This document shows, one piece after another, positions 1 to 64,000 of a DNA stretch of 64,000 nucleotides. The stretch covers positions 9,375,001 through 9,439,000 of the forward strand of contig NZ_CP095481.1 in assembly GCF_023023025.1 (NCBI RefSeq). Direction: 5' to 3'. The stretch's first letter is position 1, and each line of letters starts with the position of its first letter. The notes beneath the pieces are model-generated. The model was not told where the DNA came from and ran no database searches. It saw only the letters and a list, made by a program, of their open reading frames with translations. This stretch comes from Amycolatopsis sp. WQ 127309 (GTDB lineage Bacteria; Actinomycetota; Actinomycetes; Mycobacteriales; Pseudonocardiaceae). Position numbers and translations under genes: made by a program.

Positions 1-23
1 GACGGCAGCAGTTGGGAGAACTG

Positions 24-518
24 GTGAAACACGCGATCATCGACTCGCCGATCGGCGAGCTGACTCTGGTCGGCGACGACGACGGCACCGTCGTCACCGG
101 CCTGTACTTCCCGCACCACTGGACGCGCCCGGACCGCACGGCGTTCGGCGAGCGCGACGACACGGCGTTCCCGGAGGCCGCCCGGCAGCTGAAGGAGTAC
201 TTCGCCGGGCAGCGCACGGAGTTCGACGTCCCGACGCGCGCCGAGGGTGACCAGTTCCAGCGGGACGTCTGGGCCGCGATCGACCAGGTCCCGTACGGCG
301 GGACAGCCACCTACGGCGACCTCGCGAAGGCCGTCGGCGGGCTGCCGCACGAGGTCGGCGCGGCGGTCGGGCGCAACCCGCTGAGCATCCTGGTGGCGTG
401 CCACCGCGTCGTCGGCAAGAACGGCAAGCTCACCGGGTACGCGGGCGGTCTGAAGCGCAAGGCGTTCCTGCTGGAGCTGGAACGTCCACCGGCCGAAGAC
501 CGCGGCCAGCTGTGGTGA
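24..518 (+). CDS. ogt: Methylated-DNA--protein-cysteine methyltransferase (Ogt-type)
   Basis: Repairs O6-alkylguanine in DNA by irreversible transfer of the alkyl group to its own cysteine. The 164-residue protein has the usual N-terminal lobe and a C-terminal MGMT domain with the winged-helix segment (YGGTATYGDLAKAVG) and the active-site region around Cys126 followed by HRVVG and NGKLTGYAGG. The cysteine is preceded by Ala (ACHRV) rather than the usual Pro of PCHR. GTG 24 is preferred over TTG 12 because GGGAG at 14-18 is correctly spaced. Upstream context is cut by the window edge. Confidence 0.92.
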   Translation: MKHAIIDSPIGELTLVGDDDGTVVTGLYFPHHWTRPDRTAFGERDDTAFPEAARQLKEYFAGQRTEFDVPTRAEGDQFQRDVWAAIDQVPYGGTATYGDLAKAVGGLPHEVGAAVGRNPLSILVACHRVVGKNGKLTGYAGGLKRKAFLLELERPPAEDRGQLW

Positions 519-532
519 TCGGCGCGGGATGA

Positions 533-1165
533 TCAGACGCGACTGAGCACCATCGACACACCGAGACCGGCCATCGTCACCGCGATGAGCACGTCCAGCA
601 CCCGCCACGCCGCCGGCCGGGCGAACACCCCGGCCAGGCGGCGGGCGCCGAACCCCAGGGCGCTGAACCAGACGGCGCTCGCGACGCAGGCCCCGAGGCC
701 GAACAGCCAGCGGCCGTCGCCGTGGGCGACGGCGACCGAGCCCAGCAGGAGCACGGTGTCGAGGTACACGTGCGGGTTGAGCCAGGTGAAGCCGAGGCAC
801 GCGAGGACCGCCTTGCGCAGCGGTGTGCGTCCGTCGCCGACACTGAGCACCGACGGCCGGAACGCCCGTCGCGCGGCGAGGGCGCCGTACCCGAGCAGGA
901 ACAGGCCACCGCCGACGGCGATCACGCCGATCGCCGTCGGCCACCGGCCGAGGACGACGCCGATCCCGCTGACCCCGAGGGCGATCAGGACCAGGTCGGA
1001 CACCGCGCAGATGGCGACCAGCGGCGCGACGGTGCCGCCGCGCAGCCCCTGCTGCAGCAGGAAGGCGTTCTGGGAGCCGATCGCGACGATGAGGGACAGG
1101 CCGGTGCCGAACCCGGCCAGGAGGAGAGCGAGCACGTCGCCGACGTTAAGGGCCGAGGGCCGCAT
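533..1165 (-). CDS. argO: LysE/ArgO family basic amino-acid exporter
   Basis: Predicted inner-membrane exporter of arginine/lysine or toxic analogues. The 210-residue protein has about six hydrophobic helices and the LysE-family signature GSQNAFLLQQG near residues 30-40, plus the conserved TWLNPHVYLD segment around 127-136. It is divergently transcribed from a LysR-type gene across 40 nt, the classic arrangement in which ArgP/LysG activates the exporter when the amino acid accumulates. Substrate is inferred from family and neighbour. Confidence 0.9.
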   Translation of the reverse strand: MRPSALNVGDVLALLLAGFGTGLSLIVAIGSQNAFLLQQGLRGGTVAPLVAICAVSDLVLIALGVSGIGVVLGRWPTAIGVIAVGGGLFLLGYGALAARRAFRPSVLSVGDGRTPLRKAVLACLGFTWLNPHVYLDTVLLLGSVAVAHGDGRWLFGLGACVASAVWFSALGFGARRLAGVFARPAAWRVLDVLIAVTMAGLGVSMVLSRV

Positions 1166-1172
1166 TACTCCA

Positions 1173-1198
1173 GCTAAAGATTCTTACGTAACATTAGC
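1173..1198. promoter_or_regulatory. Shared argO/argP operator-promoter
   Basis: In the 40-nt gap between the divergent exporter and LysR genes an inverted repeat GCTAA...TTAGC flanks a perfect TTACGTAA palindrome (1184-1191). The position and AT-rich character fit a LysR-type binding site controlling both genes; function is inferred. Confidence 0.5.
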
Positions 1199-1205
1199 GC
1201 TCGTG

Positions 1206-2090
1206 ATGTCGGATCTGCCGCTCGACCAGGTCAGGACGCTGCTCGCCGTCGTCGACGAGCAGAGTTTCGACGCCGCCGCGGCGGTGCTGCACGTGACGCC
1301 GTCCGCGGTGAGCCAGCGGGTGAAGGCCCTGGAGCAGCGCACCGGCCGCGTCCTGCTGCTGCGGACGAAACCGGTGCGGCTCACCGAGTCGGGCCAGGTG
1401 GTGGTCCGGTTCGCGCGGTCGCTGGCCCAGCTGGAGCAGGACGCGCTCGGCGAACTGGGGTTCGGCGAGGAGGGCACGCGGACGCTGACGATCGCGGTGA
1501 ACGCCGATTCCCTGGCCACGTGGTTCCTGCCCGCGCTCGCCGACGTGCCCGAGAACCTCGGGATCTGCTTCGACCTCCAGCGCGAGGACCAGGACCACAC
1601 GGCCGCGCTGCTGCGCGAGGGCCTGGTGATGGCCGCGGTCACGGCGGCGCCGCAGCCGGTGCAGGGCTGCACGTCCCGCCGGCTGGGCCGGATGCGCTAC
1701 CGCGCGATGGCGTCCCCGGAGTTCATCGAGCGCCGCCTGACCGGCGGCCCGCTCCCCCAGCTGCTCCCGACGGCCCCGGTGATCGTGTTCGACCGCAAGG
1801 ACGACCTGCAGGACCGCTTCCTCCGCGGATTGACCCGCCGCCGGAACTTCACGCTGGTACGCCACCACATCCCGGCATCGGAGTCCTTTGTGGACGCAGT
1901 CGCGGCGGGCCTGGGCTGGGGCATGGTGCCGGAGATCCAGGCGGCCCCACGCGGCGAGGCACTGGTGGACCTGGCGCCGGACCGCCCACTCGACGTCCCG
2001 CTGCACTGGCAGCAGTGGAAGCTCGACTCACCCGGCCTGGCCACGGTGGCGGACGCGGTCACTAAGGGCGCGAGGGCCGCGTTGCGCTGA
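1206..2090 (+). CDS. argP: LysR-family regulator, ArgP/LysG type
   Basis: Transcription factor expected to sense arginine/lysine and switch on the divergent exporter. The 294-residue product begins with the LysR winged helix (residues about 5-62, helix SFDAAAAVLHVTPSAVSQRVKAL), then a periplasmic-binding-like effector domain. The sequence matches the ArgP/LysG subfamily (PLDQVRTLLAVV start, ADSLATWFLPAL, VPEIQAAP). The ATG at 1206 is chosen; a GTG one codon upstream is equally possible. An open frame continues upstream of 1206 but lies antisense to argO and has no family similarity. Confidence 0.92.
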   Translation: MSDLPLDQVRTLLAVVDEQSFDAAAAVLHVTPSAVSQRVKALEQRTGRVLLLRTKPVRLTESGQVVVRFARSLAQLEQDALGELGFGEEGTRTLTIAVNADSLATWFLPALADVPENLGICFDLQREDQDHTAALLREGLVMAAVTAAPQPVQGCTSRRLGRMRYRAMASPEFIERRLTGGPLPQLLPTAPVIVFDRKDDLQDRFLRGLTRRRNFTLVRHHIPASESFVDAVAAGLGWGMVPEIQAAPRGEALVDLAPDRPLDVPLHWQQWKLDSPGLATVADAVTKGARAALR

Positions 2091-2093
2091 ATT

Positions 2094-2254
2094 CCGGTTG
2101 CCACGTTGACCCTTCCGGTCGCTGTGTCGACCACTCCCGTCGCCACGTTGGCCACTTCGGTCGCTGTGTTGGCCGTTCGCGAGTGGCCGGGCTGCCCAGA
2201 GCGGCCACCATGCCGACCGCGACGGCCAACACACTGACCGGAGCGGCCAACACG
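2094..2254. repeat. 21-bp-period intergenic repeat array (array 1)
   Basis: The 413-nt gap between convergent lysR and tetR genes contains four degenerate 21-nt direct units starting at 2094, 2115, 2136 and 2157. They share a core GTGTYGRCC or CACGTTGRCC, and units 1 and 3 resemble each other, as do 2 and 4. A spacer follows and then two units in inverted orientation (2213-2233 and 2234-2254, read as GGCCAACAC). The layout could fold into a large stem. The rest of the gap to 2503 shows no convincing gene. A related array is at 45642-45825. Confidence 0.7.
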
Positions 2255-2503
2255 ATTGCGGCAGAGCCGCTACGGCAACCGGAGGGCGGCAACCGGGGCC
2301 AGGGCTCGGTCGGCCGCCGATCGCACCCGTCGCCGTCGAGCGCGCGGCTCGATCGCTTGGTCCGGACAGCCGGGTGAACCGTGCCGCCGCAGCTTGAGCG
2401 CTCGACCCCGTGTGCTCGCCAACCGCCGCCGGGTCGATGGCGGCGGCGCGGGTCGTGGGCCGTGTGGCGGGTAAAGGCTCCAGCATGGCGGCGGCAGAGA
2501 AAC

Positions 2504-3127
2504 TCAGCCCGGGTAGTCGCCTACTCCGTGTTCCACCAGGTCGAAGGCCTGGTCGATCACCATCACCTGGTCGCGGCGGACTTCGGCTTCCTCGTCGCCC
2601 GCTACCAGGCGGCTTACCGCGTTCGCGAAGATCGTGCTGATCGCCGTTGTCAGCAGCGCTGCCACCGTGCGGGCTCGCAGGGGCTCGCCCGTTTCCTCCG
2701 ACAGCACCTCCGCCAGCGCTTCCGCGATCTCGCGCTCCTGCTCGTGGAACCTCGTCATCAGCGCCGGGCTCGAGCGCAGGACCCACCAGAAGCCCGACGC
2801 GCCCTGGATCGCGCCCGACAGGGGGTGGCCGGCTGCGAGCAGTTCGTGCTGGTGATGTCTCAAGGCGGCGGCCGCCGATGTGCCCGACGGCCGGGCGCGC
2901 ACCGCTGCGACCAGGTCGGCCATGCGGTCGGCGTGGCGGTCGAGGAACAGGTCCTCCTTGCGCGGGAAGTAGTTGAAGACCGTCATCTTCGAGACGCCGG
3001 CCGCCTCGGCGATCTCGGCGACCGTCACCTCTTCGAAGCCGCGCTGGATGAACAGGCCGCTCGCGATGTCCGCGATGAGCTGCCGGGTCGCCCGCTTCTT
3101 GCGCTCGCGCAGTCCGTGATCCGCCAT
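2504..3127 (-). CDS. TetR-family repressor
   Basis: The 207-residue protein has an N-terminal TetR helix-turn-helix (about 12-58: RQLIADIASGLFIQRGFEEVTVAEIAEAAGVSK split over recognition helix TVFNYFPRKEDL) and a variable ligand-binding domain. The start at 3127 (MADHGLRER) is preferred because residues further upstream are not TetR-like and would cover the operator. It is divergent from the flavin monooxygenase at 3193 with a 65-nt gap containing palindromes, so it most likely represses itself and the monooxygenase. Confidence 0.9.
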   Translation of the reverse strand: MADHGLRERKKRATRQLIADIASGLFIQRGFEEVTVAEIAEAAGVSKMTVFNYFPRKEDLFLDRHADRMADLVAAVRARPSGTSAAAALRHHQHELLAAGHPLSGAIQGASGFWWVLRSSPALMTRFHEQEREIAEALAEVLSEETGEPLRARTVAALLTTAISTIFANAVSRLVAGDEEAEVRRDQVMVIDQAFDLVEHGVGDYPG

Positions 3128-3142
3128 GGACCGAGAGTATAG

Positions 3143-3176
3143 ACCGAGCACAAAGTTTGACTCGGTACAAATTTGT
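3143..3176. promoter_or_regulatory. TetR operator region upstream of the monooxygenase
   Basis: Two palindromes lie in the divergent gap: ACCGAG-N12-CTCGGT (3143-3166) and the perfect ACAAATTTGT (3167-3176). Both are within 50 nt of either start codon, as expected for repression of both genes. Confidence 0.6.
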
Positions 3177-3192
3177 CGGCATCATCGAAAGC

Positions 3193-4701
3193 ATGAACAG
3201 GGATGTGGTGATCTCCGGGGGCGGACCGGTGGGCTTGATGCTCGCCTGCGAACTGCGGCTGGCGGGCGTCGACGTGCTCGTCGCCGAACGGCTGCCCGAA
3301 CCGGACCAGACGATCAAGGCGGGGTCGATCAACCTGCCGACGGCCGAGGCGTTCTACCGCCGCGGCATGCTGCCCGCGCTCCAGGCGCTGGTGCAGGAGG
3401 ACATCGCGCGGATGCAGGAGTTCCTGAAGAGCCGCGGCGCCGGCGGCGCGAGGCCGGTGCCGCCCGTGGGGCACTTCGCCGGGATCATGGTGAGCTCGGC
3501 GGGGGTCGACTTCGACGATCCGGCGTTCCGCGACGTCGGCCCGGCGGCCGGGGTGGTCGTCGTCCGGCAGCAGGCGGTCGAGGCGCTGCTCGCCGAGCGC
3601 GCCGCCGGCCTGGGCGTCGAGGTGCGCCGCGGCGTCGCGGTGACCGGGTTCGAGGCGGACGACGACGGCGTGACCGTCCACCTCGGCGACGACGAGATCC
3701 GCGCGGGCTGGCTCGTCGGCTGCGACGGCGGCCGCAGCCTGGTGCGCAAGGGGGCCGGGTTCGACTTCCCCGGCACCGACCCCGCCGTCACCGGGCGGCA
3801 GGCGCTGGTCGAGCTGACCGGCGCCGACGCGCTCCGCACCGGCTGGAACCACACCGACCACGGCGTCTACGTCCACGGGCCGGTGCCGGGCCGGATCCTG
3901 ACCGTCGAGTTCGACGGGCCGCCCGAGGACCGCGACGCGCCGATCACCGCGCAGGAGCTGGAAGACAGCCTGCGACGGGTGTCCGGTGTGGACGTTCGCG
4001 TCACGAAGGTGCACACCGCGACGCGCTTCACCGACAACGCGCGCCAGGCGAGCACCTACCGTCGCGGCCAGGTCCTGCTGGCCGGCGACGCGGCTCACGT
4101 GCACTCGCCGTTCGGCGGGCAGGGGCTCAACCTCGGCGTCGGCGACGCGGTCAACCTCGGCTGGAAGCTGGCCGCGACGATCCGCGGGTCGGCACCCGAC
4201 GGGCTGCTCGACAGCTACACCACCGAGCGGCACCCGATCGGTGAGTGGGTGCTCGAGTGGACGCGGGCGCAGATCGCGCTGATGCGCACCGACCCGCGGG
4301 CGCAGGCGCTGCGCCACGTCGTCACCGACCTGCTGAACACCGGCGACGGCGCGACCTACCTGGCCAAGAAGCTCTCCGGCGTGCTGCACCGCTACCCGAT
4401 CGAGGGCGAGCACGACCTCACCGGCCGCGCCGCTCCCGACTTCGCGTTCGCCGACGGCACCCGCCTCGGCGAGCACCTCCAGGACGGCCGGGGGCTGCTG
4501 CTGGACCTCGCCGAGTCCGCCGAACTGCGCGAGACGGCGAGCGGGTGGGCCGATCGGGTCGGGGTGCTCACCGCGAAGACCGAACCCGCCCTGACCGGCG
4601 TCCTGATCCGGCCGGACGGGCACATCGCCTGGGCCCGGGAAGACGGCGGCACCGCGGGCCTGGACGCCGCGCTGCGCCGGTGGTTCGGCGAACCCGCCTG
4701 A
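3193..4701 (+). CDS. FAD-dependent aromatic monooxygenase, Rox-like
   Basis: Group A flavoprotein monooxygenase that should hydroxylate an aromatic or polyketide substrate using NAD(P)H and O2. The 502-residue protein shows the FAD fingerprint GGGPVGLMLACELRLAG at the N terminus, the DG motif GCDGGRSLVRK in the middle, and the second FAD motif GDAAHVHSPFGGQGLNLG, followed by a C-terminal thioredoxin-like domain ending in a typical RPDGHIAWA segment. Length and C-terminal region resemble rifampicin monooxygenases, so drug inactivation is possible but unproven. ATG 3193 is used; an in-frame TTG at 3157 lies inside the operator. A strong hairpin follows the stop. Confidence 0.88.
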   Translation: MNRDVVISGGGPVGLMLACELRLAGVDVLVAERLPEPDQTIKAGSINLPTAEAFYRRGMLPALQALVQEDIARMQEFLKSRGAGGARPVPPVGHFAGIMVSSAGVDFDDPAFRDVGPAAGVVVVRQQAVEALLAERAAGLGVEVRRGVAVTGFEADDDGVTVHLGDDEIRAGWLVGCDGGRSLVRKGAGFDFPGTDPAVTGRQALVELTGADALRTGWNHTDHGVYVHGPVPGRILTVEFDGPPEDRDAPITAQELEDSLRRVSGVDVRVTKVHTATRFTDNARQASTYRRGQVLLAGDAAHVHSPFGGQGLNLGVGDAVNLGWKLAATIRGSAPDGLLDSYTTERHPIGEWVLEWTRAQIALMRTDPRAQALRHVVTDLLNTGDGATYLAKKLSGVLHRYPIEGEHDLTGRAAPDFAFADGTRLGEHLQDGRGLLLDLAESAELRETASGWADRVGVLTAKTEPALTGVLIRPDGHIAWAREDGGTAGLDAALRRWFGEPA

Positions 4702-4709
4702 CCTCGCAC

Positions 4710-4739
4710 GGGGGCGCGCCGGGATACCGGCGCGCCCCC
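4710..4739 (+). terminator. Hairpin terminator after the monooxygenase
   Basis: Perfect 13-bp stem GGGGGCGCGCCGG / CCGGCGCGCCCCC with a 4-nt loop, 9 nt after the stop codon. There is no U-tract, which is usual for actinomycete terminators. Confidence 0.8.
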
Positions 4740-4783
4740 CGCCGCATCGGTAAGCGAAGCGTGGCTCATCGCGGCGAGGTGCT

Positions 4784-4832
4784 CGACCGGAGAGGTGCAG
4801 CAGACCCGACGCCCGCTGCACCTCTCCGGTCG
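4784..4832. repeat. Perfect 18-bp inverted repeat
   Basis: CGACCGGAGAGGTGCAGC at 4784-4801 is followed after 13 nt by its exact reverse complement at 4815-4832. It lies between the monooxygenase terminator and the peptidase gene, 125 nt upstream of the latter's start. It could be a second terminator, an attenuator or a protein-binding site. Confidence 0.75.
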
Positions 4833-4957
4833 CGCCGGACTGAGCAACGCGTCGGGCGAGCCGCCGGCCGGGAAATCCCCTCGTGTGGACGGCGACGATC
4901 CGGAATGATCACGGGTCGGATCCGGACAGTGACCGCAAGAAACACGGGGGCGCGTTC

Positions 4958-5920
4958 ATGACCGAGCTGTACCCGCCGATCGAGCCGTACGACCACGGGC
5001 TGCTCGACGTCGGCGACGGGCACCGCGTGTACTGGGAGACCTGCGGCAACCCCGACGGCAAGCCGGCGGTCATGCTGCACGGCGGGCCCGGCCAGGGGTG
5101 CGCGCCGGGGATGCGGCGGGTGTTCGACCCGGCCCGCTACCGCGCGGTGCTGGTCGACCAGCGCGGCTGCGGCCGCAGCCTGCCCCACGCCGCCGACCCG
5201 GCGACGTCGCTGGCGCACAACACGACCGACCACCTGGTCGCCGACCTGGAACGGCTGCGCGAGCACCTCGGCATCGAACGCTGGCTGCTGACGGGCGGTT
5301 CGTGGGGCACGACGCTCGCGCTGGTGTACGCGCAGCGGTACCCGCACCGGGTGTCGGAGATCGTGCTCAGCGCGATCAGCACGACGCGGCGCTCGGAGAT
5401 CGACTGGCTCTACCGCGGCGTCGGCCGGTTCTTCCCGGAAGCGTGGCAGCGGTTCAGCGGCGGGTCCGACGACGTCGTCGCCGACTACGTCCGGCTCCTG
5501 GAGGACCCGGCGAAGCGGGATCGTGCGGCACTCGCCTGGCGCGAATGGGAGGACACCGTCCTGTCGCTGGAGCCGGGGGCGACGCCGCGTGTCCACAGTG
5601 GACCGCCGGACGCCGCGATGATGGCGTTCGTCCGGCTGACGGCCCACTACTACGCGAACGCGGGCTGGCTCGAGGAAGGCGCGGTGATCCGCGACGCCGG
5701 GCTCTTGGCCGGCATCCCGGGCGTGCTGGTCCACGGCCGCCTCGACCTGAGCTGCCCGGTCACGACGGCGTGGGAGCTGGCGCGGGCGTGGCCGGGCGCG
5801 GAACTGCTGATCGACGACCACTCCGGGCACCGCGGCAGCCCGGTGAAGCGGGCCTGGACGCTCGGCGCCCTGGACCGGTTCGCTACGGGATGGCCGCGAG
5901 CACGGGGATCACGACCGTGA
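4958..5920 (+). CDS. pip: Prolyl aminopeptidase (proline iminopeptidase), family S33
   Basis: Alpha/beta-hydrolase expected to remove N-terminal proline from small peptides in the cytoplasm. The 320-residue protein has the oxyanion motif HGGPGQG, the family block DQRGCGRS, the nucleophile elbow GGSWGTT, a catalytic Asp in GRLDLSCPV and His in the C-terminal SGHRG. ATG 4958 has a GGGGG ribosome site and begins with the family-typical ELYPPIEPYDHGLLDVGDGH. Its 3' end overlaps the convergent RDD gene by 38 nt. Confidence 0.9.
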   Translation: MTELYPPIEPYDHGLLDVGDGHRVYWETCGNPDGKPAVMLHGGPGQGCAPGMRRVFDPARYRAVLVDQRGCGRSLPHAADPATSLAHNTTDHLVADLERLREHLGIERWLLTGGSWGTTLALVYAQRYPHRVSEIVLSAISTTRRSEIDWLYRGVGRFFPEAWQRFSGGSDDVVADYVRLLEDPAKRDRAALAWREWEDTVLSLEPGATPRVHSGPPDAAMMAFVRLTAHYYANAGWLEEGAVIRDAGLLAGIPGVLVHGRLDLSCPVTTAWELARAWPGAELLIDDHSGHRGSPVKRAWTLGALDRFATGWPRARGSRP

Positions 5921-6311
5921 GTACGAGGATGTATCCCGCCAGCAGCCAGAACTTGAGCAGCCCGCCGAAGGTCGCTTTCGCGCCGGTGGCCGTGACCACA
6001 CAGCGAAGGCCGAAGAGCACTCGCCCGATCGTGCCTCCCCACCACCACTGCAGCAGGCACCGGTGGCCGAACGACACCACGGTGTACACCGTGATCGCCG
6101 TGACCGCGAACGGCAGGTCCACGCGCAGGGCGACGACGAGCGCGATCGCCAGGTGGAGCAGGATGTCGACCGTGCACGCCCCGCCCCACTGCCAGAACGG
6201 CACCTTCGGGTAGGGCGGCGCCGCGCCGGGCTCGCGCAGGTCGCGGCGGCGTACGGGCTCCGGCAGGGTGTCCGTCCAGTCCTGGTCGGCGCGCGTCGAG
6301 TCGGTCTTCAT
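5883..6311 (-). CDS. RDD-family membrane protein
   Basis: The 142-residue protein has a polar N terminus followed by three hydrophobic segments with an RDD-like arrangement, including the amphipathic GGTIGRVLFGLRCV typical of that family. The substrate is unknown; RDD proteins are thought to be transport-related. GGAGG sits directly before ATG 6311. The end overlaps the peptidase gene tail to tail. Confidence 0.75.
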   Translation of the reverse strand: MKTDSTRADQDWTDTLPEPVRRRDLREPGAAPPYPKVPFWQWGGACTVDILLHLAIALVVALRVDLPFAVTAITVYTVVSFGHRCLLQWWWGGTIGRVLFGLRCVVTATGAKATFGGLLKFWLLAGYILVLTVVIPVLAAIP

Positions 6312-6344
6312 ACCTCCACCACGCGCGAATCCCGGATCCGGTTG

Positions 6345-7370
6345 CTACCCCTCCGCGGCCAATTGCACCGCGACGTCGATGATCATGTCCTCCTGCCCAC
6401 CGACCAGCGCGAGTTCCCCGCACCGCCGCAGGATCGCCTGCGCAGGTACCCCATAGCGTTCGGCGGCGCGCTCGGCGTGCAGCAGGAAGCTCGAGTACAC
6501 CCCGGCCCAGCCCTGGACGATCGCGTTGCGGTCCATCTTCGGCCAGCGCCGCAGGTACGGCCGGACGACCTCCTCGGCCGCGTCCAGCAGGCCGCCGACG
6601 TCCAGGCCGGTGTCGACCTCCAGGCGGTCGAACACCGCCGCGAGGACCTCCGTCGGCGAGTTGCCCGCCCCGGCGCCGAGGGCGCAGAGCGACCCGTCGA
6701 TGTAGCGGACCCCGGCTTCGTAGGCCAGCACGGAGTTCGCGACGCCGAGCGAGATGTTCTGGTGCCCGTGGTAACCGACCCAGGCTTCGTCGCCGACCTC
6801 GGCGACCAGGGCTTCGAAGCGGGCGCGGGCTTCGTGCATCAGCAGCGCGCCGGCCGAGTCGGTGACGTAGGCCGCCTGGCAGCCCGCGTCCACCATGATC
6901 CGGGCCTGCTTCGCCAGGTCCTCGGGTGGCGTGCGGTGCGCCATCATCAGGAACCCCGCCGTCTCCATGCCCAGCTCGCGCGCCAGGCCGAAGTGCTGCG
7001 GCGAGACGTCCGCCTCGGTGCAGTGCGTTGCCACGCGGACCATCTCCGCGCCCGCGTCGAACGCCTGCTGCAGGTCTTCGGCCGTGCCGATGCCGGGCAC
7101 CAGCAGCACCGCGATCTTCGCCTGCTTCGCCTCTTCGCGCGCCGCCGCGATCAGCTTCAGCTCGTCGACGGCGGAAAACCCGTACGTGAACGACGATCCG
7201 CCGAGGCCGTCGCCGTGGGTCACCTCGATCACCTCGACGCCGGCGCGGTCCAGCGCGCGGACCGTGTCACGGACCTGCTGCTCGGTGAAGCGGTGCGCCA
7301 TGGCGTGACTGCCGTCGCGCAGCGTGGTGTCGACGATCCGGACGTCGTGCTTCAACTCGGGCCTGCTCAC
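6345..7370 (-). CDS. 4-hydroxy-2-oxovalerate aldolase
   Basis: Class II pyruvate aldolase splitting 4-hydroxy-2-oxoacids to pyruvate and an aldehyde in meta-cleavage pathways. The 341-residue protein starts with the DRE-TIM signature [14 protein letters not shown], has the metal-binding GYHGHQN motif, and ends with the communication domain that contacts the dehydrogenase. GTG 7370 overlaps the dehydrogenase stop by 4 nt (GTGA), indicating coupled synthesis of the channelling complex. Homologues are MhpE, BphI and HsaF; no hydratase is adjacent, so the upstream pathway cannot be named. Confidence 0.93.
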
Positions 7371-8266
7371 GCGGGCACCTCCTGCTTCGCGCGGGCCATC
7401 AGCTCGCCCACCCGGGCGGCCGCGGCGGTCATGATGTCGAGGTTGCCGGCGTACTCCGGCAGGTAGTCGCCGTTGCCGCGGACCTCCAGGAAGATCCCGA
7501 CGCGCGCGTTGCCGTCCCACTCTTCCCGCGCGTCGTCGAACTGCGGGTCGGCGCGCAACGAGTAACCCGGGACGTACTCGCGGACCTCGTCGGCCATCTC
7601 GTGGATGGACGCGGTGATCGCGTCGCGGTCGGCGTCGATCCCGATCGCGCAGAACACCGTGTCCCGCATGATCATCGGCGGCTCGACCGGGTTGAGGATG
7701 ATGATGGCCTTGCCGCGTCCGGCGCCGCCGATCTCGGCCACCGCGCCGGACGTCGTGCGGGTGAATTCGTCGATGTTCGCCCGCGTCCCGGGGCCCGCAC
7801 CGCGCGAGGCGACCGACGCGACGATCTCCGCGTACGGCACCGGCGTCACCCGGGAAACCGCGTGCACCATGGGGATCGTGGCCTGACCGCCGCAGGTGAT
7901 CATCGAGACGTTCGGGGCGTCCAGGTGCGCGCCGAGGTTCACCGGCGGGCACACCATCGGGCCGAGGTGCGCCGGGGTCAGGTCGATCGCCTGGATGCCG
8001 GCGGCCTCGTAGCGCGGCGCGTTCGCGGCGTGCGCCTTCGCCGACGTCGCCTCGAACACCAGCTGCGGCAACGGGTCCTGGCGCAGCAGCCAGTCGACGC
8101 CCTCGGCGGACGCCGCGATCCCTTGCGCGCGAGCGCGTTCGAGCCCGTCGGACTCGACCACGCCGACGACGTAACCGACTTCGATCACTTCACTGCGTCG
8201 CAGCTTCGCCAGCAAATCGGTGCCGATGTTGCCGGGGCCGACGATCGCCGCCATCACGGGAGCCAT
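7367..8266 (-). CDS. Acetaldehyde dehydrogenase (acetylating)
   Basis: Converts the aldehyde released by the aldolase to acyl-CoA using NAD+ and CoA. The 299-residue protein has a Rossmann motif GPGNIGTDL at the N terminus and the catalytic Cys125 in [10 protein letters not shown]. It is the MhpF/BphJ/HsaG family partner of the next gene, with which it overlaps by 4 nt. Two ATGs (8266, 8254) are possible; the longer is used. The regulator at 8331-9278 is on the same strand upstream. Confidence 0.93.
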
Positions 8267-8330
8267 GCCCCGACCGTCGCACCGGGCCCGGCCCGCGCGA
8301 CAGCCCGGTGTTCCGACCAGTGGAACGCCG

Positions 8331-9278
8331 TCAGCTCCAGATCGTCACGTAGACCGGCGGCCGGAAGCGGGACGGCGGCACCCCGCTGCCCGGCGCCCGC
8401 ATCACGTGCATCGCGCCCGGCGTGCCCAGGAAGTGCCGTAGCGAGTTGGCCGCACCGGTGCGGCGGTCCGTGGGCAACGTCGTCACGAACCAGCACGCCG
8501 ACACCGGGGTCGCGCGGGTCGGGACCACCGTCAGCTCCTTGCGCCGCAGCTGCGGCGCAACCAGGTGTTCCAGCGCGACCGACACGCCCCCGCCGCTCGC
8601 CGCGGCCGACCAGGCCGCCGTCTGGTTGGGGAACACCTGGATCGCGTCGTCCGCGACCCCGAGCGCGCGCAGCAGCCGGCCGGTGTCGCTGCCCGGGTCG
8701 GCGCCCGCCGGGTCGAGCAGCCAGCGCCAGTGCGCCGGGCCGCCCTGGTGCCGCCCGTGCGGCGACCCCACCACCACCAGCGAGCCGCGAAAGATCGGCA
8801 CGCTGTCGAGGCCCTGCCCGCCTTCGGCGCCCGGCTGCGGGCCGAGCGCGACGTCGGCGAGCCGGTTGGCGACCAGGACCGGCAGCTCGGCCGTGCGCGC
8901 CACGCCGGCGTTCGCGTCGATCGTGTTGCCCGCCCGTCTGCGGAACGCCTCCAGCAGCGGGTTCGCGACGAACTCGGCGATCTCGCTGGTCACCGCGAGC
9001 CGCAGCCGCGCGGCGACGCCGTTGGCCTGCCGGACGGCGGCGTCGGCCTCCGCGCCGAGCGCGACCATCTGCGACGCGATCGGCAGCAGCCTGCTGCCGC
9101 CCGCGGTCAGCGTCATCCCGCCGGAGCGCTTGATCAGCAGTTTGTCGCCGTGGTGCTGGCGCAGTGCGGCCAGCGCCTGGGACACCGCGGGCTCGCTCAC
9201 CCCGAGCGCCTTCGCCGCGTCGGTGACCGACCCCAGCCTGGCCACCAGCACGAACGCGTTCAGCTGGCCCAACGTCAT
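8331..9278 (-). CDS. LysR-family regulator next to coxDE
   Basis: The 315-residue product has an N-terminal LysR winged helix ([16 protein letters not shown], then [20 protein letters not shown]) and an effector domain with ALGPQPG and [13 protein letters not shown] blocks. Start 9278 is preceded by GGAGAG; the upstream extension is not family-like. It diverges from the coxD/coxE operon across a 7-bp-arm inverted repeat, so CO-oxidation maturation genes are its most likely target. It could also read through into the aldehyde dehydrogenase pair downstream. Confidence 0.88.
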
Positions 9279-9315
9279 GCGCAGATGCTCTCCGTGACCC
9301 CGGTTCCGCCACAAC

Positions 9316-9342
9316 CGCGGATAAGCGAACCATTAATCCGCG
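9316..9342. promoter_or_regulatory. LysR operator between lysR and coxD operon
   Basis: Perfect inverted repeat CGCGGAT-N13-ATCCGCG located 38 nt from the LysR start and 37 nt from the start at 9379. Spacing and symmetry fit a LysR-type site serving both directions. Confidence 0.6.
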
Positions 9343-9378
9343 CCCCGGCCCAGCGTCCGACCGAGTTATCGTCCGCCC

Positions 9379-9615
9379 ATGGACGAGCCCGGCGACGCGC
9401 TGAAGGTGTTCCGCGCGGTCTGGCGTGCCACCGGCCAGGCCGGCGACGACCTCGACCGCGGGCCCCAGAAATCCTGCAAGAACATGGCGAACGTCGGTTT
9501 CGACCGGTTCGCCGAAGACGACGACCCGGCCGCCGCGTGGCGCGCCCGGCTCGCCCGCGAGGGCAAGCTCGGCGGCTCGACGGTCCGCGACCTCGTGCTC
9601 GGCCCGGACCGGTAG
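9379..9615 (+). CDS. Small conserved-looking protein heading the coxDE operon
   Basis: A 78-residue, charged, soluble protein with no membrane segment or recognised motif (MDEPGDALKVFRAVWRA..., then KSCKNMANVGFDRFAEDDD). Its stop is immediately followed by the coxD ATG, so the two are co-translated. Codon usage is typical of the surrounding real genes. Function unknown; the position suggests a role with the MoxR/VWA chaperone pair. Confidence 0.6.
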   Translation: MDEPGDALKVFRAVWRATGQAGDDLDRGPQKSCKNMANVGFDRFAEDDDPAAAWRARLAREGKLGGSTVRDLVLGPDR

Positions 9616-10491
9616 ATGGACTACCCGGACACCGTCGCGGAGCTCACCGGGGCGTTGCGCGGCGGCGGTTACCTCGCCGACCGCGGCCTCGCCACCGCGC
9701 TGCTGGTGGCGGTGTCGCTGCACCGGCCGCTGCTGCTGGAGGGCGAGGTCGGCGTCGGCAAGACCGAGCTGGCGCGCACCCTCGCCGCGGTCTTCGGCAA
9801 GCGGCTGATCCGGCTCCAGTGCTACGAAGGCATCGACACCGCGCAGGCGCTCTACGAATGGGACTACGCGCGCCAGCTGCTGCAGATCCGGGCCCTGCCG
9901 GAGCGCGAGGCCGCCGGCGAGACGGCCGTCGACCAGCTCTTCGGTCCGAAGTTCCTGGTGGAGCGCCCGCTGCTGGCCGCCGTCCGGGCCGGCGCCGGGG
10001 CGGTGCTGCTGATCGACGAAATCGACCGCGCCGACGACGAGTTCGAGGCGTTCCTGCTGGAGCTGCTGGCCGACTTCCAGGTGACGATCCCGGAGATCGG
10101 CACGATCACCGCGGCCACGCCCCCGGTCGTGCTGCTGACGTCCAACCGCACCCGCGAGCTGCACGACGCGCTGAAACGGCGCTGCCTGTACCACTGGATC
10201 GACTATCCCGACGCCGAGCGCGAGGCCGAGATCGTGCGGATCCGCGAGCCCGGCGCCGGGGAAGCGTTGACGCGCAAGGTGGTCGCGGCCGTGCACCGGC
10301 TCCGGGAGCTGGACCTGGCGAAGCCGCCGGGCGTCGCAGAGACCGTCGACTGGGCGCGGATGCTCACCTTCCTCGGCGCGGCGGACCTCGACCACGCTTC
10401 GGCCACCGACACCCTCGGCGCCGTCGTCAAGGACCGCGACGACCTCGACGTCGTGCGCGAGCACCTGGCGGAACTCACCTCCGGTGCCTGA
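9616..10491 (+). CDS. coxD: MoxR-type AAA+ ATPase, CoxD-like
   Basis: AAA+ chaperone of the MoxR class. In CO dehydrogenase systems CoxD is needed to build the Cu-S-Mo active site. The 291-residue protein has Walker A GEVGVGKT, Walker B LLIDEIDRAD, sensor 1 LLTSNRTREL and an arginine-finger region DALKRRCLYHW. It directly abuts the preceding ORF and overlaps coxE by 8 nt. Assignment to CO metabolism rests on the VWA partner and the coxMSL operon 8 kb away. Confidence 0.88.
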   Translation: MDYPDTVAELTGALRGGGYLADRGLATALLVAVSLHRPLLLEGEVGVGKTELARTLAAVFGKRLIRLQCYEGIDTAQALYEWDYARQLLQIRALPEREAAGETAVDQLFGPKFLVERPLLAAVRAGAGAVLLIDEIDRADDEFEAFLLELLADFQVTIPEIGTITAATPPVVLLTSNRTRELHDALKRRCLYHWIDYPDAEREAEIVRIREPGAGEALTRKVVAAVHRLRELDLAKPPGVAETVDWARMLTFLGAADLDHASATDTLGAVVKDRDDLDVVREHLAELTSGA

Positions 10492-11584
10492 CCTGGCGCG
10501 GGTCCTCGTGGGGTTCGGGCGCGCGCTGCGGGCCGAGGGCCTCGCGGTCGGCACCGGCGACGTCCTCACCTTTTGCCGGGCGGCGGCCCGGCTCGACCCC
10601 GCCGATCTGGTCGACGTCTACTGGGCGGGCCGGATGACGCTGGTGCGCCGCCGCGAGGACATCGCGCGCTACGACGTCGTCTTCCGCCGCTGTTTCCTCG
10701 ACGCCGACGACGCGTCGCCCGAGTTCGCCACCGTCACCGCCACCCTGGAGTCCGACGCCGTGCTCTCCCTGCCGGAGTCCGGGAACCCCGGGGAAGAACA
10801 GGAGACCCCGCATGCCGCCGGACTCGCCGCGTCCACTGTGGACAGCCTGCGGTACAAGGCGTTCGGCGCCTGCACGCCCGACGAGCTGGCGGCGATCCGG
10901 CGCATGACCGTCCGCCTGGGGCTGACGCCCCCGCGCCGGCGGACCCGCCGGAGCCGCCCCGCCCGCACCGGGCCGATCGCCGATCTGCGCGCCACCGTGC
11001 GCGAGTCACTGCGGCTGTCCGGCGAACCGGCCCGGCTGCACCGGCGCCGCCGCCGCGTCCGGCCCCGGCCGCTGACCCTCGTCCTCGACGTCTCCGGGTC
11101 GATGGCGGACTACTCGCGCGCCCTGCTGCAGTTCGCGTACTCGGCGGGCCGGGCCACCACGCACGTCGAGGTGTTCTGCTTCGGCACCCGGCTCTCGCGG
11201 ATCACCGACGAGCTGCGCACCCGTGACGTCGACGAGGCCCTCGACCGCGCCGCGAAAGCCGTCTTCGACTGGGACGGCGGCACGCGGATCGGCGCGTCGC
11301 TGGCCGAGTTCGTCCGCACGTGGGGCCGGCGGGGCCGGTGCCGCGGCGGCATCGTCGTCGTCTGCTCCGACGGCCTCGACCGCGGCGACCCGGACGTCCT
11401 GGCCCGCGCGGTCGAGCGGCTGGCCCGGCTGTGCCACCGTCTCGTGTGGACGAACCCGCACCCCGGCGGTGACTCGCTCGGCCTGAGCGTGGTGCGCCCG
11501 CACGTCGACGTCCTCGTGTCCGGCCAGGACCTGCGCGGTCTCGAGGAGCTGGCCGCGCTGCTGCCGGCGCTGGAGCGCTCGTGA
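10484..11584 (+). CDS. coxE: VWA-domain protein, CoxE-like
   Basis: Partner of the MoxR ATPase; CoxE proteins assist insertion of sulfur and copper into CO dehydrogenase. The 366-residue protein has an arginine-rich linker and a C-terminal VWA domain with the metal-ion-dependent adhesion site DVSGSMADYS, plus the supporting GGTRIGASL and CSDGLDRGD blocks. GTG 10484 overlaps coxD by 8 nt, and the stop overlaps the next start (GTGA), showing a tightly coupled operon. Confidence 0.9.
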   Translation: MPDLARVLVGFGRALRAEGLAVGTGDVLTFCRAAARLDPADLVDVYWAGRMTLVRRREDIARYDVVFRRCFLDADDASPEFATVTATLESDAVLSLPESGNPGEEQETPHAAGLAASTVDSLRYKAFGACTPDELAAIRRMTVRLGLTPPRRRTRRSRPARTGPIADLRATVRESLRLSGEPARLHRRRRRVRPRPLTLVLDVSGSMADYSRALLQFAYSAGRATTHVEVFCFGTRLSRITDELRTRDVDEALDRAAKAVFDWDGGTRIGASLAEFVRTWGRRGRCRGGIVVVCSDGLDRGDPDVLARAVERLARLCHRLVWTNPHPGGDSLGLSVVRPHVDVLVSGQDLRGLEELAALLPALERS

Positions 11585-11970
11585 TCCGCCTGGGCATCGC
11601 GGCGGGCTACCCGTTCGACGGCCCCCGGCTGCTCGGCGGCTGGACCCCGCCCGCCGCACCCGCCGTCTACGCGATCCTCTGCCGCCCCGACGCCGAGGCG
11701 CACCCCGGCCGCTACGCCGTGATCTACGCCGGGCAGGCCGACGACCTCGCCGCCGCGGGCCTGCCGTTCCGGCACCCGCGGGCGCCGTGCTGGATCGCCC
11801 GGGCGGGTTCGCGGTGGAAAGTGCACATCTGCACGTACGATCCGCCGGGCGGGCTGCGGTCGCACCGCGAGCAGATCGTGCGCGAGCTGGCGGCGGTGTA
11901 CCGGCCGCGCTGCAACCGCGAACGGTACGAACACGCCTGGGAGGACGAATGGATCGGGCACAGCCGGTGA
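11581..11970 (+). CDS. GIY-YIG-like small protein in the coxDE operon
   Basis: The 129-residue protein has features of the GIY-YIG nuclease fold: VYAIL, then YAVIYAGQADDLA, FRHPRAPCW, and a HREQIVRELAAVYRPRCN segment carrying the expected metal-binding Glu. The first motif lacks the leading Gly, so activity is uncertain. It starts at GTG 11581 overlapping coxE by 4 nt. A nuclease-like fold in a metalloenzyme maturation operon is unexplained. Confidence 0.65.
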   Translation: MIRLGIAAGYPFDGPRLLGGWTPPAAPAVYAILCRPDAEAHPGRYAVIYAGQADDLAAAGLPFRHPRAPCWIARAGSRWKVHICTYDPPGGLRSHREQIVRELAAVYRPRCNRERYEHAWEDEWIGHSR

Positions 11971-12356
11971 CACCGGCGTTCGAGGTCGTGGCCGGGGCGG
12001 GTTCGCTGCGCAGCGTCAGCGGGGTGACGTTCCCCCACCGGTGGACGCCCGCGGGGGTGAGCGTCGAGACCGACTTCACCGGCGGTCACCTGCTCAACCT
12101 CGCCGCCGCGGGGTGCGTCCTCAACGACCTGTACCGCGAGGCGGAACCCCTGGGCGTCGAGCTGACCGGCGTCCGCGTGACGGCCGGCGGCGGCTTCGAC
12201 ACCGAGACCTGGGCGTCCACCGGGATCAGCTACCGGGTCGAGCTGGACTCCCCCGCGTCGGCCGAGGAGCTGGACCGGCTGCTGGCGGCGGTCGACGCCG
12301 TCGCCGAGATCCCCCGCGCGCTGCGGGCCGGGGCGACGGTGCGCCGCGTGCCCTGA
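11949..12356 (+). CDS. OsmC-like protein
   Basis: The 135-residue product matches the OsmC/Ohr fold (SVETDFTGGHLLNLAAAGCVLNDLYREAE, then GVELTGVRVT). Only one cysteine is present, whereas peroxide-reducing OsmC/Ohr members use two, so peroxidase function is doubtful. ATG 11949 has GGGAGG at proper spacing and lies 22 nt inside the previous gene; GTG 11967 is an alternative. The 3' end overlaps the convergent MFS gene by 127 nt. Confidence 0.78.
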   Translation: MDRAQPVTPAFEVVAGAGSLRSVSGVTFPHRWTPAGVSVETDFTGGHLLNLAAAGCVLNDLYREAEPLGVELTGVRVTAGGGFDTETWASTGISYRVELDSPASAEELDRLLAAVDAVAEIPRALRAGATVRRVP

Positions 12357-13441
12357 ACCGTCCCGGCCGCGACCGCCGCGACCAGGGCGCCGCCCGCCAT
12401 CACGGCCGGGACCGACAGCACGTCCACCACGAACCCGCCGGCCAGGGCGCCCGCCGAGAGCGTCGCCTGGAAGGACGCCGTGAACACGACGGTCGCCGCC
12501 TCCGGGGCGTCCGGCGCCGCGCGGGCGAACCACGTCTGCGAGCAGACCGGCACCGCGCCGTAGCCGAGTCCCCACACGACGAGCAGCGGGAACGCGCCGA
12601 TCGGGCCGGCGAACGGCAGCGCCGCGGCGGCCACGGCGATGAGGAGCGCCGCCGCGGTGAAGGTGACCGGGAGACGGCGGGTGCCCGCGAGGAACGTCCC
12701 GGCGATCCCGGCCGCGCCGTAGACCAGCAGGTACGCGCTGGTCAGGCCGGGACTGAGCAAGGCCGTCACGTAGGTGTAGGTGCCGAAGTGCGCCAGGACG
12801 ACGAGGAACGTCACCGCGAGTCCACTTCGGACACCCGGGCGGCGGAGCAGGTTCTCGAGGACGGTGGCCCGGGTCACCGTGCCGGGTGGCAGCGGCGGCA
12901 CGAACGCCAGCAGCGCGGCGAAGGCGGCCAGGCTGAGCACGGCGAGCAGGAGGAACGCCGTCCGCCAGCCGACGAGCTGCCCCACGAGCGTGCCGAGCGG
13001 CACGCCGAGCACCGAGCCGAGCGGGACGGCGGCGAAGATCACGGACGTCGCGCGGGCGGTGTTCGCGGGGGCGAGCCGCGGCGCGAGGCCGGCGCTGATC
13101 GACCAGAACCCGCCGATGACCAGGCCGACGAGGAACCGCGCGACCAGCAGCACCCAGAACGCGGGCGCGGCGGCGGTGAGGAACCCGGCGAGGGTGAGCA
13201 GGAGCATCAGCGCGGCGAGCACCGGCCGCCGGTCGAGCCGTTGTGTCGCGACGGTGACGACGGGCGCCGCGACGGCCGCGACGAACCCGGGCATGGTCAT
13301 CGTCCAGCCGGCGACCCCGGGCGAGACGCCGAAGCCGTCCGCGATCGGCGTCAGCAGACCGATCGGGAGGATCTCGGTGGTGACGATGGCGAAGATCCCG
13401 AGCGTCACGGCGGCGACGGCGCGGGGGTGGCGTTCGGTCAT
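12230..13441 (-). CDS. MFS transporter, drug:H+ antiporter type
   Basis: The 403-residue protein has about 12 hydrophobic helices, motif A-like TQRLDRRPVLAAL between helices 2 and 3, and the DHA1/AraJ-type start TLGIFAIVTTEILPIGLLTPIADGFG. A small-molecule or sugar efflux role is likely. ATG 13441 gives the family-typical N terminus. The last about 40 residues are Ser/Ala/Arg-rich, not helical, and antisense to the OsmC-like gene, suggesting that the original stop was lost. Confidence 0.88.
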   Translation of the reverse strand: MTERHPRAVAAVTLGIFAIVTTEILPIGLLTPIADGFGVSPGVAGWTMTMPGFVAAVAAPVVTVATQRLDRRPVLAALMLLLTLAGFLTAAAPAFWVLLVARFLVGLVIGGFWSISAGLAPRLAPANTARATSVIFAAVPLGSVLGVPLGTLVGQLVGWRTAFLLLAVLSLAAFAALLAFVPPLPPGTVTRATVLENLLRRPGVRSGLAVTFLVVLAHFGTYTYVTALLSPGLTSAYLLVYGAAGIAGTFLAGTRRLPVTFTAAALLIAVAAAALPFAGPIGAFPLLVVWGLGYGAVPVCSQTWFARAAPDAPEAATVVFTASFQATLSAGALAGGFVVDVLSVPAVMAGGALVAAVAAGTVQGTRRTVAPARSARGISATASTAASSRSSSSADAGESSSTR

Positions 13442-13575
13442 GATCGCCAGTAGACGGGCCCGGGGACCGCGGCCGCTGGCGGTTTCGCGACAACTCGGGT
13501 GACGTCGGATTCCCGCCGGTTTGATCACCGGGGGTTCGGGGCAGTTCAGCGGGCAGACCCGACCGAGGAGGTTCG

Positions 13576-13788
13576 ATGGCCACACGCTGGCACGTCATCC
13601 CGCGGACCACGCCGCTCTGCTGGCTCAGCATGGCGGCCGGCGTCCTGCTGCTGGTGTCGAGCATCGTCACGCTGTCGACGTCCGCCGCGCGGATGCCGGC
13701 CCTGGAGATCATCGTGGCGGTGCTGGCGGTGGTCCTGATCGTCTGCGCCGCGCTGGGGCTGGCGAAACCGCAGCTCAGGGGCCGTTGA
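13576..13788 (+). CDS. Small two-helix membrane protein
   Basis: A 70-residue protein with two hydrophobic segments (CWLSMAAGVLLLVSSIV and EIIVAVLAVVLIVCAALGL) separated by a short polar loop. GGAGG precedes ATG 13576. No family recognised. The next small gene follows after 26 nt and may be co-transcribed. Confidence 0.6.
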   Translation: MATRWHVIPRTTPLCWLSMAAGVLLLVSSIVTLSTSAARMPALEIIVAVLAVVLIVCAALGLAKPQLRGR

Positions 13789-13814
13789 GTGTTGTTGTCG
13801 ATCGAGGAGTCGCC

Positions 13815-13994
13815 GTGACCGATCAGCCCGCAGGCGAAGCACAGCTCGCCGAGGTCCGGGAAAGCATCAAGGAAGCCAAGGAGGCCGCCGAGCAGGCGGA
13901 ACACACCGGCATCGCCGACGCCACGCCGGACAAGGTGGAAGCCGTGGAGGACGGTGGCGAAGGGGACGCCGAAGAGGCAGCGGACACGGACTGA
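13815..13994 (+). CDS. Small acidic coiled protein
   Basis: A 59-residue, Glu/Ala-rich protein (AEVRESIKEAKEAAEQAEHTG), predicted helical and soluble, with an acidic tail. GTG 13815 follows GAGGAG. No homology recognised. It is followed by a hairpin terminator. Confidence 0.5.
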   Translation: MTDQPAGEAQLAEVRESIKEAKEAAEQAEHTGIADATPDKVEAVEDGGEGDAEEAADTD

Positions 13995-14002
13995 GGAACG
14001 TT

Positions 14003-14036
14003 CCGAGTGTGCCTGGTCGCGGCCGGGCACACTCGG
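14003..14036. terminator. Bidirectional hairpin terminator
   Basis: Stem CCGAGTGTGCC / GGCACACTCGG of 11 bp between the convergent small acidic protein gene and the lipoprotein gene; ends 8 nt from each stop codon. Confidence 0.7.
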
Positions 14037-14042
14037 CGAGCG

Positions 14043-14321
14043 CTAGCCCGGCCGCCGGCGGGTGGTCGTTCGGCGGTGTGTGGTCGTCTTTCTCGGGGTC
14101 ACCGTTGTCGTGTGGGCTCGGGTTGTCCGGTCGTCCGGGGCCGTCGTCGTGGTCACCTGAGGCGTTGTCGTCGAGACCGACTGAGTCACCGTCGATTCCG
14201 TTGTGGACGGAACCGGCGTCGTCGGCTGTTGCACCACCTGGCCGCTTCCCGACCGGCCCCCGCTGCACGCGGCGAGGACCACTCCCGCCGTCAGCACCAG
14301 GCCGCACCACCACACTCGCAT
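14043..14321 (-). CDS. Small Thr-rich lipoprotein
   Basis: The 92-residue protein has a signal peptide with lipobox VLAAC (Cys near residue 19), then a low-complexity Thr/Ser/Pro/Arg-rich tail (TTTTAPDDRTTRAHTTTV) typical of exported, possibly glycosylated actinobacterial lipoproteins. Function unknown. Confidence 0.6.
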   Translation of the reverse strand: MRVWWCGLVLTAGVVLAACSGGRSGSGQVVQQPTTPVPSTTESTVTQSVSTTTPQVTTTTAPDDRTTRAHTTTVTPRKTTTHRRTTTRRRPG

Positions 14322-14367
14322 CGCCCGGACGCTACCAGCGCGTCCCGTGCGAAAGGGGCGAAACGGC

Positions 14368-14712
14368 TCAACGCGGTGCGAAGCCGACGGCGTCGTGCAG
14401 GCGGGAGCGGCGGGTGCCCGAGGCCGGGCGGGCCACCGCGGCGGCCGGTGCCGGGGCGGCCCGGACGATGTCCTCCGCCATTCCGTACAGCAGCGGCAGC
14501 GCGCCCGCCACCACGGCCCCGGTCCGGTTGATGTGCGTGACGCCCGGGACGATCAGCGCCGCGTGGCCGTTGATCGTGCGCACCGTCTCCGCGCACTCCT
14601 CCAGGTTCGTCGCGATCCGGGCCAGCAGCGAGCCCACCCAGAACAGGTAGAACGCCAGGCCCGCGATCAGCAGCACGATGTCCAGCACCGTCAAGACGAC
14701 CAGCAGCGTCAT
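14368..14712 (-). CDS. Single-pass membrane protein 5 of cox operon
   Basis: Last of five tiny related proteins. 114 residues: N-terminal hydrophobic segment (MTLLVVLTVLDIVLLIAGLA to about residue 28), then an amphipathic stretch (LEECAETVRTINGHAALIVPG) and an Arg/Ala-rich tail. ATG 14712 overlaps the preceding gene by 4 nt (ATGA). The region GHAALIVPGVTHINRTG parallels the NTAP-type motif of its siblings. Function unknown; linked to CO dehydrogenase by operon position. Confidence 0.7.
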   Translation of the reverse strand: MTLLVVLTVLDIVLLIAGLAFYLFWVGSLLARIATNLEECAETVRTINGHAALIVPGVTHINRTGAVVAGALPLLYGMAEDIVRAAPAPAAAVARPASGTRRSRLHDAVGFAPR

Positions 14713-14957
14713 GTCCGGGCCCTCCCCAGGAACAGGTGGTGCTCCAGGCCTTCCGCGAGCACCGCGTCCACTCGCGACGCCGTCTCCGGGATCAGCGACG
14801 TCGACGCCGTGTTCGACGCCGCCGCGGCCAGGGTGTCCCGCACCGCCACCACCCGGCGGTCGATCACCCGGACCAGCACGATCAGCACGCTCAGCAGCGC
14901 CGCCACCGCGAGCACCACCACGAACCCGGCGATCACCGCCACCCACCACGACGTCAT
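14709..14957 (-). CDS. Single-pass membrane protein 4 of cox operon
   Basis: 82 residues: one strong N-terminal transmembrane segment (residues about 4-30, beginning MTSWWVAVIAGFVVVLAV), then basic DRRVVAVRDTLAAAASNTAS and an amphipathic helix. Same architecture as its neighbours. It starts 1 nt after the stop of the preceding gene and overlaps the next by 4 nt. Confidence 0.7.
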   Translation of the reverse strand: MTSWWVAVIAGFVVVLAVAALLSVLIVLVRVIDRRVVAVRDTLAAAASNTASTSLIPETASRVDAVLAEGLEHHLFLGRART

Positions 14958-14958
14958 G

Positions 14959-15201
14959 TCAGCCTCCCAGCCTGGTCCGGCCGCGCCGCAGCCCGGCGAC
15001 GATCGCTTCGGCGTGCTCGATGGTCGTGCTCAGCTCCGCGAGCGGCGCCGTGTTACGAACGGCGTCACGCAGGGCGCCGTCGATCAGCGGGGCCTCGCGC
15101 CCGATCGCGCGGGCCAGCAGCAGGATCGGCACCACCAGCGCGACGACGACCAGCACGACCACGATTCCGATCGCGAACCCCACCACCCAGCCGGTGCTCA
15201 C
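14959..15201 (-). CDS. Single-pass membrane protein 3 of cox operon
   Basis: 80 residues: hydrophobic helix at about 5-30 (GIVVVLVVVALVVPILLLA), basic junction, then NTAPLAELSTTIEHAEAIV amphipathic helix with the same NTAP-type motif as protein 2. GTG 15201 overlaps the previous gene by 4 nt. No known family recognised. Confidence 0.7.
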   Translation of the reverse strand: MSTGWVVGFAIGIVVVLVVVALVVPILLLARAIGREAPLIDGALRDAVRNTAPLAELSTTIEHAEAIVAGLRRGRTRLGG

Positions 15202-15425
15202 ACCGACTCGCAGAAGTCGCGGACGGGCTTGAGGTTCGCGTTGACCGAGGCGAGCGCGCCCGGCACCGGCGCGGTCCGGTCGGCGACCACCCGCACGCCG
15301 CCGGTGACGGCGCGGAGCGTGTCGCGGATGTGTCGCAAGTGGAGGATCACCCGCAGCAGCCCGACCGCGGCGAACAGGATGATCAGCGCGGCGATGACCA
15401 GGGTGGACCAGGCGACGACCGGCAT
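15198..15425 (-). CDS. Single-pass membrane protein 2 of cox operon
   Basis: 75 residues: transmembrane segment at about 5-28, basic patch LHLRHIRDTLR, then RTAPVPGALASVNANLKPV. The APVP-ALA element is nearly identical to protein 1 (EPVPAALAQTDRTI), supporting a paralogous origin by tandem duplication. ATG 15425 lies 13 nt after protein 1. Confidence 0.7.
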   Translation of the reverse strand: MPVVAWSTLVIAALIILFAAVGLLRVILHLRHIRDTLRAVTGGVRVVADRTAPVPGALASVNANLKPVRDFCESV

Positions 15426-15438
15426 CACGGAACTCCTT

Positions 15439-15693
15439 TCAGCCCAGCAGTTTCGCGACGCTGCCCGCGTACCGGGTCGCGCCGACGGCGACTTCGCCGA
15501 TGGTCCGGTCGGTCTGGGCGAGCGCCGCCGGCACCGGCTCCAGCTGCCCGGCCAGCTCGACACCGCCCTCGAGAACGTCGTCGGTGGCCGCGCGGATCCG
15601 TTCGCACGCGGCCAGGACGCGGTTCAGCAGCGCGATCACCACCGGCAGCACCACGAACAGCAGCACGGCGTTGCCGATCCACCACATGGTCAT
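15439..15693 (-). CDS. Single-pass membrane protein 1 of cox operon
   Basis: 84 residues: transmembrane segment at about 5-25 (IGNAVLLFVVLPVVIALL), then a long amphipathic region with LEPVPAALAQTDRTIGEVAV. A GAGGAGG ribosome site precedes ATG 15693, only 9 nt after the coxG stop. First of the five-member array. It could anchor or organise CO dehydrogenase at the membrane, but no function is known. Confidence 0.72.
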   Translation of the reverse strand: MTMWWIGNAVLLFVVLPVVIALLNRVLAACERIRAATDDVLEGGVELAGQLEPVPAALAQTDRTIGEVAVGATRYAGSVAKLLG

Positions 15694-15702
15694 GGCACCT
15701 CC

Positions 15703-16269
15703 TCAAGCGGTATAGGGCAGGAAGAATCGGCGGAACACGCGTCTCAACGCCATGAGCGTCGCCTGCAGGCCGATGCTGAACCCGCGCGCCGGGGCCGCGC
15801 CGGCGACCTCCTCGCCGCGTTCGGCGCGGTCGATGCCGCGCTGCAGGTTGGCCGCGAAGTCGCGCATCAGCACGGAGGTGACGTCGGCGATCATGCCGCG
15901 CCCGTACTGCGCCGCCGCGCCGGAGACCTGCAGGTCCTGGGTGACGTGCACGCGTGTCACGCCGCCGGCCGACGTCAGCCGGGCGGTGACGGTCATGCTC
16001 GCCTGGCCGCGGCCCTTCTCGTCGGCGCCCGCCGCGTCGACGACGATGCGCTTCGCGGCGTCATCCCGGGACGCGATCTTCGCCGTGCCACCGAACTTCA
16101 GCGCCACCGGGCCCATCCGGACACTCACGCGGCCCTCGTACGCCTCGTCGCCCAGGTCCTCGGTCAGCTCGGCGCCGGGCAGGCACGCGGCCACCTTCGG
16201 GACGTCGTCGAAGAACCGCCAGACCTTGTCGATCGGCTGCCCGACCGCGAACTCGTTCTCGATCAGCAT
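15703..16269 (-). CDS. coxG: CoxG (SRPBCC) membrane-linking protein
   Basis: CoxG ties CO dehydrogenase to the membrane and is reported in mycobacteria to handle quinone. The 188-residue protein has an SRPBCC lipid/quinone-cavity domain (about 1-145, including KVWRFFDDVPKVAACLPGAELTE split over the FDDVPKVAACLPG motif) and a C-terminal amphipathic, Arg/Phe-rich segment (LQATLMALRRVFRRFFLP) suited to membrane contact. It starts 7 nt inside the preceding XdhC gene and is followed closely by the five membrane proteins. Confidence 0.9.
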   Translation of the reverse strand: MLIENEFAVGQPIDKVWRFFDDVPKVAACLPGAELTEDLGDEAYEGRVSVRMGPVALKFGGTAKIASRDDAAKRIVVDAAGADEKGRGQASMTVTARLTSAGGVTRVHVTQDLQVSGAAAQYGRGMIADVTSVLMRDFAANLQRGIDRAERGEEVAGAAPARGFSIGLQATLMALRRVFRRFFLPYTA

Positions 16270-17164
16270 CGGCTCTCCTTCTTCGCGTACGCGGCCGGGT
16301 CCCGCCGGAACGCGTCGCGGCACCCGGCGCAGCAGAAGTAGTACGCGACGCCGTCGCACTCGACCGGATCGCGCCGGGCCACGGTCATCCCGCACACCGG
16401 GTCGAGGGCCTCCTCGGCGACGCGCTCGACGACCCGCACCGGACGCGCCGCCGCGCGCAACCGGACCAGTTCGGCGAGCACGGCGACCGCGATCTCCCGG
16501 TGCTCGACCGCGCCGAGGTCGACGCCGGCGGGCACCTGGACGCGAGCGAGCCGCTCGGCGGGCACCCCGCGGTCGGCGAGGTAACCGAGCACCGCCTCGC
16601 CCCGCTTGCGCGAACCCACCAGCCCGACGTACGCCGGGTTCCGCGTCAGCGCGCGTTCCAGCGTCTCCTCGTCGTGGTGGCCCTGGGTCGCGACGACCAC
16701 GTAGGACCGTTCGGTCACCGAAGCCAGGTCTTCGCTCAGCTCCGCCCGCCAGCCCAGCGCCGTCGCCAGCGCGACCAGCGTGTGCGCCAGCGGCGAGCGG
16801 CCGGCCACCACGAGGTGCGGGGCCGGGACGACCGGCTCGACGTAGATCTCCAGCGCGCCCTCGCTCTGGCACGAGATCGGCACGACGGTCATCCCGTCGG
16901 GCACCGACCCGAACCGGTCCGGGGTGCCGAGCAGCAGCAACCGCGGGGTGCCCTCGGCCAGCGCCTGCCGAGCCTCGCGCAGCACCACGGGTTCCGCACA
17001 GGCGCCGCCGATCCAGCCGTGCAGCTCGCCGTCCTCGGTGACGATCGCGCGGCAGCCCTCCTTGCCCGACGACGGGCCTTCGCGCCACACCACCGTGGCG
17101 AGCGCGAACGCCTCACCGCGGCGGGCCCGGTCGCCCGCCTCCGCCAGCACGTCCCAGCCGTCCA

Positions 17165-17165
<1 letters not shown>
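16263..17165 (-). CDS. XdhC/CoxF-like maturation factor fused to a YHS domain
   Basis: XdhC-family proteins load or sulfurate molybdenum cofactor for hydroxylases such as CO dehydrogenase. The 300-residue protein has an N-terminal XdhC domain with WREGPSSGKEGCRAIV and GWIGGACAE, a Rossmann-like half (HLVVAGRSPLAHTLVAL; GLVGSRKRGE), and a C-terminal YHS domain (about 252-300) with DPVCGM and YYFCCAGC, a metal-binding Cys cluster. The ATG overlaps the coxL stop by 1 nt. The YHS module could deliver copper, an inference. Confidence 0.88.
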
Positions 17166-19551
<2,386 letters not shown>

Positions 19552-19555
<4 letters not shown>

Positions 19556-20076
19556 TGGTCTTCCTTCCGCAGTTTCGCGGCGGCCCAGAGCACCGACTTG
19601 ACGATGTTCTGGTACCCGGTGCACCGGCAGAGGTTGCCCGACAGGGCCCAGCGGACGTCCTCTTCGGACGGATCGGGTTCGCGGTCCAGCAACGCTTTCG
19701 CGGCGAGCATCATGCCGGGCGTGCAGAACCCGCACTGCAGGCCGTGCTCCTCGCGGAAGCCCTCCTGCACCGGGTGCAGCTCGCTGGCCGTCGCCAGGCC
19801 TTCGACGGTGGTCACCTCGTGGCCGTCGGCCTGCACGGCGAGCATCGTGCAGGACTTCACCGGCGTGCCGTCGACGAGCACGGTGCACGCGCCGCAGCTG
19901 GTCGTGTCGCAGCCCATGTGCGTGCCGGTGAGGCGCAGCCCCTGCCGCAACAGGTGCGACAGCAGCAGCCGCGGCTCGCACTCGATGACCCTGCGGCGGC
20001 CGTTCACGGTCACCGTGATCCGGCGTTCGGGGACGCCCGCGGAAGGTTCGTCGCGGACTTCGTGCACGAGGCTCAT
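19552..20076 (-). CDS. coxS: Aerobic CO dehydrogenase small (2x[2Fe-2S]) subunit
   Basis: Electron-transfer subunit linking the Mo site to FAD. The 174-residue protein has a plant-type [2Fe-2S] domain (GCDTTSCGACTVLVDG, KSCTM) and a C-terminal helical [2Fe-2S] domain (QCGFCTPGMM and LCRCTGYQNIV), all eight cysteine ligands present. A roughly 16-residue N-terminal extension precedes the ferredoxin fold. Start overlaps coxM stop by 4 nt and its own stop overlaps coxL. Confidence 0.96.
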
Positions 20077-20933
20077 CGGGTGGTCCCTTCCAGGGCACGC
20101 ACCACGAAGGTGTGCACCACGTGCCGCTTGTACGCGGCGCTGCCGCGGTGGTCGCTCTTCGGCCGGGCGGCCGCCGCGGCGAGCGTCGCCGCCTCTTCGA
20201 TCGTCTCGGCGGTCAGCGGGCCGCCGACGAGCGCCGCGGCCGCGTCGGCGCACTCGATGGTGGCGCCGCCGACGCCGGTGAGCGCGATCCCGGCCCGGCT
20301 GACCCGGCCGTCGGTGGTGGTGTCGACGGCGACCGCGACGCCGACCGTCGCGAAGTCGCCGACCCGGCGTTCCAGCTTGAGGTAGCCACCCGACGGCGTC
20401 CCGCGCGGCGCGGGGATGACGGCCTCGACGGCGATCTCGTCCGGGGCGAGGGCGTTCTGGAACGGGCCGAGCACGAACTCGCGCGCCGGGATGCTCCGCC
20501 GTCCGTCCAGCCCGGCCGCGACGATCGAGCCGTCGAGGGCCAGCACCACCGACGCCCAGTCGCCCTGCGGGTCGGCGTGGCACAGCGACCCGACGAGCGT
20601 GCCGCGGTTGCGGACGATCGGGTCGGCGATGAGCGGCGCGGCGGCGGCCATGGTCGGCTGGGTGTCGCGCAGCAGGTCCGACCGTTCCAGCGTCACGTGC
20701 CGGCAGAGCGCGCCGACGTGCAGGTTCCCGGCGTCGTCGACCTCGTGGTGGTCGAGCCCCGGGAGGTTGTTGATGTCGACGAGCAGCGCGGGCGCGGCGA
20801 AGCGGAGCTTCATCAGCGGCACCAGGCTCTGCCCGCCGGCGAGGACCTTCGCCTCGTCGCCGTGGTCGCGCAGCAGGCCGAGCGCCTCGTCGAGGTCGCG
20901 CGGGGCCTCGTAGGAGAACCGGGTCGGGTACAT
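20073..20933 (-). CDS. coxM: Aerobic CO dehydrogenase medium (FAD) subunit
   Basis: FAD subunit passing electrons from the iron-sulfur subunit to the quinone pool. The 286-residue protein has the FAD pyrophosphate motif AGGQSLVPLMKLR, the second FAD motif TLVGSLCHADPQGD and a CO_deh_flav C-terminal domain. It is the first clear cox gene of the operon, 19 nt downstream of a small ORF. Confidence 0.95.
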   Translation of the reverse strand: MYPTRFSYEAPRDLDEALGLLRDHGDEAKVLAGGQSLVPLMKLRFAAPALLVDINNLPGLDHHEVDDAGNLHVGALCRHVTLERSDLLRDTQPTMAAAAPLIADPIVRNRGTLVGSLCHADPQGDWASVVLALDGSIVAAGLDGRRSIPAREFVLGPFQNALAPDEIAVEAVIPAPRGTPSGGYLKLERRVGDFATVGVAVAVDTTTDGRVSRAGIALTGVGGATIECADAAAALVGGPLTAETIEEAATLAAAAARPKSDHRGSAAYKRHVVHTFVVRALEGTTR

Positions 20934-20952
20934 GGGCGTCAGTCCTCCGTCC

Positions 20953-21180
20953 TCAGTCCTCGTCCGGGACGGCGACCGGCAGGGTGTCCTCCTCGGGCTC
21001 CGGCCGCGGCCGCTGGTGCGGCGGCCACGGCCCGGCGACGGGCTGCCCGGCCACCTTGAGGAACCCGATCAGCTGGGGCCACGCCCAGACGGTCGGGCCC
21101 GGCCCGTCCTTCGGCGCGTTCTCGACGAGTTCGTACAGCCGCGGGTTGCCCCGGCTGTGCCCGTCGGACTCGATCCGCAT
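20953..21180 (-). CDS. Small hypothetical protein leading the cox operon
   Basis: 75 residues, Pro-rich and acidic at the C terminus (PEPEEDTLPVAVPDED), with a central RLYELVENAPKDGPGPTVWAW segment. No membrane helix. Start MRIESDGHS at 21180 is chosen; a longer frame to 21246 is possible. Only 19 nt separate it from coxM, so it is likely co-transcribed. Function unknown. Confidence 0.5.
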   Translation of the reverse strand: MRIESDGHSRGNPRLYELVENAPKDGPGPTVWAWPQLIGFLKVAGQPVAGPWPPHQRPRPEPEEDTLPVAVPDED

Positions 21181-21399
21181 GACGCGTACCCGCTTCCGCC
21201 GTCGATCAGGTGATCGGATGGTCCACCTGGAGGACACGCAGGGCAACGAGCGAATAACCCTTCGCTTAACCGTCGAGGCAGGCCGTGGCGTACCACACGT
21301 GGGTGATCTTCGCGGTGGCGTGGGTGATCAGCGCGGATACCGGGTAACCGCCGCTTGGTGGCCGGTTCGCGGCCCGAAAATCGAGGGGATGTGGTCCCG

Positions 21400-21678
21400 G
21401 TGTCCGAAGTGTCCCGGCTTCCGGTGGTCGTCAGCGAGAACTGGGATTGGCAGATGCGCGGGGCGTGCCGGGGGATGGACGCCGGTGTGTTCTTCCACAG
21501 CGACAACGAACGCGGGATGGCGCGCAAGCGCCGCGAAGACCTCGCCAAGCAGATCTGCGCGAGCTGCCCGGTGCGCCTGCAGTGCCTCGACCACGCCGTC
21601 GCGGTGCGGGAGACGCACGGCATCTGGGGCGGGCTCGGCGAGGGCGAGCTGCGTCAGCTGATCGCCACCCGGATCTGA
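21400..21678 (+). CDS. WhiB-family iron-sulfur regulator, WhiD/WhiB3-like
   Basis: Redox-sensitive [4Fe-4S] transcription factor confined to actinobacteria; WhiD/WhiB3 members act through SigA in development and redox control. The 92-residue protein shows the four cysteines (GACRGMD; ICASCPVRLQC), the FFHSDNERGMAR block and the GIWGG turn. The C terminus ends shortly after GGLGEGELRQL, shorter than Streptomyces WhiD. GTG 21400 is favoured by AGGGG at 21384-21388. It diverges from the cox operon, but a regulatory link is not shown. Confidence 0.9.
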   Translation: MSEVSRLPVVVSENWDWQMRGACRGMDAGVFFHSDNERGMARKRREDLAKQICASCPVRLQCLDHAVAVRETHGIWGGLGEGELRQLIATRI

Positions 21679-21720
21679 CTCAGCTGCTGGGTCACCGGAG
21701 GGACCGCGGTCCGGCGGCCG

Positions 21721-21749
21721 TGTCAGGACGGCGTCAGGGGCGTGTCAGG
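21721..21749 (+). promoter_or_regulatory. Three heptamer direct repeats with 11-bp period
   Basis: TGTCAGG, CGTCAGG and TGTCAGG start at 21721, 21732 and 21743, separated by exactly 4 bp, ending 21 nt before the hydrolase ATG. Heptamers at 11-bp period are the layout recognised by SARP/AfsR or PhoP-type OmpR-fold activators. The following leader would be very short. Regulator not identified. Confidence 0.5.
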
Positions 21750-21770
21750 CGAGCCGCCGACAGTCGCCTC

Positions 21771-22607
21771 ATGACAACGAACAGCACGACCTGGTCCGGC
21801 ATGGTGGCGATCGACGACACGGCCCTGGCGGTCACCGACACCGGCGGCCCCGGCATCCCCGTGGTCTACCTCAACGGCCAGTTCGCCACCCAGGGCTACT
21901 GGCGCCGGGTCGTCGCCGAGCTCGGTGCCGGCTTCCGGCACATCACCTACGACGAGCGGGCGCGCGGCAAGTCGAAGCGCTCGGGCGACTACTCCTTCGA
22001 GGTCGCCGTCCGGGACGTCGACGCCGTGCTCGCCGCGCGGGGCGTGGACCGGGCGCTGGTGGTCGGCTGGTCCTACGGCGCGCTGGTCGGCGCGCACTGG
22101 GCCGCCCGGAACCCGCAGCGCGCGATCGGCGCGGTCCTGGTCGACGGCGCCTTCCCGTACGACTGGCTCGACGACGCCATGGAGCAGCGGATCCGCAAGC
22201 TGTTCAAGCGGATGAGCTGGTTCCTGCCGCTGCTGCGCCCCACCGGCCTGGCCCCGCGGATGAGCGCCGAGCAGCAGGCCGAGAGCAACATCGAGGTCGG
22301 CGTGCTCTCCCGCGAACGCGAGCTGGGCCCGGTGCTCGACGCGATCACGGTCCCGACGCGGTTCGTGGTCGCGTCGGGGACGTCGCTGGGCAGCCGCGGC
22401 GACGAGCAGGAGCGGATCCGCGCCGGCCTCGACGCCGCGGTCGCCCGGAACCCGCACATCGAGGTGAGCGCGAAGGTCACCAGCAACCACGGCGCGATCC
22501 TGCGCAAGGACTTCGGCGCGGTCGCCGGGGCCGTCCGAGACGTCGCGGGCCCGCGGATCGGCGTTACGGCACCAGGTAGCGCGTCAGGAGGCTCGACCCG
22601 TCGGTGA
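21771..22607 (+). CDS. Alpha/beta-fold hydrolase
   Basis: The 278-residue protein has the hydrolase fold: oxyanion strand VVYLNGQFATQGYW, DERARGKSKRS block and nucleophile elbow GWSYGALVG. The substrate is unknown. Three 11-bp-spaced repeats precede the ATG, suggesting specific activation. The last 44 nt overlap the convergent reductase gene, and the C-terminal GSASGGSTRR looks like an extension past a lost stop. Confidence 0.82.
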   Translation: MTTNSTTWSGMVAIDDTALAVTDTGGPGIPVVYLNGQFATQGYWRRVVAELGAGFRHITYDERARGKSKRSGDYSFEVAVRDVDAVLAARGVDRALVVGWSYGALVGAHWAARNPQRAIGAVLVDGAFPYDWLDDAMEQRIRKLFKRMSWFLPLLRPTGLAPRMSAEQQAESNIEVGVLSRERELGPVLDAITVPTRFVVASGTSLGSRGDEQERIRAGLDAAVARNPHIEVSAKVTSNHGAILRKDFGAVAGAVRDVAGPRIGVTAPGSASGGSTRR

Positions 22608-23307
22608 GCACGGTGCCGAGGTCCAGCTTCAGCGGGTCGAAGGCACCGCCGACAGCCGCGCGGTCCGCCGTTCCGGCCACCAGGAACGGCGCGACCGTCA
22701 GCCGGAACTCGTCGACCAGGCCCGCCTCGGCCAGCGACGCGAACAGCCGGGGCCCGCCTTCGCAGTCGATCCGGCGGAGACCACGCTCGGTCAGGGCGGC
22801 GACAGCGCGGTCGAGCGCGACGTGCTCCTCCCCCGCGACGATCACCTCGGCCCCCGCCGCGACCCAGGCGTCACGCTGGTCCTCCGGCGTCCGCTCGCTG
22901 GTGATGACGATGGTCGGCACGGCGGCGCCGGTGATCACGGGCGCGTCGGGCGGCAGGCTGCGGCCGGTGGTGACGACGGCGATCGGCGGGACCGGCTCGA
23001 GGCCGTGGCGCCGGCGGCGGTCCGCGGTCTCCTCGTCCGGGTGGACGCCGTCGAACTCCTCGACCACCGCGGTCCCGGCGCCGAGCAGGACGACGTCGGC
23101 GAGGTCGCTGCCCAGCTTGAACACGACCCGGTCGGGTTCGGTCGACAGCGGGCGCGAGCGGCCGGCGACGGTGATCGCGCCGTCCGTGCTCGACACGAAG
23201 TTGACGACCAGCCACTTCGCGACGTCGGGGAAGCGGTAGAGCGCTTCGAGGTCGTCCCGCCCGATTTCGCGGACGCTCTCGGGCGGCCAGATCTGCTGGA
23301 GTTTCAC
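22564..23307 (-). CDS. RibD C-terminal-like pyrimidine/dihydrofolate reductase
   Basis: NADPH-dependent reductase of the RibD-C/DHFR-like fold. The 247-residue protein has the DGAITVAGRSRPLSTEPD substrate block, VVLLGAGTAVVEE, and the typical C-terminal CEGGPRLFASLAEAGLVDEFRLT. It starts at GTG 23307 overlapping the FolP2-like gene by 4 nt. The pairing suggests a pterin/flavin-related step, but the substrate cannot be told. Confidence 0.82.
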   Translation of the reverse strand: MKLQQIWPPESVREIGRDDLEALYRFPDVAKWLVVNFVSSTDGAITVAGRSRPLSTEPDRVVFKLGSDLADVVLLGAGTAVVEEFDGVHPDEETADRRRRHGLEPVPPIAVVTTGRSLPPDAPVITGAAVPTIVITSERTPEDQRDAWVAAGAEVIVAGEEHVALDRAVAALTERGLRRIDCEGGPRLFASLAEAGLVDEFRLTVAPFLVAGTADRAAVGGAFDPLKLDLGTVLTDGSSLLTRYLVP

Positions 23308-24173
23308 AGCCACCGCACCGCGTTCTTCGGCGGGCGGGTGCCCACGATGCTCGCGATCATCTCGACCGCGTGCCGCGTCTCGCGGACCTGGTGCGCCCGG
23401 AACATCGCGGCGCCGTGCGCGGCCGCGAGCGCGGTGGCGGCCAGAGTCCCGGTGACCCGGTCGTCCATGCCGACGTCGAGCGTCTCGCCGACGACGCCCT
23501 TGTTGGACAGCGCCATCAGCACCGGCCACCCGGTGGCCACGAGCTTGTCGACGTTGCGCAGCACGGCCAGCGACTGGTGGGTGTTCTTCGAGAAGTCGAT
23601 GCAGGGGTCGATCATGATGCCCTCGCGCGGGACGCCGCGTTCGACCGCGCGCTCGGCCAGTGCGGTCGTGTCGGCGATCACCGACGCGACGACGTCGTCG
23701 TAGACCGGCTTCACCGGGTCGGTGCGCGGGTCGAGACCGTCGGTGTGGGCGCAGATGTAGCCCGCGCCGTGCTCCGCGGCGACGTCCAGGATCTCGGCGT
23801 CGTAGGCGGCCCAGTTGTCGTTGATCAGGTCCGCGCCGGCGCGGCAGACGGCGTCGGCGACCTCGGCGCGGTAGGTGTCGACGCTGATCACGACGTCCGG
23901 GAAGTGCTCGCGGGCCCACGCCACGGTCGGCACGACCCGGGCGATCTCCTCCTTGACGGTGACCTCGGGGCCCGGGCTGGCCGGCACGCCGCCGATGTCG
24001 ATCACGGCGGCGCCGTCGTCGAGCACCCGGCCGATCGCCGCCTGCGCCCGCTCCTCCTCGAACGTCACCCCGTTGTCGTAGAACGAGTCCGGGGTCCGGT
24101 TGACGATCGCCATCACCAGCGCGTTGTCGCTGGTGAGGCGCCGTCCCCGGAAGACGAGGTCGTGGATCGGCAT
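23304..24173 (-). CDS. FolP2-type dihydropteroate synthase paralogue
   Basis: The 289-residue TIM-barrel protein resembles Mycobacterium FolP2 rather than the folate enzyme FolP1. It keeps MAIVNRTPDSFYDNG at the start and ALSNKGVVGETL later, but in place of the STRPG loop binding pABA and pterin it has VIDIGGVPASPGP. FolP2 proteins are reported not to supply dihydropteroate synthase activity, so a different reaction is likely. It is coupled to the RibD-C-like gene. ATG 24173 gives the family N terminus. Confidence 0.82.
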   Translation of the reverse strand: MPIHDLVFRGRRLTSDNALVMAIVNRTPDSFYDNGVTFEEERAQAAIGRVLDDGAAVIDIGGVPASPGPEVTVKEEIARVVPTVAWAREHFPDVVISVDTYRAEVADAVCRAGADLINDNWAAYDAEILDVAAEHGAGYICAHTDGLDPRTDPVKPVYDDVVASVIADTTALAERAVERGVPREGIMIDPCIDFSKNTHQSLAVLRNVDKLVATGWPVLMALSNKGVVGETLDVGMDDRVTGTLAATALAAAHGAAMFRAHQVRETRHAVEMIASIVGTRPPKNAVRWL

Positions 24174-24256
24174 GCGGTTCTCTCCTGTGCGGGACCGGCA
24201 GCGTGGTCGTCCCCGAGCATAGGCGATCATCGTTCTCCCGCCGTGCCCTCTCACGC

Positions 24257-25816
24257 TCAGCCGACGCTGGTGGAGAACTTGAGCGACCGGCCCGGCTCCG
24301 CGCGGAACGTCGCGCCGTGGTCGTTGCTGTAGGCCTCGCCGCCGCCCGGGTAGGGGCCGGAGTCGTTGTACTCCAGGCCGTAGCAGCCGGTGGTGGTCGC
24401 CGAGCGGACCAGCAGCCCGTAGCGTTTCCCGGCCGTCACGGCGATGCCCGGCGTCACCGTGACCGCGCGCGGGGACCACCCGATCGACGTCGCCGGCACG
24501 ACGGCCGTGCTCAGCGCGGCGCCGGTCGGCTGGAACTCCTCCGTCGCGGCGTAGACGCCGATTTCGAGGCCCGCGCCGGGGTTTCCGGCCTGGAAGCTCG
24601 TGTACGAGACGGCGGACAGCGTGCCGCCGCGGCTCGGGACGAACGTCTGGAACCGGGCGACGCCGGCGCCGACGTCGCAGTAGGTCCGGAAGCCGGTGAC
24701 GCCGTCGGCCTGATCCACGCCGGGGGGCGGGTCCTGGTGCCCGGCCGAGCCGGTGGCGAGGTCCAGCGAGAAGGAGTTCCGGCAGGTCATCGGCGCGATC
24801 GCGCCCGTGGCGGTGAACTCGAGCGGCGCCCAGTAGTAGTTGGCGAGGGCTTCGTTGCGCTGCCCGTTGTTCCAGAGGTCGCTGGCGTAGACGTAGGCGG
24901 TGCCCGACGTCGTCGGGAGCGCCGAGACGAACGCCGGCTGCCCGCCGCACGAGTCCTGGCTGATCTTCACCGGCGCCGACCACGGCCCCAGCGGGTTCGC
25001 CGCCGTCCGGTACGACGTGCCGGTGCCCGCGCAGTAGCCGCAGTTCGGGTCGGAGTAGGTCAGGTAGTAGACGCCGTTCCGCTTGAACAGGGCGGGCGCT
25101 TCGGTCTGGCTCTGGCCGAGCCGCGCGTAGGCGCCGGTGCCGGTCAGGTAGTTCGCGGCGAGGCGCTCGACGACGATGTCGCCGCCTGCCCGCCAGTCGG
25201 TGTAGGCGAGGTAGGCGGTGCCGTCGGTGTCGACGAAGACGTCGTGGTCGCCGTTGTTGACCCCGCCCGCCGGGGCGTTGTCGTTCACCGCGAGCGTCGG
25301 TACCGGGGCTTCGGTGAACGGCCCGGCCGGGTTCGCGCTGGTGAGGACCCGGAAGCCGACGCTGTTGTCGTAGACGTTGACCCAGAGCACGTACTTGCGG
25401 GTGGCCGCGTCGTAGCCGACGTGCGGCCGGAAGCAGCCGTAGGTGGCGCCGTTGCAGCGGGTCTGCCAGACGCCCGTGGCGTCGAGCAGCTGTCCCCGGT
25501 CGGTCCAGTGCACGAGGTCGGGCGAGGTGTACACCTTGAACCCGCAGAACGGCGAACTCGTCGCCTGCCAGGCGAAACCGCAGTCGTAGCTGGTGCCGTA
25601 GAGGTAGTAGGTGCCGCCGAAGAGGGCGATCTCGCCGTCGTGCGCGTCGACCGCGTCACCCCGCGTGTCGAAGCGGACGACCTGGTTGCCCTGCGCGTCG
25701 AAGTTGGTGACGGTCGTGGTGAACGCGCGCGCTTCGGCGGGGGTGGACAGCGTCACCGCCAGTACCGCCGCCAGCACGAGGGTGAACGCGGACCGGAGCC
25801 TGCGGGTGCCTGTCAT
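24257..25816 (-). CDS. Secreted GH43-like glycoside hydrolase
   Basis: Predicted exported enzyme cutting plant polysaccharide side chains (arabinan/xylan type). The 519-residue protein has a signal peptide ending near AEA, a five-bladed propeller with the three GH43 acids visible in context (VDAHDGEIA; NNGDHDVFVDTDG; QTEAPALFKRNGVYYLTYS), and a C-terminal beta-sandwich domain of about 150 residues probably binding carbohydrate. ATG 25816 has GAGGAGG upstream. A LacI-type operator lies just before it. Confidence 0.85.
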   Translation of the reverse strand: MTGTRRLRSAFTLVLAAVLAVTLSTPAEARAFTTTVTNFDAQGNQVVRFDTRGDAVDAHDGEIALFGGTYYLYGTSYDCGFAWQATSSPFCGFKVYTSPDLVHWTDRGQLLDATGVWQTRCNGATYGCFRPHVGYDAATRKYVLWVNVYDNSVGFRVLTSANPAGPFTEAPVPTLAVNDNAPAGGVNNGDHDVFVDTDGTAYLAYTDWRAGGDIVVERLAANYLTGTGAYARLGQSQTEAPALFKRNGVYYLTYSDPNCGYCAGTGTSYRTAANPLGPWSAPVKISQDSCGGQPAFVSALPTTSGTAYVYASDLWNNGQRNEALANYYWAPLEFTATGAIAPMTCRNSFSLDLATGSAGHQDPPPGVDQADGVTGFRTYCDVGAGVARFQTFVPSRGGTLSAVSYTSFQAGNPGAGLEIGVYAATEEFQPTGAALSTAVVPATSIGWSPRAVTVTPGIAVTAGKRYGLLVRSATTTGCYGLEYNDSGPYPGGGEAYSNDHGATFRAEPGRSLKFSTSVG

Positions 25817-25839
25817 CGTGCCGGCCTCCTCGCCGAACA

Positions 25840-25851
25840 TGAAACGTTTCA
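25840..25851. promoter_or_regulatory. LacI-family operator of the GH43 gene
   Basis: Perfect palindrome TGAAACGTTTCA, the classic half-site of LacI/GalR regulators with the central CG, 24 nt upstream of the GH43 start. No LacI gene is in this window. Confidence 0.7.
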
Positions 25852-25890
25852 AGCTTCTCGCGCGTTTACGTTAACCCATGAATTGCCCCC

Positions 25891-26071
25891 ATGGCCGACT
25901 TCACCGACTTCAACCTCAAGCTGATCGTCGTCGAGCGAGGACGAGCTGTTCGACGTCAGCTCGCTCGACGATCTCGCCCTGCTGCCGAACTTGCGGCGTG
26001 TCGTGGGCTCGGAGTTCCTCGGCCCGCGGTTGCGGGAGGTCCTTCGCTCCCGCGGTGTCGCGGCGGACTGA
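25891..26071 (+). pseudogene. Decayed gene, possibly DUF6892-like
   Basis: ATG 25891 starts MADFTDFNLKLIVVE; the continuation EDELFDVSSLDDLALLPNLRRV ending RSRGVAAD and TGA 26069-26071 is in another frame from about 25937. The two parts resemble the N and C termini of DUF6892-type proteins, with the middle (perhaps 80 residues) missing, so an internal deletion with frameshift is inferred. The family assignment is from memory and tentative. Confidence 0.5.
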
Positions 26072-26888
26072 CCGCGCGGTCCGCGTCGCCGTAGTAGCCC
26101 GCGGGCAGCTGCCGGAACCGGCGGCGGAAGCGCAGCCAGCCGACCAGCTGCGTGCCGGCCGCGAGCACGAGGTAGGACACGGCGAACCACCCCTGCGCGC
26201 CGAGGTGGTCCAGGTCCATCCCGGCGGGCCACACCGCGACGAAGAACAGGGCGGACGGGGCGAAGCGGTGGGCGTCCTGGGCACGCAGCACGCCGTCGAC
26301 GGCGCGGGACGCGGCGTCCTCGGCGATGATCGGCGCACGCAGCACCCGGCCGAGGACCAGCGCGATCGCCCCGGCCCCGGCGGCGAGCCCGAGCGTGCGG
26401 GCCCCGGCGTCCAGGGGCGCGGCCGGTTCGGTGAGGAACTGCAGGGCGCACAGGACGGCTCCCCCGCCGAACGTGATCGCTGTCGCGGCCAGGTGCCACC
26501 AGCCGACCTGCCGCGCCGCCGCACGCCACGGCGGCGGGGTGCCGGAGCCGGTCAGGCTCTCGGCGAGCTCTTCGCGCGTCTGCACCTGGCGCCACCACAT
26601 CACGAGCAACGCGGCCAGCACCACGCCGACCAGCAACGGCCGGAGCAGCTCCAGCTCCCGCGGCGCGCGGAAACCGGGCCAGAAGACGAGGCAGACGACC
26701 AGCACGGCGAACACGGTCGGCCGCCGCAGCCATTCCCGGGTGCCGACGCGCAGCGCGAGCAACCGGGTCGGCAACCCGACCTCGACCCCGTGCCGCGCAA
26801 GCCACATCCGCGTGGCGGTCACCTCGGCGAACGACGGTTCGCCGGGCAGCCTCGGATCGACCGGCAACGCCGGTTCACGCACGACCAA
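25956..26888 (-). CDS. Multi-pass membrane protein, unknown function
   Basis: 310 residues with a polar N terminus (ATRMWLARHGVEVGLPTRLL) then about six hydrophobic helices (TVFAVLVVCLVFWPGF; LLVGVVLAALLVMWW; ITFGGGAVLCALQFL and others). The final 45 residues after GYYGDADRAV are Arg/Ser-rich, run antisense through the decayed gene and are probably not original. TTG 26888 is 7 nt after GGGAGG. No family recognised. Confidence 0.65.
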   Translation of the reverse strand: MVVREPALPVDPRLPGEPSFAEVTATRMWLARHGVEVGLPTRLLALRVGTREWLRRPTVFAVLVVCLVFWPGFRAPRELELLRPLLVGVVLAALLVMWWRQVQTREELAESLTGSGTPPPWRAAARQVGWWHLAATAITFGGGAVLCALQFLTEPAAPLDAGARTLGLAAGAGAIALVLGRVLRAPIIAEDAASRAVDGVLRAQDAHRFAPSALFFVAVWPAGMDLDHLGAQGWFAVSYLVLAAGTQLVGWLRFRRRFRQLPAGYYGDADRAVSPPRHRGSEGPPATAGRGTPSPRHAASSAAGRDRRAS

Positions 26889-26940
26889 CCGAAAGCCTCC
26901 CAGCCCTCACCACCCGCGGGAAGTCTACGACAGGGCCCGG

Positions 26941-27331
26941 GCCGGGCTCACCGCGCGGGTTTGCCGGTGAAGGCCAGGGGTTTGCGCACCGGATCCACTC
27001 CGGCAGACCGACGAAACCCGGGCGGCGGGCTCCGGCCGGCAGCGAGCCCGGACGACCTCGCCGTCGCCGGTGCACACCACTACTCCCTCACCAGAGCACG
27101 GACCGGGCTCACCACCGGTTCACCCAGGAGAACCCGCCCCAGCTCACCACCCCGACCGACCTACAAAGGTCCGGCGGCAGGCCCGAACCGGCCCCGGATC
27201 CAGACGATCGCCGCGGCACCGGCGCACACCACTACTCCTCACCAGAGCACGGCCCCGGCTCACCACCCCGACCGACCTACAAAGGTCCGGCGGCAGGCTC
27301 CGACCCGCCGCGGATCCGGACAATCGCCGCG
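26941..27331. repeat. Tandem intergenic repeat, about 115-150 bp units
   Basis: The 480-nt gap between the membrane-protein gene and the methyltransferase 3' end holds two clear copies (27066-27214 and 27215-27331) sharing CACACCACTACTCC, CTCACCAGAGCACGG, and CCGACCTACAAAGGTCCGG. A degenerate copy precedes them (about 27000-27065). At 26947-26990 there is also a diverged copy of the methyltransferase tail (reverse strand FTGKPAR-stop versus FAAKPAR-stop at 27369), so the unit seems to have spread by duplication of the gene end. No intact gene inside. Confidence 0.7.
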
Positions 27332-27368
27332 TGGCCGCCCGAACGACTCACCACACCAGCGCCCCGGC

Positions 27369-28244
27369 TCACCGCGCCGGTTTGGCCGCGAAGACCCAGC
27401 GGTTGCTCGCCAAAGCGTCACGGCGCTCCGGAACCAGGCTCGCGCCGTGCTCCACCGCGAGGTCGAACGGGGTGCGGACCGATGTCTCCCAGGCGCAGGC
27501 CCGCAGTGCGGCCGCCGAGTCCGGGCGGGGTTCGGCGTCGAACAACGCCGTCAGGTCCACGCCGATCTGCTCCTTCGTGCTGCGGTAGATCGCGCTGGTG
27601 CGGTACTCCACGCCGAGCTTGACCTCGTACGCCAAGCAACTGCCGGGCGCCGCCAGGCGGTCCACCGTCGTGATGAGGCGGCGTTCCGCGTCCGCGGGCA
27701 GGTAGAGCAGCAGGCCCTCGGCCAGCCACGCCGTCGGGACGCGCGGGTCGAACCCCGCCTCGCGCAACGGCCTGACCCAGTCTTCGCACAGGTCCACCGC
27801 GACCGACTTGCGGGCCGCGCTCGCCGTCGCGCCCAGGTCGTCCAGGACTTCCTGCTTGAACGCCAGCACGTCCGGCCGGTCGAGCTCGAACACCGGGCAG
27901 CCGGCCGGCCAGGCGAGCCGGAAGGCCCGCGAGTCCAGCCCGGCGCCCAGCAGGACGACCTGCCCGGCGCCGGCGCGCACCGCGCCGAGCAGGAAGTCGT
28001 CCAGGACCCGGGTGCGCAGGCCGAAGTAGCGCCCGAGCCGGCCCCACAACGGGTTCGCCGCCCCGCCGGGGACGTCGTGCCAGTGCACCGGCCACTCCCC
28101 CGACGCCCGCGCCGCCCGGACGAAGTGCCGCGCGAACCCGTCGTGCGCCAGGGAATCCGGCCGGGTCGCCTCGATCGCCCTGGCCGCGGCGACCATCAGC
28201 GCGGTCCGGCCGACGCCGCCTTCGACGCCTCGGGTGGTGACCAC
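27369..28244 (-). CDS. SAM-dependent methyltransferase (LCMT/TIGR00027 family)
   Basis: The 291-residue protein belongs to the leucine-carboxyl-methyltransferase-like family abundant in actinobacteria, which O-methylates small molecules. Visible motifs: GVGRTALMVAAARAIEATRP, DDFLLGAVRAGAGQVVLLGA (SAM site GAGLDSRAFRL), FELDRPDVLAFKQ and WLAEGLLLYLP. GTG 28244 follows GGAGGA and lies 49 nt inside the isochorismatase gene; ATG 28196 would remove conserved residues. Last gene of a four-gene operon. Confidence 0.9.
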   Translation of the reverse strand: MVTTRGVEGGVGRTALMVAAARAIEATRPDSLAHDGFARHFVRAARASGEWPVHWHDVPGGAANPLWGRLGRYFGLRTRVLDDFLLGAVRAGAGQVVLLGAGLDSRAFRLAWPAGCPVFELDRPDVLAFKQEVLDDLGATASAARKSVAVDLCEDWVRPLREAGFDPRVPTAWLAEGLLLYLPADAERRLITTVDRLAAPGSCLAYEVKLGVEYRTSAIYRSTKEQIGVDLTALFDAEPRPDSAAALRACAWETSVRTPFDLAVEHGASLVPERRDALASNRWVFAAKPAR

Positions 28245-28840
28245 TCGTCCTCCTCCGCGAATCGGGTCCACGACGCGGGCCGGTCGTGCGTGGTCGTCCG
28301 CGCCCCGTAGACGGTTTCCATGAACCGCAGGGTTTCCTCGTCGGACCGGTGCAGGGCGGTCGTGCAGTCGGTCAGGACCGTGAGGTGGAATCCCTTCTGG
28401 AACGCCGTTCTCGCCGTGGAGTCCACGCAGACGTCGGCGTAGACCCCGGCGAGGACGAGGTGCCCGATCCGGCGCCGGCGCAGGTACTGCCCGAAGCCGT
28501 GCGCCAGGAACGCGTCGAAGCAGGCGTACTTGGTGAAGACGCGCTCGCCGGCCGCGGGCGCGACCTTGTGGAACTCCGCGCCCCACGACCCGGTCCGGCA
28601 CTTCGGCTGCTTGCCCAGCACCCGGTCGCGCCGCCGCCAGCTCGGCCGCTGGTGCTCGACGTCGCCGAGGAACCGCACGAAGACGACCTCCGTGCCGGCC
28701 AGCCGGGCGAGGTCGACGGCGCGCGCGGCGTTCGTCGTGGCCCGCTGCAACGTCCCCGGTGCGCCGCGGTACCGGGCCGTGACGACGGGCCCGGCGCAGA
28801 AGTCGTTCTGCAGGTCCACGACGACCAGGGCCGTCTTCAC
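28196..28840 (-). CDS. Isochorismatase-family cysteine hydrolase
   Basis: The 214-residue protein has the cysteine-hydrolase triad: Asp9 in VVVDLQNDF, Lys in FTKYACFDAF and Cys138 in YADVCVDSTART. Family members hydrolyse isochorismate, N-carbamoyl compounds or similar small amides and vinyl ethers. It overlaps the dehydrogenase-like gene by 4 nt and the methyltransferase by 49 nt. The substrate is presumably the product of the upstream enzyme. Confidence 0.9.
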   Translation of the reverse strand: MKTALVVVDLQNDFCAGPVVTARYRGAPGTLQRATTNAARAVDLARLAGTEVVFVRFLGDVEHQRPSWRRRDRVLGKQPKCRTGSWGAEFHKVAPAAGERVFTKYACFDAFLAHGFGQYLRRRRIGHLVLAGVYADVCVDSTARTAFQKGFHLTVLTDCTTALHRSDEETLRFMETVYGARTTTHDRPASWTRFAEEDEWSPPEASKAASAGPR

Positions 28841-29913
28841 GCGCCCGCCACCGGCACCCGGCCGGGCGCGGGGTCCAGCGTGGCCAGGACTTCGGCCACG
28901 ACCTCGGCGGTCGACTGCCGGCCGCCGACGTCCGGGGTGCCGACGCCGCGGTCGCGCGCGGCGTTCAGCGCCTGTTCGGTCGCCGCGACGGCGCCCGGGC
29001 AGCCCGCGTGCCGCTCGGCGATGGCCGCGGCGGCCCGGATGGTCGCCGTCGGGTTGACCCGGCCGGTCCCCGCGAGGTCGTCGGCCGAGCCGTGCACGGT
29101 CTGGTACTCGACGAGCCCGGCGACGTCCGGGTGGAGGAGGACGTTCTCGGTGTAACGGCGCTCCTGACGTTCACCGCCGAACGCGTCGAGCAGGACGACG
29201 TGCATGATGTCGGCCCACTCGTTGCCGGCGACGACCAGCGTGCGCGGGGTGAGGCCGTGCTCGATCAGGTTGCGGTTCACCGTGTCCGGCTGGCAGAGCT
29301 CGACGGTCACCCCGAGCCGGCCGGCGATCTCGGCGACCCACTCGCCGAGCGCGCCGTCGAGCAGGTGGAACTTGTACGCCAGGACGATCCGGGCGGGTCC
29401 GTCGTCGGGCCACTGCGCCCAGGCCCGGCGCAGCGCGAACACGATCACCTTTTCGGTGATCTCCTTGCTGAACACCGTCGTGCGGGTCAGCACACCCGGC
29501 GTGTGCCGGTTTTCGCCGGTGTAGAAGCCCTGGGCCTGGTCCCGGACCAGCAGCAGGCCCGGCGTGATCGGGTCGACCTTGACCGCCTGCAGCCGCTCCC
29601 GGACCAGGTAGAGCGACTGCGCGTTGATCGCCGTGCGGAAGATCGCCGGGACGTCGGCCCGCGCCTGCTCCCGGCAGAACCGCTCGTAGTGCTCGGCGTC
29701 CTCCTGGGTGAGCCGGCGGATCCGCTCGGTTTCCCCTTCACCCTTCAGTGAGAAATAGGAATGGTACAACCGGGGCGAGCGCACGATTTCGATTTCAGTC
29801 GAGTGCCGGAGGCCGATTCGGGTCAGCACGTTTTCGAAGACGTCCGCCAGTTCCGGACCCGTACCCCGGCCGACCGCCAGCCCGACGACCGGCCGCGCGC
29901 GGTGCGCGCCCAC
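28837..29913 (-). CDS. Isocitrate/isopropylmalate dehydrogenase-like protein
   Basis: The 358-residue protein matches the beta-decarboxylating dehydrogenase superfamily (GTGPELADVFENVL near the N terminus; ENRHTPGVLTRTTVFSKE; TLVVAGNEWADIMHVVLLDAFGG in the metal-binding half; TVHGSADDLAGTGRVNPTATI near the end). It is quite diverged: NEWADIMH takes the place of the usual NLYGDILSD. It starts with GTG directly after the EF-hand stop (TGAGTG), so the two are coupled. The substrate is probably a 2- or 3-hydroxyacid. Confidence 0.82.
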   Translation of the reverse strand: MGAHRARPVVGLAVGRGTGPELADVFENVLTRIGLRHSTEIEIVRSPRLYHSYFSLKGEGETERIRRLTQEDAEHYERFCREQARADVPAIFRTAINAQSLYLVRERLQAVKVDPITPGLLLVRDQAQGFYTGENRHTPGVLTRTTVFSKEITEKVIVFALRRAWAQWPDDGPARIVLAYKFHLLDGALGEWVAEIAGRLGVTVELCQPDTVNRNLIEHGLTPRTLVVAGNEWADIMHVVLLDAFGGERQERRYTENVLLHPDVAGLVEYQTVHGSADDLAGTGRVNPTATIRAAAAIAERHAGCPGAVAATEQALNAARDRGVGTPDVGGRQSTAEVVAEVLATLDPAPGRVPVAGA

Positions 29914-30447
29914 TCAGCCGGCCACGTTCGCGACCAGGTGATCGCCGGCGATGCCGACCTTGTCCGGGCTGTAGTAGTCCTTGATCGCCGCGGTCCAGAC
30001 CGGCACCCGGACGCGGTCGCCCGCCGACGGCCCGAAGGCCTCGAACAGCGCGTCGATGTTGTCGCGGTCGAACCCGATCGCCGTCATCAGGGCGACGAAC
30101 AGCGGGCGTTCGATCATCCCGTCACCGTCCGGATCCCCCAGCGCGGCAAGGGATTCCGCGAACTCGGTCACCGTGGCGTCGAACCGTTCCGGCGACAGCA
30201 CGCAGGCCGCGTACTCGTCGTAGCTCACCTTGCCGTCGTGGTTGGCGTCGAGCTCCCGCTCCAGGGTGGTCCAGTACCGGTGGAAGGCCGCCTCCATCGC
30301 CTGCTTCGCGGCGGCGCCGGAGCCCTGGGCCGCCCGCAGCACGCGGTCCGCCATCGTCGAGAAGTCCCGTTCTTCGAGATAGCCGTTCCGGTCGACGTCG
30401 AAGAGGGTGAAAACGAGCTTGATCCGGTCGACCGCGGTGGCACCCAT
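29914..30447 (-). CDS. EF-hand calcium-binding protein (calerythrin-like)
   Basis: The 177-residue soluble protein has EF-hand loops DVDRNGYLEERD (17-28), DANHDGKVSYDE in the middle and DPDGDGMIERPL further on; the last lacks the final acidic ligand. The layout resembles actinobacterial calerythrin-type Ca2+ buffers/sensors. It heads a coupled operon with dehydrogenase, hydrolase and methyltransferase, implying calcium-dependent behaviour of the pathway, an inference. The 171-nt gap upstream to 30619 shows no gene. Confidence 0.9.
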   Translation of the reverse strand: MGATAVDRIKLVFTLFDVDRNGYLEERDFSTMADRVLRAAQGSGAAAKQAMEAAFHRYWTTLERELDANHDGKVSYDEYAACVLSPERFDATVTEFAESLAALGDPDGDGMIERPLFVALMTAIGFDRDNIDALFEAFGPSAGDRVRVPVWTAAIKDYYSPDKVGIAGDHLVANVAG

Positions 30448-30618
30448 CGATTTTTGACCTTTCGCGTCGGGATTGTTCCCCGAGCAGTTTGCGCCCGGCG
30501 GGCCAGGCCGTGAATCCGTTTCACCCCAAGGTGTGGAATCACCGTTTCGCCGCGTTTTCACCGGGGCGCACCACCGGTTCACCCCGGCCGGGGCACGCCC
30601 CGGCACACACGGTGATGC

Positions 30619-31293
30619 TCAGCGGCGGGCGGCCTCCAGCGCGGCGACCAGAGCGTCGACGCCGAACGCGAACTCGGCGTCGTGGTCGCAGACGGCCAGG
30701 TGTGGGGCGGCCGCCACGACGTGCGGCAGGCCGGACGCCGCCAGCTCGGTTTCGCGCCGCCCGGCGCCTTCGACGTCGGCGCCGCTGAACGCCGGCCCCG
30801 CGGACACCTCGCGCAGCAGCGAGCCGACCAGGAAGGCGAGCGACGTCCGCAGCGCGTGCACGGCGCGCTCCGGCGGGAACCCGGCCCGGTCGAGGACGGC
30901 CAGCACCGCCTCGGTCGGCCCGAGCGCGGCGGGCGCGTCGAGCTGGCGGGTCAGCACCAGCGGCACGCAGCGCGGGTGCCGGAGCGCGGAACGCCGGAAG
31001 GCGTGGGCGACCGCCCGGACGTCGGCGGCGAGGTCGCCGCTCGGTGCCGGCAGGCGCAGGCCGGCCAGCACCGCCTCGGTGATCGCGTCGAGCAGCGCGT
31101 CCCGGCTCGCGACGTGGTTGTAGAGGCTCATCGCGTCGACGCCCAGCCGCTTGGCGACACCGCGCATGGTCAGCCGTTCGACGCCCTCGGCTTCGGCGAG
31201 CGCCATCGCGGCGTCGACGATCCGCGTGCGCGACAAGGGTTCCTGCCCGCGCCGGGGCCGTCCGCGCCGCGGCGGGTCTGTCTCGGTGTCCAT
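30619..31293 (-). CDS. TetR-family repressor with TetR_C domain
   Basis: 224 residues: Arg-rich N terminus, HTH at about 22-70 (TRIVDAAMALAEAEGVERLTM split; RLGVDAMSLYNHVASRDAL) and a TetR-type C-terminal ligand domain. ATG 31293 follows AGGAGG. It diverges from the SnoaL-like gene; two matching palindromes in the gap are its expected operators. Confidence 0.9.
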   Translation of the reverse strand: MDTETDPPRRGRPRRGQEPLSRTRIVDAAMALAEAEGVERLTMRGVAKRLGVDAMSLYNHVASRDALLDAITEAVLAGLRLPAPSGDLAADVRAVAHAFRRSALRHPRCVPLVLTRQLDAPAALGPTEAVLAVLDRAGFPPERAVHALRTSLAFLVGSLLREVSAGPAFSGADVEGAGRRETELAASGLPHVVAAAPHLAVCDHDAEFAFGVDALVAALEAARR

Positions 31294-31311
31294 CCCGCAC
31301 CTCCTGGACAA

Positions 31312-31357
31312 AACCTACAGCGTAGGTCTACGGTCGCCCATACCTACGGCGTAGGTT
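31312..31357. promoter_or_regulatory. Twin TetR operators
   Basis: CCTACAGCGTAGG (31314-31326) and CCTACGGCGTAGG (31343-31355), identical apart from one spacer base, centred 29 bp apart in the divergent gap. Flanked by AAA/TTT giving AAACCTAC-type sites. Confidence 0.75.
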
Positions 31358-31384
31358 TTATCCCACCAAGACTGAGGACCCCGG

Positions 31385-31924
31385 ATGACGACCGCCTACA
31401 CCCTGCCGCCGGAAGACGTGCTGCGCGCTCGCGAGAAGCTCGTCCTCGACCACTTCCACGACGAGGTGCGCCAGGCCTGGGACGACGTGCTGGAGACGTT
31501 CCCGCACCCGCACTACGAGCTGATCGCGTCGATGACGGTCCACGACGGCACCAGCGAGGTCCGCGGCTACTACCACGACACCCGCGTCGCGTTCCCCGAC
31601 CAGGACCACGAGATCATCGCCCTGCGCCACACGGCCGACGCCGTGGTCGTCGAGTTCTGGCTGAAGGGCACCCACCTCGGCCCGCTGGGCAGGATCCCGC
31701 CGACGGGCAGCACGCACCGCACCCGGATGACGGCGTACTTCGTCTTCGACGAGCAGGAGAACCTGGTCACCGAGCGCGTCTACTTCGACCAGCTGACCGT
31801 GCTGAAGCAATTGCTGGGCGGGCTGGACAAGAAGAACCCGAAGGACCTGGCCACGTTGGTGCGCGCGGTTTTCGGCGCGTTGGGCGAGGCCGGCGGCGAA
31901 CCGGATCCCCGGCTGCTCGGCTGA
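31385..31924 (+). CDS. SnoaL-like (NTF2-fold) ester cyclase family protein
   Basis: The 179-residue protein has an NTF2/SnoaL-type fold (YELIASMTVHDGTSEVRGYYHD; VVVEFWLKGTHLGPLGRIPPTG; VTERVYFDQLTVLKQLLG). Such proteins include polyketide cyclases and lyases, or may have no catalytic role. It is under apparent control of the divergent TetR. GAGGA precedes ATG 31385. A strong hairpin follows. Confidence 0.85.
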   Translation: MTTAYTLPPEDVLRAREKLVLDHFHDEVRQAWDDVLETFPHPHYELIASMTVHDGTSEVRGYYHDTRVAFPDQDHEIIALRHTADAVVVEFWLKGTHLGPLGRIPPTGSTHRTRMTAYFVFDEQENLVTERVYFDQLTVLKQLLGGLDKKNPKDLATLVRAVFGALGEAGGEPDPRLLG

Positions 31925-31928
31925 AAAG

Positions 31929-31961
31929 GCGGGGGCGGCCGGATGCACCGGCCGCCCCCGC
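31929..31961. terminator. Bidirectional terminator hairpin
   Basis: Perfect 14-bp stem GCGGGGGCGGCCGG / CCGGCCGCCCCCGC with a 5-nt loop between the convergent SnoaL-like and VWA genes, with AAAA on one side. Confidence 0.85.
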
Positions 31962-31974
31962 TCACTTCACCTGG

Positions 31975-33849
31975 TCAGCGCCGGCAGGGGTTGCCGGCGG
32001 GGTGGGCGTTGGTTCCGTGCACGTCGGCCTGGGACTCCGCGAGCACGATCTTGGCGAGCGCCGTGTCCAGCGCGACCGCCTGCTGCTTCACGACGCCGTT
32101 CACCACGGTCTGGCCGTTCAGCTTCAGCGATCCGATGACCAGCGGGATGGTCAGCGGAGCCGAGCCGACCGTGACCGCGAGGCCGTTGATCTTCAGCGAG
32201 GCGATGTTCGAACTGCCCGCCAGCACCGGGGCGAGACCGCCCGTGGCCGGCTGGCAGGTCGCCGACGCCTGCGACTGGATCACGCCCAGCTCGATGGTCA
32301 GCCCGAGCGTGCTGATCACCGTCTTGTCGATCTTGGCGGTGGCCTGCGCGCGGTCACCGGCGGCCGGGGCCGCCGACTGGTTGTCCGGCGTGACGTCCGT
32401 CGACGCGGTCAGCGCCTTGGTCTCGACCTTGATCAGGCCGGCGTTGAGCGTCGCGCCCAGCACCGTCTGGCTGTCGTCGGCGCAGGGCAGGTTCGCCGGG
32501 TTGGCGACGCCGGCCGTGATGCCGATGACGTTGGCGGCCGTGCCGGTGCAGGAGAACGCGCCGTCCCGGTCGTCGTCGGTGATCGTGCCGATCCCGGTCG
32601 GGTCGACCAGGCCCGCGCCGACCGGCGCCGACAGCGTCACCGTGAACGTCTCGTCCGGCTCGTCGACCGTGTCCGGGTTGACCAGCACGGTCACCGGCTT
32701 GGTCGTCTCACCGGGCGCGAAGGTGACGTCACCGCTCGCAGCCGCGTAGTCCGCCGGCGCGGTCGCCGTGCCGTTCGCGGTGGCGTAGTGGACCGTCACC
32801 GGGTTCGGGCTGGCTCCGCCCAGCAGCGACACGGTGAAGGTCGCCGGCACCGGGGCACCGCCGGATCCTTCGGCCACCGTGACGTCGTTGATGCTCAAGC
32901 CGAGCACCCGCACGGTCGTCGTCTCGACGTAGCCCCGCGAGACGCCGTCGACCAGGTAGTCGACGGTGCAGTGGTACGTCCCCGGCGCGGCGGTGGCCGC
33001 GGCGGCCACCGTCTCGGTGAAGGTGGCGACGTCACCGCTGGCCACCTTGACGCTCGTGGGCGCGTTGGTGACCGTGAGCTGCGGGTCGCACGTCGTGACC
33101 TGCGGGGCCACCGTGACCTGGATGGACTTGATGCCGTCGAGGATGGCCTGCGACACCGCGCTCGAGGGCACGTTGTTGAGCAGCACGCCACCCGTGGCCG
33201 ACGTGATCGCGCTGGCCTGCCCGTCGAGGTCGAGCGCGCCCACGTTGACCGCGACGACGCGGATGTTCGCCGCCTTCAGCGCGGCGATGGTCTGGGCCAG
33301 GTCGTGCCCGCCGCTCGGGTCGTGCGACGGCGCGTCGCCGAACCAGGCGACGATGCGCGTGCCGTCCGGGCGGAAGGTGACCGCGCCGGTGGCCAGCTCG
33401 TACAGGGCGTTGAGGTCGGCTTCCGGGCCGTCGCCGCCACCGGAGGCGACCCACTGGTTCGTGCCGGCCTGGACCGCCGCCTGGTCACCGGTGATGCCCG
33501 TGTTGACGCGGAACGCGAAGGGGTCGCCGAAGTCCTTGTACTCGGCCACCCCGAACTGCGCGGTCGGCTGCGCGGCGAGCACGTCACCGGTGATGGTGTT
33601 GGCGTTCGCGCGCACGTTGCCGATCGCGGCGCCCATGCTGCCCGTGGTGTCGGCGAGCAGCACGAGGTCGGGGTTCGGCGGCACGGCCGACGTCGTGACG
33701 TGCTTGGTCACGGTGGTGCTCTGGCCCGCGTTGAGGGTGAGGTCGACGGTGGCCGGATCGACCCCGGGCGGCGCCGCCGCGGCGACGGCCGTCGGTGCGA
33801 GCAACGCCGTGACGGCCGTCAAGGCGACGAACACTGATCTTCGGGACAT
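31975..33849 (-). CDS. Secreted VWA and Calx-beta domain protein
   Basis: The 624-residue exported protein has a signal peptide (about 1-26, ending AAAAP), a VWA domain from about 60 with a MIDAS of type DTTGSMG and GDGPEADLNALYE, then a beta domain, a Calx-beta repeat (about 316-418, NDVTVAEGSGG to ITDDD) and a C-terminal domain of about 200 residues resembling choice-of-anchor surface modules. A role in calcium/metal-dependent adhesion outside the cell is likely. Expression appears to be monocistronic. Confidence 0.85.
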   Translation of the reverse strand: MSRRSVFVALTAVTALLAPTAVAAAAPPGVDPATVDLTLNAGQSTTVTKHVTTSAVPPNPDLVLLADTTGSMGAAIGNVRANANTITGDVLAAQPTAQFGVAEYKDFGDPFAFRVNTGITGDQAAVQAGTNQWVASGGGDGPEADLNALYELATGAVTFRPDGTRIVAWFGDAPSHDPSGGHDLAQTIAALKAANIRVVAVNVGALDLDGQASAITSATGGVLLNNVPSSAVSQAILDGIKSIQVTVAPQVTTCDPQLTVTNAPTSVKVASGDVATFTETVAAAATAAPGTYHCTVDYLVDGVSRGYVETTTVRVLGLSINDVTVAEGSGGAPVPATFTVSLLGGASPNPVTVHYATANGTATAPADYAAASGDVTFAPGETTKPVTVLVNPDTVDEPDETFTVTLSAPVGAGLVDPTGIGTITDDDRDGAFSCTGTAANVIGITAGVANPANLPCADDSQTVLGATLNAGLIKVETKALTASTDVTPDNQSAAPAAGDRAQATAKIDKTVISTLGLTIELGVIQSQASATCQPATGGLAPVLAGSSNIASLKINGLAVTVGSAPLTIPLVIGSLKLNGQTVVNGVVKQQAVALDTALAKIVLAESQADVHGTNAHPAGNPCRR

Positions 33850-34159
33850 GACTTGCCTTTCGAGAATTTCCGGTGGCTGGCCTGAGGAAGACGGAAAATG
33901 GCCTGCTTCGTTAGCACTTCGCCCGCGGTTCACCCGGAGTGCCCTGTGTCAAGGCGCTCAATGGGCGATCACCGGGAAATCGGGCTACTCAACCAGGTAC
34001 TGACCGGGCCGGGCCGTCGAAAGCCGATCGGGAAACGTCACGCTTCAGAGCGACGCCGGACCGGGGTATTTGCACAATGCGTGCTCGACGGGAAGCGGGA
34101 AACCCTCGATCTTTCTCACCGGAAACGCAAAGAATGACCCGAATGCCGCAGTGTCCGGG
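33850..34159. other. Intergenic region upstream of the VWA gene
   Basis: 310 nt with lower GC than neighbours and no convincing gene. It holds a ribosome site GAAAGG before the VWA start and a TTGACA-like element on the minus strand at 33947-33952. No riboswitch or long hairpin was recognised. Confidence 0.5.
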
Positions 34160-35197
34160 CTACGAAAGGTCGGCCAGGTCGAGCACGAAGCGGTACCGGA
34201 CGTCGTTGCGGCCGAGCCGCTCGAGGGCTTCGTTCACCTGCTTCGACGGGAGCACCTCGACGTCGGCGGCGACGCCGTGTCCGGCGCAGAACTCCAGCAT
34301 CTCCGCCGTCGCCGGGCGGCCGCCGCTGCCCGCGGAGCCCAGCTTCTTGCGGCCGACGAGCAAGTCCATCATCGGCACGGTGACCGGGCCCAGGTGGCCG
34401 ACGACGCTCAGGGTGCCGTCCAGCGCGACCAGCTTCAGGTACGGGGCGAGGTCGTGGGGCACCGCGATGGTGTCGACGACGACGTCGAACCGGTCCCGCG
34501 CCGCGGCCAGCTGCCGCTCGTCGGTGGACACGACCAGGTCGTGGGCGCCGAGGCGGCGGGCGTCCTCGGCCTTGCCGTCGCTCCGGCTGATGACCGTCGT
34601 CTCGGCCCCGAGTGCGACGGCGAGCTTGACCGCGAGGTGCCCGAGACCGCCGAGCCCGGCCACGGCGACGCGCGTGCCCGGGCCGACGTCCAGCGCCCGC
34701 AGCGGCTCCCAGACGGTGATCCCCGCGCACAGCAACGGCGCCGCGGCCGCCGGGTCGAGTCCCGCGGGCAGCGGGTAGGTGAAGCCCTCGCGGACGACGT
34801 ACTCGCGGGAGTAGCCGCCCAGCGTGGGGGTGCCGTCGTGGCGGTCGGTGCCGCCGTAGGTCAGGGTCGGGAACTGGTGGCAGAAGTTCTCCTGCCCCCG
34901 CCGGCACATCGGGCACTCCCCGCACGAGTCCACGATGTTGCCCACGGCGACGGCGTCCCCGGCGGCGAACCGCGTGACGCCGCTCCCCACCTCGGTCACC
35001 ACGCCGGTGAACTCGTGGCCGGGCACCAGGGGCGTGTCCCGGCCGGGCCGGCCCAGCGCGTGGAGGTCGCTGTGGCAGACCCCGCAGTAGTCCACGCGCA
35101 CGGCGACGTCATCCGCCCGCAGGTCACGGCGTTCGAGCGGCACCTGCCGCAGCGCGTCCCCGGCGTGGTCGGCCTGCCAGCCCACGGTCGTCCTCAT
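34160..35197 (-). CDS. Zinc-dependent alcohol/aldehyde dehydrogenase (YahK/CAD type)
   Basis: NADP-dependent medium-chain dehydrogenase reducing aldehydes. The 345-residue protein has catalytic zinc ligands in YCGVCHSDLH and PGHEFTG, structural-zinc cysteines in SCGECPMCRRGQENFC, and the cofactor motif GLGGLGHLAVK. It is divergent from a TetR gene with palindromes between, so it is probably induced by the TetR ligand. Confidence 0.92.
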   Translation of the reverse strand: MRTTVGWQADHAGDALRQVPLERRDLRADDVAVRVDYCGVCHSDLHALGRPGRDTPLVPGHEFTGVVTEVGSGVTRFAAGDAVAVGNIVDSCGECPMCRRGQENFCHQFPTLTYGGTDRHDGTPTLGGYSREYVVREGFTYPLPAGLDPAAAAPLLCAGITVWEPLRALDVGPGTRVAVAGLGGLGHLAVKLAVALGAETTVISRSDGKAEDARRLGAHDLVVSTDERQLAAARDRFDVVVDTIAVPHDLAPYLKLVALDGTLSVVGHLGPVTVPMMDLLVGRKKLGSAGSGGRPATAEMLEFCAGHGVAADVEVLPSKQVNEALERLGRNDVRYRFVLDLADLS

Positions 35198-35214
35198 GGC
35201 TCACTCCTCAAACA

Positions 35215-35280
35215 AACAGACTGTTCGGTCTATTTGACCGTAGCCGAGCATCGGCGATCCGGCAAACAGACCGGTCTGTT
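35215..35280. promoter_or_regulatory. TetR operators between dehydrogenase and repressor genes
   Basis: Perfect 16-bp palindrome AACAGACCGGTCTGTT (35265-35280) and a related AACAGACTGTT (35215-35225) within the 98-nt divergent gap. Confidence 0.75.
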
Positions 35281-35295
35281 GTTATCGTGGGCCGC

Positions 35296-35889
35296 ATGGC
35301 CGACAAGCCCCTGACCTCGCGGGGCGCCGCGACGAAGCAGCGCATCATCGACGTGGCGACCCAGGAGTTCGCGCGGTACGGCCTGGCCGGGGCGCGCGTC
35401 GAGCGGATCGTGGCCGCGGCCCGCACCAACAAGGCGCAGCTCTACGGCTACTTCGGCAGCAAGGAAGAGCTGTTCGACACGATCTTTCTGGACTCGATGG
35501 GCTCGATCCGCGACGGCGTCCCGATCGACGCCGGCGACCTCGCGGACTGGGCCGTCCGCCTGTACGACGAGTACCTCCGCCGGCCCGACCTGATCCGGCT
35601 GGCCACCTGGGTCCGCCTGGAGCGGCGCCCCGCCGGGCACCTCGTCGCCGACGCCGACCGCCTCGACGCCGCCAAGCTCGGCGCCATCGCCGACGCGCAG
35701 GCCGCGGGGCTCGTCCGGGCCGGCGACCCGTTCGACTTGATGGCCATGGTGATCGCGATGTCGATGGCGTGGTCGCCGGTCAGCAACGTCTACGCCGCCA
35801 CCGGTGAGGAAGCGCCGGAGCTGCACGAGCAACGCCGGACGCTCCTGCGGGAGAGCGTCCGGCGCGCTGTCGCACCCGAGGGTCAGTAG
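35296..35889 (+). CDS. TetR-family repressor
   Basis: 197 residues with TetR HTH (RIIDVATQEFARYGLAGARV, then AARTNKAQLYGYFGSKEELF) and a C-terminal domain of the TetR_C_17-like kind. ATG 35296 starts MADKPLTSRG; a GTG nine nt upstream is possible. It begins 15 nt after a perfect operator palindrome, so autoregulation together with the divergent dehydrogenase is likely. The end overlaps the convergent gene by 7 nt. Confidence 0.9.
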   Translation: MADKPLTSRGAATKQRIIDVATQEFARYGLAGARVERIVAAARTNKAQLYGYFGSKEELFDTIFLDSMGSIRDGVPIDAGDLADWAVRLYDEYLRRPDLIRLATWVRLERRPAGHLVADADRLDAAKLGAIADAQAAGLVRAGDPFDLMAMVIAMSMAWSPVSNVYAATGEEAPELHEQRRTLLRESVRRAVAPEGQ

Positions 35890-36545
35890 CGGAAGGACCG
35901 CGTCCCGGTCAGCGACCAGGCGCGGGCGACCCGGCCGTCGCGCACGGACAGCAGGTCGGCGCCGCTGGCCGCGGGTCCGGTCCACAGGAACGCGACGGTG
36001 CCCCGGACCGGATCGACGATCGGCGCGCGGTGCGGCGTCAGGACCGCGGGATCCGGACGCGCGAGCGGGCCCGCCGCGCCGGAGAAGAACCCGAAGTCCC
36101 CGGCGATGACGTCCACCGGCTCGCCGGCGCGCCACCGGAGCCAGCCGTCGAGAACCTTGTCCAGGTCGTCGCCGGCGGTGTACGCCGGGTCGGGTGCGGT
36201 GTCGCGCCGCTCCCCCACGAACGTCCAGTTCTCCGCGATTCCGCCGCCGTGCCGGATGTTGACGTCGAAGCCGGTCAGCTTCTGGCCGTCCGCCTTGTCG
36301 ACGTCCCACAGGTAGGCGAAGTGGTCACCGCCGTCGGCGAGCACCCGCGGGCGGAAGATGTTGACGTGCTTGCCGCGGTACCCGTCGAGGAACCGCACCT
36401 GCTCCGCCGGCCCGACCACGCTGTCGAGGCCCGGGGTCTGCCCGGACCACTGCACGCAGGCGGGGCTCATCAGCTCGTGCGCCAGCGCGGGGTCCTCGTT
36501 CCACATGCGGCACCACTGCCGCATCCGCTCTTCGTTGGTTTCCAT
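35883..36545 (-). CDS. NTF2-like (SnoaL fold) protein, two-lobed
   Basis: 220 residues that look like two NTF2-type lobes: MRQWCRMWNEDPALAHELMS with GKHVNIFRPRVLADGG, then a second lobe with FGFFSGAAGPLARPD and TVAFLWTGPAASGADLLSVRDGRV. No catalytic residues can be named. Probably a soluble enzyme or binding protein; monocistronic. Confidence 0.7.
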   Translation of the reverse strand: METNEERMRQWCRMWNEDPALAHELMSPACVQWSGQTPGLDSVVGPAEQVRFLDGYRGKHVNIFRPRVLADGGDHFAYLWDVDKADGQKLTGFDVNIRHGGGIAENWTFVGERRDTAPDPAYTAGDDLDKVLDGWLRWRAGEPVDVIAGDFGFFSGAAGPLARPDPAVLTPHRAPIVDPVRGTVAFLWTGPAASGADLLSVRDGRVARAWSLTGTRSFRY

Positions 36546-36612
36546 GTCCGCCACGGTTCCAGCGGTTCGCGACACCGTCCTGTCGGTGTTCGGCGTCACA
36601 TTTCCCGGCACT

Positions 36613-37314
36613 TCACCGCAGGGATTCCGCGTCCAGCCGGTCGAGTTCCGCGGCCCACTCGGCCTCGCGCGGGCGGAACCGCTCGCCGGTCGGCGCGGTG
36701 GCGGTGATGCGGTGCAGCTGGAACCCGCGGACGCCGTCGCGCAGGCGGCACCACGCGACGAGGTACCAGCCGTGCGGCCCCCAGAGCAGGCCCAGCGGCT
36801 CGACGTCGCGCTCGGAGGCCGCACCCGCCCGGTCGGTGTAGGTCACGTGCAGCACCCGGCTCGACACCACGGCGTCCTCGACCGCGTCCGCGACCGCACC
36901 GCGGATCACCGGCAGGTCGGGGTGCGGGCCGACGCGGTGCACCCGCGCGGCCAGCGCGTCCTCCCGGCGGCGCACGTCGGGCGGCAGCACGGCCAGCACC
37001 TTCTGGGCCGCTCGCCGCGCGGCGTCCGCGAAGGGCGTGGCCGACGCGGCCCGCAGCGCGACGCTGATCGCCAGCGCCTCGCGCGCGGTGAGCGTCACGG
37101 GCGGGAGGGTGCGCTCGCGGTCCAGGCGGTAGCCGCCGTTGCGCCCGGTGTCGCTCCGGATGGCGACGCCGGACTCCCGCAGCGCGTCGAGGTCCCGTTC
37201 GACGGTGCGGACGCTGACCTCGAACCGCCGCGCCAGCCAGGTCGCACTGCGCGGCCGCGGCGAGACGGCGCGAAGTTCTTCCACGAGGGCGTACAGCCGT
37301 TCGGTGCGATTCAC
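36613..37314 (-). CDS. YafY-type HTH and WYL domain regulator
   Basis: 233 residues: N-terminal HTH_11 (RLYALVEELRAVSPR, then WLARRFEVSVRTVERDLDALR) and a C-terminal WYL ligand-sensing domain (GLLWGPHGWYLVAWCRLRDGVR). Starts at GTG 37314. WYL regulators respond to nucleic-acid or nucleotide ligands or to other stress signals; its target is not evident. Confidence 0.9.
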   Translation of the reverse strand: MNRTERLYALVEELRAVSPRPRSATWLARRFEVSVRTVERDLDALRESGVAIRSDTGRNGGYRLDRERTLPPVTLTAREALAISVALRAASATPFADAARRAAQKVLAVLPPDVRRREDALAARVHRVGPHPDLPVIRGAVADAVEDAVVSSRVLHVTYTDRAGAASERDVEPLGLLWGPHGWYLVAWCRLRDGVRGFQLHRITATAPTGERFRPREAEWAAELDRLDAESLR

Positions 37315-37440
37315 GAGAGCTAATTTATCTGCCGTCCACCGGCCGATTCCGGCCGCTCACCGCAGTCCACCCGCCCGGGCTGTTACAGATCCGGGCTCAT
37401 TCGCGACAGCACTGTCGAGAATGAAGGGGAGGGTGGTCGG

Positions 37441-37680
37441 GTGACGGGCGAACGACAGGTGCGGCTGCGGCTGGGCACCCGAGAGGTCTCGGCCCCGGCC
37501 GAATTCGGCCGCGAGGTGGTCAAGTACGCCGGAATCACGGTCCAGCGCGTCGAAGACGGCGACCTGGTCGGCCAGGCGTGGGTCCCGGTGGGAACGACAC
37601 CGACGTTCGCGGACGACGAAGCCCTGATCGCGGAGTGGCACGAGGCACTGCAATGGACCCACGCCCCCGCCGACGTCTGA
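37441..37680 (+). CDS. Small hypothetical protein
   Basis: 79 residues (GERQVRLRLGTREVSAPAEF start, beta-rich, no membrane helix). GTG 37441 follows GGGGAGGG. It lies 94 nt before coxM2 on the same strand and could be co-transcribed. Not recognised. Confidence 0.55.
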   Translation: MTGERQVRLRLGTREVSAPAEFGREVVKYAGITVQRVEDGDLVGQAWVPVGTTPTFADDEALIAEWHEALQWTHAPADV

Positions 37681-37774
37681 CCCTCGCCTCGGGGCGCTGG
37701 TCGGCACACCCGGATTCAGAGTTCCCTTAATCCACTATTGCGGACCGCGCACCCGGCGGGGACGATCGGCGGTC

Positions 37775-38641
37775 ATGCAGGTGCCGGCGCAGTTCGAGTA
37801 CGAGCGGGCCACCAGTGTCGGGCACGCCCTCGAACTGCTGGCCAAGTACGGCCCCGAGGGCCGGGTGATCGCCGGCGGGCACAGTCTCATCCCGATGATG
37901 AAGCTGCGGCTGGCGCGGCCCGAAGCCCTGGTCGACATCAACGAGCTCGGCGAGCTGTCCCGGATCGAGGTCGTCGGCGGGGAGCTGCGGATCGGGGCCC
38001 TCGTGCGGCACGCCGAACTGCTCGATTCGGCCGAAGCCGGGCGGCTGTTCCCGATCCTGCACGACGCCGAACGCGTGGTCGCGGACCCGATCGTGCGCAA
38101 CCGCGGGACCGTCGGGGGCTCGTTGTGCCAGGCCGATCCGTCGGAGGACCTGGCGGCCGCGTTCACCGCCGTCCGGGCCGACGCCGTCGTCGAGGGCGGC
38201 ACCGGGACGCGGGTCGTACCCGTGCGCGAGTTCTTCACCGGGCCGTACGAGACCGCCGTCGGGCCGGGTGAGCTGCTGGTGCAGCTGCGGCTGCCGATCC
38301 GCGACGGCACCGGGAGCGCGTACGCCAAGGTCGGCCGGCGGGCCGGGGACTGGGCCATCGCCGCGGCGGGCGCGTCACTGCGGCTGGACGGCGACGTCAT
38401 CGTCGAAGCCGGGCTCGGCCTCACCGCCGTCGGCGCCCCGCACTTCGTCGCCGCCGAAGCGGAGGACTTCCTGCGTGGCGGCCCGGCGACGCCGGAGCGG
38501 TTCACCGAGGCCGGGACGATCGCCGCCGCGCACTGCTCCCCCGCCGCCGACCAGCGCGGGCCCGCCGATTACAAGCGCCACCTCGTCGCGCAGCTGACCG
38601 CCAGGGCGCTGCACCAGGCGCACGCGCGGCGGGCGGGGTGA
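37775..38641 (+). CDS. coxM2: CO dehydrogenase-type medium (FAD) subunit, second set
   Basis: 288 residues with the FAD motif AGGHSLIPMMKLR and second motif GTVGGSLCQADPSED. It opens the second cox triad, 1 nt before coxS2. It is clearly paralogous to the subunit at 20073 but differs along its length, so the second set is not a recent copy. The name is positional. Confidence 0.93.
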   Translation: MQVPAQFEYERATSVGHALELLAKYGPEGRVIAGGHSLIPMMKLRLARPEALVDINELGELSRIEVVGGELRIGALVRHAELLDSAEAGRLFPILHDAERVVADPIVRNRGTVGGSLCQADPSEDLAAAFTAVRADAVVEGGTGTRVVPVREFFTGPYETAVGPGELLVQLRLPIRDGTGSAYAKVGRRAGDWAIAAAGASLRLDGDVIVEAGLGLTAVGAPHFVAAEAEDFLRGGPATPERFTEAGTIAAAHCSPAADQRGPADYKRHLVAQLTARALHQAHARRAG

Positions 38642-38642
38642 C

Positions 38643-39113
38643 GTGGAGATCACCGTGACCGTCAACGACGAGGCGTACCGGCGCAGCGTCGAGCCGCGGC
38701 TCCTGCTGGTCCACTTCCTGCGCGACGACCTCGGCCTCACCGGCACGCACTGGGGCTGCGACACGTCCAACTGCGGCACCTGCGTGGTCTGGCTCGACGG
38801 GCTGCCGGTCAAGTCGTGCACGGTGCTCGCGGCGATGGCCGACGGCAAGCGCGTCCGGACCGTCGAGGACCTCGCCGACGGCCCGCGGCTCGACCCGGTG
38901 CAGCAGGGGTTCGTCGCCTGCCACGGCGTCCAGTGCGGGTTCTGCACCCCGGCGATGCTGATGACCGCGCGCTGGCTGCTCGACCGCGACCCCGACCCGG
39001 ACGAGGACACCATCCGCGAGGCCATTTCCGGGCAGCTGTGCCGCTGCACCGGTTACGAGAACATCGTCCGCGCGGTCCGCTGGGCCGCCGGGCACCCGGA
39101 CGGTGAGCCGTGA
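38643..39113 (+). CDS. coxS2: CO dehydrogenase-type iron-sulfur subunit, second set
   Basis: 156 residues with both [2Fe-2S] domains: GCDTSNCGTCVVWLDG and KSCTV, then QCGFCTPAMLM and LCRCTGYENIV. It lacks the longer N-terminal extension of the first CoxS. GTG 38643; the stop overlaps the coxL2 start (GTGA). Confidence 0.94.
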   Translation: MEITVTVNDEAYRRSVEPRLLLVHFLRDDLGLTGTHWGCDTSNCGTCVVWLDGLPVKSCTVLAAMADGKRVRTVEDLADGPRLDPVQQGFVACHGVQCGFCTPAMLMTARWLLDRDPDPDEDTIREAISGQLCRCTGYENIVRAVRWAAGHPDGEP

Positions 39114-41467
39114 CGGCGAACGGCCACGGTTCCTTGCCCCGCAAGGAAGACGGCCGGTTCGTCCGCGGCCGCGGCACGTTCCTCGACGACGTGACCCGGC
39201 CCGGCATGCTGCACGGCGCGATCCTGCGCAGCCCGCACGCGCACGCCCGCGTCGTCGCGATCGACACCAGCGCCGCCGAAGCGCACCCGAAGGTCCGGGC
39301 CGTCATCACCGGCGCGATGCTGGCCGAACGCGGCATGGCGTGGATGCCGACGCTGTCCCACGACGTCCAGGCCGTGCTGGCCACCGACAAGGTCCGGTTC
39401 CAGGGCCAGGAGGTCGCGTTCGTCGTCGCCGAAGACCGCTACGCCGCGCGAGACGCGCTCGAGCTGATCGACGTCGAGTACGAGCCGCTGCCGGTGATCG
39501 CCGACGCGCGGACCGCCCTCGACGCCGACGCCGTGTTGATCCGCGACGACGTCGAAGGCCGTACGGACAACCGGATCTTCGACTGGGAGTCCGGTGACGC
39601 CGAGGCGACCGCCGACGCCTTCGCCCGCGCGGACGTCGTCGCGACGCAGGACATGCTCTACCCGCGGGTGCACCCGGCGCCGATGGAGACCTGCGGCGCG
39701 GTCGCCGAGCTGGACCCGGTCACCGGCAAGCTGACCGTCTGGGCCACCGCGCAGGCGCCGCACGCGCACCGGCTGCTCTACTCGATGATCACCGGGCTGC
39801 CCGAGCACAAGATCCGGATCGTCGCGCAGGACATCGGCGGCGGGTTCGGCAACAAGGTCGGGATGTACCCCGGTTACCTGTGCGCGGTCGCGGCCACGAT
39901 GCTCACCGGCCGGCCGGTCAAGTGGGTCGAGGACCGCTCGGAAAACCTGATGAGCACGTCGTTCGCCCGCGATTACCACATGCACGGCGAGATCGCGGCG
40001 ACGCGCGACGGGAAGCTGCTCGGCCTGCGCGTGCGGGTGCTGGCCGACCACGGCGCGTTCAACGGCACCGCGCAGCCGTCGAAGTTCCCGGCCGGGTTCT
40101 TCCAGGTCTTCACCGGTTCCTACGACCTGCCCGTGGCGCACTGCGCGGTCACCGGCGTCCACACGAACAAGGCGCCGGGCGGCGTGGCGTACGCGTGTTC
40201 CTTCCGCATCACCGAAGCCGTGTACCTGGTCGAGCGGATGATGGACGTGCTCGCCTACGACCTCGGCGTCGACCCGGCGGAGCTGCGGGAGCGGAACCTG
40301 TTGCGGCCCGGGCAGTTCCCGTACACCTGCGCGACCGGCTGGGAGTACGACTCCGGCGACTACCCCAGGGCGCTGGCGCTGGCCAAGGAGATCGCCGGCT
40401 ACGACGACCTCCGCCGCGAGCAGAAGGAGAAGCGCGAACGCGGTGAGCTGATGGGCATCGGCCTGAGCTTCTTCACCGAAGCCGTCGGCGCCGGCCCGCG
40501 CGAGCACATGGACATCATGGGCCTCGGCATGGCCGACGGCGCCGAGCTGCGCGTGCACCCGAGCGGTTCGGCCGTGCTGCGGCTCTCGTGCATGTCCCAG
40601 GGCCAGGGGCACGAAACGACGTTCGCCCAGATCGTCGCGCACGAACTGGGCATCCCGACGGACGAGGTCGAGGTGGTGCAGGGCGACACCGACCGCACGC
40701 CGTTCGGCCTCGGCACCTACGGCTCGCGTTCGACGCCGGTGTCCGGCGCGGCCACCGTGCTGGTGGCGCGGAAGGTGCGCGCGCGGGCGCGGCTCGTCGC
40801 CTCGGCGATGCTCGAGGTCAGCCCGGACGACCTGGAGTGGGAGCCGGGCCGCTGGTTCGTCCGCGGGGTGCCGGACCAGGGCCGGTCGATGCGCGAGATC
40901 GCCCGCGCCGCGCACTCCGACCTGGCGCTGCCCGAAGGCGTCGAAGGGCAGCTCGACGCGTCCTGCGTCTACAACCCGCCGAGCCTGACCTACCCGTTCG
41001 GCGCCTACATCTGCGTCGTGGACGTCGATCCCGGCACCGGCCAGGTCCGGGTGCGCCGGTTCGTCGCGGTCGACGACTGCGGCGTCCGGATCAACCCGGC
41101 GATCGTGGCCGGGCAGGTGCACCGCGGCCTCGCCGACGGGATCGGGATGGCGCTGATGGAGCTGATCGCGTTCGACGACGACGGCAACCACCTCGGCGGA
41201 TCCTTCATGGACTACCTGCTGCCGACGGCCCTGGAGTGCCCGTCGTGGGAGCTGGGCGAGACGTGCACGCCGTCCCCGCACCACCCGATCGGCGCCAAGG
41301 GCATCGGCGAGTCCGCGACGGTCGGCTCCCCCGCCGCGGTGGTCAACGCCGTCGTCGACGCACTGCGGCCGTACGGCGTGCGGCACGCGGACATGCCGCT
41401 GACACCGGCGGCGGTCTGGTGCGCGATGCAGGGCCGTCCACTTCGGACGGACCTGGCGATCACCTGA
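39110..41467 (+). CDS. coxL2: Form I CO dehydrogenase large subunit, second set
   Basis: 785-residue molybdenum subunit with the form I motif AYACSFR (Cys363), GGGFGNK, QGQGHETTF and GAKGIGE. The AYxCSFR motif distinguishes it from form II proteins (AYRGAGR) whose CO activity is doubtful. No coxD, coxE, coxG or xdhC follows, so maturation probably depends on the genes at 9.6-17 kb. Confidence 0.94.
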   Translation: MTANGHGSLPRKEDGRFVRGRGTFLDDVTRPGMLHGAILRSPHAHARVVAIDTSAAEAHPKVRAVITGAMLAERGMAWMPTLSHDVQAVLATDKVRFQGQEVAFVVAEDRYAARDALELIDVEYEPLPVIADARTALDADAVLIRDDVEGRTDNRIFDWESGDAEATADAFARADVVATQDMLYPRVHPAPMETCGAVAELDPVTGKLTVWATAQAPHAHRLLYSMITGLPEHKIRIVAQDIGGGFGNKVGMYPGYLCAVAATMLTGRPVKWVEDRSENLMSTSFARDYHMHGEIAATRDGKLLGLRVRVLADHGAFNGTAQPSKFPAGFFQVFTGSYDLPVAHCAVTGVHTNKAPGGVAYACSFRITEAVYLVERMMDVLAYDLGVDPAELRERNLLRPGQFPYTCATGWEYDSGDYPRALALAKEIAGYDDLRREQKEKRERGELMGIGLSFFTEAVGAGPREHMDIMGLGMADGAELRVHPSGSAVLRLSCMSQGQGHETTFAQIVAHELGIPTDEVEVVQGDTDRTPFGLGTYGSRSTPVSGAATVLVARKVRARARLVASAMLEVSPDDLEWEPGRWFVRGVPDQGRSMREIARAAHSDLALPEGVEGQLDASCVYNPPSLTYPFGAYICVVDVDPGTGQVRVRRFVAVDDCGVRINPAIVAGQVHRGLADGIGMALMELIAFDDDGNHLGGSFMDYLLPTALECPSWELGETCTPSPHHPIGAKGIGESATVGSPAAVVNAVVDALRPYGVRHADMPLTPAAVWCAMQGRPLRTDLAIT

Positions 41468-41548
41468 GCCCCGGCGGCCGCCAGGGTGTCGCCGGCAAGG
41501 TCCGCAAGCGGCCCCTTGCGCCGCGCCCGCTGGACGTTCCCAGCGCGC

Positions 41549-42442
41549 TCAGATCAGGATGACCCGACGCCCTCGCGTGTGCCCGGCGTGGCTGTCGATG
41601 TGCGCGTCCGCGGCCTCGGCGAGGCTGTACGACTTCTCGACCGGGATGTGCAGCTTTCCCCGCGCGATGAGATCGGCCGCCTCGACGAGCGCGTCCGGCA
41701 CGCTCCCGGCCGTGTCCGAGAACCGGACCCCGAGCGCGGGCGCACCGAGATCGGCGATCGAGACCACCTTGCCCGGATCGCCGGTCAGCGCGACGAGCTC
41801 GCGGATCACGCCCGAACCGGCCAGGTCGAGCGCGGCGTCGACCCGGCCGAGCTGCCGCACCCGCTCGACCCAGCCCTCGCCGTAGGTCGTGGCGACGGCG
41901 CCCAGGCCGCGCACGTAGTCCTGGCTCGCGGCCCCGGCCGTGCCGATCACCGTGATGCCGCGGTCACGGGCGATCTGCAGCACCGCGGACCCGACCCCAC
42001 CGGAGGCGCCACTGACCAGCAGCGTCTGGCCGGACCGCACGCCGACCTGGCGGATGACGCGCAACGCCGTCTCGACGACCGAGGGGTACCCGGCGGCCTC
42101 CGCGAACGTCAGGCCCTCGGGCATCCGGGCCCAGGCCGACAGCACCGCGAACTCGGCGTAGGTGTCCGAACCTTCCCCGAACACGCGGTCGCCCACCTCG
42201 ACGCCGCCGACGCCGTCACCGACTTCGTCCACCACCCCGGAAGCGTCGATCCCGACTCCGGCGGGCAGCCGCAGCGGATGGGCCTTCAGGAACTGGCCTT
42301 CCCGGACCCGCCAGTCGACGGGGTTCACCCCCGCGGCCCGCACGGCGACGCGGACCTGGCCGGCGCCCGCGTGCGGCTCCTCGGCGTCTTCGAGGCGCAG
42401 GACGTCCGGACCGCCGAACTCGGCGAAGCTCACTCTTTTCAT
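41549..42442 (-). CDS. NADPH:quinone oxidoreductase (zinc-free MDR)
   Basis: 297-residue medium-chain reductase without zinc ligands. Motifs: AAGVNPVDWRVREG, GIDASGVVDEVGDGV, and the cofactor loop SGASGGVGSAVLQIAR. Divergent from a TetR gene with a perfect palindrome 14 nt upstream of its start, indicating induction by quinone or electrophile stress. Confidence 0.9.
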   Translation of the reverse strand: MKRVSFAEFGGPDVLRLEDAEEPHAGAGQVRVAVRAAGVNPVDWRVREGQFLKAHPLRLPAGVGIDASGVVDEVGDGVGGVEVGDRVFGEGSDTYAEFAVLSAWARMPEGLTFAEAAGYPSVVETALRVIRQVGVRSGQTLLVSGASGGVGSAVLQIARDRGITVIGTAGAASQDYVRGLGAVATTYGEGWVERVRQLGRVDAALDLAGSGVIRELVALTGDPGKVVSIADLGAPALGVRFSDTAGSVPDALVEAADLIARGKLHIPVEKSYSLAEAADAHIDSHAGHTRGRRVILI

Positions 42443-42455
42443 GCCCCGACGTTAG

Positions 42456-42470
42456 CACTAACGGTTAGTG
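42456..42470. promoter_or_regulatory. TetR operator
   Basis: Perfect 15-bp palindrome CACTAAC-G-GTTAGTG, 14 nt before the reductase start and 42 nt before the TetR start. Confidence 0.75.
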
Positions 42471-42511
42471 TTTTGCACTGACTACGCTTTCGTAGCTGAT
42501 AGCATCATCAC

Positions 42512-43099
42512 ATGACCGAGCCGGGACGCCGTGAGCGCAAGAAGGCCGCGACCCGCCAGAAAATCGCCGACACCGCCCTGCGGCTCTTCCTGGAGCGCGG
42601 ATACGACGCGGTCGGCATCCGCGACGTCGCCGCCGAGGCCGACGTCGCCGTGACCACGCTCTTCTCCCATTTCGCCGCGAAAGAAGCCCTGGTGTTCGAG
42701 CGCGACGACGACTTCGAGCAACGCCTCACCCAGGCGGTCACCGGCCGGGCGCCGCACGAGCCGCTCATGCCCGCGCTGCGCCGCGAGGTTCACGCCCTGG
42801 TGCGCCACTGCACGGCGGAAGGCGCCGCCCCGATCTGGCGCATGATCGACGGGTCACCCGCGTTGCGCGAATACGAGGAGTCGATGCGGCTGCGCCACGC
42901 GGAATCCCTGGCCGCGGCCATCGCCGCCGACCCCGGCCTGGCACGGACCCCCACGGCCTGCCGCACGATCGCCAGGTTCGTGATCGACGCCTACTCGCTG
43001 TCCCGCGAGGCGGCCGATCCACCGGCGGCCGTCGACGAGATCTTCGGGATGATCGAGGCCGCCTGGGAGGTCACCCGGCCTGTTGCCGCAAGCCGCTGA
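42512..43099 (+). CDS. TetR-family repressor
   Basis: 195 residues with a TetR HTH (RQKIADTALRLFLERGYDAV; DVAVTTLFSHFAAKEAL) and a variable C-terminal domain. It diverges from the quinone oxidoreductase gene, which it very likely represses. ATG 42512. A second quinone oxidoreductase lies convergent to it. Confidence 0.9.
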   Translation: MTEPGRRERKKAATRQKIADTALRLFLERGYDAVGIRDVAAEADVAVTTLFSHFAAKEALVFERDDDFEQRLTQAVTGRAPHEPLMPALRREVHALVRHCTAEGAAPIWRMIDGSPALREYEESMRLRHAESLAAAIAADPGLARTPTACRTIARFVIDAYSLSREAADPPAAVDEIFGMIEAAWEVTRPVAASR

Positions 43100-43114
43100 C
43101 GCACCCGGCACCGA

Positions 43115-44035
43115 TCACGGACGGTCCGGCGCCACCTGGATGATCGTCTTGCCGGGGGTGCGCCGGCGGCGGGCGAACGCCTCGGCCGTTTCGGCCAGCG
43201 GGCGGACGTCGCCGACGCGGGGGCGCAGGCGGCCGTCGCGGACACGCTGCGCCAGGTCCGCCAGCCGGGCGCGGTCGGGCTCGACCACGAAGAAGACGGC
43301 TCGCCCGTCCTTCGGCCGCACCGTGGGTGGCGCCGCGATCGTCACGAGCGTGCCGCCCGGGCGGACCAGCGCGGCCGACCGCTCGAGGACGTCGCCGCCG
43401 ATGACGTCGAAGACCACGTCGACGTCGCCGGTCAGCGGATCCGCGGCCAGGTCCAGGAACGCGTGCGCGCCGAGGTCCCGGACGACGTCGCGGTCGGCGG
43501 CCCGGCCGGTGCCGATCACCCGGGCACCGACCTCGCGGGCGAGCTGGACGGCGATCGACCCGACGCCGCCCGCCGCGCCGTGGATCAGGACGGTCTGGCC
43601 GGTGGTGAGGCCGGCGTGGTCGAACAGTCCCTGCCACGCCGTCAGTCCGGAGACCGGCAGCGCCGCGGCGACGGTGTAGTCGATGTCGGCGGCGAGCGGC
43701 GCGAGGTTGCGCGCCTCCACCGCCGTGTACTCGGCGAGGGCGCCGTCGCGCGTCCAGTCCGTGAGGCCGAACACCCGCTGGCCGACGGTGAGGCCGGTGG
43801 TGCCGTAGCCCAGCTCGGCGACGACCCCGGCCACCTCGTGCCCGGGGACGCTCGGGGTGCGGTCACGGCCGGCGCGGTCGGTCCAGGTGCCGGGCCAGTC
43901 CAGCTCGCCGGGGGTGAAGCCGGCGGCGTGGACGCGCACGATGACGTCGTTCTCCGCGGCGTGCGGGTGGGGCAGGTCGGTCAGGGTGAGTCCGCTGATG
44001 CCGGCGTCGCGGTCTCGTACGGTGATGGCGCGCAT
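43115..44035 (-). CDS. Quinone oxidoreductase-like MDR protein
   Basis: 306 residues: AAGFTPGELDWPGTW, SVPGHEVAGVVAELG, cofactor loop HGAAGGVGSIAVQLAR. No zinc ligands. Codirectional with the HD fragment and map, 16 nt from the former. Reductase of quinones/enones is the family role. Confidence 0.9.
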   Translation of the reverse strand: MRAITVRDRDAGISGLTLTDLPHPHAAENDVIVRVHAAGFTPGELDWPGTWTDRAGRDRTPSVPGHEVAGVVAELGYGTTGLTVGQRVFGLTDWTRDGALAEYTAVEARNLAPLAADIDYTVAAALPVSGLTAWQGLFDHAGLTTGQTVLIHGAAGGVGSIAVQLAREVGARVIGTGRAADRDVVRDLGAHAFLDLAADPLTGDVDVVFDVIGGDVLERSAALVRPGGTLVTIAAPPTVRPKDGRAVFFVVEPDRARLADLAQRVRDGRLRPRVGDVRPLAETAEAFARRRRTPGKTIIQVAPDRP

Positions 44036-44051
44036 GGCGGTTCCTTTCGCG

Positions 44052-44330
44052 TCAGCTCGGCCAGCCCGAGCCCATGATCCGCTCGACGGTCGTCGTCCGC
44101 CGGAATCCGGGGACGAAGTGCGCCAGGACGTCGGAGTTCACGGTTCCGCTGGTCGTCTCCGGGCGGTTCTTCAGGCCGTCGAGGCAGGTGCTCAGGAAGT
44201 CTTCCTCGAACTCGCCCCGCGGGTGCACGGCGACGACGTCCGCCACCTGATCGGGGTTCAGGTCGCCGAGGCCGAACCCGACGACGTCGGTCAGCACGCC
44301 GAAGTGGGTGGCGGCGATCTCCGGGCCCAT
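44052..44330 (-). pseudogene. C-terminal fragment of an HD-domain hydrolase
   Basis: About 92 residues from ATG 44330 (MGPEIAATHFGVLTDVVGFG, then DLNPDQVADVVAVHPR) match the C-terminal part of cyanamide-hydratase-like HD proteins. The metal-binding HD half is absent; upstream sequence merges into the map gene. It could be annotated as a small gene but is more likely a remnant. Confidence 0.6.
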
Positions 44331-44421
44331 GCGGCCGGAATCCCCGGCGTCGTTCGGCGTGATCGGCTGGGCCGGCGACACCCACCGGCCCGTGCGCACC
44401 TCGGCGGCGGCCCGCGCCGCG

Positions 44422-45243
44422 TCAGGCGTCCTTTGTGGACAGCCGGCCGGCGTCGTCCCGCGTCGCCGGGGTCTCCGGGGCACGCCGGGTCAGCACCAGC
44501 GGGACGTCGTCGGTGACGGCCACCGTGTGCTCGGAGTGGGCCGTGCGGGAGCCGTCCGCCGAGCGGATGGTCCAGCCGTCGGGGTCGTAGACGATCTTGT
44601 CGGTCGTGGCCGCGAACCACGGTTCGAGCGCGAGGGTCAGGCCCGGCCGGAGCTTCATCCCGCGGCCCGCCTGGCCTTTGTTGGACACGTGCAGGTCCTC
44701 GTGCATGGTGCGGCCGATGCCGTGCCCGCCGAACTCGGTGTTGACCGGGTAGCCGTAGTCGCACGCCACCGCGTAGATCGCCGCCGAGATGTCGCCGAGG
44801 CGGTTGCCCGGCCGCGCCACCTCGATCGCCGCCTCCAGCGCTTCCTCGGTGGCGCGGATGATCCGCAGGTCCTCCTCGGCCGGGGTGCCGACGATGACCG
44901 TGCGCGCCGAGTCCGCCACCCAGCCGTCGATGCCGACCGCGATGTCGGCGCTGAGCACGTCGCCGTCCCGCAGGACGTAGTCGCGGGGCAGGCCGTGCAG
45001 GACGGCGTCGTTGACCGAGAGGCAGATGACGTTGCGGAACGGGCCCTTGCCGAAGGACGGCGCGTAGTCCCAGTAGCACGACTCCGCGCCGCGGCGCTCG
45101 ATCATGCCGCGCACGTGGTGCTCCAGGTCCATGAGGTTGACGCCGACGTCGGCGAGCCGGCCCACCTCGGTCAGCACCTCGGCGACAAAACGCCCGGCCA
45201 CGTGCATGCGCTCGATCTCGGCGGGCGTCTTCAGTTCGATCAC
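44422..45243 (-). CDS. map: Type I methionine aminopeptidase
   Basis: Removes initiator methionine from nascent proteins. The 273-residue protein has the metal ligands in SADIAVGIDG, DSARTVIVG, GHGIGRTMHE, LALEPW and HSEHTVAV. GTG 45243. It diverges from a small XRE gene with twin palindromes, which is unusual for a housekeeping peptidase, so this is probably an accessory, regulated paralogue. The C-terminal about 20 residues extend beyond the catalytic fold. Confidence 0.93.
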   Translation of the reverse strand: MIELKTPAEIERMHVAGRFVAEVLTEVGRLADVGVNLMDLEHHVRGMIERRGAESCYWDYAPSFGKGPFRNVICLSVNDAVLHGLPRDYVLRDGDVLSADIAVGIDGWVADSARTVIVGTPAEEDLRIIRATEEALEAAIEVARPGNRLGDISAAIYAVACDYGYPVNTEFGGHGIGRTMHEDLHVSNKGQAGRGMKLRPGLTLALEPWFAATTDKIVYDPDGWTIRSADGSRTAHSEHTVAVTDDVPLVLTRRAPETPATRDDAGRLSTKDA

Positions 45244-45265
45244 GAAAACCTCACGTCACAGGGTT

Positions 45266-45311
45266 GGTATAGTTATACCGGGACCGTAGCACTTGCCGGT
45301 ATAGTAATACC
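45266..45311. promoter_or_regulatory. Twin palindromic operators of the XRE/map pair
   Basis: GGTATAGTTATACC (45266-45279) and GGTATAGTAATACC (45298-45311), centre spacing 32 bp, the only AT-rich stretch nearby. They overlap the likely promoters of both divergent genes. Confidence 0.8.
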
Positions 45312-45328
45312 AGTCCTACCCTCGGAGC

Positions 45329-45613
45329 ATGGTCCGTCAACCGCTCACGCCCGCCCAGGTCGAAGCCGGCCGGCGGCTCGGCGTCCTGCTGCGCCGCGCG
45401 CGGGCGGGCCGCGACCTCGCGGAAGTCGCGCAGGCGGCCGGCATCTCGCCGGAGACCCTCCGCAAGATCGAGACCGGCCGCCTGCCCTCCCCCGGCTTCG
45501 GCACGATCGTCCGCCTCGGCGAGGTGCTGGACACGCCACTGCACGAACTGGCCGCCACCTGGCGCGGCCCCGACGTCCCCCGGCACACCACCCCGGCCTA
45601 CGGGCGGCTTTAG
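45329..45613 (+). CDS. XRE-family HTH regulator
   Basis: 94 residues dominated by a HTH_3 domain (AGRRLGVLLRRARAGRDLAEVAQAAGISPETLRKIETGRLPSP split around recognition helix SPETLRKIETG). ATG 45329 lies 18 nt after an operator, suggesting autorepression and control of the divergent map gene. Confidence 0.88.
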   Translation: MVRQPLTPAQVEAGRRLGVLLRRARAGRDLAEVAQAAGISPETLRKIETGRLPSPGFGTIVRLGEVLDTPLHELAATWRGPDVPRHTTPAYGRL

Positions 45614-45641
45614 GCCGACGCCGCCGCGCCCGGTCGTCCGG

Positions 45642-45825
45642 ATGCGCCGTGTCGTCCCGGCAATCACGCGTGTCGACCCCGGGATCACGCGTGTCAACCT
45701 CCCGATCACGCGAGCCGACCTCTCCGGCACACGCGCCGAAGGTGCTGGGCCCACGGCTTCGCTCCCGGCCGTGTGATCCGGGAGCCGGCTCCCGTGATCA
45801 GCGGGTCGACACGCGGGTGTCGGGG
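45642..45825. repeat. 21-bp-period intergenic repeat array (array 2)
   Basis: Four 21-nt units start at 45642, 45663, 45684 and 45705 with core ATCACGCGTGTCRACC; an inverted partner (CCCGTGATCAGCGGGTCGAC) occurs at about 45791-45810. It fills the 213-nt gap between convergent XRE and monooxygenase genes. Period, GTGTYGRCC core and direct-then-inverted layout match array 1 at 2094. Confidence 0.7.
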
Positions 45826-45826
45826 C

Positions 45827-46963
45827 TCAGGACTTCTGCTGGTCTCCGCTGAACATCTCCCGCAGGCTCTCCGGGAGTTCGCCGTCGAAGAGGCTTTCCA
45901 TCAGGGCGGCGTCGTCGAGGGGGGTGGCGGTGCGGGTGAACATGGCCTCCTCGTAGTCGGCGAGCGCGGCTTCGACGTCGCCCGGGTGGGCCGCCAGGGC
46001 CTGGCCGAGTTCGGCGCCGTCCAGCATGGCCAGGTTGGCGCCCTCGCCGTTCGGGGCCGTCACGTGGGCGGCGTCGCCGACGAGGGTGACGCCCGGCAGG
46101 CGGTCCCAGCGGTGCCCGATCGGCAGGGCGTAGTGCGGGCGGAAGACCGGCGCGGTGTCGGCGTCGGTGATCAGCGCGGTGAGCTCCGGGGCCCAGCCGG
46201 CGAACTCCCGCGCGATCCGCGCGGTGACCGCGGCCGGATCGGCGAAGTCGAGGGCCTCGAACCACTCCAGGGACTCCGTCAGGGCGATGTAGGCGTGCAG
46301 GGTGTCGCCGCTTTCCCGGTGGGCGTTGATCGCCCGGTCCGGGGTGGGGCCGTTCGACGCCATCGAGCCGCCGCCGACCGCCTTCGCCGTGGCGGGGTGC
46401 CGGGTGTCGGCGTCGTAGAGGTAGGTCTCGATGAACGCCGTGCCGTCGTACGCCGGCACGGCGTCGGTGACCAGCGACCGCACCCGCGACCAGGTGCCGT
46501 CCGCGCCGACCAGCAGGTTCGTGACGACGGTGGAGCCGTCGGCGAAGGTCACCTCGTAGCCGCCTCCGTCGCACGCGCGGGTGGCGCTGACCTTGCAGCC
46601 CCACCGGACGGTGCCGTCCGGGAGCCCGTCGAGCAGCAGCCGGCGCAGTTCGCCGCGCTGCACCTCGGGCCGGCCACCGGTGCCGTCGTCGACCTTCTCG
46701 AACAGGAGTTTCCCCTGGTGGTCGAGGATCCGCATCGCCTGCCGGCCCTCCAGCACCAGGTCCTGGAACGCCTCGGTCAGGCCGGCCGCCTCGACGGCGA
46801 GCAGCCCGTTGTAGTCGTGGATGTCGAGCATCCCGCCCTGCATGCGGGCCATCGGGGACGGCTCGGCCTCGTACACCGCGGACGGGATGCCGTGGACGTG
46901 CAGGACGCGGGCGAGGGTGAGGCCGCCGAGTCCGGCACCGATGATCGTGACTGGGGTGTTCAT
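45827..46963 (-). CDS. TetX-like FAD-dependent monooxygenase
   Basis: 378-residue flavoprotein similar in layout to tetracycline-destructase/TetX-type enzymes: FAD motif GAGLGGLTLARVLHVHG, QGGMLDIHDYNG, EVQRGELRRLLLDGLPDGTV, and GDAAHVTAPNGEGANLAMLDG. A drug or polyketide substrate is plausible, not established. ATG 46963 follows AAGGAG. A 7-bp-arm palindrome upstream suggests a repressor encoded elsewhere. Confidence 0.85.
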   Translation of the reverse strand: MNTPVTIIGAGLGGLTLARVLHVHGIPSAVYEAEPSPMARMQGGMLDIHDYNGLLAVEAAGLTEAFQDLVLEGRQAMRILDHQGKLLFEKVDDGTGGRPEVQRGELRRLLLDGLPDGTVRWGCKVSATRACDGGGYEVTFADGSTVVTNLLVGADGTWSRVRSLVTDAVPAYDGTAFIETYLYDADTRHPATAKAVGGGSMASNGPTPDRAINAHRESGDTLHAYIALTESLEWFEALDFADPAAVTARIAREFAGWAPELTALITDADTAPVFRPHYALPIGHRWDRLPGVTLVGDAAHVTAPNGEGANLAMLDGAELGQALAAHPGDVEAALADYEEAMFTRTATPLDDAALMESLFDGELPESLREMFSGDQQKS

Positions 46964-47015
46964 GGTGGCTCCTTCGCCGATCGCGGCCGCCCGGTGAGCC
47001 CAGGCGCGGCCGCCG

Positions 47016-47032
47016 TTGGAATTACATTCCAA
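47016..47032. promoter_or_regulatory. Palindromic operator upstream of TetX-like gene
   Basis: TTGGAAT-TAC-ATTCCAA, perfect 7-bp arms, 53 nt upstream of the monooxygenase start. No regulator gene adjoins it; the next gene is ligD. The rest of 46964-47189 shows nothing more. Confidence 0.6.
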
Positions 47033-47189
47033 GATTGCCGCGGGCCACTGGCACGGGCCGCACACGGCGCTGGCAGCGACCTGACGCCCGGTCCCGCGCG
47101 CTGCCAGTACGGCTTTCACCTGCACAAACCCAGCGAAGCTAGGCCGAACGGGTTACGGTCGGAGCACCGAGTGGGGAACGGAGGCCGGC

Positions 47190-49184
47190 ATGGCAGCGCG
47201 CGACACCACCCGCGTCCCCGCCTGGGTCGAGCCGATGCTGGCCAAGGCCGACGGCGGGCGCCTGCGCAGCGGCCCCGAATGGGCCTACGAGTACAAACTG
47301 GACGGCTACCGCGCCGCCATGCGGATCGCGCCCGACGGCACCACGGTGCTCACCAGCCGCAACAACATCGACTTCACCGCCGAGTTCCGCGGCGTCACCG
47401 GCGTCCTCGATCTCGACGGCCAAGCCGCCCTGCTCGACGGCGAAGTCGTCGTCTACAACGAGGACGGCCGGATCGACTTCGAGCTGATGCAGGAACGCCG
47501 CGGCCGCTACGTCAAGCACCAAAGCTCCCTGCGCCGTGACGAGCCCTTCGACGACCTCCCGGTCCGGTTCCTCGCCTTCGACCTGCTGCAGCTGGGCGAG
47601 CGCAGCCTGCTCGCCGAGCCCTACGACGAACGCCGCCGCCTGCTCACCACGCTGCCGATGCCCGACCTCCACAAGGTTTCCGTCGTCCGCGCGGTCACCT
47701 TCGCCGAACTCGACGCCGACCACCGCTCCCCCGCCGACTTCCTGGCCCACGCCGCCGACGCCGGGTACGAAGGCGTCGTCGCGAAGCTCCGCAGCTCGAC
47801 CTACCAACCCGGCCACCGGCCCGACTCCTGGCTCAAGCACCCGTTCATCCAGACGGCGGAGGTCATCGTCTGCGGCTGGCGCCCCGGCCGGCGCAGCTTC
47901 ACCGGCACCCTCGGCGGCCTCCTGCTCGGCGCCCACGACCCCGCCACCGGCGACCTCGTCTACATCGGCGACGTCGGCACCGGCTTCTCCCAGGCCGCCC
48001 GCGCCGACCTCGTCACCACGCTGACGCCGCTCGAACGCCGGACCCACCCCTTCGCCACGACGCCGCCGCGCGAGGACACCACCCGCGCCCGCTGGGTCGA
48101 ACCGCACCTCGTCGGCGAGGTCGTCTACCGGCAGTTCACCCGCGCCGGCCGCGTCCGCCACACCGCCTGGCGGGGCCTGCGGGCCGACAAGAGCCCCGAC
48201 GACGTCCTCGCCCCTCGCTCGACCGGCCCAGCCGCGCCGGAGCCCGCGCCCTCGGAGGCGGCGCCGCCGCTGGGGCCGAAGATCACCGTGCAGGCCGGAA
48301 ACCGGCGGCTGACACTGTCCAATCTGGACAAACCGCTGTTCCCCGACGGCTTCACCAAGGGCGAGGTCATCAACTACTACTCCCGCGTCGCGCCCGTGCT
48401 GCTGCCGCACCTCGCGGGCCGGCCGGTGACGTTCATCCGCTTCCCCGACGGCGTCGGCGGCCAGCAGTTCTTCGAGAAGAACACCCCGCGCGGCGCCCCG
48501 GACTGGCTGCCGACCGTCACGCTGCCCAGCACCGGCTCCCGGTCCGGCCGCGGCGAAGGCACCATCGACTACGCGCTGCTCGACGAGCTGCCCGCGCTGG
48601 TGTGGGCCGCGAACCTGGCCGCGCTGGAGCTGCACGTTCCCCAGTGGACGGTCGGCCCCGGCGCGACCCGCCGGCCACCGGACCGGCTGGTGTTCGACCT
48701 CGACCCCGGCCCGGGGACGTCGATCGTCGACTGCTGCCGGGTCGTCGAACGCCTCCACGACGTCCTGCTCGCCGACGGGCTGACGCCGTTCGCGAAGACG
48801 TCCGGCTCCAAAGGGATGCAGCTCTACTGCGGCATCCGCACGGACGACCCGGCCGCGCCGTCGGCCTACGCCAAGCGGCTGGCGCAACGGCTCGCGCGGG
48901 AGACCCCGGCGACGGTCACCGCTGTCATGGTCAAGGCCCAGCGCGCCGGCCGGGTGTTCATCGACTGGAGCCAGAACAACCCGGCCAAGACGACGGTCGC
49001 GCCCTACAGCCTGCGCGGGCGCGAGCACCCCACGGTCTCGACGCCGCTCACGTGGGCCGAGGTCCGCGCGTGCCGGCACGTCAGCCACCTGAGTTTCACC
49101 GCCGACGACGTCCTGGACCGCGTCGAGACGCACGGGGACCTGCTCGCGCCGCTTCTGGAGGCTCAGGCCCCGCTGCCGGCCTGA
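47190..49184 (+). CDS. ligD: LigD-type ATP-dependent DNA ligase/polymerase
   Basis: Repairs double-strand breaks by non-homologous end joining, normally with Ku. The 664-residue protein has an N-terminal ligase domain (adenylated Lys36 in YKLDGYRA; EGVVAKLR; OB-fold about 215-315) and a C-terminal LigD polymerase/primase domain (from about 370; catalytic Asp503/Asp505 in FDLDPGPG; KTSGSKGMQLY). The order LIG-POL without the phosphoesterase domain differs from mycobacterial POL-PE-LIG. No ku gene is adjacent. Confidence 0.93.
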   Translation: MAARDTTRVPAWVEPMLAKADGGRLRSGPEWAYEYKLDGYRAAMRIAPDGTTVLTSRNNIDFTAEFRGVTGVLDLDGQAALLDGEVVVYNEDGRIDFELMQERRGRYVKHQSSLRRDEPFDDLPVRFLAFDLLQLGERSLLAEPYDERRRLLTTLPMPDLHKVSVVRAVTFAELDADHRSPADFLAHAADAGYEGVVAKLRSSTYQPGHRPDSWLKHPFIQTAEVIVCGWRPGRRSFTGTLGGLLLGAHDPATGDLVYIGDVGTGFSQAARADLVTTLTPLERRTHPFATTPPREDTTRARWVEPHLVGEVVYRQFTRAGRVRHTAWRGLRADKSPDDVLAPRSTGPAAPEPAPSEAAPPLGPKITVQAGNRRLTLSNLDKPLFPDGFTKGEVINYYSRVAPVLLPHLAGRPVTFIRFPDGVGGQQFFEKNTPRGAPDWLPTVTLPSTGSRSGRGEGTIDYALLDELPALVWAANLAALELHVPQWTVGPGATRRPPDRLVFDLDPGPGTSIVDCCRVVERLHDVLLADGLTPFAKTSGSKGMQLYCGIRTDDPAAPSAYAKRLAQRLARETPATVTAVMVKAQRAGRVFIDWSQNNPAKTTVAPYSLRGREHPTVSTPLTWAEVRACRHVSHLSFTADDVLDRVETHGDLLAPLLEAQAPLPA

Positions 49185-49199
49185 CGCGGTGCACCAAGC

Positions 49200-49558
49200 T
49201 CAGGGGACGAGCAGCAGTTTCCCCGTCGTGCGACGGGATTCGAGGTCGCGGTGGGCCCGGGCGGCGCCGGCCGGGGCGCAGCGCTTTCCGATCCGCGGCG
49301 TCAGCTGTCCACTTCGGACGAACCCGAAGATCTCGTTCGTCCGCCGGAGCAGGGCTTCAAGGGTGGGGACGTGGTCGGCGCCGGCGGCCATCGGGACCTT
49401 GTCCTCGCGGGACACCAGCCCGATCACCGCACCGCCGCGGGCCTTGATCAGTCGGTCACGTCCGCGCCCAGCGCCGTCACGGTACCCACGCCCTCGACGC
49501 CCGGCACCGTGGGCATCGACCAGGTGCGCACCGGCATCCGCCGGACCCCGGTGTCCAT
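49200..49558 (-). pseudogene. Decayed quinone oxidoreductase
   Basis: From ATG 49558 one frame reads MDTGVRRMPVRTWSMPTVPG and GVEGVGTVTALGADVTD then stop, matching the N-terminal region of quinone oxidoreductases. A different frame then reads GGAVIGLVSREDKVPMAAGA and ends with RSGQLTPRIGKR, the C-terminal region of the same family, to TGA 49200. About 170 central residues including the cofactor site are missing. Confidence 0.7.
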
Positions 49559-49598
49559 GAGGCATGGCAGCCCAAAATGGACCCGCAAGTCCAGAACG

Positions 49599-50186
49599 TC
49601 AGCGGGACTTCGCGCGCAGGTGGAGCCGCTCCCCCTGCTTGCCGAACAGGCTCAGGATCTCCGCCGGCCGGCCGTCGACCGCGCCGAACCAGTGCGGCAG
49701 GCGCGTGTCGAACTCCGCCGCCTCGCCCGGGCCCAGCGTCATGTCGCGGTCCGCCAAGACCAGCCGCAGCCGTCCCGACAGCACGTACAGCCACTCGTAA
49801 CCCTCGTGGACCTGCGGGTCCGGCTCGCCCGTCTCCGGCTCGAGGATCATCTTGAACGCCTGGGGCGCGCCCGGCTGGCGGGTCAGCGGGAGCACCGTCA
49901 TCGTCGCGCCGTTGTGGCGCGGGATGCGCCGCGCCGTCAGGCGGACGCGCGGGTCGCCGACCTCCGGGGCGCCGACCAGCTCGTCCAGCGGGACCTGGTG
50001 GGCCTGGGCGATCGGCAGCAGCAGCTCCAGGCTCGGCTTGCGCTGGCCGGCCTCCAGGCGCGACAGCGTGCTCTTCGAGATGCCCGTCGCCTCCGAGAGG
50101 TCGGCGAGGGTGACCCGCCGCTGCGTGCGGACCCGCTTGAGCCGCGGGCCCACCTCGGCCAGTGCCTGGTTGATTGCGTCCGTCAT
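49599..50186 (-). CDS. XRE-cupin transcriptional regulator
   Basis: 195 residues: HTH_3 at about 12-68 (LSEATGISKSTLSRLEAG) and a C-terminal cupin sensor domain (HEGYEWLYVLSGRLRLVLADRD; FDTRLPHWFGA). Divergent from the flavoprotein at 50264 with a 77-nt gap containing an inverted repeat, so it probably controls that gene. Confidence 0.9.
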   Translation of the reverse strand: MTDAINQALAEVGPRLKRVRTQRRVTLADLSEATGISKSTLSRLEAGQRKPSLELLLPIAQAHQVPLDELVGAPEVGDPRVRLTARRIPRHNGATMTVLPLTRQPGAPQAFKMILEPETGEPDPQVHEGYEWLYVLSGRLRLVLADRDMTLGPGEAAEFDTRLPHWFGAVDGRPAEILSLFGKQGERLHLRAKSR

Positions 50187-50215
50187 GCCCCCAGGAAACT
50201 CCTTCGTCCCGGAAA

Positions 50216-50233
50216 CGGCAACATAAGTTGTCG
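50216..50233. promoter_or_regulatory. Likely operator between XRE-cupin and flavoprotein genes
   Basis: Imperfect palindrome CGGCAAC-ATAA-GTTGTCG (6 of 7 arm positions pair), midway in the divergent gap. Confidence 0.5.
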
Positions 50234-50263
50234 GATTCGTGACGCCGGGGTCATGGTGGCCGC

Positions 50264-51211
50264 ATGACCGAGAACAGCAGTTACGACGTAGTGGTGGTGG
50301 GTGGCGGGGCCGCGGGTCTCAACGCCGCCCTGATGCTCGGCCGGGCGCGGCGGCGCGTCGCGGTCGTCGACGGCGGCGCGCCGCGCAACGCCCCCGCCGC
50401 CCACATGCACGGCTTCCTCTCCCGCGACGGGCTGCCGCCGGACGAGCTCCGCAAGATCGGCCGCGAAGAGCTCGCGGGGTACGGCGTCGACCTCGTCGAC
50501 GACGACGTCACCGGCCTCGAGCCCGGCTTCACGCTGCGCCTGGCCGACGGCCGCGTGCTGACCGCGCGGCGCGTCCTGTACGCCACCGGCGTCCACGACG
50601 ACCTCCCGGACCTCCCCGGCCTGCGCGAGAGCTGGGGCACCGACGCGGTGACCTGCCCCTACTGCCACGGCTACGAGGTCCGCGACCGGCCGCTCGGCGT
50701 GCTCGGCACCGAAGCCGCGAGCGTCGAGCACGCCCTGCTCGTGCGCCAGTGGTCACCGGACGTCGTCTACTTCGCCCACACCGCGCCGCCGTCCGAAGAG
50801 GACCGGACGCGGCTCGACGCGCGGGGCATCCGGGTCGTCGAGGGCACTGTGACCGCGGTGCGGCGCGAGGACGGCAAGCTCACCGGCGTCGAGCTGGGCA
50901 ACCGGTTCGTGCCGCGGGCGGCGCTGTTCATCCGCACCCGGACCGTCCCGCACGACGCGCACCTGCGCGAGCTCGGCTGCGCGGTGGAGAACGACGTCGT
51001 CAAGGTCGACCCGAGCGGGCGGACCAGCGTGCCGGGCGTGTGGGCCGCCGGCAACGTCGTCGACGCGCGGGCCACCGTGATCATCGCCGCAGCGCAGGGC
51101 GCGGCCGCCGCCGGAGCGCTCAACCACGACCTCGTCACCGAGGACGTCCGCACCGCGATCGACTCCTACGGCGGCTTCACGCCCGCGGCGGAACGTGCGG
51201 CGATGCGCTGA
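50264..51211 (+). CDS. Thioredoxin-reductase-like FAD/NAD(P) oxidoreductase
   Basis: 315 residues: FAD motif VVGGGAAGLNAALMLGRARR, redox-active-looking CPYCHGYE (CxxC, about residue 130), and C-terminal VPGVWAAGNVVDARATVIIAAAQG. Layout matches thioredoxin-reductase-fold enzymes that pair with an XRE-cupin regulator in actinobacteria. The electron acceptor is unknown. Confidence 0.9.
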   Translation: MTENSSYDVVVVGGGAAGLNAALMLGRARRRVAVVDGGAPRNAPAAHMHGFLSRDGLPPDELRKIGREELAGYGVDLVDDDVTGLEPGFTLRLADGRVLTARRVLYATGVHDDLPDLPGLRESWGTDAVTCPYCHGYEVRDRPLGVLGTEAASVEHALLVRQWSPDVVYFAHTAPPSEEDRTRLDARGIRVVEGTVTAVRREDGKLTGVELGNRFVPRAALFIRTRTVPHDAHLRELGCAVENDVVKVDPSGRTSVPGVWAAGNVVDARATVIIAAAQGAAAAGALNHDLVTEDVRTAIDSYGGFTPAAERAAMR

Positions 51212-51251
51212 CGCGCTGGTGTTGCCGGGCCGCGCGTGCCAGGCTCGGCCC

Positions 51252-51707
51252 GTGCGCCCGACGCTGTACGACTTCGCCGGCGGCGACCCCGCGTTCCTCG
51301 CGCTGGCCGCCGCCCACCACGAACGCTGCCTGGCCGATCCCGAGCTGAACCACCCGTTCTCCCACCCGGGACAGCACCCGAAGCACGTAGAGCGGCTGGC
51401 CTGGTACTGGGCGGAGGTGATGGGCGGCCCGCCGCGGTTCTCCACCGAGTGCGCGGACCACTCGGCGATGCTCCGGATGCACGCGGGGAACGGCGACATG
51501 ACCGACCTCGGCCGCCGGTTCGTCGACTGCTTCGTGCTCGCCGCCGACGACGCGGGACTGCCCGCCGATCCCGGGTTCCGGGCCGCGCTGCGGACCTACA
51601 TGGAGTGGGCGGTGGCCGAGGTGCTCACCTACCCGGGTCCGGCCGGCGAAGTGCCCGCCGGCCTGGCCGTGCCGCACTGGTCGTGGAACGGGTTGCAGCC
51701 GGTGTAA
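51252..51707 (+). CDS. glbO: Group II truncated haemoglobin
   Basis: 151-residue haem protein binding O2/NO, GlbO-type. Visible: FAGGDPAFLALAAAHHERCL helices, HPFSHPGQHPKHVERLAWYWAEVMGGP, proximal His in SAMLRMHAGNG, and the C-terminal W of MEWAVAEVL. GTG 51252 is preferred; a longer frame begins inside the previous gene. Confidence 0.88.
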   Translation: MRPTLYDFAGGDPAFLALAAAHHERCLADPELNHPFSHPGQHPKHVERLAWYWAEVMGGPPRFSTECADHSAMLRMHAGNGDMTDLGRRFVDCFVLAADDAGLPADPGFRAALRTYMEWAVAEVLTYPGPAGEVPAGLAVPHWSWNGLQPV

Positions 51708-51874
51708 CGCCCGGGGCGGCCGCGGCGTCTTGTGGGCAACGACTGGCTGTGGAGGTCCGTCGCAGAGCCGGCCCGGGCGCGTTTCCCCCCAACCCGCCCG
51801 GGCCGGTTCGTCCACCGGACGCCGTGACCGATTTCCGCCGGCCCGGGCTTCGCGCGGTGGGCAGACTCGGCGGT

Positions 51875-52456
51875 ATGGCCGACACCTTCGACGACGTTCT
51901 CGACCGGTTCCGCCGCGCGGCCAAGGGTTTCGAACACCACCTGCGCGCGGTGCCGCCCGACGGCTGGGGCGCGCCGACGCCGTGCCCCGAGTGGGACGTC
52001 CGGCAGCTGGCCAACCACATGACGCGCGGCAACCTCAACTACGTCGGCCTCCTTCGCGGCGCCACCCGCGACGAGTTCCTGGCCCAGCGGGACGCCGACG
52101 CGCTCGGCGACGACCCGGTCACGGCGTTCAGCGCGTCGGCCGAGGCCTGCGCGGCCGCGTTCGCCGGGAGCGGCGCGCTCGACCGCGTCGTCGACTACCC
52201 GATGGGCGCGCTGACCGGGCGGCGGGCCCTGGCCGTGCGGACCGCCGACAGCGTCGTGCACACCTGGGACCTGGCGCGCGCCCTCGGCGCCGGCGACAGG
52301 CTCGACGCGGACCTCGTCGCCTGGGTCGACGACGGTTACGAGGACATCTTCGCCGGGCTCGCGGTCGACCGGTTCTTCGCGGACCCGCCGGCCGGCGCGC
52401 CCCCGGCGTCGCGGCAGGACCGGCTGCTCACGCGGTTCGGCCGCGACCCCCGCTGA
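51875..52456 (+). CDS. TIGR03086-type DinB/mycothiol maleylpyruvate isomerase-like protein
   Basis: 193 residues of the DinB-like four-helix fold with TPCPEWDVRQLANHMTRGN and VVHTWDLARALG, where the histidines form the expected metal site. This family includes mycothiol-dependent enzymes; substrate unknown. The last 29 nt overlap the convergent sirtuin gene. Confidence 0.85.
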   Translation: MADTFDDVLDRFRRAAKGFEHHLRAVPPDGWGAPTPCPEWDVRQLANHMTRGNLNYVGLLRGATRDEFLAQRDADALGDDPVTAFSASAEACAAAFAGSGALDRVVDYPMGALTGRRALAVRTADSVVHTWDLARALGAGDRLDADLVAWVDDGYEDIFAGLAVDRFFADPPAGAPPASRQDRLLTRFGRDPR

Positions 52457-53336
52457 CCGGGCAGCCCAGCCGGGCCGCCAGCTCGGTCAGGGCCTGGCCC
52501 AGCGGCCGGTCCACCCGGACCGTCGCGTAGCGGTCGCCGCGGGTCTCGCCGTGGTTGACGATCACCACCGGCTTGCCCGCGTTCGCCGCGTGCCGGACGA
52601 ACCGCAGGCCGGACATCACCGTCAGGGACGAGCCGAGGACCACCAGCGCGTCGGCCTCGTCGACCAGCCGGAAGCACTGCTCGACGCGCGGGCGCGGCAC
52701 GTTCTCGCCGAAGAACACCACGTCGGGCTTGAGCACGCCGGACACGCAGTCCGCGCACGGCACCAGGCCGAACCGGCGCACGACGTCCTCGGGCAGCTCG
52801 ACGTCGCCGTCCGGGTTGATCCGGGTCGCCGTGCCCTCGAAGTCCGGGTTGGCCGCGCGCAGCCGCCGGTCCAGCTCGGCGCGCGGGCTGGTGCGCCGGC
52901 AGTCCAGGCAGATCACGCGGTCGAGGCTGCCGTGCAGCTCGACGGCGTCCGCGGTGCCCGCCGCCTGGTGCAGGCCGTCGACGTTCTGGGTGATCACGCC
53001 GGCGACGTACCCGCCGTCACGCAGAGCGGTCACCGCGCGGTGGCCGTCGTTGGGGTCGGCGCGGGCGATCGTGCGCCAGCCGAGGTGGCTGCGCGCCCAG
53101 TACCGCTGCCGGCCCGCGTCGCTGGAGACGAACTCGTCGTAGGTCATCGGCGTGTGCCGGCGCAGGCTGCCGCTCTCGCCGCGGTAGTCGGGGATCCCGG
53201 ACTCCGTGGACAGGCCGGCGCCGCTCAGCACCGCGACCCGCCGCCGCGCGACGACGGCGGTCAGCTCGTCGAGGCCGGCCGTCCGCGGCAGCGGCGCGTC
53301 CGTCGAGGTCCAGGTCAGGGTGGGCCGTGTCCGCAC
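52428..53336 (-). CDS. NAD-dependent protein deacetylase (Sir2)
   Basis: 302-residue sirtuin with GAGLSTESGIPDYRG, TQNVDGLH, catalytic His in ELHGSL, the zinc cysteines CLDC and CADC, KPDVVFFGENVP and GSSLTVMSG. Removes acyl groups from lysine with NAD+. The 293-nt gap after its start to the CAP gene shows no gene. Confidence 0.93.
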   Translation of the reverse strand: MRTRPTLTWTSTDAPLPRTAGLDELTAVVARRRVAVLSGAGLSTESGIPDYRGESGSLRRHTPMTYDEFVSSDAGRQRYWARSHLGWRTIARADPNDGHRAVTALRDGGYVAGVITQNVDGLHQAAGTADAVELHGSLDRVICLDCRRTSPRAELDRRLRAANPDFEGTATRINPDGDVELPEDVVRRFGLVPCADCVSGVLKPDVVFFGENVPRPRVEQCFRLVDEADALVVLGSSLTVMSGLRFVRHAANAGKPVVIVNHGETRGDRYATVRVDRPLGQALTELAARLGCPVSGGRGRTA

Positions 53337-53629
53337 CGGACCAGCCTACGTGGACTTCCCGGACCGGCGCTCGCCGTCGGATTCCGCTTCGTTCGCCGAC
53401 GGTGGTCAGGGATTCCGCCGCACGTGAGCCTGCACGTGCCGCGACTGTTCGTCGGCGAGGTCTCCCGGAGATCCACCCAGCCGGTGCCGCCGGTCTCCGG
53501 TTCCGGTGAAATCCGCCTTCCGCGGGCACGGCCCGTACCGGCGGGAACCGTCCCATGAGCGGGTTTCGCCACCCGGTGCCGAGGCGCAGTCCTCTGATGT
53601 CGGCAAAACCGTCCATCGAGGAGGTTGTG

Positions 53630-54103
53630 ATGTTCCGGAAAATGGTGGCCTGCGGCGCGACCGCGGTGGTGGCGGCGCTCGCCCCGGGGTGGTCCGCGCC
53701 CGCGTCCGCCGCGGACCTCTACCCCGCCCAGGTCCTCCAGCTGACCAACAGCAACCGGGTCCAGAACGGGTGCCGGCCGCTCACCAGCGACCCGCAGCTG
53801 GCCGTGGCCGCCCAGGCGCACAACGACGAGATGGCGAAGTACCGCTACTTCAGCCACACCGGCCGCAAGGGCGAGGGACCCGCGGTGCGGATCACCGACG
53901 CCGGGTACCGCTGGGCGCAGTGGGCCGAGAACATCGCGGCCGGGCAGCGCACCCCCACCGCGGTCGTCGACGCGTGGATGCACAGCCCGGTGCACCGGGC
54001 CAACATCCTCGACTGCTCGCTGCGCGAGATCGGCATCGGCTACAGCGTCGACTCGGCGAAGAAGGCGTACTGGACGCAGGACTTCGGGACGCCCCGGACC
54101 TAG
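53630..54103 (+). CDS. Secreted CAP/SCP-domain protein
   Basis: 157 residues: signal peptide ending near ASAAD, then a bacterial CAP domain (LQLTNSNRVQNGCRPL; AQAHNDEMAKYRYFSHTGR; WAENIAAGQ; WMHSPVHRANIL). CAP proteins are exported and of varied function. GAGGAGG precedes ATG 53630; in-frame upstream codons lack signal features. Confidence 0.9.
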   Translation: MFRKMVACGATAVVAALAPGWSAPASAADLYPAQVLQLTNSNRVQNGCRPLTSDPQLAVAAQAHNDEMAKYRYFSHTGRKGEGPAVRITDAGYRWAQWAENIAAGQRTPTAVVDAWMHSPVHRANILDCSLREIGIGYSVDSAKKAYWTQDFGTPRT

Positions 54104-54226
54104 CCCGGCCGGACCGGGCGCCATGATCCACAGTGGACTGCGGCGCCCGGTGCCCCGGTCGCGCTCGGTCGCCGTCCGGATCGCGTAGTCTCCTCACGCC
54201 TGGTGGCGAGTGGTGGAGGAAGACGC

Positions 54227-55642
54227 GTGAGCTGGCAGTTCGGGCCGTACCGGGTGGAGTCGCTGATCGCCCGCGGCGGGATGGGCGAGGTGCTGCGCGC
54301 CTACGACACGCGGCACGACCGCGTCGTGGCGCTGAAGCTGCTCGCCCCGGAGTTCGCCGCCGACCACGACTTCCAGGAGCGGTTCCGGCGCGAGGCGCAC
54401 GCCGTCGCGCGGCTGCGGGAGCCGCACGTCATCCCGATCCACGCCTACGGCGAGATCGACGGGCGGCTCTACCTCGACATGCGCCTGGTCGAGGGCGACG
54501 ACCTCGGCACCCGGCTCACGGCCGGCGGGCCGCTCGCCCCCGCCGACGCCGTCGACGTCGTGGGCCAGGTCGCGCAGGCGCTGGCCGCCGCGCACGCCGA
54601 AGGCCTGGTGCACCGGGACGTCAAGCCGTCGAACGTGCTCGTCGGCCCGACCGGCTTCGCCTACCTCGTGGACTTCGGCATCGCCCGCGCGGCCGGGCCC
54701 GCCACCGGGCTCACCGCGACCGGCGGTGCGGTCGGCACGCTCGACTACATGGCGCCGGAGCGGTTCACCGACGCGCCCGCCGACCACCGCGTCGACGTCT
54801 ACGCCCTGGCCTGCGTGCTGCACCAGTGCCTGACCGGCAGCAAGCCGTTCGCGGCGACCACGGCCGCGGCGCTGATCGGCGCCCACCTGCACCAGCCGCC
54901 GCCCCGGCCCGGCGCGCTGCGGCCCGGCCTGCCCGCGGCGTTCGACGACGTCGTCGCGCGCGGCATGGCGAAGGACCCGGCCGAGCGCTTCGCGAGCGTG
55001 ACGGAGCTGGCCGCCGCCGCGCGGGCCGCGCTCGGCGGCCCGAGCCCGGTCCCCGCCTCCGCGCCCCCGACCCGGCAGGCGACGCGGACGGCAGCGCCCA
55101 CTGCCCCGCGGAGTTCGAAAGCACCGTGGCTGGTCGCCGGGGTCGCGCTGGTGGCCTTGGTGGCCGTGGCCGCGTGGTTCCTGGTCGACCGGGCGTCGTC
55201 GCGGGCCGGGGCGGCACCCACCTCCTCGACGACGGCACCGCCGCCGGCGACGTCCTCGCCGGCGAGCGTGCCACCGGTGACGACCACGCAGGTGACCGTG
55301 CGGACGTCGGTCGTCCCCGCCGCCGACCTCGGGCTGACGACGCCGCTGAGCACGCCCGCGTGCGACGGCTCCTACGTCGTCGTGCTCGGCTCCGCCGTCA
55401 CGCCCACCCGCTACCGCGCCGACGTCCAGCAGCTGCTGAACGCCCACCCCGGCGCGCGCTACCTGCACACGCCGAGCACCGGCTGCGGTTCGCTGCGGCA
55501 GCAGGTGGACGGCGCCGACGTGTACGCCGTCTTCGACGGGCCGTTCACCGGCAAGGAAGGCGCGTGCGCGCGGCGTACCGGGGCCGCCTACGTCAAGCGG
55601 CTCGACACGACGTCGTCGCCGGTCGCGGTCGTCACCTGCTGA
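54227..55642 (+). CDS. Receptor-type Ser/Thr protein kinase (PknB family)
   Basis: 471 residues: cytoplasmic kinase domain (GGMGEV loop, Lys37 in [15 protein letters not shown] with Asp131, DFGIARA, YMAPERF), Pro/Thr linker, one transmembrane helix at about 300-320 ([20 protein letters not shown]), Thr-rich spacer and a small extracellular domain with four Cys. It has no PASTA repeats. GTG 54227 has GGAGGA. Signal and targets unknown. Confidence 0.92.
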
Positions 55643-56552
55643 CGAACGGGCCGGCCCAGACCGAGTCGGCGTCCACAAAGGACTGAAGGAGCGCGGTCAG
55701 GGTGGCGTCACCGCGGGCGTTCAGCTCCTCGGAGGCGATCCGCCGGGCGACGCCGGCGAGGAAGTCGGCGATCTGGACGCGGGCGTCGGACCGCGAGTCG
55801 ACGAACCGCACGCCGGCCAGCCGGGACCCGAGCGTGGCCTTGAGCTGCAGCACGCGCTCGGCCGTCAGCGCGAGCTGCTCGTCGTGGACCAGGGCGACCG
55901 GGGTGCCGTCGGCGCTCCAGTGCCGGATGGTGTGCAGCACCGCGGGCACCAGCGGATCCAGCACGGGCACGACGCTCGCGTCGGTGGCCAGCCGGGCCCG
56001 GTAGGCGGCCACGCGGTCGCCGCCGCCCGCGAACCGGCCCATGATCTCGCCGGCTTCGCCCGGCGTCCCGGCGAGCTTCGCGACCAGCGCGAAGAACTCG
56101 GCGGGCGACGTCGGCACGCCACGGCGTGGCCGGAGGCGAAGCACGCTGGTGAAGGCCGCGAGGAAGAAGTCCCAGTCGGCGCCGAACGCGGCCGGGCCCT
56201 CGCGGTGGAGGGTGCGCGCCATGGCGGCGGTGCCCTGCTCGGCCAGCAGCGTGACCGCGGCACGCACGGCGAAGAACGTCTTGTCGGTCAGGTGCACGTG
56301 CCCGCGGCCGGCCAGCGGGCCCGCCGGGTCGAGCAGCCATTCGAGCACCGGCCGGTGCTTGGCGCGCAGCAGGTGGTTCGCCTTGTACTCCTCGGCGGGC
56401 GACCCGATGCGGCGGCGGATCTCCCGCACGCAGGCCTCGGCCGCCGCCGGCGACATCCGGATCCCGGCGTGGACGAAGACGTCCGTCTCGCCGCCGACGA
56501 GGTTCTCCCCCTCCGAACCCGACTCGTCGCAGGCGATCTCGACCGGGTTCAC
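55632..56552 (-). CDS. DUF3800-like protein
   Basis: 306 residues with an N-terminal [10 protein letters not shown] acidic motif and a C-terminal [24 protein letters not shown] motif, the paired acidic residues expected of the RNase H-like DUF3800 fold. Function of the family is unknown, often linked to defence. It overlaps the kinase 3' end by 11 nt (convergent). Confidence 0.7.
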
Positions 56553-56731
56553 CCGCCCGATGGTGCCAGACGAACCGGGCGGCGGCGAGTTCTTACCTGC
56601 GGTGATCCCGGCCGAAGCCTCGCGTGCGCGCCACCCGGGGGCCCATAATGCGACCCGGTCACGGTTGGGCGACGACGGCTAACGAGCGAGCGCCGTCCGG
56701 AGACTCGACGAGCAGGTGCTGGGAGGTGCGG

Positions 56732-58411
56732 ATGAGCACGGACCACGGGCCGGCCCGGCTCGCCTTGGCGGTGGCCGTGGTCGCGCTGCTGCTGGGGGCC
56801 GCCGGGGTGCTGGTGCAGCAACGGCTGGCCGGCACCGGGGACGCGGCCGCGGTGTCCGGGGCGGCCGGCGCGACGCTGACCGTCGGCGACGTCGAGGTCG
56901 TCGTGCCCCCGGACGCCGTGCTGGCCGGCACCCGGCTGGCCGCGCGCGCCGCGCCGGAGCCGGGCGCGCTGACGCCGGTGGCCCGCCGGACCGGCGGCGG
57001 CGCCGAACTGACCTTCGACGCCGGCGCGCCGCCGCGGCTCCCGGTCCAGGTGCGGATCGCGGTGCCCGCCGCGCCGCCGCCCGGGTTCGCACCGGTCGTC
57101 GTCACCGCGAACGGGACGCGCCTCGCGCTCGCCTCCTACGACGCGTCGACCCGCCGGATCGTCGCCGACCTGGCCCCCGAGGGCGCGTTCTGGGGCGGCC
57201 TGCTCGACTTCGCCGCGCTGGGCCGCGACGTCGCCCAGGCGGCGGCCGATCCGCCGCCGACGTGCCTCGGGCGAGCAGCGAGCACGGCCGGCGTCACGGT
57301 GGAACTGGGCGGGCCGGCCGACGCGCGGGCACCGGTCGGGGCGTGCGTGACCGAGGACGGCAGCGGCGCGAGCGTCACCCTGACGTCGAACGCGCGGGTG
57401 CCCTACCGGATCGTCCCGCCGCCGGGCTGGCCGGCACCGAGCTCCCGCACCGCCGCGCCGAGCACCGCGACCGTCCAGCTGTTCCCGCAGCCCCGGCTGC
57501 GCGACCTGCTCTGGCCCGGCGCCGGCGTCACCTACGACGTCCCGGTCGAGCGGCTGCCCGCGAGCATCCGCGGCCAGGCCGACCCCGGCCCGTACCTCGG
57601 GCTGGCGCTGGCGTGGACGGCCCACCGCGCGGCGGCGCTGTTCGGCATGGCGCTCGCCCGGCCGGGCGAGCTCGAGCAGGACCCCGGGGTGCTGGCCTGC
57701 GCGGCGGACGCCGGCGCCGCGCACTACGCCGCCGACCGGCCGTTCGCCCAGGTCGCGGCCGAGGTCTGGGCCGCGTTGACGCCGTGCGGCACGGCGGACG
57801 CGGGCGCGTTGCACAGCTTCCTGGCCGCCGGCATCGGCCCGGTGACCGGCTGGCTCGCCGACGCCGCGAAAGGCCCTGCCTTCGCAGTGCCGCTGACCGT
57901 GGGCAGCGGCACCGAGCGGTTCACCCAGACCGTCGCGTACCGGCCGTGGACCGGCACGCGCGTCGCCACGGGCATCCGCACGACGGCCGCGACCGGCGCC
58001 TGCTCGGCGGCGTCGACGGTGTCCGGCCGGCACGACGCCTACCGCTGCGCGGTCAAGGACAAGGTGTACGACCCGTGTTTCGCCGCCACCGCACCGAACG
58101 CGCGGCACCAGGTCGTCTGCCCCTCGACGGCGACGAAAGCCGTGCTGCTGAGCTACACCGGGACCTTGCCGTCGCCGCCCCAGAGCGACGGCACGGCGAA
58201 CCCGTTCCTCCTCACCCTGGACGGCGGCCTGCAGTGCCTCGGCGTCACCGGCGGCGCGCCCCCGGTGGCCGGCCTCAACGCCCGGTTCGCCTGCAGCGCC
58301 AAGACGTTCCTCTACGGCGACCCGGACCCGGCGAATCCCTTGTGGACGGTCCAGGCCGCGGACCAGGCCCCGCCGCTGCGGCCGATGACGATCGCGAAGG
58401 CCTACGCCTAG
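56732..58411 (+). CDS. Large secreted/membrane-anchored protein of unknown function
   Basis: 559 residues: N-terminal signal anchor (RLALAVAVVALLLGAAGVLV), a beta domain with VGDVEVVVPPDAVLAGTRLA, a helical middle, and a C-terminal domain with conserved-looking cysteines (AYRCAVKDKVYDPCF, then VVCPS and further Cys) of a kind seen on actinobacterial surfaces. GGGAGG precedes ATG 56732. Its TAG stop lies in the target-site duplication of the MITE. Confidence 0.7.
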   Translation: MSTDHGPARLALAVAVVALLLGAAGVLVQQRLAGTGDAAAVSGAAGATLTVGDVEVVVPPDAVLAGTRLAARAAPEPGALTPVARRTGGGAELTFDAGAPPRLPVQVRIAVPAAPPPGFAPVVVTANGTRLALASYDASTRRIVADLAPEGAFWGGLLDFAALGRDVAQAAADPPPTCLGRAASTAGVTVELGGPADARAPVGACVTEDGSGASVTLTSNARVPYRIVPPPGWPAPSSRTAAPSTATVQLFPQPRLRDLLWPGAGVTYDVPVERLPASIRGQADPGPYLGLALAWTAHRAAALFGMALARPGELEQDPGVLACAADAGAAHYAADRPFAQVAAEVWAALTPCGTADAGALHSFLAAGIGPVTGWLADAAKGPAFAVPLTVGSGTERFTQTVAYRPWTGTRVATGIRTTAATGACSAASTVSGRHDAYRCAVKDKVYDPCFAATAPNARHQVVCPSTATKAVLLSYTGTLPSPPQSDGTANPFLLTLDGGLQCLGVTGGAPPVAGLNARFACSAKTFLYGDPDPANPLWTVQAADQAPPLRPMTIAKAYA

Positions 58412-58573
58412 GCGGTGTCCTGCGAGTCAAGCTCGCGGTCTTCGCGCCCAGGCGGCCCCTGACGGCACGGGCGGATCACCCGAGTACAACCCGGTACGAG
58501 GGCGCTCCGCCCGCACCGCCAGGAACCACCTGGATCACGAAGCCCATCGAGCAGACTCACAGGACACCGCCTA
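58409..58573. mobile_element. MITE-like element with TA duplication
   Basis: GGCGGTGTCCTGCGAGTC at 58411-58428 and its reverse complement (one mismatch) at 58554-58571 form 18-bp terminal inverted repeats flanked by TA on each side. There is no transposase; the inside of about 125 bp is GC-rich without a gene. TA duplication and size fit an IS630/Tc1-type MITE. It sits exactly between the stop codons of two convergent genes. Confidence 0.75.
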
Positions 58574-58987
58574 GGCCAGCGTGATCTTGCCGCCGGTGAC
58601 CGTCACCGTCTTCTTCTCCAGGGGCTGGTTCGCCGGGCCGGCCGCCACCGAGCCGTCGGCGATCTTGAACTTGCTTCCGTGGCAGGGGCAGTTGATGGTG
58701 CCGTCCGCGACGGCGTCGACCGCGCAGCCCTGGTGGGTGCAGATCGCCGAGAACGCGGCGAACGTCCCCGCCGCGGGCTGCGTCACCACCACCTGCTTGT
58801 CGGCGAACACCTTGCCGCCGCCGACCGGGACGTCGTCCGCCGCGCCGAGCTCGGTGCCGCTGCCCGCGGCGGGCGACGGTGCGGACGTCCCGTTTGTGCC
58901 GCGGCCGTAGGTGCTGCAGCCGGCCACCAAGCCGGCGCCCAGCACCGCGAGCGCCGTCCGGCGGGCCAGCGTTTCCTCTTCGCGCAC
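58571..58987 (-). CDS. Rieske [2Fe-2S] lipoprotein
   Basis: 138 residues: N-terminal twin-arginine-like [18 protein letters not shown] with a lipobox Cys, Ser/Gly linker, and a Rieske domain with CTHQGC and CPCHGSKF ligands. It would be an electron carrier at the outer face of the membrane. It is downstream of the DUF6529 gene (10 nt gap). GTG 58987. The stop codon is at the MITE boundary. Confidence 0.9.
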
Positions 58988-58997
58988 GATCGTCCCC

Positions 58998-59549
58998 CTA
59001 GAAGGTCAAGCCGGATTGGGTGAAGAACCACAGCGACGCGCTCAGCCAGAGCCCGACCAGCGCGGTGAAGACCAGCCCGCCGACGACCGGGAGCGACCAG
59101 CCGGGCACGCCGTCCTTGCGCAGCAGCAACATCTTCACGACGAAGATGCCGTAGAAGAAGCAGCCCAGCAGGGAGTGCAGCAGCACGCGGGTGTCGAACG
59201 ACTGGAACCCGAGCGCGTACAGGCAGTGCAGCGCCACCGGGATCGACACGAGGAACGCCAGGCGCCCCGACCAGCGGTGCACCGGCCCGGCCCACGCGGG
59301 CGCGCCGCTCCCGAGCTTGCCGTACAGCACGAGCGCCGTCACCAGCTGCACGATGGCCAGCACGACGACGACCGTGGCGAGCCACGCCTTCACCGACTGC
59401 GGGCTCGAGAAGCCCGCGACGTTGATCGCCACGCCGGTGGGTGTGTGCAGGTTGCCGTAGACGCCGAGCGCCACCGCGACGACGGCGCCGATCGCCAGCG
59501 GCACGAGGAGCGCGGCCCCGGCGCGGTTGTTCCTCGCGGGCGCGGTCAT
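58998..59549 (-). CDS. DUF6529-type membrane protein, possibly b-type cytochrome
   Basis: 183 residues with about five transmembrane helices. Histidines in or near helices ([33 protein letters not shown]) resemble cytochrome b561-like haem ligands, though haem binding is inference. It starts 1 nt inside the upstream stop (TGATG) and precedes the Rieske gene, suggesting a transmembrane electron-transfer module. Confidence 0.75.
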
Positions 59550-60259
59550 CAGAACCCACCCGCGATCCCGCTGATCGCCTCGGCGGTCACCGGGGCGCCG
59601 TCGACCGTCGCGATCCCGGCCGCCGGGTCGAGGGCGGGTGCGGCCGCCGACTGGTCGTCATCCGTGGTGAGGATGCCGACCTGGCTGCCGTCGGCCTGGA
59701 CGATCCAGCCGACCTTCGCGCCCTTGCCCTTCACCTTCGGCGTCGCGCGGTAGAGCCCGGCGGGTTTCTTGGCCGGGCCCGCGGTGAACCGCCACGTCTT
59801 GCCGCCCGCCGTGACCGAGCCGGTCACCGCGGCGGCGTCGTAGCTGCCGGCGAGGTTCGCGCCCTTGGTGCCCTTGAGGTCCAGCTTCCCGCCGACGGTC
59901 ACGCCCTGCAGCCAGGCCTCGATCTTCTTGCCGTCGCAGACGTAGGCGATCGCGTGGCCGTCGCGGACCGACACCGCGACCGACGCGCCCCCGCCGTCGA
60001 CGCGCCCGGCGTAGTCGGCCCGCGCGGGCGCGTCGACCGTCTTGGCCGGCTGGGTCGTGGGTGACTGTGTCTGTTGCGTCGTGGGCGGTGCGCCCGCGGC
60101 GTTCGCGGCGCCGGCCACCGGCGGCGCGCCGGTCCCCGTCGCCAAGTTGGCCATCCCGATCCCACCGGCGAGCGCGACGCCCGCGAGCAGGGTGAACAAC
60201 GGTCCCGGATGTTTCCTGATCGTCCCCGCATTCCCTCTCCACCACCGTGCCCTTGACAC
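59549..60259 (-). CDS. Secreted protein heading the Rieske operon
   Basis: About 236 residues: short basic start, hydrophobic signal (GPLFTLLAGVALAGGIGMA), Thr/Gln-rich linker, then a beta-rich domain (DYAGRVDGGGASVAVSVRDG; AIAYVCDGKKIEAWLQG; AGLYRATPKVKGKGAKVGWIV). The start is uncertain: GTG 60259 is the only in-frame candidate before the signal and lacks a ribosome site. Function unknown. Confidence 0.7.
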   Translation of the reverse strand: MSRARWWRGNAGTIRKHPGPLFTLLAGVALAGGIGMANLATGTGAPPVAGAANAAGAPPTTQQTQSPTTQPAKTVDAPARADYAGRVDGGGASVAVSVRDGHAIAYVCDGKKIEAWLQGVTVGGKLDLKGTKGANLAGSYDAAAVTGSVTAGGKTWRFTAGPAKKPAGLYRATPKVKGKGAKVGWIVQADGSQVGILTTDDDQSAAAPALDPAAGIATVDGAPVTAEAISGIAGGF

Positions 60260-60351
60260 GGACGTCGGAGCGGAGCGGCTCAACGCTACGCGAGGAAAAG
60301 AGCTATCGCTTAGCCCCTGCAAGTGGTCGGCGCGCGTGGTTGACTGGCGCC

Positions 60352-61374
60352 ATGCTGCCCTGGGACGGCGACCTCGCCGGCCGGCTCGACCGGCACACCG
60401 TGAACTCCGCGCTGCTGCGCGGCAATCCGCTCGGCGACCCGCACGAGCGGCCGCTGTGGGTGTACGTCCCACCGGGCTACGACGACTCCGCCGAACGCTA
60501 CCCGGCGGTCTACGTGATCCAGGGTTACACCGGGCACCTGGCGATGTGGGCCAACCGCACGGCGTTCCGGCAGCCGTTCCCCGAGACGGCCGACGCGGTC
60601 TTCGCCGGCGGGGCGCCGGGCTGCGTCGTGGTGTACGTCGACGCCTGGACCGCTTACGGGGGCTCGCAGTTCGTCGACTCGCCCGGCACCGGGCAGTACC
60701 ACTCGTACCTGTGCGACGAGATCGTGCCGTGGGTCGACGAGCACTACCGCACCATCCCGGACCGCGAATCCCGCGCGATCACGGGCAAGTCGTCGGGCGG
60801 CTTCGGCGCGATGATCACGCCGATGCTGCGCCCGGACCTGTTCGGCGCGCTGGCCACCCACGCGGGCGACACGCTGTACGAACTCTGCTACGTCCCGGAC
60901 TTCGGCGACGCCGTCCGCGCCCTGCGCGGCTACGACCAGGACATCCAGCGGTGGTGGGCGGACTTCCGCGCCCGTCCGGCGTTCACCAAGCCGGAGGACG
61001 CGAACCTGCTGCAGCTGATCGGCGTCTCCGCCTGCTTCTCACCGGGCGAAGATGGCCGCCCGGAGCTGCCGTTCGACCCCGCGACGGGTGTGCTGCGCCC
61101 GGAAACGTGGCAACGCTGGCTGGACTGGGACCCGGTCCGGATGGCACCCGGCCACGCCGAGGCACTCCGGTCCCTGCGTGCGGTCTGGATCGACGCGGGC
61201 ACGCGCGACGAGTACTACCTCGACGTCGGCGCCCAGGCGTTCCGGGACCAGCTCGCGAAGGCGGGCGTCCCGGACGAGCGGGTGCACTTCGAGCTGTTCG
61301 ACGCCGGCCACGCCGCGATCGACTACCGCTACCCGCTTTCGCTGGCCTGGCTGGCGGAACGGCTGGCCCGCTGA
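60352..61374 (+). CDS. Esterase D/enterochelin-esterase-like hydrolase
   Basis: 340-residue alpha/beta hydrolase: PLWVYVPPGYDDSAERYPAV, VDSPGTGQYHSYLCDEIVPW, nucleophile in GKSSGGFGAM, Asp/His in the C-terminal DAGTRDEYYLD and DAGHAAIDYRYP. Cytoplasmic, no signal peptide. ATG 60352. Substrate unknown. Confidence 0.85.
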   Translation: MLPWDGDLAGRLDRHTVNSALLRGNPLGDPHERPLWVYVPPGYDDSAERYPAVYVIQGYTGHLAMWANRTAFRQPFPETADAVFAGGAPGCVVVYVDAWTAYGGSQFVDSPGTGQYHSYLCDEIVPWVDEHYRTIPDRESRAITGKSSGGFGAMITPMLRPDLFGALATHAGDTLYELCYVPDFGDAVRALRGYDQDIQRWWADFRARPAFTKPEDANLLQLIGVSACFSPGEDGRPELPFDPATGVLRPETWQRWLDWDPVRMAPGHAEALRSLRAVWIDAGTRDEYYLDVGAQAFRDQLAKAGVPDERVHFELFDAGHAAIDYRYPLSLAWLAERLAR

Positions 61375-61381
61375 CGGAGGT

Positions 61382-61687
61382 TCAGCCGCCCGCCTGCTTG
61401 ATCACCTGGTCGCGCTGGGCGAGCTGCCGCGGGTGCAGCTCGGCCTCCGCCGGCGCGGACTTGCCCTGCTGTCGCAGGTAGCGGGCGAGGCGGTTGAAGT
61501 TGGCCGGGCTGTAGTCGGCCGACCGCGGGTTGGCGTTGAACACCGTGCGGAACCCGGGTTTCTCCCCGTTCTCGTCGGTCAGCCGCGGGTCGTTGCAGGT
61601 GAGGTGGATCTCCCCGCCTTTCTCGTCGAACCAGACGTGGACCGGGTTTCGGTCGTCACCCAGGACCGCGTAGTTCCCGTCGCTCAT
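61382..61687 (-). CDS. Conserved hypothetical small protein
   Basis: 101 residues, soluble (NYAVLGDDRNPVHVWFDEKG; HLTCNDPRLTDENGEKPGF; NFNRLARYLRQQGKSAP). GAAGGGAG precedes ATG 61687. Not recognised. Convergent with the esterase gene, 7 nt apart. Confidence 0.7.
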   Translation of the reverse strand: MSDGNYAVLGDDRNPVHVWFDEKGGEIHLTCNDPRLTDENGEKPGFRTVFNANPRSADYSPANFNRLARYLRQQGKSAPAEAELHPRQLAQRDQVIKQAGG

Positions 61688-61776
61688 GCCGGCTCCCTTC
61701 GTGGTGGTGTCGTGGTCCTCCGACGGCCGGCGCCGGGGTTTCGTTACAGCGAGAGGGCCGGCGCTAGGCTCCGGGG

Positions 61777-62601
61777 ATGGTGACCGAAGCCGACCTGGCG
61801 CTGTCCGATGGGCGGACCCTGCACGTCTACGACACGGGGACGCCCGCGCGGCTCACCGTCGTCTGGCACCACGGGACGCCCAACGTCGGTATGCCGCCCC
61901 CGCCGCTCGTCCGGGCGCGCCACGACGTCCGGTGGGTGTCCTACGACCGGCCCGGTTACGGCAGTTCCACGTCCCTTCCCGGGCGGGACGTCGCGAACGC
62001 CGCCGCGTGCACCGCCGCCGTCGTCGACGCGCTCGGTATCGACGAATTCGCCGTCGTGGGGCACTCCGGTGGCGGGGCGCACGCCCTCGCCTGCGGGGCG
62101 CTGCTGCCGGCGCGGGTCCTCGCCGTCGTGAGCATCTCCGCGATGGCGCCCTTCGACGCCGCGGGGCTCGACTGGTTCGGCGGCATGGCCCCGGCCGGCG
62201 CGGCTTCCCTGCGTGCGGCGACCGAAGGTCGTGTGGCCAAGGAGAAGTACGAGGCCGCCGCCGAGTTCGATCCCGGCGTCTTCACCGACGCGGACTTGGC
62301 CGCGCTCAACGGTTCGCAAGCGTGGCTGAACGACGTCGTCGGGCCGGCGCTGGCGGCCGGGCCGGGCGCCCTGATCGACGACGATCTCGCCTACGTCACC
62401 CCGTGGGGCTGCGACCCGGCGCTGATCACCGCTCCCCTGCTGCTGGTGCACGGCGGCCGCGATCGGCTGATCCCCGCGTCGCACGGCGCGTGGCTCGCCG
62501 CGCACTGCCCCACCGCGCAGTTCCGGCCGCACCCGGCCGACGGGCACCTCTCGGTGCTCGACCACGCCGCCGACGCCCTCGCGTGGCTCGCGCGCCGCTG
62601 A
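61777..62601 (+). CDS. Alpha/beta-fold hydrolase
   Basis: 274 residues: HHGTPNVGMPPPP oxyanion region, SYDRPGYGSS, nucleophile GHSGGGAHAL, Asp in HGGRDRLIPASH, His in DGHLSVL. Typical of small esterases or haloalkane-type hydrolases; substrate unknown. It abuts the convergent DoxX gene. Confidence 0.88.
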   Translation: MVTEADLALSDGRTLHVYDTGTPARLTVVWHHGTPNVGMPPPPLVRARHDVRWVSYDRPGYGSSTSLPGRDVANAAACTAAVVDALGIDEFAVVGHSGGGAHALACGALLPARVLAVVSISAMAPFDAAGLDWFGGMAPAGAASLRAATEGRVAKEKYEAAAEFDPGVFTDADLAALNGSQAWLNDVVGPALAAGPGALIDDDLAYVTPWGCDPALITAPLLLVHGGRDRLIPASHGAWLAAHCPTAQFRPHPADGHLSVLDHAADALAWLARR

Positions 62602-62943
62602 TCAGGACGCCAGCGCCAGCGAAGCGACGACGGGCGCCACGTACACCAGCGGGAAAGCCAGGTGCGCGTACGACTTCGCCCGCGCGACCGTGACGAGGGC
62701 GCCGGTGAAGTAGAGCACCAGGCCGATCCCGGCGGCGACGCCGATCGCCGGGACGGCCAGGCCCGCGATCAGCCCGGCCGCGCCGGCGGCCTTGGCCACG
62801 CCGAGCCACGGCCACCACGAGCGGGGCACGCCGTACTCGGCGAGCGGCTCCACGACCCACTTCGCGTGGGTGAAGACCGAGAAGGCCGAGAACCCGGCCA
62901 TGGCGGCACCGGCGATGCTGACGATCAGGTGAGCGGTGGACAT
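62602..62943 (-). CDS. DoxX-like membrane protein
   Basis: 113 residues with four hydrophobic helices and the DoxX/DUF4267-like pattern (FSVFTHAKWVVEPLAEYGVP; AKAAGAAGLIAGL; RAKSYAHLAFPLVYVAP). The role of such proteins is unclear, possibly redox-related. Confidence 0.82.
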   Translation of the reverse strand: MSTAHLIVSIAGAAMAGFSAFSVFTHAKWVVEPLAEYGVPRSWWPWLGVAKAAGAAGLIAGLAVPAIGVAAGIGLVLYFTGALVTVARAKSYAHLAFPLVYVAPVVASLALAS

Positions 62944-63101
62944 CGGGGCTCCTCAAGGGTTTCCGGCCCCGCGCTTCGGGTCCGTCACCTGCTCGACCCC
63001 CGCCGTCGCGTCCGTGTGACAGCGATCGACGTGACCGTGGTCACCCCCGTGAGGGCCGTTGTCCCCTCCCGCCGGACGCCGTGCGCGAGCACGCTTGAAC
63101 G

Positions 63102-63611
63102 ATGCTCGTGCTGCGCCTGTTCGGCACCCTCCTCTGGTTCGGCCTCCCGGCCGGGTTCATGACCTACGCCGTGCACGACCTCGACGTGCGCGACGCGCCG
63201 ACCTACAGCATCGAAGGCACGGTCGTCGGGCACCGGGACGAGTACCACCAGTCGTCCCAGGACTCGACCGGGTACACGACCTACTTCATCACCGTCCGCA
63301 GCGCGACCGGGGACTTCGAGTTCGGCGACGAACAGCAGGCCCTCGACACCGAACCGGGCACGCTGGTCGTGGTGCAGGTGTCGCGGACGACGGACGACAT
63401 CGTGTCCGTGCGCAAGAACGGCACGGTCGTGGACCTGCGCAACACCGTCGGCAACGACATCGGCATCATCGTGTTCGCCTCGATCGGCCTGCTCGTCGCG
63501 CTCGTGCGCGAATTCCTGCTGGAGGACTACGACATCCCGCGGTGGGTGGGTTTCCTCATCGGCCTGGCCGCCGCCGGCGGCGGGGTGTACGTGGCCTTCC
63601 TGCTGATGTGA
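63102..63611 (+). CDS. DUF3592-like membrane protein
   Basis: 169 residues: N-terminal helix, extracytoplasmic beta domain (SIEGTVVGHRDEYHQSS; TTYFITVRSATGDFEFGD), then two C-terminal helices (IGIIVFASIGLLVALV; WVGFLIGLAAAGGGVYVAFLL). ATG 63102. Function unknown. Confidence 0.75.
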   Translation: MLVLRLFGTLLWFGLPAGFMTYAVHDLDVRDAPTYSIEGTVVGHRDEYHQSSQDSTGYTTYFITVRSATGDFEFGDEQQALDTEPGTLVVVQVSRTTDDIVSVRKNGTVVDLRNTVGNDIGIIVFASIGLLVALVREFLLEDYDIPRWVGFLIGLAAAGGGVYVAFLLM

Positions 63612-63617
63612 ATCAGC

Positions 63618-63648
63618 TTTCGAGTGTCACAGTTTTCGAGTGTCACAG
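63618..63648. repeat. Tandem 16-bp duplication at a gene end
   Basis: TTTCGAGTGTCACAG occurs at 63618-63632 and again at 63634-63648. The second copy contains the stop codon of the acetyltransferase. Confidence 0.7.
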
Positions 63649-64000
63649 TGTGAGCCGCAGGACCACCTCCCCGTCGTCGATCTCGCCGGTCGGCCGGAAC
63701 CCGAACTTCCGGTAGAACGGCCCGGGCCCGTCCTCGTCCGGCTGGTGACTGGTGAGCAGCTCGGTGCCGCCGTCCGCGCGCACGAGGCCGGCGACGAGCG
63801 TGAGCACCGCACGGCCGTAGCCGTGCCCTTGGTGCCGCGCGTCGATCAGCAGCCGCCACAGGAAGTACGGGCCGAGGACACCCGGGCGCCCGGGCGGCAC
63901 GTCCCAGCTGAGCATGACGAACCCGACCGGCTCGTCGCCCGCGTAGACGGCCCGGTACCAGGGCTCGCCCTCCGGTGTCGTCGCCGCGTCCTCCAGGGAC
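63643..64000 (-). CDS. GNAT-family N-acetyltransferase (5' end cut by window)
   Basis: The visible about 118 residues carry the acetyl-CoA site DARHQGHGYGRAVLTLVAGL and the C-terminal FYRKFGFRPTGEIDDGE of GNAT enzymes. The reading frame continues in to the window edge (LEDAATTPEGEPWYRAVYAG), so the N terminus is missing. Substrate unknown. Confidence 0.9.
   Translation of the reverse strand, partial: SLEDAATTPEGEPWYRAVYAGDEPVGFVMLSWDVPPGRPGVLGPYFLWRLLIDARHQGHGYGRAVLTLVAGLVRADGGTELLTSHQPDEDGPGPFYRKFGFRPTGEIDDGEVVLRLTL

Follow-up and report, generated by a model that had tools for sequence, protein, structure and literature searches.

Five small membrane proteins encoded behind coxG of a CO dehydrogenase operon belong to the HylTM1-5 families of [NiFe]-hydrogenase clusters

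The window analysed here, a stretch of 64,000 nucleotides from Amycolatopsis sp. WQ 127309, carries on its minus strand an operon with the gene order coxM-coxS-coxL-xdhC/coxI-coxG, followed by five small genes, s1-s2-s3-s4-s5. The product of coxL (17165..19555, 796 aa) scores 1100 bits against the large-subunit model TIGR02416 (cut-off 991) and displays the loop AYRCSFR, a form of AYXCSFR. This identifies the host operon as that of a form I Mo-CO dehydrogenase (Mo-CODH), in line with an earlier sequence-only reading of the window. Its closest solved relative in a PDB profile comparison is the CoxL of 8uem (952 bits). The minus-strand ORFs 19552..20076 (174 aa) and 20073..20933 (286 aa) are presumably coxS, for the iron-sulfur subunit, and coxM, for the FAD subunit, as judged from their position. 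Behind coxL lie the gene of an XdhC/CoxI maturation factor with a C-terminal YHS domain (16263..17165, minus strand) and coxG (15703..16269, minus strand, 188 aa; PF06240, 55.5 bits against a cut-off of 22.2). Two plus-strand genes convergent to the operon, 9616..10491 and 10484..11584, are taken by us to encode a coxD-type MoxR AAA ATPase and a coxE-type VWA protein; a coxD-type gene is found near the operon in relatives as well.

The five small genes occupy the same strand as coxL and each encodes a protein with one transmembrane (TM) helix: s1 (15439..15693, 84 aa), s2 (15198..15425, 75 aa), s3 (14959..15201, 80 aa, with a GTG start), s4 (14709..14957, 82 aa) and s5 (14368..14712, 114 aa), the latter ending in a C-terminal RRSRL...VGF peptide. 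Their spacing is tight, with 9 nt between coxG and s1, 13 nt between s1 and s2, a 4-nt overlap of s2 and s3, 1 nt between s3 and s4 and a 4-nt overlap of s4 and s5; positions, lengths and spacing all agree with the initial description. In a family scan, none of the five reached a Pfam or NCBIfam cut-off. A promoter and terminator scan of 14000-16400 found none, such a scan being uninformative at this G+C. A Thr-rich minus-strand ORF of 92 aa (14043-14321), by eye a lipoprotein, starts 46 nt past s5. The window also holds a second form I CoxL (39128-41437, plus strand) with AYACSFR, 57% identical to the first; in several relatives (L040-L044, L046 and L057) such a second coxMSL lies, divergently, directly beside the array-bearing one.

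Since the same gene order recurs in many genera, the array is not a chance arrangement. The order s1-s2-s3-s4-s5 was found behind coxG at 21 of the 27 loci whose coxL is at least 69% identical to that of the window; five of the other six run off the contig and are undecidable, and one differs. Among 150 genomes of the same family, 14 coxL loci reach at least 79%: the array is present at 13, with the contig of one ending behind s2, and the 14th (G080) runs off its contig. A wider sample of 396 genomes of the phylum added 13 coxL loci of at least 69%, with the array behind coxG at eight and four off contig. At the differing locus, in G316 (coxL 72%), nothing of the array follows coxG; the sole members there are s1-s2, which run divergently from coxD. 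Homologues of s1 occur in 19/150 same-family genomes and 10/46 genera, one match (G051, E 0.0045, within a 1327-aa frame) looking spurious, and in 0/14 same-family genomes that carry only the 56-59% coxL clade. Several hundred extra bases separate s2 from s3 in L045 and L047. In the phylum-wide sample the set accompanies a form I CODH at L174, L175, L177, L180-L183 and L202, and precedes coxM of a distant form I CODH at L201 and L206; G048 has the array, and the coxL search gave no match there. Among the CoxL proteins checked, those that go with an array, including the distant L201/L206 type, have AYRCSFR, and AYACSFR or AYSCSFR is found in those of 55-59% identity that lack one. As a gene finder trained on the codon use of the window missed genes in loci of lower GC (L048-L051, L058), six-frame HMM searches were relied on.

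The same five families were also found in [NiFe]-hydrogenase clusters of the 1l and 1m types in several phyla, often in the order hydS-s3-s4-s5-s1-s2-hydL, the type labels resting on gene order and neighbours as published and not on a HydDB class. In this hydrogenase order s3, s4, s5, s1 and s2 of the window take places 1 to 5. The sequence-only reading had assigned the array to CO dehydrogenase alone, which proved too narrow: a role restricted to CODH is ruled out by the presence of the set in hydrogenase clusters without cox genes, the very outcome that this reading had named as refuting. At L052-L055 and L060, for instance, the set lies beside NifU-like, HupD-type protease, DUF1059-like and TPR genes (assigned by eye) with no cox operon, on contigs that carry [NiFe]-hydrogenase genes; the large subunit of L060 has as its best PDB match 5aa5, an actinobacterial-type enzyme (472 bits, versus 139 for Huc chains). 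In G003, G049 and G071 the hydrogenase genes are flanked by s1-s2 and s3-s4-s5 on one contig, and in G028 these two blocks are split over two contigs. The phylum-wide search with s1 gave 44 places in 37 of 396 genomes. The surroundings of 40 were inspected, the others being G438:C9, G476, a second G365 place within a stretch already covered and the window's own; the set was seen in 1m-like loci such as L176, L186 and L193. The full hydS-s3-s4-s5-s1-s2-hydL order is present at L208 and L210-L212. The array rows of L208 and L210 equal those of L221 and L222, from Actinomycetota records, which identifies the phylum of this sample. No hydrogenase large subunit was found in the window's genome (G000); its set stands behind coxG and not between hydS and hydL.

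The named genomes were scanned with a hydrogenase alignment, and the best 80 of the 369 relatives were searched with HMMs of s1-s5. These HMMs had been broadened by adding divergent members, six hydrogenase loci of the 1l type among them; in their earlier form they already recovered all five families in L208-L213. Among these best 80 hydL loci, all five families were found in 46, four in 11, three in nine, two in six, one in two and none in six. Five of the last six have at most 525 bases upstream of hydL; in the sixth, L299, hydS adjoins hydL and 3.1 kb upstream is available. Of the best 80 loci plus L208-L213, 69 yielded an accepted member, and 48 of these have exactly s3-s4-s5-s1-s2, a locus count that contains the duplicates L208/L221, L210/L222, L279/L280 and L288/L290. 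In other loci, many of them from Acidobacteriota, the genes upstream of hydS are arranged differently, as s4-s2-s3-s5 or parts of it. Within the best 80, loci with at least four families were distributed over Chloroflexota (12/18), Bacteroidota (10/12), Acidobacteriota (9/15), Pseudomonadota (8/8), Gemmatimonadota (6/7), Actinomycetota (4/7), Thermomicrobiota (3/5), SAR324 (2/2), Myxococcota (1/1), Deinococcota (1/1) and genomes without a phylum (1/2), with none in Armatimonadota (0/2); the Pseudaestuariivita atlantica locus (L280) has all five. In addition, coxD-like genes lie near s1-s2 pairs or arrays in four hydrogenase-type loci (L188, L189, L192, L207), with coxE-like genes too in L192 and L207.

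These hydrogenase sets are, in part, already known. Group 1l [NiFe]-hydrogenases have been described with five short single-TM proteins, HylTM1-5, and group 1m clusters with two single-TM proteins of 82-92 aa (PMC9561532, the former citing an earlier study). Our 1l-type loci were equated with the published ones on gene order. HylTM1-5 and s1-s5 are alike in number, length and single TM helix and belong to the same five families by profile search, but HylTM1-5 are arranged as s3-s4-s5-s1-s2 between hydS and hydL, whereas s1-s2-s3-s4-s5 stand behind coxG of a Mo-CODH, and sequence identity between them is low. The two published 1m proteins correspond to s1-s2, with HupD/HybD-, TPR-, DUF1059- and NifU-like neighbours; in the 1m-type loci L060, L126-L128, L176, L186 and L193 we additionally found s3-s4-s5 adjoining hydS, an arrangement that the passages of PMC9561532 on these clusters do not mention. 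The earlier statement that no description of such a set was known therefore holds only for the link to CODH, for which no publication was found in the literature searched, subscription papers and supplements lying outside its scope. Within that literature, where PMC9561532 alone uses the name HylTM, the set itself is known from hydrogenases and its homology to the CODH array is the new part.

Co-occurrence was examined at the level of enzyme clades. In the 396 genomes of the phylum, s1 was found in 30/31 genomes with hydL of at least 52% or coxL of at least 69% identity, versus 7/365 others, counts in which related genomes are not independent and for which both thresholds were set after the identity gaps had been seen (hydL 52% versus 42%, coxL 69% versus 66%). 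The single miss, G494, has its hydL cut by the contig start. As for the seven genomes with s1 outside these thresholds, G166 has 1m-type genes on the same contig, G357 and G410 are of the L201/L206 type, and G252, G360, G402 and G542 are left over. Genomes with only a hydL of 37-42%, which we take to be of the canonical 1h type, contained s1 in 3/34 cases, two of the three carrying coxL of at least 69%, and those with only a coxL of 54-66% in 3/42; such rarity indicates that neither enzyme type needs the set in general. The set goes with particular clades of both enzymes and not with the enzymes as such.

Some arrays stand apart. By tblastn, neither a cox gene nor a related hydrogenase was found on the stretches L056, L061, L063, L064, L197 and L200, other neighbours in L061, L063, L197 and L200 being judged by eye. 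The stretch L050 (G002:C39), where likewise neither kind of gene was found, has two arrays on one contig: s1-s2-s3-s4, which is CODH-like, and s3-s4-s5-s1-s2. A further s5 lies there on the opposite strand. Some arrays adjoin longer open frames, of about 200 to 360 codons, that are weakly similar to s1, s2, s3 or s5 (L190 12828-15066, L195 2752-4868, L199, L202 6355-8427, L203 11735-13302, L205); these frames perhaps represent a further class of such proteins.

Profile-profile comparison resolved s1-s5 into two paralogous subfamilies, {s1,s3,s4} and {s2,s5}. Over whole proteins the E values were 6e-12 for s3-s4, 2e-12 for s2-s5, 3e-8 for s1-s3 and 2e-8 for s1-s4, with a lowest E of 3.8e-4 in reversed-sequence controls. 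When the membrane helix was removed, s2-s5 alone stayed clear (4e-8), and s3-s4 (1.7e-4), s1-s3 (1e-3) and s1-s4 (6e-3) weakened, so the placement of s1 depends on the membrane-helix part. Between subfamilies the best values (s2-s3 1.3e-4, s2-s4 2.4e-4, s1-s5 2.6e-4) lie barely under the control. Similarity among the five proteins is thus present, and their initial description as paralogues stands within each subfamily but not across them; a single origin for all five is unsupported. The related motif proposed for their tails (EPVPAALA, NTAPLAEL and so on) was not borne out either, no single motif being common to all five. The segment concerned coincides with a break in the s1 model (residues 52-53) and lies around positions 49-62, where Thr/Asn are conserved in the five families.

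A concatenated tree of 91 loci, each with at least four families and with no root inferred, placed the CODH-linked sets in two separate groups with support of 100 each, one of 21 loci, with coxL of at least 69% wherever a coxL gene is on the stretch, and one of L201 and L206, in which the gene order is hydrogenase-like. Forced union of the two was rejected (p-AU 5e-8, 61 rows). This test was devised once the first tree was known; five long-branch loci and alternate 1l rows were excluded from it, and it used a 'quick' tree with SH-aLRT support only. The separation of the groups implies that the set became linked to CODH on more than one occasion, that it was exchanged, or that it was lost and later regained.

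The predicted anatomy is shared by all five families. The claim of one N-terminal membrane helix followed by a basic junction was upheld in each of them, as counted over 98-125 distinct sequences per family of at least 40 bits: the 20 residues after the helix contain on average 2.3-3.1 K/R per family versus 0.1-0.3 in the 20 before it, 91-99% of sequences have more K/R after than before, and a second hydropathy stretch above 1.6 occurs in 0-6% per family (by a cruder count, some of the s2, s4 and s5 genes have two stretches). Since the basic residues follow the helix, the tails should be cytoplasmic (N-out/C-in), where the enzymes are expected. Tail hydropathy, as family means, has a best period of 3.40-3.50 in all five, at a strength in the helical band that 0 or 1 of 2000 shuffles reached; this heptad periodicity is a mark of coiled coils. 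AF2 models of s1 and s5 alone gave long helices in both cases, 2-51 and 54-83 in s1 (mean pLDDT 92) and a single helix 2-85 in s5 (mean pLDDT 86, the tail lower), with low pTM (0.48 and 0.41, respectively), as for lone long helices. Foldseek gave no match of the s1 model in the PDB. In PDB profile searches the top matches of s5 were designed helical bundles, followed by natural coiled coils, and s2 matched a designed five-helix and a designed four-helix bundle, matches that we read as reflecting the heptad pattern and not homology; s1 had weak matches only (best 0.006), and s3 and s4 had none.

One element distinguishes the CODH-linked sets. The C-terminus RR[ST]R[LIM]...VG[YFI] of s5 is present in 17/21 CODH-linked copies and in 0/69 other s5; L180 and L182 have near variants by eye, and L195 and L202 are without it. 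The enzymes themselves appear to be devoid of a membrane anchor. Hydropathy stretches in CoxM, CoxS and CoxL reach at most 1.37, and a relaxed twin-arginine pattern, RRRVI, early in CoxS is taken as chance within the ferredoxin-like domain. Similarly, neither an early RRxF[LIVMF] nor a 19-residue stretch above 1.8 (highest 1.68) occurs in any of 64 complete small subunits of the hydrogenases. Both enzyme kinds would thus share a cytosolic location, as far as can be read from sequence, and, according to the literature, electrons bound for the respiratory chain.

Collectively, the five families travel together, in the company of form I CODH and of [NiFe]-hydrogenases of the 1l/1m types, and are the sole membrane component repeatedly seen with both. 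The five may form a tube, serve as an anchor or provide CoxG with a platform. The proposed membrane scaffold or quinone platform agrees with the N-out/C-in topology, the heptad helices and the company of soluble quinone-linked oxidases, though not in its limitation to CODH. We favour, with reservation, the reading that s1-s5 are a CODH-linked five-part HylTM module, which would form a hetero-oligomeric coiled-coil stalk tethering soluble oxidases and giving them access to quinone in the manner of HucM. HucM forms a coiled-coil tube associated with the membrane, the probable route of menaquinone to Huc (PMC10017518). The five proteins may assemble as a parallel coiled coil rising of the order of 90 Å from the membrane (about 64 s5 helix residues beyond the membrane part at 1.5 Å each), use the s5 C-terminal peptide, CoxG or both to dock the soluble CoxMSL at the membrane, and shorten or channel the menaquinone path; the device would do likewise for the hydrogenases, enzymes without an anchor of their own. 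The proposed likeness to HucM, also a membrane-associated stalk for a trace-gas oxidase, with amphipathic helices and a hydrophobic inner face, is one of anatomy: HucM is one protein in four copies, peripheral at the membrane, whereas the stalk would consist of five different membrane-anchored subunits.

A bolder form of this idea is tentative at best. Here s1-s5 would be a transferable hetero-oligomeric TM coiled-coil tube, perhaps a pentamer with one of each, that gives cytosolic trace-gas oxidases in general a conduit for quinone; it would have been joined at least twice to Mo-CODH and separately to 1l and 1m hydrogenases, would be a counterpart of HucM of separate origin and would carry an s5 docking peptide specific to CODH.

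The module could also be a simple anchor that holds the enzyme at the membrane while CoxG or another carrier does all the quinone work, which we consider unlikely. CoxG, which shares the operon with s1-s5 but belongs to a different Pfam family (PF06240), is reported, as cited in PMC13240472 and PMC13077300, to bind quinone and to connect Mo-CODH with the quinone pool. Moreover, coxG is kept in array-bearing CODH operons, and the s5 peptide was seen only in CODH-linked sets, as a docking tag would be. On the other hand, five distinct conserved subunits are many for an anchor, and the hydrogenase loci searched for coxG gave no match, so something else must pass electrons to quinone there.

A role in assembly, maturation or stability, with s1-s5 as a membrane platform while the enzyme is built and no part in electron transfer, appears improbable. 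The set does share clusters with XdhC/CoxI, CoxD and CoxE, and in 1m-type loci with HupD-, NifU- and TPR-like genes, and the coxD-like (L188, L189) or coxD- and coxE-like genes (L192, L207) near hydrogenase-linked arrays would fit. However, in 1l-type loci the five sit between the two structural genes, and coxD, coxE and xdhC-like genes also accompany coxL in a clade that lacks the set (L057).

That s1-s5 are an envelope or signalling module, of chemoreceptor- or DUF948-like coiled coils merely riding in soil-bacterial trace-gas clusters, is very improbable, since weak profile matches to chemoreceptor coiled coils, one relative named DUF948 by a database and the arrays away from both enzymes stand against the tight association with the enzymes, the position between hydS and hydL in many phyla and the absence of any Pfam or NCBIfam cut-off reached by s1-s5. 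For DUF948 as for any other named family, membership of the window's five proteins was rejected on those cut-offs, and among the members of the s1 and s5 alignments each listed family was matched by at most five (HemY_N by 3/45, best E 5e-6).

The s1 profile matches 4784 of 7999 scored candidates and the s5 profile 4449 of 8000, paralogues possibly included, and the named candidates among the matches listed are mostly called hypothetical; the two profiles thus give a handle on thousands of small proteins. The shared set suggests one common device linking both kinds of soluble enzyme to the cell membrane. The way in which soluble Mo-CODH and 1l/1m hydrogenases pass electrons on to quinone in the membrane bears on the biological sinks of atmospheric CO and H2, and a homologous five-part membrane set in both kinds of cluster makes this question directly testable.
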